A stretch of DNA of 36,090 nucleotides, taken from Sphingobacteriales bacterium (lineage in GTDB: Bacteria > Bacteroidota > Bacteroidia > AKYH767-A > OLB10). Shown here in pieces: positions 1 to 36,090 of this stretch. Positions within the stretch are counted from its first letter, which is position 1, and every line of letters begins with the position of its first letter. Below the pieces are notes generated by a model. The model did not search any database. It saw only the letters and a list, made by a program, of their open reading frames with translations, and was not told the DNA's origin. Location of the stretch: positions 1 to 36,090 of the forward strand of contig JAJTFW010000018.1 of the NCBI GenBank assembly GCA_021299095.1. Direction: 5' to 3'. Made by a program: the position numbers and the translations under genes.

Positions 1-96
1 CAGTTCCTTCACCGCAGAGGCAGGGCGCTGAATGACTTCACCGGCAGCAATCTGGTTTGCTACTGTGTCAGAAAGCAATCGGATTATGTCGGCCAT
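1..96 (-). CDS. mutL: DNA mismatch repair protein MutL, N-terminal 32 residues (cut by window edge)
   Basis: Reading the minus strand from the ATG at 96 gives a peptide beginning [20 protein letters not shown], followed by [12 protein letters not shown] up to the window edge. This is the invariant start of MutL: the first helix of the GHKL ATPase domain, with the IAAGEV motif and the PASAVKEL segment that carries the catalytic Glu and leads to the ATP-binding Asn. MutL couples MutS mismatch recognition to downstream repair. Only this part is visible. A TACCTTTG -7 box lies 10 nt upstream. The gene is transcribed in the same direction as the broken HD-phosphodiesterase gene behind it, with a 110-bp gap that holds nothing else I can recognise. 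Confidence 0.93.
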
Positions 97-106
97 GGGT
101 GTTTCA

Positions 107-114
107 CAAAGGTA
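107..114 (-). promoter_or_regulatory. Bacteroidota -7 box for mutL
   Basis: The minus strand reads TACCTTTG, an exact match to the Bacteroidota -7 consensus TAnnTTTG. It ends 10 nt before the mutL ATG. No clear -33 TTG element was identified. Confidence 0.55.
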
Positions 115-206
115 CTGCCTGTGCACGAAGCAGGATTAACGATTTCACGAAAATCAAACTGAAACAGGCTGTAATCAAGCGGCAAGCCACCAACTTTAAA
201 ACCTGA

Positions 207-713
207 TTAGCCCGGGTAGGCTATGCGTACGTGATAAATGCTGGCCAGCATTTTCTTGAAAATCTTCTTAATGACCGTAAGATCGCGAAAAGTGATGTCA
301 CAGTTTTCGAATTGACCGGCTTCCATCTGATGTCGTATGGTGCGCTCCACCACTTCTTCGAGCGAAGCAGCATCGTGTTGTGCCAGGCTTCGGGCTGTTG
401 CTTCCACTGAATCGGCCATCATGAGTACAGCGGTTTCCTTGGAGAAAGGCCTGGGTCCGGGATAGCGGAATGCATCTTCGTTGGGAACCTGATCGGGAAA
501 ACTCTTGATAAAGGAGTTATAGAAATACTGTACCCGCATGGTACCGTGATGGGTCCGGATGAAATCGATAATCACATCAGGAAGTTTGTGTCGACGGGCT
601 TTTTCGATTCCACGAATCACATGGCTTGTGATAATAGAAGCGCTCTCGTCAAACGAAAGTTCGTCGTGTGGATTCACCAAGGTGCTTTGGTTTTCGATGA
701 AGTACATGGGCAA
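207..713 (-). pseudogene. C-terminal fragment of 7TM-HD (PgpH-like) phosphodiesterase, separated by a frameshifting deletion
   Basis: This reading frame holds the distal part of a PgpH/YqfF-type HD domain. It starts PMYFIENQ, which in intact relatives directly follows the HDIGK motif. It continues with SHVIRG, the RTHHGT double-His motif and MMADSVEATAR, all normal metal-ligand positions of the 7TM-HD family, and ends in a conserved tail (VIKKIFKKML). Homology runs a few codons upstream of the first ATG (TEL before PMYF), so this is not an independent gene. It is the second half of the gene starting at 2058, now in a different frame. Intact family members hydrolyse c-di-AMP at the membrane. 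Without the HD dyad this fragment should be inactive, unless the break is an assembly error. Confidence 0.8.
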
Positions 714-2058
714 CTCGGTCTGAGTGCTGGAAGGTGCCGGGTGCTTTCAGGCTCATTTCGCGTAGGAGTTCCGAGTTAAAATCGGTAAGCTCCATGAGGG
801 TGAAATCAGAGGTGACACCGAACGATTTTTCAATGAAAAAAATGAGTGGATAGGCCAACAGAGTGAGCAGAGCATTGACCAGCAACCAGATTAAAACGGG
901 TAGATGAAAGGCATCCAGTCGACCCTCGTTGATCAGGGTGAGGCCGAAAAACGAGACCAAGTAGGCCATTAAAATGAGTCCTGCAGCCAAAAAAAGCTGT
1001 GATCGGCGATTCATGTTCACAATGCTGAAAATGGCCACCATTCCGGCCGTAACCTGCATGAACACGAACTCATATCCTCCAGAGGCAATGGCGCCAAGAA
1101 TCAGCATGGTGAGCACATGAGTGAACAGGGCAGTTCGGGTATCAAAAAACGCGCGGGTTACCAGGGGCAATATGCACAATGGCAGCATCATCATATTGAC
1201 CTTGCTGCTTCCCTGCGCCAAACTGTACACCACACATGCACCCACTACAAGTAGAATAAGTAGCGTCAGTTTACGGCTATCGAGTAAAATGTCACGACGC
1301 AACAACCACAAAAACGTGAGTAGCAGCGACAAGGCCGATATGACAATCACCAAATAGCCTGTGTAGAGAGCAGGTCTATAACGGTCTACGGTCTCATTGC
1401 CGCGATAAATTTTTCGCAGTGACTCCAACCGATCGAACACTTCTTGATCTACAACCTGTCCACTCCGTACGATCAGGCTCCCCTCCGCCACCTCACCCAC
1501 TACCGGACTCAGCAGCGCAAGCTGCTCATCCAGTAACTTTTGCGTAAGCTCCGTCTGTGGCTGCAAATCGGGCTGCAACAGAGGCATCAGCATCGACAAC
1601 ACGCTGTCGCGGCCACCGCTGAAACCATTCTGCAGTTGCCCCTCCACAAACAGAATCAGTGCGTCGCCCTGGAGGTGATAACCCGCCAGGCTTGATTGCA
1701 GCCCATCTGTTTGCAGGATGCGGATGGGTTGACGGCCTCCCAAACCACTCGCGGGGCCAGCCAGGACTCCTCGGTTGTATACTTGCTCAACCGTTTGTCG
1801 AAGGGCATTGCGGCTGGCAACCGGCCATTGCGCGAATTGCTCATCGATCCTCCGTAAAACCGAGTTTTCCGTCAGATTGTCCCGGCGGTAAACTACCGGA
1901 TGCTGACTCCGTATGGCCGCGCGCTCCGATTCGAGCCTGGCCGGCGATTTATAGACCGGATAACTGAAGGGGGCATTGAGGTCGGCATAGGCCCAAGGTT
2001 GGCCAATTCTGAAATTATATCGGAAACGCAGTTGCCGAGGCAGGATGAAGAGGTTCAT
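649..2058 (-). pseudogene. N-terminal fragment of 7TM-HD (PgpH-like) c-di-AMP phosphodiesterase
   Basis: From the ATG at 2058 (MNLFILPRQLRFRYNF) the frame encodes the family's extracytoplasmic region with the typical GQPWAYADLNAPFSYPVYKS segment. A block of about seven membrane helices follows (roughly residues 235-430 of this fragment). It then enters the cytoplasmic HD domain through the linker NSELLREMSLKAPGTFQHS, whose final His is the first metal ligand. Immediately after HS (about position 721) the frame becomes nonsense and stops at 649. About 30-35 residues, including the HD dyad, are absent, and the rest resumes in another frame at 207-713. An upstream extension of the open frame runs into the 3' end of rnpB and is not coding. 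A TACATTTG box ends 5 nt before the ATG. In intact form this would lower c-di-AMP. The call is a pseudogene or an assembly deletion. Confidence 0.8.
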
Positions 2059-2063
2059 TAGAG

Positions 2064-2071
2064 CAAATGTA
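2064..2071 (-). promoter_or_regulatory. -7 box 5 nt from the HD-phosphodiesterase start codon
   Basis: The minus strand reads TACATTTG, matching TAnnTTTG, then 5 nt, then the ATG at 2058. Judged against rnpB in this window, transcription would start at or within a base of the ATG. Confidence 0.5.
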
Positions 2072-2107
2072 GGGATTCCGGGTGCGGGAAGGTTGGCCCT
2101 GAATGGC

Positions 2108-2130
2108 GGACGCCCCGAATCGGGGCGTCC
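2108..2130. terminator. GC-rich hairpin downstream of rnpB
   Basis: GGACGCCCCG and CGGGGCGTCC form a perfect 10-bp stem around the 3-nt loop AAT, 11 nt beyond the 3' end of RNase P RNA on the minus strand. There is no T-run after it on either strand. It may act as a processing or 3'-protection structure, or a weak terminator between rnpB and the next gene, rather than a standard intrinsic terminator. Confidence 0.45.
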
Positions 2131-2141
2131 ATGGCACTCAA

Positions 2142-2540
2142 GAATGAAACAGACCTGTAAGCCGGGTTCTGTATCCGCCGAAGCGGTGCCCGTCATTTAT
2201 CTGCGATGGCATTCACATACCACCTGAATCAGCCTACCCATCGGAGCCGGAAGCACCGAGGCACCTCCATTGGGCGGGCAGCCCTTCAACTCCGACCTAT
2301 TTGGCCTTTCAGCACACAAGGTTTTCCCGCAGCGGCATCACTGACGCTGCCGTGAGCTCTTACCTCACGTTTTCACCCTTACCACGAAACCACAAGGACT
2401 ACGTGGCGGTATTGTTTTCTGTGGCACTGTCTGTTCCCCGCAAATCGCTCTGCAAGGACCTTCCCGTTAGGAAGTGTGTCGCCCTGTGCTGCCCGGACTT
2501 TCCTCCCTCCGAAGAGAGCGACGAGCCGGTCTGCTTCCCT
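2142..2540 (-). ncRNA. rnpB: RNase P RNA (bacterial class A)
   Basis: The minus strand carries the diagnostic core of RNase P RNA. Near the 5' end is GAGGAAAGTCCGGGCA (P4 strand, around 2490-2510). Near the 3' end are ACAGAACCCGGCTTACAGGT (from about 2170 down) and CCAAATAGG (around 2297-2305). The two ends pair as the P1 helix: GAAGCAGACC (about 2537-2528) with GGTCTGTTTC (about 2156-2147). A TATCTTTG box sits 4 nt before the P1 5' strand, which supports the 5' boundary. This is the catalytic RNA that matures tRNA 5' ends. Length is about 400 nt, normal for class A. Open frames across this interval are spurious. The ends are uncertain by several nucleotides. Confidence 0.96.
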
Positions 2541-2541
2541 G

Positions 2542-2549
2542 CAAAGATA
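2542..2549 (-). promoter_or_regulatory. -7 box of rnpB
   Basis: The minus strand reads TATCTTTG. The first base of the P1 helix of RNase P RNA (about 2537) follows after 4 nt. Because the RNA's 5' end is fixed by its structure, this gives a local ruler for the distance from -7 box to transcription start. Confidence 0.7.
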
Positions 2550-2553
2550 GGAA

Positions 2554-3129
2554 TCAGGAAGCGGTGATTTCCGCCCAATTCCGTAAGAGCTGGATTCCGC
2601 AGGGAGTCATGATCGATTCAGGATGAAACTGAACACCATATACCGAATGTTGTTGATGACGCAGTGCCATGATGGCCCCATTTTCATCATGGGCGATGAC
2701 CTTGAGATCGGCAGGGAAAGTCTGCTCATCGGGTACCCAGCTGTGGTATCGGCCAGTATCAAATGGGCTTTCTATACCCTTGAACAGAGGCTCCATCGAG
2801 TCGGAACATTTTACGGATCTTACTACGCCGTGAAGTACGCGATCCAACTGCCTAAGCTTACCGCCATAGGCCTCGGTAATGGCCTGATGTCCGAGGCAAA
2901 CGCCCAAGAGCGGAATCTTACCGGCGGCAGCGCGAATAAGCGGAACCAAAATTCCTGCTTCGGAGGGAAGACCCGGTCCAGGTGAAAGGACGATTCGATC
3001 GAAGCGGCAAGCATCTTCTACAGAAATGGCATCATTGCGATATACAACAACTTCAGACCCACTAACCTGTAAGAGATACTGATACAGGTTGTAGGTGAAA
3101 CTATCGTAATTATCCAGCAGTAAAAGCAT
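2554..3129 (-). CDS. Glutamine amidotransferase of anthranilate/aminodeoxychorismate synthase (component II)
   Basis: This 191-residue class I glutamine amidotransferase supplies ammonia for anthranilate (tryptophan) or 4-amino-4-deoxychorismate (folate) synthesis. It starts MLLLLDNYDSFTYNL, the standard TrpG/PabA N-terminus, so I place the start at 3129 rather than at the further upstream start. The catalytic triad is visible: Cys78 in GVCLGHQAI, His169 and Glu171 in QFHPES. The oxyanion region SPGPGLPSEAG is at about 49-59. Length is full for the family. It stands alone, with no trpE or pabB neighbour, so TrpG and PabA cannot be told apart; such proteins can serve both pathways. It is divergent from ridA, and rnpB lies 14 nt downstream in the same direction. 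A TACCTTTG box ends 15 nt before the start. Confidence 0.92.
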   Translation of the reverse strand: MLLLLDNYDSFTYNLYQYLLQVSGSEVVVYRNDAISVEDACRFDRIVLSPGPGLPSEAGILVPLIRAAAGKIPLLGVCLGHQAITEAYGGKLRQLDRVLHGVVRSVKCSDSMEPLFKGIESPFDTGRYHSWVPDEQTFPADLKVIAHDENGAIMALRHQQHSVYGVQFHPESIMTPCGIQLLRNWAEITAS

Positions 3130-3144
3130 GACCAAACGCAGCAA

Positions 3145-3152
3145 CAAAGGTA
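3145..3152 (-). promoter_or_regulatory. -7 box of trpG/pabA
   Basis: The minus strand reads TACCTTTG, an exact TAnnTTTG match, 15 nt before the ATG at 3129. It supports the shorter gene start, because a start further upstream would lie above the promoter. Confidence 0.55.
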
Positions 3153-3185
3153 TGCGAATCATATGGCTGAGGTGCTGTGTTTCCC

Positions 3186-3193
3186 TACCTTCG
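3186..3193 (+). promoter_or_regulatory. -7 box of ridA
   Basis: TACCTTCG, one mismatch from TAnnTTTG, ends 16 nt before the ridA ATG at 3210. The surrounding CCTACCTTCGTGG is identical to the sequence before lpdA (5395-5407). Confidence 0.5.
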
Positions 3194-3209
3194 TGGCTTA
3201 GCATTCATT

Positions 3210-3596
3210 ATGTCGAACAAACAGATTATCCACACCCCAGAGGCACCCGCTCCCATCGGGCCTTATTCACAGGCAGTACGTGCCGGCGACTTCCTTTTCT
3301 GCTCGGGTATGATCGCACTTGATCCCGGATCGGGCCAATTGGTTGACGGTGACATCACGCAGGAGACACACCGGGTCATGCAGAATATTGGGGCCCTGTT
3401 GGGTGCTGCAGGTGCAGACTTCAGTCGGATTGTCAAGACAAGTATTTTTCTGAAGGACATGAACGACTTCGCTAGCGTAAATGCCGTTTACGGAAGTTAT
3501 TTCACCGGCGATTTTCCTGCTCGTGAAACCGTTCAGGTTTCCGTCTTACCCCGGAATGTGAATGTGGAAATCTCGGTAACGGCTTACATGGGTTAA
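3210..3596 (+). CDS. ridA: RidA family reactive enamine/imine deaminase
   Basis: This 128-residue YjgF/YER057c/UK114 protein hydrolyses reactive 2-aminoacrylate and related imines made by PLP enzymes, releasing the keto acid and ammonia in the cytoplasm. The start is MSNKQIIHTPEAPAPIGPYS at 3210; the upstream extension (MFPYLRGLAFI) covers the promoter and is rejected. The motif GPYSQAV is at 17-23. The substrate-carboxylate Arg105 sits in DFPARETVQVS, and Glu120 in NVEISVTA, both at the family's usual numbers. Length is canonical. It is divergent from trpG/pabA and converges on the M61 peptidase gene with an 18-bp gap. Confidence 0.95.
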   Translation: MSNKQIIHTPEAPAPIGPYSQAVRAGDFLFCSGMIALDPGSGQLVDGDITQETHRVMQNIGALLGAAGADFSRIVKTSIFLKDMNDFASVNAVYGSYFTGDFPARETVQVSVLPRNVNVEISVTAYMG

Positions 3597-3614
3597 TCGC
3601 CACGAACGAGCGAT

Positions 3615-5330
3615 TCACCATTTTGCACCAGTCCATTCCGCATACCGCTGCCGTTGTGCATCGGTTGCGTTGCTTTCTTTTACTATTCCAACCGAATCAA
3701 ACCAGCGTCCCTGCAAGGGTTCGAGTTCGATGTGTTTTTCTTTGCGCATAGAAAATACGGTCAGTTGACATTTACCATCCTTCTGCCCTATCCTTTCACT
3801 GAGGTTGTTCTCCACTTTCCACCCGTTGCAGGCAGCTACTTCATCATCCTTCGCCAAACCAGCAATAGCGGCGGGTGATCCAGGCAGTACACTGAGCACT
3901 TTGCATACGCCACTCTCATTCGTAACCCTGAAACCGTAACGACTTTCGTTGAGGAGACGAGCAGTACGGTAATCGATCCGGCAACCAACAGTCAACAACA
4001 ATTCCTGAAGCAGATCCTCATAGGTATTCCGGGAATGGACTGCTTCATCAAAAATCCGGCTCACCCCGGCATCGGAAAACTGCGCTGCAGTACTACGCAC
4101 ATCGGATTCCTGATACCCTCTTCCAAGTGTATCCGCATACAAAGTCCGGAACAGATCATCGATGCTGTGCTTGCCTCCAGAGCTTTGGCGTATGTAAAGA
4201 TCCAGCATGAGTGCAATCAGACATCCCTCATCATAAATCGAGGTCTTCCGCCCCGGCACTCCAGGCACATAACCATCGAGCCAAGTATCGTAGCTGCTTT
4301 CGGCAACACTGCTGTGAAAACGCCCGGGGTTGTCGGTATGCCGCTGTAGCCGCAGGCGTATTTCGGCAAAGAAATCATCCGGACTAAAAAAACCGCTCCG
4401 CAAGAGAAACAGGTCTCCGTAATACGTTGTAAATCCCTCGTAAACCCAACCCAATTCACTGTGATTCTCGCGGGTATAGTCGTACAACAGAAAATCGGCC
4501 GGACGAAGTGTCTTTACATTCCAAACGTGAAACAGTTCGTGCGAAGCAACCCCCATTAATTCACCATACAACTCACTGCCCATCAGTTGATAGCCCGGCC
4601 CCAGGGCCAACACCGTGCTGGCCACATGTTCAACACCATGATAGAAACGGAACGGCAGGACTAATATCAGAAAATGAAATTCGGGAACAGGAAATGAACC
4701 CATCATTTCAAGTTGTTTTTCCGTAAAACCACGGAAGTCGGCCAAGATACGCTCCCAATCCGGGTGCACCTCTCCATGCATCCAAACATGGAATTGATAA
4801 TCGTTGACCGAATATGAGCGGTGGTGCAGGGAACGGGAGGCGAAAAAAGGACTATCGAGTAACTCATGCACATCCTTGGCATGCAGTACATGTCCATCTG
4901 CAAAAGGCAGAGCACAGGCCAGTTGCCAATCAGAGGGAATCCTCAACTCGACTGTGGCAGTATCGAGCATAGCAGCCGGATCGAACACCAGGCAATGTAC
5001 GGGGTTCACGTACATCAACTCCTCATCGAGCCAACAGGCACCGGCATCGGGCTGGGCGGCATAGTACTCGTACTCAAGTACCAGAGTTCCATCCGGCGGA
5101 TTGTTCACTCTCCAACGATCGCGGCTGACCTTTTGCACATCGAGCAATTGACCTGTGACGGTATACGCCTTCATACCCCTCAGGTTTTTTGCAAATTGCC
5201 CGAGCTCATAACGACCTGGTCGCCAAGATGAGAGCTGAAATTCGACTGCTGATCCACTGTGGCACGTTTTACTCGCTGTAATATGGAGATACCGCGATGC
5301 AGGTGATGGGGCGCTAATTGTATAATGCAT
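3615..5330 (-). CDS. M61 family metallopeptidase (glycyl aminopeptidase-like) with C-terminal PDZ domain
   Basis: This 571-residue protein resembles M61 peptidases, which include glycyl aminopeptidases. An all-beta N-terminal domain occupies about 1-180. The gluzincin domain contains the zinc motif HELFH at 264-268 in ASHELFHVWNVKTLRP, with the third ligand Glu298 in WVYEGFTTYY. A PDZ domain spans about 465-550 (SGVCKVLSVLPGSPAAIAGL), followed by a short tail. No signal peptide is evident, so a cytoplasmic location is likely, though M61 members vary. The gene is full length. It converges on ridA and diverges from lpdA. Its -7 box TAATTTTG ends 4 nt before the ATG, suggesting a leaderless mRNA. 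Confidence 0.9.
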   Translation of the reverse strand: MHYTISAPSPASRYLHITASKTCHSGSAVEFQLSSWRPGRYELGQFAKNLRGMKAYTVTGQLLDVQKVSRDRWRVNNPPDGTLVLEYEYYAAQPDAGACWLDEELMYVNPVHCLVFDPAAMLDTATVELRIPSDWQLACALPFADGHVLHAKDVHELLDSPFFASRSLHHRSYSVNDYQFHVWMHGEVHPDWERILADFRGFTEKQLEMMGSFPVPEFHFLILVLPFRFYHGVEHVASTVLALGPGYQLMGSELYGELMGVASHELFHVWNVKTLRPADFLLYDYTRENHSELGWVYEGFTTYYGDLFLLRSGFFSPDDFFAEIRLRLQRHTDNPGRFHSSVAESSYDTWLDGYVPGVPGRKTSIYDEGCLIALMLDLYIRQSSGGKHSIDDLFRTLYADTLGRGYQESDVRSTAAQFSDAGVSRIFDEAVHSRNTYEDLLQELLLTVGCRIDYRTARLLNESRYGFRVTNESGVCKVLSVLPGSPAAIAGLAKDDEVAACNGWKVENNLSERIGQKDGKCQLTVFSMRKEKHIELEPLQGRWFDSVGIVKESNATDAQRQRYAEWTGAKW

Positions 5331-5334
5331 GCAT

Positions 5335-5342
5335 CAAAATTA
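5335..5342 (-). promoter_or_regulatory. -7 box 4 nt from the M61 peptidase start codon
   Basis: The minus strand reads TAATTTTG, then ATGC, then the ATG at 5330. The spacing equals that from the rnpB -7 box to the RNA 5' end. An in-frame ATG alternative was not seen, so a leaderless start fits. Confidence 0.55.
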
Positions 5343-5396
5343 GGTTTTCACGCGTCAGGGAAGGGCTGAATCCGGTCGGTTTGGGCTGAAATCGCC

Positions 5397-5404
5397 TACC
5401 TTCG
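5397..5404 (+). promoter_or_regulatory. -7 box of lpdA
   Basis: TACCTTCG, one mismatch from TAnnTTTG, ends 25 nt before the lpdA ATG, giving a conventional short leader. It shares a 13-bp context with the ridA box. Confidence 0.5.
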
Positions 5405-5429
5405 TGGCCGCATTTCTAGCTTAAACACC

Positions 5430-6818
5430 ATGCAATACGATCTCATTGTTATCGGTAGCGGACCCGGCGGGTACGTAGCAGCCATTCGTGCTTCACAACT
5501 CGGCCTCAAGACCGCTGTCGTTGAAAAAGAATCCTTGGGCGGAGTCTGCCTGAACTGGGGATGCATACCAACCAAGGCTCTATTGAAAAGCGCGCAGGTG
5601 TTCGAATACCTGAAACACGCAGCCGATTATGGTATTGTGGTGAATGATGCAAAGCACGATTTCGGTGCCGTAATCAAGCGTAGCCGCGATGTAGCCGATG
5701 GCATGAGTAAGGGAATTCAATTCCTGTTCAAGAAAAACAAAATCGATGTAATCAACGGCAACGGAAAGTTGAAGGCCGGAAAAAAAGTAGAGGTCACCGC
5801 CGCCGACGGAGCCGTTAGTACATACGAAGCGAAACACGTTTTATTGGCTACCGGTGCCCGCAGCCGCGAGTTACCCAACCTGAAACAAGACGGGAAGAAA
5901 GTCATTGGATACCGTGAAGCCATGGTACTTCCGCATCAGCCCAAATCCATGGTGATTGTAGGTTCTGGGGCGATTGGCTGCGAGTTCGCCTATTTCTACA
6001 ACAGTATGGGCACGAAAGTCACCATCGTGGAATTCATGCCGAACATTGTTCCGATTGAAGACGAAGACATCAGCAAACAGCTGGGACGATCGTTCAAAAA
6101 ATCAGGGATTGAGGTCATGACGGAATCGACTGTAGAATCTGTAGACACATCGGGATCAGGTTGCAAAGTGAAAGTAAAAACCAAGAAAGGCGAAGAGATC
6201 ATCGAATGCGACATTGTCCTTTCTGCCGTTGGTATCTCACCAAATATCGAAGGCATAGGCCTCGAGGAAGTCGGTGTAATAACCGACAAGGGTAAAGTCA
6301 TGGTCAACGACTATTACCAGACCAATATACCAGGCGTTTACGCCATCGGTGACATCGTTAAAGGCCCAGCTTTGGCCCACGTGGCTTCGGCAGAAGGCAT
6401 TTGCTGTGTTGAGAAAATCGCAGGTCTTGATGTGCACCCCATCAACTATGGAAACATTCCGGGCTGCACCTATTGCTCACCGGAAATCGCATCGGTCGGC
6501 ATGACCGAAAAGGCAGCCAAAGAAGCTGGTTATGATGTGAAAGTGGGCAAATTTCCGTTCTCGGCCAGCGGTAAAGCCAAGGCCTCCGGTGCCAGCGACG
6601 GATTCGTAAAAGTGATTTTCGACGCGAAATACGGTGAGTGGCTAGGTGCTCACTTCATTGGAGCGAACGTTACGGAGATGATCGCCGAGGTGGTAGTTGC
6701 GCGCAACTTGGAAACGACAGGACACGAAATCATCAAGTCCATTCACCCCCACCCCACCATGAGTGAGGCCGTGATGGAAGCCGTGGCTGATGCCTACGGC
6801 GAGGTGATTCACATGTGA
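5430..6818 (+). CDS. lpdA: Dihydrolipoyl dehydrogenase (E3)
   Basis: This 462-residue flavoprotein reoxidises dihydrolipoamide on E2 of the pyruvate/2-oxoacid dehydrogenase complexes and on glycine cleavage H protein, passing electrons to NAD+. The FAD Rossmann motif GSGPGGYVAA begins at 9. The redox disulfide is Cys40/Cys45 in GGVCLNWGCIPTKAL. The NAD-binding motif VGSGAIGCEFAYF is near 177-189. A second FAD motif, YAIGDI, is near 306-311, and the C-terminal dimer-interface catalytic pair is His441/Glu446 in HPHPTMSEA. It is full length. No E1 or E2 gene is adjacent, so it probably serves several complexes. It diverges from the M61 gene and converges on rlmD. Confidence 0.97.
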   Translation: MQYDLIVIGSGPGGYVAAIRASQLGLKTAVVEKESLGGVCLNWGCIPTKALLKSAQVFEYLKHAADYGIVVNDAKHDFGAVIKRSRDVADGMSKGIQFLFKKNKIDVINGNGKLKAGKKVEVTAADGAVSTYEAKHVLLATGARSRELPNLKQDGKKVIGYREAMVLPHQPKSMVIVGSGAIGCEFAYFYNSMGTKVTIVEFMPNIVPIEDEDISKQLGRSFKKSGIEVMTESTVESVDTSGSGCKVKVKTKKGEEIIECDIVLSAVGISPNIEGIGLEEVGVITDKGKVMVNDYYQTNIPGVYAIGDIVKGPALAHVASAEGICCVEKIAGLDVHPINYGNIPGCTYCSPEIASVGMTEKAAKEAGYDVKVGKFPFSASGKAKASGASDGFVKVIFDAKYGEWLGAHFIGANVTEMIAEVVVARNLETTGHEIIKSIHPHPTMSEAVMEAVADAYGEVIHM

Positions 6819-6865
6819 TTTCTGTATTTTTTGACTGTTGGGATTTTAGACTACTTAGATCCCTA

Positions 6866-8260
6866 TCATTCAATCCGTTCCAGCAAGGCCACACTCTCCA
6901 CGTGCGCAGTATGCGGAAACATGTCGACCGGCACAACCGTTTTGAGGCTATAGCGCTCTGAAAGCATCAGGATATCGCGCGCCTGAGTAGCCGGATTGCA
7001 ACTCACATACACAATACGCTGGCAGCCGCTGTGTAAAATCCGCTCCACCACATCGGCATGCATTCCGGCGCGCGGTGGATCTGTGATAATCACATCCGGC
7101 CTGCCTTCGCGATTAAATAATTCATCTGTGAGCAGATCTTTCATGTCACCTGCGTAAAATACGCAGTTATCGATGCCATTGAGTGAGGCATTGATGCGTG
7201 CGTCATCAATGGCTTCTTTCACATACTCGATGCCTACCACTTTGGTGGCTGCGGAAGACACGAACTGTGCGATGGTACCTGTGCCCGTGTAAAGATCGTA
7301 CACCACCTCCGACCCTTTAAGTCCGGCCAGTTCGCGGGTCAGCCGGTAGAGGGTGCGTGTTTGTCCGCTGTTGGTCTGGAAAAACGATTTTGGACCAATC
7401 CTGAACTTCAGTCCATCCATTTCCTCGGTGATATACGAATCTCCCTTGAAGGTCATGACTTCCAGGTCGTGAAAGGTATCGTTTGCCTTGGGATTGACCA
7501 CATATAAAAGCGATGTAATTTGAGGGAACGCCTCTGACAAATGACCCAACAGTCCCTCAAGCGCCTCCTGGTTGTTTTCATACACCATCACAATCACCAT
7601 GAGTCCACCTGCCAGGGTGTTGCGAATAATCAGTCCTCGCATCATGCCACCTTTGACCCGCAGGTTCATAAACGGCAAATTATGCTCGGTACACCAAGAT
7701 CGCACGGCGAGGCGAATGGAATTTGAGGGTTCGGGCTGCAGCCAGCATTCATCGATATCGAGAATGCGGTCGAAACGACCGGTCATGTGGAAGCCTAGTG
7801 CCGGACCACCGGTGTTCTCCCGATCCTCATACTGCTCGGGGGTTAACCATTTGCGGTCGGCGAAGGTGTAATCGAGTTTGTTCCTGTAATGCCGGGTTAA
7901 CTCGGAACCGACGATGGGTGCTACGGGAGGCTCATCAATTTTTCCAATCCGCCCAAGCGCATCAACAACCTGTTTCCGTTTGAACTCAAGTTGGTTTTCA
8001 TAGCGCAGATACTGCCATTTACAACCGCCGCAAGTCCCGAAATGCACACAAAAAGCTTCAGTACGTAAGGGTGAGGGTTTCTTCAACGTCACCACTTCTG
8101 CTTCCAGGTAAGAGGAATGCTTCCGCCGGACTTTTACGTCCACCACATCACCGGGAACAGCTCTTGAAATGAAAACCACCAGCCCTTCATGGCGGGCCAG
8201 GGCTTTGCCGTCTTCGGCCATATCGGTTACTTCGAGATCTGTTAGCAGTTTGCCTTTCAT
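6866..8260 (-). CDS. rlmD: 23S rRNA (uracil-5-)-methyltransferase, RlmD type
   Basis: This 464-residue TrmA/RlmD-family enzyme methylates a uridine C5 in 23S rRNA. An N-terminal TRAM domain covers about 1-60. Cluster cysteines Cys71, Cys77 and Cys80 (CVHFGTCGGC) with Cys172 indicate the [4Fe-4S] site found in RlmD/RumA. The SAM-binding motif YDLYTGTGTIAQF is at about 321-333, TDPPRAG at 393-399, and the nucleophile is Cys421 in YVSCNPAT. Which uridine is modified (U1939 or U747 type) cannot be decided from sequence alone. It converges on lpdA with a 47-bp gap that has no clear terminator, and it diverges from the surface-protein gene at 8347. Confidence 0.9.
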   Translation of the reverse strand: MKGKLLTDLEVTDMAEDGKALARHEGLVVFISRAVPGDVVDVKVRRKHSSYLEAEVVTLKKPSPLRTEAFCVHFGTCGGCKWQYLRYENQLEFKRKQVVDALGRIGKIDEPPVAPIVGSELTRHYRNKLDYTFADRKWLTPEQYEDRENTGGPALGFHMTGRFDRILDIDECWLQPEPSNSIRLAVRSWCTEHNLPFMNLRVKGGMMRGLIIRNTLAGGLMVIVMVYENNQEALEGLLGHLSEAFPQITSLLYVVNPKANDTFHDLEVMTFKGDSYITEEMDGLKFRIGPKSFFQTNSGQTRTLYRLTRELAGLKGSEVVYDLYTGTGTIAQFVSSAATKVVGIEYVKEAIDDARINASLNGIDNCVFYAGDMKDLLTDELFNREGRPDVIITDPPRAGMHADVVERILHSGCQRIVYVSCNPATQARDILMLSERYSLKTVVPVDMFPHTAHVESVALLERIE

Positions 8261-8316
8261 GGATTGAATGTGCTATCTTGGATGATAACCGGGATAAAAC
8301 GTCCGGGTAAGGCTGC

Positions 8317-8333
8317 CAAAAGTACTAAGTTTG
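8317..8333. promoter_or_regulatory. Back-to-back -7 boxes for rlmD (minus) and the 8347 surface-protein gene (plus)
   Basis: The minus strand at 8317-8324 reads TACTTTTG. The plus strand at 8326-8333 reads TAAGTTTG. Both match TAnnTTTG and only one base separates them. The predicted leaders are about 57 nt for rlmD and about 13 nt for the surface gene. Two polymerases could not occupy both sites at once. Confidence 0.45.
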
Positions 8334-8346
8334 TCTGCCAGAGGCC

Positions 8347-8925
8347 ATGAAACACCTGTGTCTGATCCTGCTTCTGCTTTTACTAGGTCCTGTTTCCGGA
8401 GATGCCTACCACATTGCTGGAGGAGAGTTGACCACGACCTGGGTTTCGGGAAACACCTATCAGGTGCGGCTGACCCTCTACCGTGACTGCACAAACCCCA
8501 ACGCCGCCTATTTCGATCCGACCATTATCATCGGGGCTTACGCGCGAAACGGCAATGTATTACTCGACACCTTCCACGTTGATTTAAGTACGGTAATCCC
8601 ACTCAGCCTCAGCGGTCCTAATTGTGCCACCCCTCCCAGCGGCTGTATGGAACAAGGCGATTACATCCGCAACATCAGCCTACCTGCCCAATCGGGGGGT
8701 GTCTATCTGGTTTGGGAACGCTGTTGCAGAAACAGTGCTGTTCTTAACATCAACCAGGCAGCGCTTACGCCTATGGTCTTTTTACACGACATGGCCGACC
8801 CTGCCTTGCAAAATTCCAGTCCGCAATTCACCAGTGCTCCTCTGCCCTACACCTGCGTCAACTCCCTGTTCCGTTTTCCCTTTACGGCAACAGACCCCGA
8901 TGGTGACTCGTTGGTATTCCGATGA
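8347..8925 (+). pseudogene. Secreted cell-surface protein, N-terminal fragment (frame broken at about 8918)
   Basis: A signal peptide (MKHLCLILLLLLLGPVSGDA) precedes a domain common at the N-terminus of large Bacteroidota surface proteins (YHIAGGELTTTW, LTLYRDC, VYLVWERCCRN). It then enters a cadherin-like loop, TATDPDGDSLVF. At this point the frame ends in FR-stop. Homologous sequence resumes directly in another frame (SINQASGLVEAFPTAPGLYA). Relatives have roughly 40-50 residues between DGDSLV and the INxxTGL segment, which are missing here, and the change of frame means the loss is not a multiple of three. Together with 8922-10550 this was one exported protein. Either a genuine pseudogene or a sequence/assembly deletion. 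Confidence 0.75.
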
Positions 8926-10550
8926 GCATCAATCAGGCAAGCGGATTGGTCGAAGCATTTCCGACCGCTCCCGGATTGTATGCCATGGCTGTTGACGTAT
9001 ACGAATACCGGAACGGAGTTTATCTGGGCATGGTTCGCCGCGAAATCGAATTCACGGTCATTCCATGCAATAACAACACCATTCCCAATCTGAACTCGGT
9101 TGTTCAAAATGCTAATTACGACATCTACGCATCCGACACGCTTTCTTTCCCCGTTGTGGCAATCGATCCGGACGGAGACTCGCTTTACCTGAGTTATTCC
9201 GGCGATGTTTTCCAAAACAGTCCTGCACCGGGGTTAGGACCGCCTTATGCGCTAACAAACGACACTTCCGGACTTGCCAGTATACAAGTTCCATTCTACT
9301 GGAGAACGGTTTGTGGACAAGAGCGAGATAGCTTGTACCGGGTGTTTTACCAGGTAAGGGATAACGGCTGTCCCTTACCGCTGACAAGCCTTGGAGAAAT
9401 CACCATCCGCGTTCGCGCTGTGCCCGACATACCAACCCCCAATTTACTTTGCATTACCATAAGCTCAACCGGAATCACGCTCACCAAGTCCGTTGAGAAT
9501 TCGATCCTACCCCGTTATTTCACGGGTTATACTGTGTACCGTAACACAAATGGCGGAGCGTATTCTGCGGTTGGACTGATTTCATCCCCTAGCCAGAATA
9601 CATACACCGACAACACAGCCATTACAGGTGCAGAGCACTGCTATTATCTTGTAGGATCCAATAGCTGTGGCAAACAAAGCGCACCCTCCGACACCTTGTG
9701 TAGCAGCGATGCATTTGATATTCCTTTGGTCGACTTACAGGTGGCCACCGTATTGGATGACCGACGCACCTTGATCCGGTGGAGTCCATTTCCGGATGGC
9801 CCCTTCGGCACCTACCTTGTCGAACGGAAAACAGATAAAACATCCTCTACGTGGTCGACGGCTTCCATACTGAGCACCTACTCACCCAATGAATGGAGCG
9901 ACGCTGACGTGCGCTGTGAATCGGAATCATACTGCTACAGGATTCGCTTTGAAGATGCTTGTGGAAACAGTGCCGGTTACAGCCGGGAAGCTTGCACCAT
10001 TTTACTTCAGGGAACTGCAGGCCCTTTCAACAATACCCTTACATGGTCAGCTTACAGGGACTGGCCTCAGGGAATCGCAGACTACCTGCTCATCAGGCGA
10101 ATTGCGGAGGGACCACCGGTCTTTGACCCGCTAATCAGCAATGGCCCGGCGGTATTGCGTTACGAAGACAATGACCTTCCGCCAAGCGGAGGTGCTCACC
10201 GTTACGCAGTGATTGCACGCGATCTTGGCGGAAACCTGGAAAGCCGATCGAATGAAGTAGAATTGGTTCAGGAACCCCTGCTCTTTGTACCTTCCGCCTT
10301 CAGCCCGAATGGCGATGCACTCAATTCCGGATGGGGTCCATCCGGAATTTTCGTGCGCGAAATCAATTGGACAATCATCGATCGCTGGGGACAAACTGTA
10401 TTCAACAGCCGAGAACTGAACGACCGATGGGATGGACGCTTTGAGGGACAAGATTGTCCGCAAGATGTGTACGCCTATACCATCACTTACACCGGACATC
10501 ACAAACCGGAAAAACAGATCCGGTCCGGCACCATCATGCTTCTGCGCTGA
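8922..10550 (+). pseudogene. Secreted cell-surface protein, C-terminal fragment with CHU_C/gliding-type T9SS domain
   Basis: This 542-residue frame continues the protein begun at 8347. It starts mid-domain (SINQASGLVEAF, then DVYEYRNGVYLGMVRREIEF) and has a second cadherin-like loop (AIDPDGDSLYLSYSGDVF). Two to three fibronectin-III-like modules follow at about 170-450, with Cys-containing strands such as GAEHCYYLVGSNSCG. The end is the gliding-motility-associated C-terminal (CHU_C, type B T9SS) domain: FVPSAFSPNGDALN, IIDRWGQTVFNS, WDGRFEGQDCPQDVYAY, ending GTIMLLR. Such proteins are exported by the type IX system and held at the cell surface or released. The frame has no signal peptide of its own, so it would not be exported if translated alone. 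rocD follows 38 bp downstream. Confidence 0.78.
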
Positions 10551-10576
10551 CCCTTTACAGCCCCCCGTTCAATCCG

Positions 10577-10584
10577 TATCTTTG
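10577..10584 (+). promoter_or_regulatory. -7 box 4 nt from the rocD start codon
   Basis: TATCTTTG is followed by AGCT and then the ATG at 10589. It is the same octamer and the same 4-nt distance that separates the rnpB -7 box from the RNA 5' end, so the rocD mRNA is probably leaderless. Confidence 0.6.
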
Positions 10585-10588
10585 AGCT

Positions 10589-11836
10589 ATGGCCCAAACC
10601 AGCACTCCCGAATTGAATACGGTAACTCGACTAGCCATCGAACGTGAGGAACGTTTCGGTGCACACAATTACCACCCCATTCCGGTCGTCATCGAACGTG
10701 CGCAGGGGGTGTTCATGTGGGACGTAGAGGGAAAACGCTACTACGACTTCCTCTCCGCCTACTCTGCCGTTAACCAGGGGCACTGCCATCCCCGCATCAT
10801 TGCCGCTCTGCATGAACAGGCCGAGCGCCTTACACTGACATCGCGGGCCTTTCATAACAACGTCTTGGGCGAGTACGAGGAGTACATGACCCGCCTTTTC
10901 GGCTACGATAAGCTCTTGCCTATGAACACCGGTGTGGAAGGGGGAGAAACAGCCATCAAACTGGCCAGGCGATGGGGTTATGAGGTCAAGGGCATTCCGG
11001 CCAATGAGGCGAAGATCGTATTTGCCGAAGGGAATTTCTGGGGCAGAACCTTGTCGGCCATCTCCTCTTCAACAGACCCCAGCAGTTATAGTGGATTCGG
11101 ACCCTACATGCCGGGATTTGTAGTCATTCCATACAACGACATTGCCGCGCTCGAAAAAGCACTGGAAGATCCGAACGTCGCGGGATTCATGGTCGAACCC
11201 ATTCAGGGTGAAGCCGGCGTAATCGTTCCCGATGCAGGCTATTTAAGCCGTGCAGCTGAAATCTGTAAGCGGAACCGTGTCTTATTTATTGCAGATGAAA
11301 TCCAAACCGGGATTGCCCGAACCGGTAAAATGCTGGCCTGCGATCACGAAAACGTCAGGCCCGATATCCTGATTTTGGGAAAAGCGCTTTCGGGGGGTGT
11401 ATTGCCCGTTTCGGCTGTGCTTGCCGATGACGAAATCATGCTTACGATTAAACCCGGTGAACACGGCTCGACCTATGGTGGCAATCCTCTCGCCTGCAAA
11501 GTAGCCATGGCTGCCATGCAGGTGGTAATTGACGAACACCTTGCTGAAAAGGCCGAACACCTCGGAAACCTGCTTCGAAGCGAACTCCTTAAAATCAAAT
11601 CACCCTACATGGGTGCAGTGCGAGGCAAAGGCTTATTGAATGCCGTGGTAATCCGTGAAGAAGGGGCTGTGAACGCCTGGAACCTCTGCCTCAAACTCAA
11701 AGAGCAGGGCTTATTGGCCAAACCCACACACGGAGATATTATCCGATTCGCTCCTCCCCTAGTAATCACTGAAGAACAACTTCTCGAGTGCGCTGCAATC
11801 ATACGCCGCAGCATCGAGAACCTTCATCTTAACTAA
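10589..11836 (+). CDS. rocD: Ornithine--oxo-acid (ornithine delta-) aminotransferase
   Basis: This 415-residue class III PLP aminotransferase converts ornithine and 2-oxoglutarate to glutamate-5-semialdehyde and glutamate, linking arginine catabolism to proline and glutamate. The N-terminus ([21 protein letters not shown]) is characteristic of ornithine aminotransferase. The PLP-binding segment [19 protein letters not shown] is at 113-131. The active-site Asp236 lies in IADEIQTG and the Schiff-base Lys265 in [10 protein letters not shown]. Length matches the family. Its last 8 bp overlap the end of the convergent DUF4199 gene. No arginase or proline gene is adjacent. Confidence 0.95.
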
Positions 11837-12341
11837 ACATGTCGTTCGGATCACTGCGCCGGAGAATAGCCGCCACAATAAGTGCATAAATAGCTCCCGA
11901 AAACACCCCGGCAACCAAGGTGAATGTAAACATGCCGAATGGGGCTTTCATCATCCTGAAGACAGACATATTCGCCTCGATTTGTTCGTCCGACATTCCG
12001 GATTCCTCCAACTGCTCTATCTGCTTTACTTCAACATACTCCATGAACTCAGGATCGATCACCTGCGCATACAGCACAGCATAGGCTGAATTGATTAAGG
12101 TACCCAGCAGGACTACAACTAATCCGGTTTTGAAGGCTTTTGAGAATGAAATGAAACCGCCGGGATTGGATTTCCGTTCATCGTATACGGACAGCACGAT
12201 ACAAACAACCGGCATGGCCACTGATATGATACTTAGGATCCAGGTATGTTCGGACCTGCTGATGCCAAATACATACGCAATCAGCGACCATAAAATGTTG
12301 ATAGCGCTGTAGATTAATCCGTAACGAATGGCGTTTTTCAT
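11829..12341 (-). CDS. DUF4199 family integral membrane protein
   Basis: This 170-residue protein has four predicted membrane helices (about 9-28, 35-54, 70-95 and 135-160). It matches the DUF4199 pattern common in Bacteroidota: N-terminal [20 protein letters not shown], a central [28 protein letters not shown], and a soluble stretch ([25 protein letters not shown]) before the last helix. The biochemical function of the family is unknown. The start at 12341 fits the hydrophobic N-terminus. Its stop overlaps the 3' end of rocD by 8 bp on the opposite strand, and it diverges from the protease gene at 12395. Confidence 0.85.
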
Positions 12342-12394
12342 GTGAACGGAGGCTTAGTTTTACACCAAAGTAAACGCATTTTACAGATATCCCC

Positions 12395-13279
12395 ATGTTC
12401 GTTCACGCCGTTGAGCAGGTCGGTCGCTACACACGACCTATTCACAGTATCCTGAGGGGATACGGCACAAACAGCGTTTGGCCTGGTGCTGCCACCCTAT
12501 TCTTCGTGAACAACGAAGGTGTTGCCATTACCTGCAGGCATGTTGCAGAACAGTTGCTATTGGCTGATAAACTAAATCAGCAATACTTATTGTTCTCTCA
12601 AGCTCGATTTCGCCTCAAGCGCGATGATTTTTTTGAGGACAACCTCCGTGAACTCGAATTGCAGTTCAACTATTTCAATGACGCAGTTGTTCAAGCCAGG
12701 CACACTTTCGTGGGTTGCTTTGACCGCATCAGTGGTTTTGAATGCCACTTGCATCCAACAGCAGACCTCGCTATCCTTCGATTCAAAGGATTTACGCAAA
12801 TCCATTACCAAGGGCATGCACAGTTCATCGAAGATGACCAACTGGCTAGTCCCGGACGGTTCTTATGCAGACTTGGCTTTCCATTTCCTGAGTTCACCAA
12901 TTTCACCTACAACTACCAAACCGACGATATTGAATGGACCCGGGAGGGAAATCCGCGCTCACCGGTTTTTCCCATAGAAGGTATCATCACCAGGCTCATC
13001 GTACAACACGGCCAAGTGAGTGGTATCGAACTGAGTTCACCGGGATTACGCGGACAAAGCGGTGGACCTTTATTCGATCCCGATGGTCGTGTTTACGGAA
13101 TGCAAAGCTCAACCCGTCATCTGCATTTGGGCTTCGACTTGGAGAACCACGAAGTACAAGTAGGTCCGGGCCTTAAGAAAGTCACCAACATGCCATTTCT
13201 CCATGTGGGACAATGCGTGCACGCATCGGTCATTAAAGCTTTTTTACGCGAACACGGAGTCCACTTTTTCGAGATTTGA
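12395..13279 (+). CDS. Trypsin-like (chymotrypsin-fold) serine protease without signal peptide
   Basis: This 294-residue protein has the chymotrypsin-fold catalytic triad in order: His49 in AITCRHVAEQL, Asp124 in TADLAILRFKG, and Ser222 in LRGQSGGPLFDPDGRVYGMQ. The segment IELSSPGLRGQSGGP is the usual oxyanion and specificity region of S1B/DegP-like and bacterial trypsin-like proteases. There is no PDZ domain, signal peptide or membrane helix, so it appears cytoplasmic, which is less usual for this fold. An extra insertion of about 50 residues with many charged and aromatic residues (about 60-115) lies between the His and Asp strands. It diverges from the DUF4199 gene and converges on the FAD oxidoreductase gene. 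The substrate is unknown. Confidence 0.8.
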   Translation: MFVHAVEQVGRYTRPIHSILRGYGTNSVWPGAATLFFVNNEGVAITCRHVAEQLLLADKLNQQYLLFSQARFRLKRDDFFEDNLRELELQFNYFNDAVVQARHTFVGCFDRISGFECHLHPTADLAILRFKGFTQIHYQGHAQFIEDDQLASPGRFLCRLGFPFPEFTNFTYNYQTDDIEWTREGNPRSPVFPIEGIITRLIVQHGQVSGIELSSPGLRGQSGGPLFDPDGRVYGMQSSTRHLHLGFDLENHEVQVGPGLKKVTNMPFLHVGQCVHASVIKAFLREHGVHFFEI

Positions 13280-13341
13280 ATTTCGCCTAGTGCAAAGAGG
13301 AATTTGCAAGGAAAGCGCCTGAGGAGCGACAATGCCTATGG

Positions 13342-14496
13342 TCAACGCAGAATCATTGTCGCCGCTTCCTCCCCCACCAGGCTGCCAATGGCAACACCCA
13401 TTCCGCCCATACGCACGGCGCAAAATAGACGCTGCGAAATAGGCTTGACGATTGGCATACGGTCTGGACCAAGCCCCATTATACCACTCCAGCGCTGATC
13501 GATTGCATATGAAGCATCCGGCAGGATCATATTTTTTAACAACTCTTCAAGGCGGGTCTGAATTGTTTCTGTGAGTCCAAAATCGGTTGTTTCTTCCCCA
13601 GAAAAGTCGAGATTACGACCACCACCAAACAAGATGCGATCACCGACATTCCGGAAATAATAATAGCCCCGATCATAATGGAAAGAACCCTTAAGTTTTA
13701 ATCCGTCTATCGGCTGCGTAATAAGCACCTGCGCCCTGCCCGGACGAACATCCAGCTCAGGCATTAGCTCACGTGCAAAAGCATTTGTGGTTATTAATAC
13801 GCTTTGTGCCTTAACCGGAAAACCATGCGTTGTGTAAAGCTGAACATGGGAGGAAGATTCTTCTATTTTTTCAACTCCGATTCCCGTCAAAACCTCCACA
13901 CCTGCTGCTCGGGCGCGGTTCAACAATGCTTTCATCATCTTCCCAGTATCGAGTTGTCCCTCTCCCCTGTTTTGGATCATTCGTTTGACCCCCGAAAACC
14001 CGAATTCCCTCAAATCGGAGCTGGAGTCGACATAGGTGCGTTCCAACCCTGTGATGGTTTTCAATGCAACATTGAACGTATCCATAGATCCAAGGCATTC
14101 GTCGGAAAGACTCACTTCTGTTTCGGTAAACACTTCGTATCCACCAAGGGGCTCATAGTCGATTGCATCATCTCCCAACAGTGAGCGCATCTTCAAAAGA
14201 CCCTTATATCGCCGCTCTACCAGCGAAAAAACCTGGTCCTCGGATAGGGTTTTTAAATCATCCAGTAATTCCGAAATACTACCAAAACAGGCGAAACCAG
14301 CATTTCGCGTACTCGCACCGTATGGCAAGAAAGGTCCACGGTCAAGGACGGTAATTGAGAGCGCGGGCTGACGCATTTTCAATTCAAGTGCAGAGAACAA
14401 ACCGACCAGTCCGCCCCCTACTACCAGCACATCACAGGAGCTGAAGTACGTCTGCTTCTCCCAAAAACTCAGTTGAAAATCCGTCCGATGCTCCAT
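13342..14496 (-). CDS. FAD-dependent oxidoreductase (DAO family)
   Basis: This 384-residue flavoprotein has the D-amino-acid-oxidase/glycine-oxidase fold. The FAD-binding motif VVGGGLVGLFSALEL sits about 25 residues from the start. A second conserved patch, PYGASTRNAGFACFGS, lies where this group contacts flavin. The C-terminal flavin motif is AVRMGGMGVAIGSLVGEEAA. Family members oxidise amino or imino acids, often glycine-like, and transfer electrons to oxygen or another acceptor; the substrate cannot be read from the sequence. I place the start at the ATG at 14496 (MEHRTDFQLSFW) because a TAATTTCG -7 box lies just upstream and would fall inside the longer GTG-initiated version. It diverges from ychF. 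Confidence 0.85.
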   Translation of the reverse strand: MEHRTDFQLSFWEKQTYFSSCDVLVVGGGLVGLFSALELKMRQPALSITVLDRGPFLPYGASTRNAGFACFGSISELLDDLKTLSEDQVFSLVERRYKGLLKMRSLLGDDAIDYEPLGGYEVFTETEVSLSDECLGSMDTFNVALKTITGLERTYVDSSSDLREFGFSGVKRMIQNRGEGQLDTGKMMKALLNRARAAGVEVLTGIGVEKIEESSSHVQLYTTHGFPVKAQSVLITTNAFARELMPELDVRPGRAQVLITQPIDGLKLKGSFHYDRGYYYFRNVGDRILFGGGRNLDFSGEETTDFGLTETIQTRLEELLKNMILPDASYAIDQRWSGIMGLGPDRMPIVKPISQRLFCAVRMGGMGVAIGSLVGEEAATMILR

Positions 14497-14502
14497 AAGT
14501 GA

Positions 14503-14510
14503 CGAAATTA
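14503..14510 (-). promoter_or_regulatory. -7 box 6 nt from the FAD oxidoreductase start codon
   Basis: The minus strand reads TAATTTCG, one mismatch from TAnnTTTG, 6 nt before the ATG at 14496. It argues for the shorter gene start and a near-leaderless transcript. Confidence 0.45.
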
Positions 14511-14556
14511 GCACTCCCTCTGCGCAGTATGTGAATCTCCGCGCCGAAATACTGAT

Positions 14557-14564
14557 TATTTTTG
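14557..14564 (+). promoter_or_regulatory. -7 box of the ychF-yebC pair
   Basis: TATTTTTG matches TAnnTTTG and ends 19 nt before the ychF ATG at 14584, giving a leader of about 15 nt. Confidence 0.45.
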
Positions 14565-14583
14565 CGGGCTTAAAGCGAAATGT

Positions 14584-15684
14584 ATGGGACTCAAGTGCGG
14601 AATTGTCGGCTTACCGAATGTTGGAAAATCAACCCTCTTCAACTGCCTGTCCAATGCAAAGGCCCAGGCGGCAAATTTCCCGTTCTGCACAATTGAGCCC
14701 AACCTGGGCATCATTACCGTGCCCGACGAGCGACTGAATACCCTTGAGAAACTCGTGAAGCCACAAAAGACTGTTCCTACCACTGTAGAGATTGTCGACA
14801 TAGCAGGATTGGTCAAAGGTGCATCCAAAGGAGAAGGACTTGGGAACCAGTTTTTGGCCAATATCCGTGAAACGGATGCCATTTTACATGTGTTAAGGTG
14901 CTTCGATGATCCCAACGTGGTTCACGTTGACGGACAGGTAAACCCCGTTCGGGACAAAGAAACCATCGACTTCGAACTGCAGCTCAAAGACCTCGAGACG
15001 CTCGAAAAACGGATGCAGCGCATTGAAAAGATCGCCAAAGTTGGAGCCGACAAGGACGCAAAAAAAACGTACGAGGTATACACGGCTCTCAAGCAGACGC
15101 TTGAGAAGGGTCAGTCTGCTCGCTCAGCACCACTCAGCGAAGAGGACTGGAAGTTGGCCGCCGATTTGTGGTTGCTAACAGCAAAACCCGTGTTGTACGT
15201 GTGCAATGTAGATGAAGGCTCAGTTGTAAACGGAAATAAGCATGTTGATGCAGTTCGTGACGCAGTCAAATCCGAAAACGCTGAAATCCTCGTTATTGCA
15301 GCGGCGATTGAGGCCGACATCGCACAGCTCGACAGTTACGAGGACAGAACGGCATTTCTTGCTGATCTGGGACTACAGGAATCCGGAGTCAGCAAACTCA
15401 TTAAATCCGCTTATCGCCTGCTTAATTTGCAAACCTATTTCACCGCCGGTGAAAAAGAGGTTCGGGCCTGGACTATTCATGAGGGCGACACAGCTCCTAA
15501 GGCAGCTGGTGTAATACACACGGATTTTGAAAAAGGGTTCATACGGGCTGAGGTGATTCACTACGATGACTACGTAAAACTGGGATCCGAACTGGCCTGC
15601 AAAGAGGCAGGAAAACTCAGTGTCGAGGGAAAAGAGTATATTGTACTGGATGGAGATATCATGCATTTCCGTTTCAATGTCTAA
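14584..15684 (+). CDS. ychF: Redox-regulated ATPase YchF (OLA1-like)
   Basis: This 366-residue Obg-family P-loop protein prefers ATP over GTP. The Walker A motif GLPNVGKST is near residues 9-17, the G3 segment VDIAGLVKGASKGEGLGNQF near 70-90, and the G4-like NVDE near 205 in place of NKxD, the known basis of its adenine preference. A coiled-coil arm spans about 125-180, and a C-terminal TGS domain ends in EYIVLDGDIMHFRFNV. It acts at the ribosome and in stress responses in other bacteria. Length is canonical. It lies 13 nt upstream of yebC on the same strand, so the two are likely co-transcribed. Confidence 0.96.
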   Translation: MGLKCGIVGLPNVGKSTLFNCLSNAKAQAANFPFCTIEPNLGIITVPDERLNTLEKLVKPQKTVPTTVEIVDIAGLVKGASKGEGLGNQFLANIRETDAILHVLRCFDDPNVVHVDGQVNPVRDKETIDFELQLKDLETLEKRMQRIEKIAKVGADKDAKKTYEVYTALKQTLEKGQSARSAPLSEEDWKLAADLWLLTAKPVLYVCNVDEGSVVNGNKHVDAVRDAVKSENAEILVIAAAIEADIAQLDSYEDRTAFLADLGLQESGVSKLIKSAYRLLNLQTYFTAGEKEVRAWTIHEGDTAPKAAGVIHTDFEKGFIRAEVIHYDDYVKLGSELACKEAGKLSVEGKEYIVLDGDIMHFRFNV

Positions 15685-15697
15685 ACAATAGCGAACG

Positions 15698-16414
15698 ATG
15701 GGACGCATATTCGAAAAACGCAAGCACAAGATGTTTGCCCGTTACGCCAAAATGGCGAAAACGTTCACGCGTATCGGCAAGGAAATCGCCATCGCGGTCA
15801 AGCTAGGAGGCTCCAATCCCGATGGAAACCCGCGTCTGCGCATGGCCATTCAGAATGCGAAAGCGTCCAACATGCCCAAGGATCGGGTGGACAATGCCAT
15901 AGCGCGCGCCACCAGCAAAGACCAGAAAGACCTTGAAGAAGTTGTGTATGAGGGCTATGGACCCCACGGCGTGGCCATCCTCGTTGAAACTGCCACTGAC
16001 AACAACACGCGAACCGTAGCCAATATCCGTATGTATTTCAACCGGGGCGATGGCGCTTTGGGTAAGACCGGCTCACTTGATTTCCTATTTGACCGCAAGG
16101 GGATTTTTAAAATTGAAAAGGGAAGCAATAATCTAGAAGAATTAGAGCTCGAGCTGATAGACTTTGGAGCGGAAGAAGTTGCTGAGGATGAGGAAGGCGT
16201 GTATATCTACACCTCATTCACTGATTTTGGAAAAATGCAGAAGGCCATGGAAGAAAAAAGCTTAAGCATTATCAGTGCTGAACTAGAGCGTATACCGACC
16301 AATTTTGTAGAGGGGTTGAACGAAGAACAACAAAAAGAAGTGATGGCACTCGTCGAGAAAATTGAAGAGGACGACGATGTACAGAATGTGTTCCACAACA
16401 TGAAAGAAGGTTAA
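15698..16414 (+). CDS. yebC: YebC/PmpR family DNA-binding transcriptional/translation-associated protein
   Basis: This 238-residue YebC/TACO1-family protein has the Bacteroidota-type N-terminus MGRIFEKRKHKMFARYAKMA in place of the MAGHSKWxNIKHRK seen in Proteobacteria. Conserved blocks are FTRIGKEIAIAVKLGG, NPRLRMAIQNAKASNMPKD, the ETATDNNTRTVANIR strand, ELELIDFGAEEV, and KIEEDDDVQNVFHNM at the end. YebC homologues have been described both as transcriptional regulators and, for several, as factors that relieve ribosome stalling at proline-rich stretches. Which role applies here is not visible. It is the second gene after ychF and is followed by a strong terminator. Confidence 0.95.
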   Translation: MGRIFEKRKHKMFARYAKMAKTFTRIGKEIAIAVKLGGSNPDGNPRLRMAIQNAKASNMPKDRVDNAIARATSKDQKDLEEVVYEGYGPHGVAILVETATDNNTRTVANIRMYFNRGDGALGKTGSLDFLFDRKGIFKIEKGSNNLEELELELIDFGAEEVAEDEEGVYIYTSFTDFGKMQKAMEEKSLSIISAELERIPTNFVEGLNEEQQKEVMALVEKIEEDDDVQNVFHNMKEG

Positions 16415-16434
16415 TTTCTTCCGACTTAAAACCT

Positions 16435-16465
16435 AAAAGAGGCACCCCAAGCGGTGCCTTTTTTA
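16435..16465. terminator. Bidirectional intrinsic terminator between yebC and the metalloprotease gene
   Basis: GGCACC (16441-16446) and GGTGCC (16453-16458) form a stem around CCAAGC. It extends outward through A/T pairs into a T-run on the plus strand (TTTTTTATT) and TCTTTT on the minus strand. It therefore serves both converging genes. The metalloprotease stop codon (16465-16463) lies within its edge. Confidence 0.85.
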
Positions 16466-19400
16466 TTGCTTGAAATTGTATGAGGTAAAGGAAGAGAGTG
16501 AAACGGGCAGTTTACTCCAGGTCTCAAGCGAGTTCCTGTGACGGACAACAATATAGACACTCGAACCGTTCAGCGCAGCCGGTAAACTCAAACTCACTTG
16601 TCCGCTGAGGTTCATAATACCTGTCCCTGTAAATACAATGTTAAATGGCGAAACAGATTGCCTGAGTTGTACTGTGATCGAATCGCTTTGTGTTGAACTC
16701 AACTGAGGAACCATATTGCCCCCGGAAACACGCAAGCCTTCGATAAGGGCCGTAACCTGTAAGGTCAAGTTATTGATCGGAAGGAAATTGTTTGTAGACA
16801 GCACAGTTCCGCAGGAGTTGGTGACACCGATTTTACCCAAAGCAGCACCCGTCGGTACGACTGCGGATAGTTGCGATGTTGAGATTACACTAAATGCTGC
16901 AGCAGGAGTTCCATTGAATGCAACGGCTGTAACACCTGTAAAACCACTCCCGTTCACTATTATCGTTGTACCCGGAGTACCAGAGGATGGACTAAACGAG
17001 CTGATGGTTGGTGTTGCGTTTACTGTTACTATGCGAGAGCCGGAAGTGGTACCGCAAGCACTTGACAGTGTTACGAGTACATTCCCGGAAACCGATGTGG
17101 CTCCCCAGGTGGTTGAGATACTATTGGTGCCCTGACCAGAGGTGATAGTGACTCCTGAGGGAACAGTCCAAGTATAATTGACACCAGCTTGAATCGTTGT
17201 ACTATACACCACACCCGACTGTCCCTTGCAAACCGTTGCTGAACCGCTTACTGTTGGACCCGTCGGTGCAGTCTCGACCAATACCCCCAATGTTGCTGTC
17301 CGATTTCCACATGCGTTTGAAAGTATGACACCAACATTTCCAGATACCGCACTGGAAGACCAAGTCGTGGTAATGCTGTTCGTCCCCTGACCACCTGTAA
17401 TCGTCACTCCGGTGGGAACAGTCCAAGAATAGTTGACTCCGGCTTGAGAAGAAACAGTATACACCACAGCAGTGCTGCCGACACATACGCTATCCGTTCC
17501 GATTATAACTGGAACGGAGGGTGCCGAATTGAACGTCAGTGTTACCGGTACAGCAGTTTGAGAACATGTATACGACTGAAAAGGGAAGGAAATCGTCCAG
17601 CTTACAATACGCCCGGTGTCCGTTGACGCACGATCATATGCCCAAAGCTTCCATGTTCCGTTGGGATTCACCAATCCATTCCCGATTGAATTGAATGTTG
17701 TTATTCCCGTTGTTACACCCGTGCAGCCAGTCACTGTGAACGCGGCATTCCAAGGTTTATATAAGGAAGTGTATGGTGCACCTGTTGTTGGTAGAATAAC
17801 CGAGCCTGAATCGGCAAAGACCGTATTGGTAAAATTATCACCACTATTGTTGGCATTTCCTGTTTGATCACTTAGTCCAAGTTTCACACCGGATGGAGTC
17901 TCAAGAAAAAGATCCAAATCGCCGACCCACGTATGCGTAAGACTGTTTATTTTGACGAATATACCGGAAGAACGAACCGGATTATTGTATCCACTGACAA
18001 CAACTGAGGTAGACGATCCCGTACACGAGTTATCTGGAATGGCTGCAGATGTCGTACTCGAGAACGATTGAGCGCCAACACTCGTGAATGTGGCAACCAC
18101 ATCGTAGCTGCCCGACTGCCATGCTTTGTAACTCGTACCGGTAGCGCCAGTAATGTTGACACCGTTTCTTCTCCATTGGAAGTTGGTACCAGCCTGTGCA
18201 GGGACAGTAAGCGTGATCGAATCCGGAATGCATGCACTAGCTGCTGGAGAAACCGCAATGACAGGAACTACCGGAGCTGATTGGATGTTAACGGAAAGAC
18301 TCGAAGAACTTCCTGATCCACAGGAGTTGGTACCTGCAACACCAAGCGATCCACCTGCGGAGCCGAATGTGACCGTAATCGAATTGGTTCCACTCCCGGA
18401 TGTAATACTTGCTCCTGAAGGTAAAGTCCAGGTGTAGGTACTGGCATTGCTGATCGGTCCAACACTGTAAACATTACCAGTACTTCCTGGGCAGGGATTG
18501 GCCGGCCCTGTGATTACTCCGGCAGCACCTGGCAATGGGTTGACCGTTACCGTGTATGCCGTAGAGGCAGCGCCCGTACTACATGGGTTGGACGGAGTTA
18601 CCGTAATTGAGCCGGATACCGCAGAAGCGGAAGTGCTTACCGTAATTGAATTTGTACCTGAATTAGCTGTGATACTGAAGCCAGTGGGCAGTGTCCACGC
18701 ATAGGTGGTTGCATTACTAACAGCAGGGACAGAATAAACAATACTCCCTTGACCCTGACAAACTGAAGCAGAGCCAGAAATCACTCCCGTACTACCGATT
18801 GTTTGAAAGATGCTGAGGTTTGTTCCGTTGTTACTTCCGGTAATGGCAGGATTTGAAGCAATTACACGAATCCGATAACCAGTACCCTGAGCCGTTCCAG
18901 CTGGAATGGTGCATGAGATCGCTCCTGAAGATGCAGTAGAACTCAGGGTTCCGATGGTGACAGGCGAAGTAAAACTGCCGGCTGAAGAAGACAACTGCGC
19001 GGTATAGGTATTTCCACTGTTTGCGCTGCCATCGCCACTAAAACCAACACTTAGTGTTTGACCTGCACAAAGGTTGGAACTAGCAAGTGCATTTGTATTC
19101 AATACGGTGAGAACTCCAGATCCCGACTGGATAGTAAAGTTCGTATTTGAAATATCGAAAAAGATATTTCCGACGGCACGAATCCGCACACGTGCCTGGG
19201 TTGTCAGGTTGGCCGGTACTGAAATCGTTTCTGATCCGTCGTTGGGGGTAGTCGCCAACAAGGTGATTGGAAATGTATTTCCTCCATTGGTAGATAGTTC
19301 GATTGCCACATTCGCACAATTGATCGGACTCAGATTAGTTGACGAAACATCCCAAGTAACGGTAGTGGTTGATCCGGAAAACCAGGTTACTGCGGTATTG

Positions 19401-21100
19401 GGAGCAGTAACACGGAAAGGAGTTGTGGTGTTGATTACAGTCACCTTGACCGTATCGTCGATGTGCATCACACCGCCCCCGCCTACCCGGTTATCGCGAA
19501 CTGTAACACGGAAGAACATGGAACGGGCGTAGGATGGCAACAATTCGCCTATGGTGGTCGTGTTTGCCAAAATATCGGACAACTTCGGAAAGGTCCTGCT
19601 ACCGGTACTTACAGGAGGAAATGGACGAAACAATGGCGCATTGCCGCTGGGGGCATTCCATGTACCTGCAGCTCCCAAATCATACTCCTCCCAACTGTAA
19701 GTTATGGCGTCACCATTCGCATCTGATCCGGTGGCATTTAATTCGAAGGGCGTTTGAAACGGTATTGTATATGCCAATCCGGCGGGAGTCGCTGTCGGCG
19801 GCGTATTACCGTTAGCTGTAGTTGTCGGACACGTATTACCACTTCCCGTTGTGATATAATTAACGATTTGGTCAAAACTGTGCGTATGGAAATAAGCGAT
19901 ACTGTTGGGTGCAAGATTATCAGCCCCACAAATACCGGCATACGCCATAATCGTAATCCCGCTGCCGGGCTCATAGGCGGAACCTGCAGACCGGTTACCG
20001 CCGCTGCAGGAGCCAGTAGCGCTGTTAAAGGTGTGTTGGCCACCGAATTGATGACCAATTTCATGGGCGACGTAATCCACATCAAACGCGTCACCGACAG
20101 GACTGCCTGATCCGGTGACTCCACCTGCCTTGTTGGAGGTACAGGGCACTCCCAAATAAGCAACACCTCCACCACCCGTACTGAATACGTGACCTATATC
20201 GAAGTTCGCCGAACCGATTACAGAATTGCAATTCGTAATGTTCTCACCAAGCATGGTTGATCCATTGTTGTTGGTGTAGGGATCTGTTGAGCCGTTCGTG
20301 TAGATAATCAGGGTATCGTTCGGAATGAGTGTCATTCGTACTGCAACTTCTTTCTCGTAAATCCCATTCACCCTATTCATCGAAACAACGATTGCTGCCA
20401 GAGCACTGGACTTGGTTCCGCCGTGGAAAGCGGTGTACTCACCCGTAGCGGCCATTGCAATCCTGTAGTTACGCAATTGGGTACCGTGTGTTCGAAGCAC
20501 AGAACCTCCGGCTCCACCGGATTTCAATTTCTGCTTGATTTCCTTGTACAATTCCTGATCATCCGTTGAACATTCAAATGGACGGTTTGGACGGAAATCA
20601 CCTTTATAATAAACAATGTGATTTATCCGATCCCCTTGGTTCAGTGGATCCATATACACATCTCCCCGAGGTGAAAGCACCATCACATGTAAACCATGTT
20701 CAGTAATGCTCAACCGCACTATTTCATCGGCATGTTCGACGCCCTGGCCTGTGTATGTTTTTATTGTTGGGTATGCCGCAGCCAGAACCGGATGCATCAC
20801 CTCGGTTTCGACTATCCGAAAAGCGGAATTCGTACCGTCAGGCATCGGAAGATTCAAGACGACATTACTCTGTTGGATTGGCAGCGCAAACTCTGAAGGG
20901 GCAGCTTTAAGCTTGTCCGCCAGTGCTGCCATATCCACATTGAACGCCCGAAAGTGATCCGGCCAGGCATATCGGACACCAGGATTTTGATAGCGTGCCT
21001 GAGACCATTCATTGAACACGGACCCGGACTTTTCCTGAGCAATCGTCGATGTGACAATATTAAACAGGACAAGCCCAAGCAATAGAAGGCGCTGTGACAT
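16463..21100 (-). CDS. Large secreted reprolysin-like zinc metalloprotease with Ig/PKD-like repeats and P-domain
   Basis: This 1545-residue secreted protein starts at the ATG at 21100, with signal peptide MSQRLLLLGLVLFNIVTSTI. A propeptide-like region (about 25-200) precedes a metzincin domain. The zinc motif HEIGHQFGGQH is at 346-356, and the Met-turn ITIMAYAGICG near 385-395, as in M12B reprolysins. A cadherin/Ig-like region follows, then tandem PKD-like modules of about 85 residues (each with VCxGxxxxVYxV, WTxPxGxxIT and GTNSIT). A proprotein-convertase P-domain (ISFPFQS end), two further PKD-like modules and an IPT/TIG-like module (ISSFSPSSGTPGTTIIVNGS) come next. The C-terminal strand module ends VRHRNSLETWSKLPVSLSSF. 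It probably degrades external protein. The end looks shorter than in relatives; no ordinary type A T9SS signal is seen. Confidence 0.88.
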   Translation of the reverse strand: MSQRLLLLGLVLFNIVTSTIAQEKSGSVFNEWSQARYQNPGVRYAWPDHFRAFNVDMAALADKLKAAPSEFALPIQQSNVVLNLPMPDGTNSAFRIVETEVMHPVLAAAYPTIKTYTGQGVEHADEIVRLSITEHGLHVMVLSPRGDVYMDPLNQGDRINHIVYYKGDFRPNRPFECSTDDQELYKEIKQKLKSGGAGGSVLRTHGTQLRNYRIAMAATGEYTAFHGGTKSSALAAIVVSMNRVNGIYEKEVAVRMTLIPNDTLIIYTNGSTDPYTNNNGSTMLGENITNCNSVIGSANFDIGHVFSTGGGGVAYLGVPCTSNKAGGVTGSGSPVGDAFDVDYVAHEIGHQFGGQHTFNSATGSCSGGNRSAGSAYEPGSGITIMAYAGICGADNLAPNSIAYFHTHSFDQIVNYITTGSGNTCPTTTANGNTPPTATPAGLAYTIPFQTPFELNATGSDANGDAITYSWEEYDLGAAGTWNAPSGNAPLFRPFPPVSTGSRTFPKLSDILANTTTIGELLPSYARSMFFRVTVRDNRVGGGGVMHIDDTVKVTVINTTTPFRVTAPNTAVTWFSGSTTTVTWDVSSTNLSPINCANVAIELSTNGGNTFPITLLATTPNDGSETISVPANLTTQARVRIRAVGNIFFDISNTNFTIQSGSGVLTVLNTNALASSNLCAGQTLSVGFSGDGSANSGNTYTAQLSSSAGSFTSPVTIGTLSSTASSGAISCTIPAGTAQGTGYRIRVIASNPAITGSNNGTNLSIFQTIGSTGVISGSASVCQGQGSIVYSVPAVSNATTYAWTLPTGFSITANSGTNSITVSTSASAVSGSITVTPSNPCSTGAASTAYTVTVNPLPGAAGVITGPANPCPGSTGNVYSVGPISNASTYTWTLPSGASITSGSGTNSITVTFGSAGGSLGVAGTNSCGSGSSSSLSVNIQSAPVVPVIAVSPAASACIPDSITLTVPAQAGTNFQWRRNGVNITGATGTSYKAWQSGSYDVVATFTSVGAQSFSSTTSAAIPDNSCTGSSTSVVVSGYNNPVRSSGIFVKINSLTHTWVGDLDLFLETPSGVKLGLSDQTGNANNSGDNFTNTVFADSGSVILPTTGAPYTSLYKPWNAAFTVTGCTGVTTGITTFNSIGNGLVNPNGTWKLWAYDRASTDTGRIVSWTISFPFQSYTCSQTAVPVTLTFNSAPSVPVIIGTDSVCVGSTAVVYTVSSQAGVNYSWTVPTGVTITGGQGTNSITTTWSSSAVSGNVGVILSNACGNRTATLGVLVETAPTGPTVSGSATVCKGQSGVVYSTTIQAGVNYTWTVPSGVTITSGQGTNSISTTWGATSVSGNVLVTLSSACGTTSGSRIVTVNATPTISSFSPSSGTPGTTIIVNGSGFTGVTAVAFNGTPAAAFSVISTSQLSAVVPTGAALGKIGVTNSCGTVLSTNNFLPINNLTLQVTALIEGLRVSGGNMVPQLSSTQSDSITVQLRQSVSPFNIVFTGTGIMNLSGQVSLSLPAALNGSSVYIVVRHRNSLETWSKLPVSLSSFTSYNFKQ

Positions 21101-21102
21101 TT

Positions 21103-21110
21103 TCAAGATA
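21103..21110 (-). promoter_or_regulatory. -7-like box 2 nt from the metalloprotease ATG
   Basis: The minus strand reads TATCTTGA, two differences from TAnnTTTG, ending 2 nt before the ATG at 21100. If used, transcription would begin inside the first codons, so this is a weaker case than the others and may be coincidence. Confidence 0.25.
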
Positions 21111-21464
21111 GAAGAAGCACCTGCAATTTCGGAAAAACCAACACCAATTACACCATTCCATGTTACAAATCTTTCAATTGCATAATACTGATTATCAGTT
21201 AAATAAATACTTTATGGTGAAATCAACCATCAGCCAAAGAAGAATCGCGTTAAAAGGGCCGAAAATCCAGGGTTTTGGTGTACTCAAACTGTATTTAAAT
21301 ACTTGAAAAATGAATACTAACGGTAAGAATATACGAATATTGAAAATTGATACTGAATTTGAATTCAATGATTACCCCAAACGAAATTCGGCTAACAGAA
21401 AAACAGCAAATGACATCTCAAAAAACGAGACCTGATTTTTCGATGTAAAATTCGAATTTTTCGT
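21111..21464. other. AT-rich divergent intergenic region with several palindromes
   Basis: About 350 bp without a credible gene, clearly richer in A+T than its neighbours, between the metalloprotease gene and the glycan operon. It contains three perfect or near-perfect palindromes: ACTGATTATCAGT (21187-21199), GTATTTAAATAC (21291-21302) and AAAATTCGAATTTT (21447-21460). The last abuts the GT2 promoter. A short open frame on the minus strand reaching in from the GT2 gene has no recognisable features. Confidence 0.6.
21447..21460. promoter_or_regulatory. 14-bp perfect palindrome next to the glycan-operon promoter
   Basis: AAAATTCGAATTTT is self-complementary and ends 4 bp before the TACCTTTA -7 box. 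Its position suits an operator, but no cognate regulator is visible nearby. Confidence 0.35.
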
Positions 21465-21472
21465 TACCTTTA
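21465..21472 (+). promoter_or_regulatory. -7 box 4 nt from the GT2 GTG start
   Basis: TACCTTTA, one mismatch from TAnnTTTG, then ACCT, then GTG at 21477. It has the same 4-nt spacing seen for rnpB, rocD and the M61 gene, which supports this GTG as the true start and a leaderless mRNA. Confidence 0.5.
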
Positions 21473-21476
21473 ACCT

Positions 21477-22415
21477 GTGAAGGTTTCCATCCTCATACCA
21501 CTTTACAACGATTGGGAATCGGGTGCAGAACTTATCGGTCGGATTCGTTCGGTGATGTCGTCGATTGCTTGCGAGGAATTCAGGTGTTTCATCGTAGACG
21601 ATGCCTCCACAGCAAACTGCCCAGAAAGCCTGAAACATCATTTCGGGGATGTTGAGATCATCCGATTAAACCGCAATGTAGGACATCAACGGGCCATCAC
21701 CATTGGACTTTGCCATCTAAGCGCGCATCATACTCCGGACCATGTGGTCGTGATGGACGGAGATGGCGAGGACAAGCCTGAGGATATCCCCCTTTTACTC
21801 GAAGAATCCGCGAAAAAAAACGGACACATCATTTTTGGACAGCGTAAAAAACGATTTGAAAGTTCCACATTCAGGTTATTCTACGCCGCTTACAAATCTG
21901 TCTTCCGAATCCTGACCGGAAAAACCATTTCCTTCGGGAATTTCTGCGCTATTCCATTCTCGCGTCTACAGGACCTTGTCTTCGTCCCCGACTTGTGGAA
22001 TCATTTCTCCGGCGGAATTATCCGAACAGGCATCCCCTACAGCACGCTTTCACTTGACCGGGGAAAGCGCTACCGTGGAGAATCAAAAATGAACTTTGTT
22101 TCGCTTGTACTTCACGGACTCGGTGCCATATCTGTTCACACCGACACACTAGCAGTACGAATGCTATTGTCAAGCCTCATCATGATATGTCTCTTATCTA
22201 TCGGCATCATCGTTGTTGCAGGCATACGCTTTTTCACTCCATTGGCGATCCCCGGATGGGCCTCATTTGTTGTAATTGGACTTCTGATACTTATTTTTCA
22301 AGCCTTTCTGATTTCCCTGCTTTTGGTATTTAATGTACTGAACTACCGTACTCAACGGCATATCATTCCGGCGCTCGAATACACAAATTTCATTCGTTCT
22401 ATTGCAAAATGGTAA
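21477..22415 (+). CDS. Family 2 glycosyltransferase with C-terminal membrane helices
   Basis: This 312-residue GT-A glycosyltransferase resembles dolichol/polyprenyl-phosphate sugar synthases (DPM1/GtrB group). It starts with GTG at 21477 (MKVSILIPLYNDWESG). The nucleotide-binding FIVDDAST is at about 41-48, the metal-binding DGDGEDKPEDI at about 88-98, and the acceptor-region RGKRYRGESKMN at about 198-209. Two membrane helices span about 228-255 and 260-290. It probably transfers a sugar from a nucleotide donor to a lipid carrier at the inner membrane. It is first in a tight operon: its stop codon overlaps the next gene's start by 7 bp (ATGGTAA). Donor sugar unknown. Confidence 0.88.
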   Translation: MKVSILIPLYNDWESGAELIGRIRSVMSSIACEEFRCFIVDDASTANCPESLKHHFGDVEIIRLNRNVGHQRAITIGLCHLSAHHTPDHVVVMDGDGEDKPEDIPLLLEESAKKNGHIIFGQRKKRFESSTFRLFYAAYKSVFRILTGKTISFGNFCAIPFSRLQDLVFVPDLWNHFSGGIIRTGIPYSTLSLDRGKRYRGESKMNFVSLVLHGLGAISVHTDTLAVRMLLSSLIMICLLSIGIIVVAGIRFFTPLAIPGWASFVVIGLLILIFQAFLISLLLVFNVLNYRTQRHIIPALEYTNFIRSIAKW

Positions 22416-23116
22416 ACGCTGTTTACATAGGCACTGAATTGGATTTGTTTTCCAAAGCGAAAAACTGGAAGCAGTATTACGCCTCACAACTTGGCTCTTA
22501 CATACTGGGAGATGTACTCGAAGCAGGTGCAGGAATCGGCGAAACAAGTGCTTTTCTAATGGAAGCAGGAAACCCAAGGAACTGGACATGCCTTGAACCC
22601 GACTCCGCCCTAAGTAAATCCATTGCAGATAAAGCCGGCCGGGGAATGTTTCCAATTCAGCCAGCGCTTATCACGGGCACGATAGCTGATATAGCATCAG
22701 AAAAGACGTTCGATACAATCGTTTACATCGACGTCATCGAACACATCGAAAACGACCAATCGGAATTGGAGCGGGCTAAAATGCACCTCAAGCCGGGAGG
22801 CCATTTGATCATTTTAGTGCCAGCTCACAATTTTCTCTTCAGTCCTTTCGATAAGGCCATCGGACATTTTCGCCGATACAACAGAAAGCGACTTATTCAA
22901 GCTATTCCAGCGGGAATGACAAAGGTTGACCTTCGTTATCTTGACTCAGTTGGAATGGCGTTATCACTGGCCAATCGTTTTGTACTTCGAAGCAAAAATC
23001 CCAACGCTCGTCAAATCCATTTTTGGGATCGCTTCATTGTCCCGCTATCACGAATTATCGATCCAGTCACTGGATTCGGTCTTGGAAAAACACTGATTGG
23101 CATATGGAGGGCTTGA
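22409..23116 (+). CDS. Class I SAM-dependent methyltransferase
   Basis: This 235-residue Rossmann-fold methyltransferase has SAM motif I LEAGAGIGETSAF at about 34-46, an acidic end of the second strand (CLEPDSAL), motif IV FDTIVYIDVIEHIEND near 105-120, and HLKPGGHLIILVPAHNFLFS near 127-146. The IDVIEHIE and PGGHLIILVPA signatures are typical of small-molecule and sugar-lipid methyltransferases in cell-surface clusters. It sits between two glycosyltransferases with overlapping codons on both sides, so it probably modifies the same glycan or lipid-linked intermediate. The acceptor is not identifiable. Confidence 0.87.
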   Translation: MVNAVYIGTELDLFSKAKNWKQYYASQLGSYILGDVLEAGAGIGETSAFLMEAGNPRNWTCLEPDSALSKSIADKAGRGMFPIQPALITGTIADIASEKTFDTIVYIDVIEHIENDQSELERAKMHLKPGGHLIILVPAHNFLFSPFDKAIGHFRRYNRKRLIQAIPAGMTKVDLRYLDSVGMALSLANRFVLRSKNPNARQIHFWDRFIVPLSRIIDPVTGFGLGKTLIGIWRA

Positions 23117-24618
23117 ATCACTTGTTTTCTGGCAAAGGCAAAGCCGAACGCCTGCTTTTCGCCCTGTTGTTTGCGACGAGCCTGGTGATCCTTGGTCTTC
23201 GGGTTGTACTGGCCACATCCTACCTACCTGAAACCGGCGGCGTATCAATCAATGTGGTGTATGGTGTTGAACGAATTCTACATGGGGAAAACCTCTATGC
23301 TGATCCGGAAAAACCACCCTTCCCCATCATTCAATACATGCCATTGCACTTCAAGCTGGTTCAGTTATGCTGCAACTTGTTTATGATTGGCGAAAGCCCA
23401 TACTTGGTCAGTATGACCAATCGCTTCGTTTGTTTGGGTTTGGACATAATCTGCATGTCCGTAATCGCCATTTTCCTGATTCGCATCATTGGCTTGCGGG
23501 CCCTGTGGGGATGGATACTTGCTTTCATTTATTTCGTTTCACTTCCATCCATTGTATATGCCCGGGCCGACAACCTTTACCTGTTGTTTTTCACCCTTGC
23601 GACCTGCCTTATTCTGCGCTACCTTCTCCGTAAACCTGAAGCCATTGAACTAGAGGCCAAGAACTCCCTTCGCAACCTGTTTGGAGCTGGCACCCTGGCA
23701 GCCTTGGCATTGTTCACCAAACAAACCGGAATTTTTCTACCCTGCTTTGCTACCCTATACCTTTTAGCCATTGAATCGGACAAAAAAGCACCGGTTTATT
23801 TTCTCGGCGGCCTGGGTGTAACTTCTCTACTGCTGGTTTTCGTGGCGGATTCGGGTAGTTTACTCGAAATGAAATTGAATGTTGTCGATGGCCTGAAAAA
23901 TGGCATCAGCTTCAGCTGGTTCGCCGAAGTAATATTAAAAAACTACTTCCTGAAATATTCTTTTCTACTTGCCGCAGGATTCCTGATCGCTTTTCAGCTT
24001 CTCCAACACCAACACGACCGCAGTGCTTCACTGTTCATCGGTGGCGCCATGATGTTCTTTTTCTGCATGGCTAGCCTGGCCGCATTGAAAGCCGGCTCCG
24101 GATCGAATTACTACCTCGAATTCATAATCCTGCTTCTGCTTGGTGCGGGCGTCCTCCTTCGTCATAACCATGAACTGCCTGGACGCTTCACGCTTTATGC
24201 ATCTGCGCTACTGCCATTCTTCATGATTGCCTCTGCCAATGATAAAGGCTGGGGAGATTTAAAAAAGATGGAAGCCGCAAAATCAATGTACAAAGAATGC
24301 GAGATGGCTGCAGAATATATCCGTCCGCGACTAAGCAAGGACGAATGGGTACTTACTGACTTTCATAAAGAAAACCATTTGAATCTAATGTTGTGCGACA
24401 AAGCACTATTCCCATGCAGGGAGGTCGCTGTTGACTTCACATGGCCAAAAGGTGTTTTTAACTTCAACGCATTTGGCCGACTTCACAAAGAGGGAAAAAT
24501 CCGATATTATGTTTGCAGTAATGGGAATTTTCCGACGTCACTTCTGAATGTGTCCATGACGGGATTCGATCCGGACACGACGATCGGAACCATCCAGATT
24601 TACCGATACAATCAATAA
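23104..24618 (+). CDS. Multi-pass membrane glycosyltransferase-like protein (GT-C/ArnT-like)
   Basis: I choose the ATG at 23104 (MEGLNHLFSGKGKAERLLF), giving 504 residues and a 13-bp overlap with the methyltransferase gene; a longer start would lie deep inside that gene. About 10-12 hydrophobic segments span residues 17-385, and a soluble domain follows (about 390-504, KKMEAAKSMYKECEMAAEYI onward). The first loop has GVERILHGENLYADPEKPPF, like the G-NLY-DP motif after TM1 in polyprenyl-phosphate-sugar-dependent GT-C enzymes and DUF2029-like mannosyltransferases. The expected role is to transfer a lipid-linked sugar, plausibly one made by the upstream GT2 enzyme, on the periplasmic side. It converges on the sugar-phosphate transferase with a 4-bp gap. 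Confidence 0.78.
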   Translation: MEGLNHLFSGKGKAERLLFALLFATSLVILGLRVVLATSYLPETGGVSINVVYGVERILHGENLYADPEKPPFPIIQYMPLHFKLVQLCCNLFMIGESPYLVSMTNRFVCLGLDIICMSVIAIFLIRIIGLRALWGWILAFIYFVSLPSIVYARADNLYLLFFTLATCLILRYLLRKPEAIELEAKNSLRNLFGAGTLAALALFTKQTGIFLPCFATLYLLAIESDKKAPVYFLGGLGVTSLLLVFVADSGSLLEMKLNVVDGLKNGISFSWFAEVILKNYFLKYSFLLAAGFLIAFQLLQHQHDRSASLFIGGAMMFFFCMASLAALKAGSGSNYYLEFIILLLLGAGVLLRHNHELPGRFTLYASALLPFFMIASANDKGWGDLKKMEAAKSMYKECEMAAEYIRPRLSKDEWVLTDFHKENHLNLMLCDKALFPCREVAVDFTWPKGVFNFNAFGRLHKEGKIRYYVCSNGNFPTSLLNVSMTGFDPDTTIGTIQIYRYNQ

Positions 24619-24622
24619 CCGA

Positions 24623-25657
24623 TCAGTTACTTCGCGCTTTCTTTAGCAAGATGTTGCTACAGATGGAGAAAAAATAGCGTACATCGGTTGCGACCGGCTG
24701 TTTTTGATACGCATCCAAGTATTTCAACTCCGATGCGATGATCTCTTCCAGCGTTCGTGGCATGTCGAAGTAAAATGGAGGAAGTAGTCCGGGCTTAGAA
24801 TCGATTCTTTTCTCCTGGAGTTCGCGCGTGTACAAACTGTAGTAATGCTTACTTAACGGACGTACACCCACAATTTTGATGTCACCACGAATGAGGTTGA
24901 TCAACATAGGAAGTTCATCCAGCCACATCCTACGCATAAAACGACCCCAGGGTGTAACACGAAAGTCATTTGCAAACTTTCCACCCTCGGCTAATTTATT
25001 TTGCTCGTAGACGTATTCCTGCAGATGCTCGGCATAGGGATACATGGTCCTGAACTTGAAGACTCTGATCATTTCACCGTCCTTACCAACACGGTTCATG
25101 ACAAACAATGGACCATAGGAAGGTTTGACCTCACAACAAGGTTCAGCAACCTTTCGTCCGACAAAGAAGGTATTTCTACCAATCTCTTTGACCTCTACAA
25201 TTTTAAATCCGGAGGCAACCAATCGCCCAAGTGCCTCTGCTCTTGACATGACCCTATTCCGACCCATTGTGACCAAGAAGTAAACCAGTCGGAACACGGG
25301 AAGCCGGGGGAACACCCGCTTGAAGATGAAATCAATGCAATAATAGAGTTGGGCTAAACCCGGCACATATTTCCGGAAAATACGTTTCCGACGTTGGTCG
25401 TGTGATTCCAACACCCCGACATACATCCCACCTTCTGGAAGTTTAGCATTAATCAGTGCCTGAAACTGGTTAACGTATCGGATATCGTTGATGCGACGCA
25501 GGTTAACAATTGCCGACGTTTCCTCTTCTTCGAGACATTCAATATTGAATGGCGTAGCCGTACTCATCACCTTGGTGGATGATGACTTAAGATCAATGTA
25601 ACGGCCGAGAAAGTTTCTCAGCTCCGGCTGCATTTCTTTGATGAAGGCCTTTTTCAT
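24623..25657 (-). CDS. Bacterial sugar transferase (polyprenyl-phosphate sugar-1-phosphate transferase) with methyltransferase-like N-terminus
   Basis: This 344-residue protein starts at the ATG at 25657. The C-terminal half (about 185-344) is the bacterial sugar transferase domain of the WcaJ/PglC class. Conserved features are the catalytic FKFRTMYPYAE, VTPWGRFMRRMWLDELPMLI, the NLIRGDIKIVGVRPLSKHY block, and the KPGLLPPF loop. It attaches a sugar-1-phosphate to the undecaprenyl carrier, the first step of a surface polysaccharide. The multi-helix N-terminal region of WcaJ-type enzymes is absent. Instead, residues 45-175 (INDIRYVNQFQALINAKLPEGG, then MSRAEALGRLVASGFKIVEV) look like the distal half of a Rossmann methyltransferase, with one or two hydrophobic stretches near 105-125. 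It converges with the glycosyltransferase operon. Confidence 0.87.
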   Translation of the reverse strand: MKKAFIKEMQPELRNFLGRYIDLKSSSTKVMSTATPFNIECLEEEETSAIVNLRRINDIRYVNQFQALINAKLPEGGMYVGVLESHDQRRKRIFRKYVPGLAQLYYCIDFIFKRVFPRLPVFRLVYFLVTMGRNRVMSRAEALGRLVASGFKIVEVKEIGRNTFFVGRKVAEPCCEVKPSYGPLFVMNRVGKDGEMIRVFKFRTMYPYAEHLQEYVYEQNKLAEGGKFANDFRVTPWGRFMRRMWLDELPMLINLIRGDIKIVGVRPLSKHYYSLYTRELQEKRIDSKPGLLPPFYFDMPRTLEEIIASELKYLDAYQKQPVATDVRYFFSICSNILLKKARSN

Positions 25658-25716
25658 ACACAATTCGGCTGCACTACCAAGGAGGCGAATATGCCCCCTG
25701 GCTTCGCTGAATGAGC

Positions 25717-25728
25717 GTTTACGTAAAC
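25717..25728. promoter_or_regulatory. 12-bp palindrome upstream of the sugar transferase gene
   Basis: GTTTACGTAAAC is perfectly self-complementary. On the minus strand it overlaps a TAAGTTTA stretch that resembles the -7 box of the glycan operon, about 66 nt before the ATG at 25657. An operator overlapping a promoter is possible. The remaining 5'-region (25664-25826) shows nothing else. Confidence 0.3.
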
Positions 25729-25826
25729 TTACACACTGAGTATACGCTTGTCAAGTTCTTTTTTGCCGGATGAAAGGAAACTTCCGTGAAAAACAAAGAA
25801 ACCGGGTACTTACCCCTATTTTTTGA

Positions 25827-26435
25827 TTAAAAAACCCAAAGCAGCCTCAGGCCGAACAACATCAGCCCGATTCCACTGATTTGATGCAGACGGCGGTAAC
25901 GTACCGGTGTCATAAGATGTTCGAGCTTCCGAGCAAGGGCTGCCTTTGACAAATCGGTAGCAAAAACGGTCACCAGAGTGGCACCATAGAACTGAACCGT
26001 TTCAGCGGTGCTATACTCCCTGCCAGTAACAGTGGCGGCAACACCAATCCAAAAAATCAATACGAAAGGATTTAAAACATTGAGCATAAAACCCTTAACA
26101 AACTCTTTAAAAGCGTTTGGCGAGGAAAATCCTACAGAAAGTTCACTGCTTTTAAGGTGTGGTTTTCGAAAAAGGAAACTCAAACCAAAAACAATCAATA
26201 AGAGCCCGCCAGTGCGTCCGACCCATACTTGGTGATTTTGCAACCACCCCAAAACGCTGGCGCCTGCAGCTGTTAGGGCCATGAACATAGCATCGGAAAA
26301 AGCCACCCCTGCAACAAGGGGTATGGCTGAGCGGAGACCATGTTTAATTCCCACATCGATGATGAGAAAAAAGACGGGCCCGACGAGGAAGGCGAGTAGA
26401 ATTCCTAGGGAAATACCTGACAGGATGGGGTTCAT
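25827..26435 (-). CDS. LysE/RhtB family translocator
   Basis: This 202-residue membrane protein has six predicted helices. The N-terminus, SGISLGILLAFLVGPVFFLIIDVGIKHG, is the LysE/RhtB exporter signature (GxxxGPxFFLI...G). The second conserved segment, AFSDAMFMALTAAGASVLG, follows near 45-65, and NVLNPFVLIFWIGVAATVTG near 118-137 contains the family's NP motif in helix 4. Family members export amino acids or other small solutes across the inner membrane; the substrate is not predictable. The gene stands alone between the sugar transferase leader and a repeat-containing intergenic region. Confidence 0.88.
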   Translation of the reverse strand: MNPILSGISLGILLAFLVGPVFFLIIDVGIKHGLRSAIPLVAGVAFSDAMFMALTAAGASVLGWLQNHQVWVGRTGGLLLIVFGLSFLFRKPHLKSSELSVGFSSPNAFKEFVKGFMLNVLNPFVLIFWIGVAATVTGREYSTAETVQFYGATLVTVFATDLSKAALARKLEHLMTPVRYRRLHQISGIGLMLFGLRLLWVF

Positions 26436-26498
26436 CGAATCGCAGTGGATAGCATCAAAACCATGGCGGAATTAACAGAAACATACTGCAGTTTGACA

Positions 26499-26540
26499 GG
26501 GGGCCGCCACTCCTCCTCCCCAGCACAAAAATACCGGTTG
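26499..26540 (+). repeat. 42-bp intergenic repeat, copy 1
   Basis: It begins GGGGGCCGCCACTCCTCCTC and ends ACAAAAATACCGGTTG. It differs from copy 2 at two positions (C/G at base 26 and C/T at base 36 of the unit). The GGGG and CCCC ends of the first 23 bases could pair, and the complementary strand is a run of short G tracts. Confidence 0.85.
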
Positions 26541-26622
26541 CCGGCCAAGTATTCGTTGAATAAACACTTAAAACAGAGTGAATTTCACAACCATTAGCCG
26601 GTGTTTTTCGACAAGTTTCGTT

Positions 26623-26664
26623 GGGGGCCGCCACTCCTCCTCCCCAGGACAAAAATATCGGTTG
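26623..26664 (+). repeat. 42-bp intergenic repeat, copy 2
   Basis: The same unit as at 26499-26540 (40 of 42 bases identical), in the same orientation, with its start 124 bp downstream. It ends 65 bp before the -7 box of the lipoprotein gene. I saw no further copy in the window. Confidence 0.85.
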
Positions 26665-26728
26665 GAAATCTGCTAATCGTATAAAAAACGTGTAAACACA
26701 CTTACACACCCATCAACTTCGATTCAAC

Positions 26729-26736
26729 TACCTTTG
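26729..26736 (+). promoter_or_regulatory. -7 box 7 nt from the lipoprotein start codon
   Basis: TACCTTTG, an exact TAnnTTTG match, ends 7 nt before the ATG at 26744. Transcription would start about 2-3 nt before the start codon. Confidence 0.55.
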
Positions 26737-26743
26737 TCAATCT

Positions 26744-27745
26744 ATGGTTCAACGCTCGCTGATCTTTTCTCTGCTTTTGTCTTTGCCGCTGATTTGGTCT
26801 GGCTGTGACAATGAAATCGATCTGTTGGATGATTACCGAGAAATCCCCGTTATATACGGTCTTGTTAACCCGGCATCCACCACGCACCAAATCCGGGTGC
26901 AACGTGCCTTTTTGGGCGAAGGGAACGCCCTGTTGATGGCACAATATCCCGATAGCTCGTATTACGATACCGCTAGTGTGCGGCTGACCATCGAGAAGAT
27001 TGTAGCCAACCAGAGCAGTCAATTGGGCACTTTTTATCCATACTATGGCCTATCAAAGGATGAAGGGCTTTTCACCGATCAAAATCACTACGTTTTCCGC
27101 CTCGACAACTATCGTCTCCAGGAAGATGAAAATGTCCGTTACCGGCTGAAGTTCGAAAACCTCGCCACCGGCAAAATCGTTACCGCCGAAACGCGTGTGA
27201 TCCGCGATATTTTGCAAGGAACACTAAGCTCGACCACCCGCGTAAATTTGGCCAGTACCAATCCATACAATATCCGAATTACTACTCCCCGCTATGGACG
27301 TCAGTTCGGAATGATCATGCGGATCCGTTACACCGAAAAGAAAAAGATCACGCAAATTACTACCTCGAAATACCTCGATCTCACCTTTCCCCCTCTTCTG
27401 AGTCGTACGCAAAACGGTGGAGAGGAATTGATTTTTCTGGTTGATGGAAAAAAGGTTTTTCAATTTCTCGGGCAAAAAATCAAAACCGACACGACTGTCG
27501 TCCGACGGCTACAGGACTTTAAGGCGGATTACCTTTTTACTGCCGTAACCGAAGATTTTTTCAATTACGTTCAGGTGAATGCCCCCAGTAACGCGGTCAA
27601 TTTCATTCCGGAATTCACCAACCTGAGTGATGGAAAAGGCCTGTTCACCTGCCGGCTGGATACGGTCATTCCCAACATCATTTTTAACGAGGCCACCTAC
27701 GATTCATTGGCCAACGGGACCTATACCCGACACATTTTTCAATAA
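26744..27745 (+). CDS. Secreted lipoprotein of unknown function (DUF4249-like)
   Basis: This 333-residue protein has a type II signal peptide. The hydrophobic segment SLIFSLLLSLPLIW is followed by the lipobox WSGC, with the lipidated Cys at 21. The next residues, DNEIDL and then REIPVIYGLVNPASTTHQIRVQRAFLGEGNAL, resemble a large group of Bacteroidota lipoproteins annotated as DUF4249 or hypothetical. The rest looks beta-rich (YRLKFENLATGKIVTAETRV) with no catalytic motif that I recognise. It is probably anchored in the outer membrane or the inner face of the envelope. No partner genes (such as a TonB-dependent receptor) are adjacent. Family assignment is tentative; the lipoprotein call is firm. 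Confidence 0.75.
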   Translation: MVQRSLIFSLLLSLPLIWSGCDNEIDLLDDYREIPVIYGLVNPASTTHQIRVQRAFLGEGNALLMAQYPDSSYYDTASVRLTIEKIVANQSSQLGTFYPYYGLSKDEGLFTDQNHYVFRLDNYRLQEDENVRYRLKFENLATGKIVTAETRVIRDILQGTLSSTTRVNLASTNPYNIRITTPRYGRQFGMIMRIRYTEKKKITQITTSKYLDLTFPPLLSRTQNGGEELIFLVDGKKVFQFLGQKIKTDTTVVRRLQDFKADYLFTAVTEDFFNYVQVNAPSNAVNFIPEFTNLSDGKGLFTCRLDTVIPNIIFNEATYDSLANGTYTRHIFQ

Positions 27746-27750
27746 AAACG

Positions 27751-27763
27751 TGTCAATTTGACA
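27751..27763. promoter_or_regulatory. Palindrome and small hairpin between the lipoprotein gene and dnaK
   Basis: TGTCAATTTGACA is a 6-bp inverted repeat around one base, starting 5 nt after the lipoprotein stop. A second structure follows at 27773-27786: CCCGG, loop ATAG, CCGGG. No CIRCE element (TTAGCACTC-N9-GAGTGCTAA) is present. This may be an operator or a weak 3'-end structure. Confidence 0.3.
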
Positions 27764-27874
27764 ATCTGTCAGCCCGGATAGCCGGGTATGTTGGCTCTAT
27801 TTCTGCCATTTTGAACAGGTTTAGTCCGTGGCATAGCGATTGACATAGCCGAGTCAAACAAACGCATTCAACAC

Positions 27875-29776
27875 ATGAAAAAAGTAATCGGAATCGACCT
27901 GGGCACAACCAACTCTTGTGTAGCAGTCATGGAAGGCAATGAGCCCGTCGTTATCCCAAATAGCGAAGGGCGCCGTACAACACCTTCTATCGTCGCATTC
28001 ATTAAGGACGGCGAACGCAAAGTGGGTGATCCAGCCAAGCGCCAGGCCATTACAAACCCCCAGCATACCATTGCATCCATCAAACGTTTCATGGGAGAGA
28101 CTTTTGACAAAGTCGCTACTGAAATTTCAAGGGTATCCTACGAGGTTGTAAAAGGAGATAACAATACGCCAAGGGTCAAAATCAACGACAGGCTCTTTAC
28201 ACCCCAGGAAATCTCGGCGATGGTCCTTCAGAAGATGAAGAAAACCGCTGAGGATTACCTCGGGCACGAAGTGAACGAAGCGGTAGTCACCGTGCCGGCC
28301 TATTTCAACGATGCTCAGCGCCAGGCAACCAAAGAGGCAGGAGAAATCGCCGGACTGAAAGTCCTCCGCATCATCAACGAGCCTACAGCAGCCGCACTGG
28401 CTTACGGTATGGATAAAAAGCATACTGATACCAAAGTTGCCGTATTCGATTTAGGTGGTGGAACCTTCGATATCTCCGTTCTTGAACTAGGAGATGGAGT
28501 CTTCGAGGTGAAGTCTACAAACGGTGATACTCACCTGGGTGGTGATGACTTCGACCAGGTCATTATCGACTGGTTGGCTGAGGAATTCAAAAGTGAAGAA
28601 GGCATTGACCTGCGCAAAGATCCCATGGCACTGCAGCGCCTGAAAGAGGCCTCAGAAAAAGCAAAAGTGGAACTTTCCAGCTCGACACAAACGGAAATCA
28701 ATCTACCCTACATCATGCCGGTAGATGGTATTCCGAAACACCTCGTAAAAACACTGACCCGTTCCAAATTCGAGCAGCTGGCCGATAAACTCATTCAGCG
28801 CACACTCGAACCCTGCAAAAAAGCGCTTGCCGATGCCAAGCTTTCGCCCTCAGAAATCGACGAAGTGATTCTGGTGGGAGGATCAACCCGAATTCCTGCA
28901 ATTCAAGAGTTGGTTGAGAAGTTCTTCGGTAAAAAGCCATCCAAAGGGGTAAATCCCGATGAGGTCGTTGCAGTCGGTGCTTCAATTCAAGGGGCAGTCC
29001 TGACCGGTGAGGTGAAGGACGTACTGCTCTTGGACGTGACACCTCTCTCACTCGGTATCGAAACCTTGGGAGGAGTTATGACGAAGTTGATTGAATCCAA
29101 CACCACGATTCCCACCAAGCGCTCAGAGACCTTCTCTACTGCCTCAGATAATCAGCCATCGGTTGAAATCCATGTCCTGCAGGGCGAACGCCCTATGGCC
29201 AAAGACAACCGGACAATCGGACGTTTCCACCTCGATGGAATTCCGCCCGCACCACGGGGAATCCCTCAGGTTGAAGTGACCTTCGACATTGATGCGAATG
29301 GCATCTTGCATGTAACAGCGAAGGACAAGGCCAGTGGTAAAACACAAAACATCCGTATTGAAGCTTCCAGCGGCCTCAACGATGAAGAGATCCAACGCAT
29401 GAAGCGTGAAGCGGAGGCCAATGCTGAATCAGATCGTAAGGCCAAAGAGGACGCCGACAAAGTGAATCAGGCCGACTCCCTCATCTTCAATACCGAAAAA
29501 CAACTGAAAGAATTCGGTGATAAGATTCCGGCTGAGAAAAAATCGGCCATCGAGTCCGCACTTACCCAACTGAAAGAGGTCCACGCGAAGCATGACCTAA
29601 CAGGAATCGATGCGGCAATGGCTACCCTGAACTCAGCCTGGGAAGCTGCCTCGACGGAAATGTATGCGGCCAGCCAAGAACAAGGCGGCGCCGGCGCTCC
29701 TCCTCCCGGAGCCGAAAGCAATTCCAATCCGACTGATAGCGTAACGGATGTCGATTTTGAAGAGGTGAAGCAGTAA
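27875..29776 (+). CDS. dnaK: Molecular chaperone DnaK (Hsp70)
   Basis: This 633-residue Hsp70 folds and protects cytoplasmic proteins in an ATP cycle with DnaJ and GrpE. The nucleotide-binding domain spans about 1-380: phosphate-1 motif [14 protein letters not shown] (5-18), [17 protein letters not shown], phosphate-2 [17 protein letters not shown], and adenosine motif [15 protein letters not shown]. The linker [13 protein letters not shown] is near 385-397. The substrate-binding domain ([18 protein letters not shown]) and lid follow, ending in a Gly/Pro-rich tail and the acidic [11 protein letters not shown], a close variant of the usual EEVKK-like end. Length is canonical. grpE and dnaJ are not adjacent. 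A 129-bp upstream gap and a strong downstream terminator make it monocistronic. Confidence 0.98.
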
Positions 29777-29786
29777 GATCAGTAAC

Positions 29787-29832
29787 CTACCAAATCAAAA
29801 CGCCACCTTAGGGTGGCGTTTTGATTTGGTAG
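29787..29832. terminator. Bidirectional terminator after dnaK and the LytTR regulator gene
   Basis: A perfect 21-bp inverted repeat (29787-29807 and 29812-29832) surrounds a 4-nt loop TTAG. The GC-rich core CGCCACC/GGTGGCG is flanked by A/T-rich arms, giving TTTTGATTT after the core stem on both strands. It separates convergent dnaK and the response regulator gene, which ends at 29845. Confidence 0.92.
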
Positions 29833-29844
29833 AAATTGAGCCGC

Positions 29845-30975
29845 TCAAAGGAAATTCAGGCGGGCCATGAATGTGTCCTTGTAAGACTTTCCAATCGGTA
29901 TAGTCTTATCGCCGATCAACACAGTGTTTTCATCCAACACATTGATTTTGTCAATCGGGATGATATAGGAACGATGAACACGTAAGAACTTCGAACTTGG
30001 CAGCTTCGACTCGATATCCTTCATGGTAGAATGAATCACAAACTGATCGGATGTGGTTTGGATGATGACGTAATTGTCCATAGCCTGAATCCACTGAATA
30101 TTGTCCAAAAAGACCTTTACCAGCATCGACCCTTTCTTGACGAAAAAGGAGTTGTGGATGACCTGTGAATCCAATAATGACGTCGAGGCCGATTCATCAG
30201 TCGATACACTTTTTGAAACAGCGTTGTCCGAGAAAACAATAGCGCAACCTAAAAACTGGTTCTTCTCATCGTGAATCGGAGATATGGATATCGAGCCCTG
30301 TATATTCTGGCCCGATTTGCGGATCGACAGAACGGCTTGGTCGTTATCCCAAGGGGAATCCGCACGCATCCGATCCATCAGGGCGTTTAACTCAACCGGC
30401 TTACCTGCATTGTCAGAAAAGCCGACCAGTTGAAATACAGGAGAGCCCGAAGCCGCCGCAGAGGAGAGTCCAAGCATCTTTTCTGCTCTTTCATTGACGT
30501 AGTTGATATTCCCAGCCGAGTCCACTACCATGATCATTTCATCTACCAAGGCCAGCGCGTTGGCAAGTCGTTGCTGGCTTGCGCGCACTTCACGGTCGCG
30601 GGAAAATTTGAACAGCGCCATTTCAACGGTTGTCTTCAAATCTGACTCGTTGAACGGCTTTACGATGTAGCCATAGGGTTCTGTATGCTTCGCCCTGTCG
30701 AGCGTCTCTTGGTCAACATATGAAGTGAGGAAGATGACCGGTATCTCGAAACGATCCTTGATGTAACCTGCGATATCGATTCCGTCTTGTTCCCCTTTTA
30801 GACGGATGTCTAGGAAAACGAGGTCGGGATTCAACTCATCGAGTTTTTCATAAGCCGTGGCAGCAGACGATGCGGTGGCAGGCACCTCGTAGCCGAGTTT
30901 TTCGAGCGATTTTTGAATATCCTTCGCGACGATGCTTTCGTCCTCAACGACAAGAATACGGGTCTTGTTGCTCAT
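29845..30975 (-). CDS. Response regulator with REC, PAS and LytTR DNA-binding domains
   Basis: This 376-residue regulator has a receiver domain (about 5-120): acidic pocket EDE at 11-13, phosphoacceptor Asp56 in LVFLDIRLKG, Thr84 in IFLTS and Lys106 in YIVKPF. A PAS domain follows (about 130-240, MIMVVDSAGNINYVNERAEKM onward). A serine-rich linker leads to a LytTR DNA-binding domain (about 270-376, VKVFLDNIQWIQAMDNYVII, then FLRVHRSYIIPIDKI). LytTR proteins bind promoter direct repeats through beta strands. A PAS between receiver and LytTR is less usual and suggests a second input. It lies 10 nt downstream of the histidine kinase gene, forming one operon, and ends at a bidirectional terminator. 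Confidence 0.92.
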   Translation of the reverse strand: MSNKTRILVVEDESIVAKDIQKSLEKLGYEVPATASSAATAYEKLDELNPDLVFLDIRLKGEQDGIDIAGYIKDRFEIPVIFLTSYVDQETLDRAKHTEPYGYIVKPFNESDLKTTVEMALFKFSRDREVRASQQRLANALALVDEMIMVVDSAGNINYVNERAEKMLGLSSAAASGSPVFQLVGFSDNAGKPVELNALMDRMRADSPWDNDQAVLSIRKSGQNIQGSISISPIHDEKNQFLGCAIVFSDNAVSKSVSTDESASTSLLDSQVIHNSFFVKKGSMLVKVFLDNIQWIQAMDNYVIIQTTSDQFVIHSTMKDIESKLPSSKFLRVHRSYIIPIDKINVLDENTVLIGDKTIPIGKSYKDTFMARLNFL

Positions 30976-30985
30976 AGTGGGTATC

Positions 30986-33900
30986 TTAGCTAATGCGCTT
31001 AAAAGTAATGATATATTTTACTCCTTTACCGGGTGCACTTTCAATTTTCAACACACCATCGAGTTGATTACTAAGTGCCTGAATCAGCTGAATCCCCAGT
31101 GAATCGGTGGTCTCAGGGTCAACTCCTGCTGGGAAACCAATGCCGTCGTCGGCGATGATGAGACGAAAATGGTCAGTTTCGGTTTGGAGTAGTTCGATGC
31201 TGATACACCCAGTAGGTCTCCCGGTAAAGGCATGTTTCAGGGCATTGGTGACAATTTCGTTAATGATCAGGCCTGTAGGTACCGCTGTATCGATATCAAG
31301 GGCGATTTTTTCGGAGTGGATGTTGAGCGTGATCTTACCTACCGGAATCCTGAATGACTGAAATAGGTTTTCCGCCAGTCGCTTGATATAATCATCAAAG
31401 TCGATTTGCGATAAGCCATCAGCCTGATAGAAGCGCTCGTGGATGAGTGCCATGCTTTTTATGCGGTCCTGGCCTTCCCTCAGTGCCTTGTACGCGTTCT
31501 GGTCGGTTACGTAGCTGGTCTGAAGATTAAACAGACTGATTATGATCTGTAGGTTGTTTTTTACACGATGATGGATTTCACGCAACAACAAGCCCTTCTC
31601 TTCAAGCGCAGCCCGGATTTGGTCCTCCATCTGCTTGTGGAGGGTGATGTCGGTGTCTATAACAACAATGTTCTTCAACTTTGAATGCTCATCGACTATG
31701 GGCGTCAGCGTCGAGGATGCCCAGCGGCTGCTACCATCCTTGTGATGTATTTCGGACTCATATACAATGGACTGCTTTTCACGAATGCATAGTTCAAGTC
31801 CGCTAAGAACATCCGGATTTGAGGTGAGCTGGCTGATATTCGTTCCTTTACTTCGACGGAGTTCATCGATGGTATAACCGGTCAACCGCGTAAATCCTGT
31901 GTTCACCCATTCGATTTCTCGCTTCGCATCGAAAATCATAACAGCATTGGCAGTCTCAGAGGCCACGAGCGAGAGTTTTGCCAGTTCGATGTTCTTATCG
32001 CTCAACTCGCGCGTTCGCTCATCCACCGTACGACGAAGATCTTCCTGAGTCAGAAGCAAGGAACGAGTCTTGATTTTATAAATCAGGTAAATGATACCGA
32101 TTGCAGCTGCGAAATACAGAAAAATGAACAATGGCGTTTTCCAAAGGGGAGCCTTAATGGTGAAGGCAAACGTCAAGGGTACACTCCACTCCAAACCGTT
32201 GGCTGAGGCCTGGACCTTGAACATGTAATCGCCAGGGGGCACATTCGAATAACTGACCTGCCCGAAGTCACTGGAAGGAGACCATTGCTCGTCAAAGCCC
32301 TCCAGCATGTAGCGGTAACGCACTTCCCCCGGAGCAGTGAGATAAACCGCATTGCAAACAAACGTGACATAATTATCGAAATGGGAGAGCACAAGATTCT
32401 CCGGCAATCCGCTAAGAGGATTTACGGTGATCTTCTTCTTATTCCAATCTACATTCTGAAGGAACAATTGTATTTTATCAATACTGACAAGTGGTAATGT
32501 AGCTGAAAGGTCTCCGGCCTTTGGATCATAACGAACCACACCATTCACTGTACCGAACCATATACTTCCACTACTGTCCTCGGCCGCGACATTTGTTTCA
32601 AGGCCCGGGTACCCTTTGCTCTTATCGTACAATACGGACTTCAGCTTGCCATCCTTTTTCGGTGCCATGCGTTCAATCAACTCCACTCCCATATCGGTAC
32701 CGAGCCAGGTTCTTCCCTGTTTATCGCTAAGGCAAAATAGGACCTTGCGGCTGAATAGCCCTTCATCTGATCCGAACAATGCTGGTTTCTTTTCTAGGTT
32801 CATTGGATCCAACTTCATGACCCCGTGCTCATACATGCTGCAGAGTAAATTGCCCTTTTCATCGAATTCCATACCCGTTACAGGCACGAGGGGCAATGCG
32901 TGTTTGGCGGAATATCCGAGCAGCTGTCCATCCTTCGACCTGAATACCCCCTTCATGGTCCCGATCCACAATGCTCCATTGGAATCTTCTGTTAACACGC
33001 GTACTTTCTCACTTGCCAATCCCTTCGATGCATTGATTAAAAAAATTGAATCCTTCATGAGAACGTATACGCCACGATCAGTCCCAAAAGCTACACGACC
33101 ATCGCTCAGTTGACAAACAGTATACACCACTGAGCGCTCAAGCAATGCAAGCTGGTTACTGAGCGGTTTGAAAGATGAAATACGTGTCGCTTTTTCAAGT
33201 TTGGCATCGAATAGCCAAGGACCAGCGGCTGTACCAAGCCAAAAACGCTCGGCTGTATGTCCCACGATTGCCCATACGGTAGCATTGACCAATTCCGGCT
33301 GCGTGCCTACGTGATTGAATTTTCCGTCGCTGTAGCGTGATAGCCCCCCGGTTACTGACCCAACCCAAATCCGAGCGGCTGTATCGCAATAAACCGAAAG
33401 GATGTTGTTACCAGACAATCCTTGTTCAGTGGTAAAATGAGAAAACCTACCTGCATTATACTTGAAAAGTCCTCCAAAAGTGCCAATCCAGTAATTACCC
33501 TCCCTGTCCTCAATCAAGGACTCAACTATATTCGCGTTGGGGTCATCTTTTGAGGGATTGAACCTGCGGGGAGATTTCCCCTCGGATAAAATCAAGATTC
33601 CCGAACCATAGCTTCCTACCCAAACCTGCCCGAACCGGTCCGGATGTACCGCATGCACACGCAAGGCGGATTCCGTGTAATATTCACGACCCATTAGTGA
33701 GGCTGCATCAAACACCTCAACACCATTGTAGGTGCCAGCCCAGACTCGTCCATCGAACCCTTGTGTCAAACAATACACGATTCTTGCACCATTTGCAGTA
33801 ACACATTGAATCGCCTGAATTTTATCGCGCACAATCAAATCCAATCCACCAAGGGATGCGACCCACATCCTACCCTGCTTGTCACGCAAAATATCTTGAA

Positions 33901-34408
33901 TATCATTTCCGGACAACCCGGCAGCCGTTGTAATACTCGCCGATTTCCCCTTACTATCCAGGACACTGATTCCCTCCGGCGTACCAACCCAGATACGTCC
34001 CTGAGCATCTTCGTTCAACACATTAATATTGTCCGATAGCAATCCATCGGCCGTTGTGTAATTGGTGAACGACTTACCGGACTTTCGAACGAGTCCTTTC
34101 CGAACGGTACCGAACCAGATATCCCCACGGCTGTCCTCGAATACCGTTTTGACAGGGCTTCCAAATAGCACATCACTCTCCGGAATTCGGTTAAAAATAC
34201 GCCCGTCATACGTGGCTGCGCCGGAAGTGGTGGCAATCCATAGCACACCTTTTCGGTCCTGGATGACTTTGTTCACCCTGTTCCCAGGCAAACCATCCAC
34301 TTGGGTAAACTTTCTCAGGGTCCAATCCTGGGCTTCAGCCTCAAAACCACACAGGAATGCGGCAAATCCAACCAACAAAAGCACTATTCTGGCACCCTTT
34401 ATAGTCAT
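30986..34408 (-). CDS. Hybrid-type sensor: periplasmic two-component propeller plus PAS and HisKA_2 histidine kinase
   Basis: The start is the ATG at 34408 (MTIKGARIVLLLVGFAAFL), giving 1140 residues; the open frame further upstream begins with TTG. A signal peptide precedes about twelve propeller repeats (WIATTSG, WFGTVRKGL, WVGTPEGISV, WIGTFGGLFKY and others) to about 680. A Y_Y_Y domain follows (RYRYMLEGFDEQWSPSS), then a membrane helix (TPLFIFLYFAAAIGIIYLIY), a coiled coil, a PAS domain (FTRLTGYTIDELR) and a HisKA_2 phosphoacceptor region, LLLREIHHRVKNNLQIIISL. The HATPase has NEIVTNALKHAF and DDGIGFP. The architecture resembles SusR-like sensors, but without receiver or AraC output; that role passes to the downstream LytTR regulator. 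Confidence 0.92.
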   Translation of the reverse strand: MTIKGARIVLLLVGFAAFLCGFEAEAQDWTLRKFTQVDGLPGNRVNKVIQDRKGVLWIATTSGAATYDGRIFNRIPESDVLFGSPVKTVFEDSRGDIWFGTVRKGLVRKSGKSFTNYTTADGLLSDNINVLNEDAQGRIWVGTPEGISVLDSKGKSASITTAAGLSGNDIQDILRDKQGRMWVASLGGLDLIVRDKIQAIQCVTANGARIVYCLTQGFDGRVWAGTYNGVEVFDAASLMGREYYTESALRVHAVHPDRFGQVWVGSYGSGILILSEGKSPRRFNPSKDDPNANIVESLIEDREGNYWIGTFGGLFKYNAGRFSHFTTEQGLSGNNILSVYCDTAARIWVGSVTGGLSRYSDGKFNHVGTQPELVNATVWAIVGHTAERFWLGTAAGPWLFDAKLEKATRISSFKPLSNQLALLERSVVYTVCQLSDGRVAFGTDRGVYVLMKDSIFLINASKGLASEKVRVLTEDSNGALWIGTMKGVFRSKDGQLLGYSAKHALPLVPVTGMEFDEKGNLLCSMYEHGVMKLDPMNLEKKPALFGSDEGLFSRKVLFCLSDKQGRTWLGTDMGVELIERMAPKKDGKLKSVLYDKSKGYPGLETNVAAEDSSGSIWFGTVNGVVRYDPKAGDLSATLPLVSIDKIQLFLQNVDWNKKKITVNPLSGLPENLVLSHFDNYVTFVCNAVYLTAPGEVRYRYMLEGFDEQWSPSSDFGQVSYSNVPPGDYMFKVQASANGLEWSVPLTFAFTIKAPLWKTPLFIFLYFAAAIGIIYLIYKIKTRSLLLTQEDLRRTVDERTRELSDKNIELAKLSLVASETANAVMIFDAKREIEWVNTGFTRLTGYTIDELRRSKGTNISQLTSNPDVLSGLELCIREKQSIVYESEIHHKDGSSRWASSTLTPIVDEHSKLKNIVVIDTDITLHKQMEDQIRAALEEKGLLLREIHHRVKNNLQIIISLFNLQTSYVTDQNAYKALREGQDRIKSMALIHERFYQADGLSQIDFDDYIKRLAENLFQSFRIPVGKITLNIHSEKIALDIDTAVPTGLIINEIVTNALKHAFTGRPTGCISIELLQTETDHFRLIIADDGIGFPAGVDPETTDSLGIQLIQALSNQLDGVLKIESAPGKGVKYIITFKRIS

Positions 34409-34494
34409 AAAGTTCGGAAATTCAAGTATTTGCAATGTTAGGTATTCCGATTACACCGAGTCGGCGTGTTGGACCGATTTCATACACAACGCAT

Positions 34495-34510
34495 GGTTGA
34501 AAAATCAACC
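34495..34510. promoter_or_regulatory. Small hairpin in the kinase/T9SS-protein divergent region
   Basis: GGTTGA, AAAA, TCAACC: a perfect 6-bp inverted repeat, 5 nt from the larger hairpin at 34516-34538. It lies upstream of the kinase gene on one side and of the T9SS protein promoter on the other. Confidence 0.35.
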
Positions 34511-34515
34511 TGAAC

Positions 34516-34538
34516 CCATGACCCGATTAGGGTCATGG
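34516..34538. promoter_or_regulatory. 9-bp inverted repeat in the kinase/T9SS-protein divergent region
   Basis: CCATGACCC and GGGTCATGG surround GATTA. A perfect stem this long between divergent genes could be a dimeric regulator site or an RNA hairpin in the kinase leader. No T-run follows on either strand. Confidence 0.4.
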
Positions 34539-34611
34539 AACGCTTAGCTTTGAACAGTCGAACATCACTGGCATGTAATTCCGAGAGGTTGCCGATTTGA
34601 GCGCAGACATC

Positions 34612-34619
34612 TACCTTTG
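34612..34619 (+). promoter_or_regulatory. -33/-7 promoter of the T9SS protein gene
   Basis: TTG at 34589-34591, 20 bp spacing, then TACCTTTG at 34612-34619: a complete Bacteroidota-type promoter. The start codon is at 34681, so this gene has a leader of roughly 55-60 nt, unlike many others in the window. Confidence 0.6.
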
Positions 34620-34680
34620 GAATCGTGTTTAGCCGGTGCGAGCTGAAAGAACACAAATCAACCATAACCACACAATACCC

Positions 34681-36066
34681 ATGACCAACACAATTACCCA
34701 GCACCTTTCGAAGTGGGCTTTCGGCGTTTTTATTGCCGTAGCAGGACTGACACAGTCAGCCAGCGCCCAGTCTGTGACCATTGACCCCTCGGGTCCGATC
34801 GTTTGCGAAGGCACCACACTCAATGCAGTTGTTACAGGTCTTACCGGTCCGTTCTCCTACCGTTGGTCAACCGGCGCCACTACGCCCTCAATCACCGCCA
34901 CCCAGACCGGCGCAATTCGCGTACGTGTTACCGGCTTTCTTCCGAACGGTAATCGCCGCCGGGTGTTCAGCCCTTGGACTGCCTTCTTCGTGGTTCAAAC
35001 CCCCAGCGCAATTATCAACCCCACAGGTCCAGTTCAGGTTTGCCCTGGAGACTCTGCTTTTTTGCAGGGTAGCGGTGGTCAAACATACAGTTATTACCTG
35101 TGGAACAACGGTGATACGACTCGTAACACCACTGTAAATCAGACTGGTACCTACGAACTTACCGTTTACAACAATTTCCCGGGTTGCTACAATTTCGCTA
35201 CGGCTTCTGTTGACGTAGAGGTATTCGACCGCACCTTTGAACCCAAAATCACTGCTCTTAGTCCCATCACGGTTTGCAATCGTGGATTTGTACAGTTGGC
35301 TGGAGAACCCGGTTATTCTTCCTACTCCTGGTCTACAGGTCAGACGTCACAAAATGTGTCCATCCTGATGAACGGATCTCAGGCCGGAGCTGTTCTTGAT
35401 ACTCTGACGGTTTACCTTACAGTAGGCATCAACAACAACCAATGTACTTTCACCAGTGCTAGTACTGTACTTCGCTCTATCCGCCAGACCAAGCTTCTGA
35501 GTGCTTACTGTGGCAACTACAACCTGTTGCCTACCGATAGCATCAAGGCTGAGCCAGTGCTTACCTATCTGACTGCACCGGAGTACGAATTTGAGTTTGA
35601 AGAGACGACCAATCCCGGTACCACCTGGACATACACTTCACCCAACCGCTGGTGCGGTCTTTCGGCTGTGACTCCGGCAATCGTAGCAAATAGTTTCTAC
35701 AATGTCCGTGTACGTCCGGTAATCGGCGGAACGCCCTACTGCTGGGGACAGACCTGCCAAATTGGAGTCATCCCAACACCCGGCGCTAACAATTCTGATA
35801 AATCCATTGCAAGCGCTGGTTTCGCTTCGAATGTATTCCCAAATCCATCCGCTGAAGCCTTCCGCCTCGTACTGCGCGGAATCGATGCGAACGAGAACGT
35901 AAGCGTACAGGTTGCTGACCTGAGTGGTCGCGTTGTTGATCAGTTCACTTACGATACCGCTGCAGGCTCTGCTGACTTCGGCAACAATCTGAATACTGGC
36001 GTTTACCTGGTTACCGCCCGTCAGGGTGATCTCACTAGCGTTACACGCATCATCAAAACAAACTAA
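34681..36066 (+). CDS. Secreted Ig/PKD-like repeat protein with type A T9SS sorting domain
   Basis: The start at 34681 (MTNTITQHLSKWAFGVFIAV) gives 461 residues and places the signal peptide, ending QSASAQ, at the N-terminus; the longer start 15 codons upstream would bury it. Three PKD/Ig-like modules follow (about 30-105, 110-185 and 190-290), each with VCxGxxxxL or similar and WSTGATT/WNNGDTT/WSTGQTS, the usual SxGxT turn of Bacteroidota surface proteins. A region with several Cys residues lies at about 290-370. The C-terminal T9SS type A domain (about 385-461) has VFPNPSAEAFRLVL, VQVADLSGRVV and NTGVYLVTARQGDLTSVTRI. Exported through the type IX system to the cell surface; no enzymatic domain seen. 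The role is probably structural or adhesive. Confidence 0.9.
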   Translation: MTNTITQHLSKWAFGVFIAVAGLTQSASAQSVTIDPSGPIVCEGTTLNAVVTGLTGPFSYRWSTGATTPSITATQTGAIRVRVTGFLPNGNRRRVFSPWTAFFVVQTPSAIINPTGPVQVCPGDSAFLQGSGGQTYSYYLWNNGDTTRNTTVNQTGTYELTVYNNFPGCYNFATASVDVEVFDRTFEPKITALSPITVCNRGFVQLAGEPGYSSYSWSTGQTSQNVSILMNGSQAGAVLDTLTVYLTVGINNNQCTFTSASTVLRSIRQTKLLSAYCGNYNLLPTDSIKAEPVLTYLTAPEYEFEFEETTNPGTTWTYTSPNRWCGLSAVTPAIVANSFYNVRVRPVIGGTPYCWGQTCQIGVIPTPGANNSDKSIASAGFASNVFPNPSAEAFRLVLRGIDANENVSVQVADLSGRVVDQFTYDTAAGSADFGNNLNTGVYLVTARQGDLTSVTRIIKTN

Positions 36067-36090
36067 TCCCTAATTCACTGCTTGCACAAG

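Follow-up and report, generated by a model that had tools for sequence, protein, structure and literature searches.

The window, the whole 36,090-nucleotide stretch of DNA analysed here, carries near its beginning a gene of the 7TM-HD (PgpH-type) phosphodiesterase family at 207–2058 on the minus strand, which the translation of 200–2058 revealed to be broken out of frame. The 5′ part (721–2058, minus strand) runs in a first frame from MNLFILPRQ at 2058 to APGTFQHS, and comprises the extracellular 7TMR-HDED domain (PF07697, 2.3e-14, 54.4 bits, cut-off 27.6), the 7TM-7TMR_HD region (PF07698, 3.2e-24, 86.4 bits, cut-off 29.4) and the start of the HD domain. The 3′ part (207–710, minus strand) begins in another frame with PMYFIENQ, ends with IAYPG and the stop codon at 207, and retains the remaining HD-domain motifs, SHVIRG, RTHHGTM and MMADSVEA. 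There, PF01966 was matched at positions 50–115 only, just below its 22-bit cut-off (3.1e-4, 21.5 bits), and the NCBIfam HDIG model TIGR00277 at positions 47–83, also below its cut-off (7.9e-6, 25.7 bits, cut-off 27.6). As assembled, the gene holds the second half of the HD domain and no complete HD domain with its dyad, and in place of a single open frame of about 680–760 aa it consists of frames of 515 and 179 aa. The protein of a congener, in which PgpH is intact, matched the two parts with 53% and 80% identity, and neither match contains an internal stop. The arrangement is more than a chance juxtaposition of open frames, as the pieces adjoin and belong to one protein family. The RNase P RNA gene that adjoins the start of pgpH (bacterial class A, RF00010, 243 bits; 2142–2537, minus strand) looks ordinary.

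We then compared the junction with the corresponding loci of relatives. The 5′ part found a match in 34 of 40 relatives, in every one within an open frame of 675–759 aa; 29 of these 34 loci were examined for spacing, and the motif search parsed 26, the three others being L010, L028 and L034. As a result, the distance from APGT to ENQ proved to be exactly 48 residues, with YHDIGK in between, in all 26 parsed loci. Only 10 nt (711–720, minus strand) separate the HS and PMY codons in the window, as against 35 codons (105 nt) in the parsed relatives, so that the net loss is 95 nt, which leaves a remainder of 2 when divided by 3 and takes in the HD dyad (YHDIGK). These results agree with the earlier note on this DNA, which had described the frame loss after APGTFQHS and the resumption at PMYFIENQ, had placed the HD dyad in the missing piece, had predicted the remainder of 2, and had found the other motifs intact and neither half otherwise decayed. 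The rest of the genome yielded neither the missing piece nor a second copy of the gene: PF07698 matched at a single place, and the whole protein of the congener matched the two pieces on contig C80 only. A scan of a genome collection, from which near-identical records may be omitted, returned no genome of the same species, the sole locus being that of a 37%-identical relative.

The product of 207–2058 is predicted, from its family membership, to be a c-di-AMP phosphodiesterase. It resembles the PgpH/7TMR-HD family (PF07697, PF07698 and PF01966) in its domains and in the motifs that flank the junction, and differs from it in being split over two frames and in lacking the HD-dyad segment. A Bacteroidota example of the family is PGN_0521 (pdepg) of Porphyromonas gingivalis (PMC9259658). 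Since 6 of the 40 relatives gave no 7TM-HD family match, including three that are 97–99% complete (G004, G016 and G028), the group evidently copes without the gene, which weighs against the assembly reading given below, as an actual loss in this genome would not be impossible.

Following the suggestion of the earlier note, the genome was searched for a c-di-AMP cyclase and for another phosphodiesterase. The profile search found one DAC-domain gene, a single open frame of 265 aa, which we take for a CdaA-like cyclase as predicted from its sequence. The DHH-family matches were a 576-aa frame, which is probably RecJ judging from its length, and a DhhP/NrnA-type phosphoesterase gene (L065, 2109–3214, contig C32, minus strand). 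A gene for a second predicted phosphodiesterase, as the note had asked for, is present, but it too is broken: the gene, inspected because of the c-di-AMP question, lacks the region of HHKPDGDA, its first frame stopping just before the motif and its second part being retained, so that both predicted c-di-AMP phosphodiesterases, of the 7TM-HD and the DhhP/NrnA type, are interrupted in the draft, which may be a coincidence. The absent motif reads [TP]H[HYQ][KR]PDGDA in all 11 relatives listed, and the gene was found in 24 of 24 relatives, in frames of 342–401 aa, four of them with one stop counted inside the match.

The window itself contains a second broken gene, at 8347–10550 on the plus strand, which encodes a secreted protein with a C-terminal type IX secretion domain. 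Its 5′ part (8347–8925) and its 3′ part (8922–10550, in another frame, with PF13585, CHU_C, near the end) meet at a junction at 8917–8918, where the net loss relative to the locus L041 is 169 nt, again out of frame. By accident, the two frames overlap in ATGA and mimic a two-gene operon. In 14 of 24 relatives the match lies in one open frame of 784–811 aa, while one relative (G015) has a 503-aa frame and nine gave weaker matches only; in all seven relatives compared directly, both parts fall within a single protein, with 50–57 residues between the matched parts.

Five further genes in the sampled part of the same draft genome are interrupted out of frame, namely valS, ileS, lpxC-fabZ, the DhhP/NrnA-type gene described above and a glycosyltransferase gene. 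The breaks, those of the window included, are scattered, and the missing stretches that could be sized measure about 40 to 170 nt. The valS gene (L108, 2872–5431, contig C87, minus strand) lacks about 50 residues: its parts cover positions 2–390 of the family model and then from 427 or 442 to 861, and eight relatives have 49–62 residues between the matched parts. The second match holds two TAA codons and extends upstream past the open frame. The gene occupies a frame of at least 875 aa in 20 of 24 relatives, and in the remaining four it is partial (G009 and G024), divided over two frames (G011) or not among the matches listed (G002). In G011, valS lies in two adjoining frames (C158:26459–29034) whose model coverage overlaps (2–339 and 331–861), as by a point frameshift. 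The matches in our own genome besides valS, among the seven of nine that were listed, were ileS on contig C25 and another synthetase on C39. The ileS gene (L118, 263–3582, contig C25, plus strand) is broken near its C-terminal part; its two frames, 911 and 201 aa long, cover positions 11–809 and 841–1009 of the MupB profile, whereas the corresponding matches of the valS search lie in single frames of 1104–1196 aa in 22 of 24 relatives.

The lpxC-fabZ fusion gene (L071, 3716–5069, contig C61, minus strand) is split inside LpxC, and positions 1–236 and 237–462 of the bifunctional family model fall in separate open frames, of 257 and 232 aa. Its counterparts of the same genus read DREISQ[ED]KLD[ED]LA.LFNKP followed by V[KR]EKG in one frame, while our genome is without the middle, about 38 nt; of 24 relatives, 23 have the whole gene at 463–505 aa, and the remaining one shows a frame of 147 aa close to the start of a contig. 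The glycosyltransferase gene (L066, 4667–5901, contig C32, plus strand) is split between the models of its two domains, in the C-terminal one, its second frame beginning at position 49 of Glycos_transf_1. In addition, a gene for a TPR protein (L063, 15216–18202, contig C72, plus strand) seems to be broken out of frame close to its start, where the first part is without a family match. Contig C72 also bears the only run of N in the sampled sequence of this genome, five N at C72:61498–61502 (L062, 1498–1502), which could mark a gap in the scaffold or masked sequence. The run sits in what we take to be a uracil-DNA glycosylase motif before DPYHG.

The breaks were sought in a census of 507,396 bases, made up of the window and stretches of seven other contigs chosen for HD, DAC or DHH matches; it detects frame-shifting breaks only, whereas an assembly fault would be expected to cause in-frame losses too, and its counts give no rate of breaks and no complete inventory of them. 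Pairs of open frames were scored with our own hexamer score, the threshold being at least 25 for both members, and were flagged when the nearest ATG was more than 30 nt away from the upstream end. In the first 299,957 bases, 121 pairs of neighbouring open frames on one strand overlapped or touched; both scores reached the threshold in 100 pairs, of which 24 were flagged. The flagged pairs outside the window numbered 23; 15 were scanned with Pfam and 8 were left out. One (lpxC-fabZ) proved to be split within a single family model, and a second (the TPR-protein gene) looks split, although no family matched its first part. Nothing suggested a single gene in the other 13, most of which joined two different families, while some had one member unmatched and one was a tandem FKBP pair. 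In the second set, of 207,439 bases, 56 pairs passed the threshold and 16 were flagged; six were scanned, with one split (valS), and ten were left out. As a control, the same scoring of 115,143 bases from relatives returned 16 pairs, nine of them above the threshold and two flagged, neither of which was scanned with Pfam. The ATG filter misses breaks such as that of the second window gene, the breaks in the DhhP/NrnA-type and glycosyltransferase genes were found by reading the open frames, and that in ileS came to light in the valS search.

The draft consists of 93 contigs with a total of 2.51 Mb, and is rated 96% complete and 1.4% contaminated. A free-living bacterium cannot do without valyl- and isoleucyl-tRNA synthetases, and LpxC-FabZ acts in the synthesis of lipid A and of fatty acids. 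Because the joint loss of ValRS, IleRS and LpxC-FabZ is incompatible with a living cell, the gap in pgpH points to a cause in the assembly. Indeed, similar breaks occur in unrelated genes of one assembly, essential ones among them, and since the breaks are short, the genes unrelated and the fragments on either side in good agreement with relatives or family models, the simplest reading is that stretches were dropped at joins. We thus consider, with a probability of about 94%, that pgpH is whole in the organism and that the draft omits short stretches at scattered joins, one of which would fall in the HD motif of pgpH; such joins might arise, for example, where two contig ends were merged across an unsequenced gap. 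The earlier note had left the choice between an inactivation of very recent date, with a rise of c-di-AMP to be expected, and a deletion in the assembly. Its second option is supported by the similar breaks in the other window gene and in the five genes elsewhere, valS, ileS and lpxC-fabZ included, and its first option found no support, as nothing sets pgpH apart from the other broken genes.

An actual recent 95-bp deletion that inactivated the phosphodiesterase and raised c-di-AMP, the other breaks being independent assembly faults, would accord with the one junction and the lack of other decay, with the relatives that do without the gene altogether and with the retained cyclase gene. However, six other genes in the draft are similarly broken, three of them essential, and background joins suffice to account for the gap without a biological event, so we regard such a deletion as very unlikely. 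Moreover, even a real loss of pgpH would not by itself predict a rise of c-di-AMP in this phylum, because the 7TM-HD gene of P. gingivalis is reported to support, and not to lower, the c-di-AMP level (PMC9259658). We consider it highly improbable that both predicted c-di-AMP phosphodiesterases have really lost their active-site segments out of frame while the CdaA-like cyclase was kept, which would mean a life without the usual breakdown of c-di-AMP.

The several broken genes and the genome size, 2.51 Mb as against 2.9–3.2 Mb in three congeners, could also be read as real decay throughout a degenerating lineage, with pgpH as one case. The smaller size, however, may reflect incompleteness or the same omissions, the fragments still fit their family models well, and the joint loss of valS, ileS and lpxC-fabZ is not expected in a living cell, so that decay on this scale is scarcely credible. 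We likewise give next to no weight to the joining of the two pgpH frames at translation, by a programmed frameshift or bypass, into a dyad-less protein acting as a sensor only: the frames are well preserved on both sides of the junction, yet all 34 relatives with a match have one open frame, and the mechanism would have to operate in valS, ileS and lpxC as well, whose enzymes would also lose parts.

The gap in pgpH is therefore almost certainly a mistake of the assembly and not biology. Assembly errors are reported to create false pseudogenes, with the assembler, the sequencing platform and the coverage named as causes (PMC11017572). Our case resembles those described there in that frame-breaking faults hit genes that are whole in relatives and are spread over unrelated genes of one draft, and it differs in that short stretches are missing here, whereas the faults described in that report are frameshifts and internal stops (PMC11017572). 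No direct or inverted repeats of at least 10 nt were found at the two junctions in the window, which speaks against slippage or repeat collapse there and points to no particular assembler fault. We also considered that contigs might break at DNA common to co-occurring species. This fits pgpH, whose absent segment is among the most conserved (33 of the 626 windows scored are equally or more conserved), but not the DhhP/NrnA-type gene, lpxC-fabZ or the second window gene, whose absent segments are not among the most conserved (the figures for the three genes tested being 97 of 285, 276 of 410 and 606 of 707), and the idea was dropped.

These results call for caution, since neither the lack of a catalytic motif nor the splitting of a gene in this draft genome can be taken as biology. 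Despite the completeness rating of 96%, users of the draft would wrongly record ValRS, IleRS, LpxC-FabZ and the two predicted c-di-AMP phosphodiesterases as lost.
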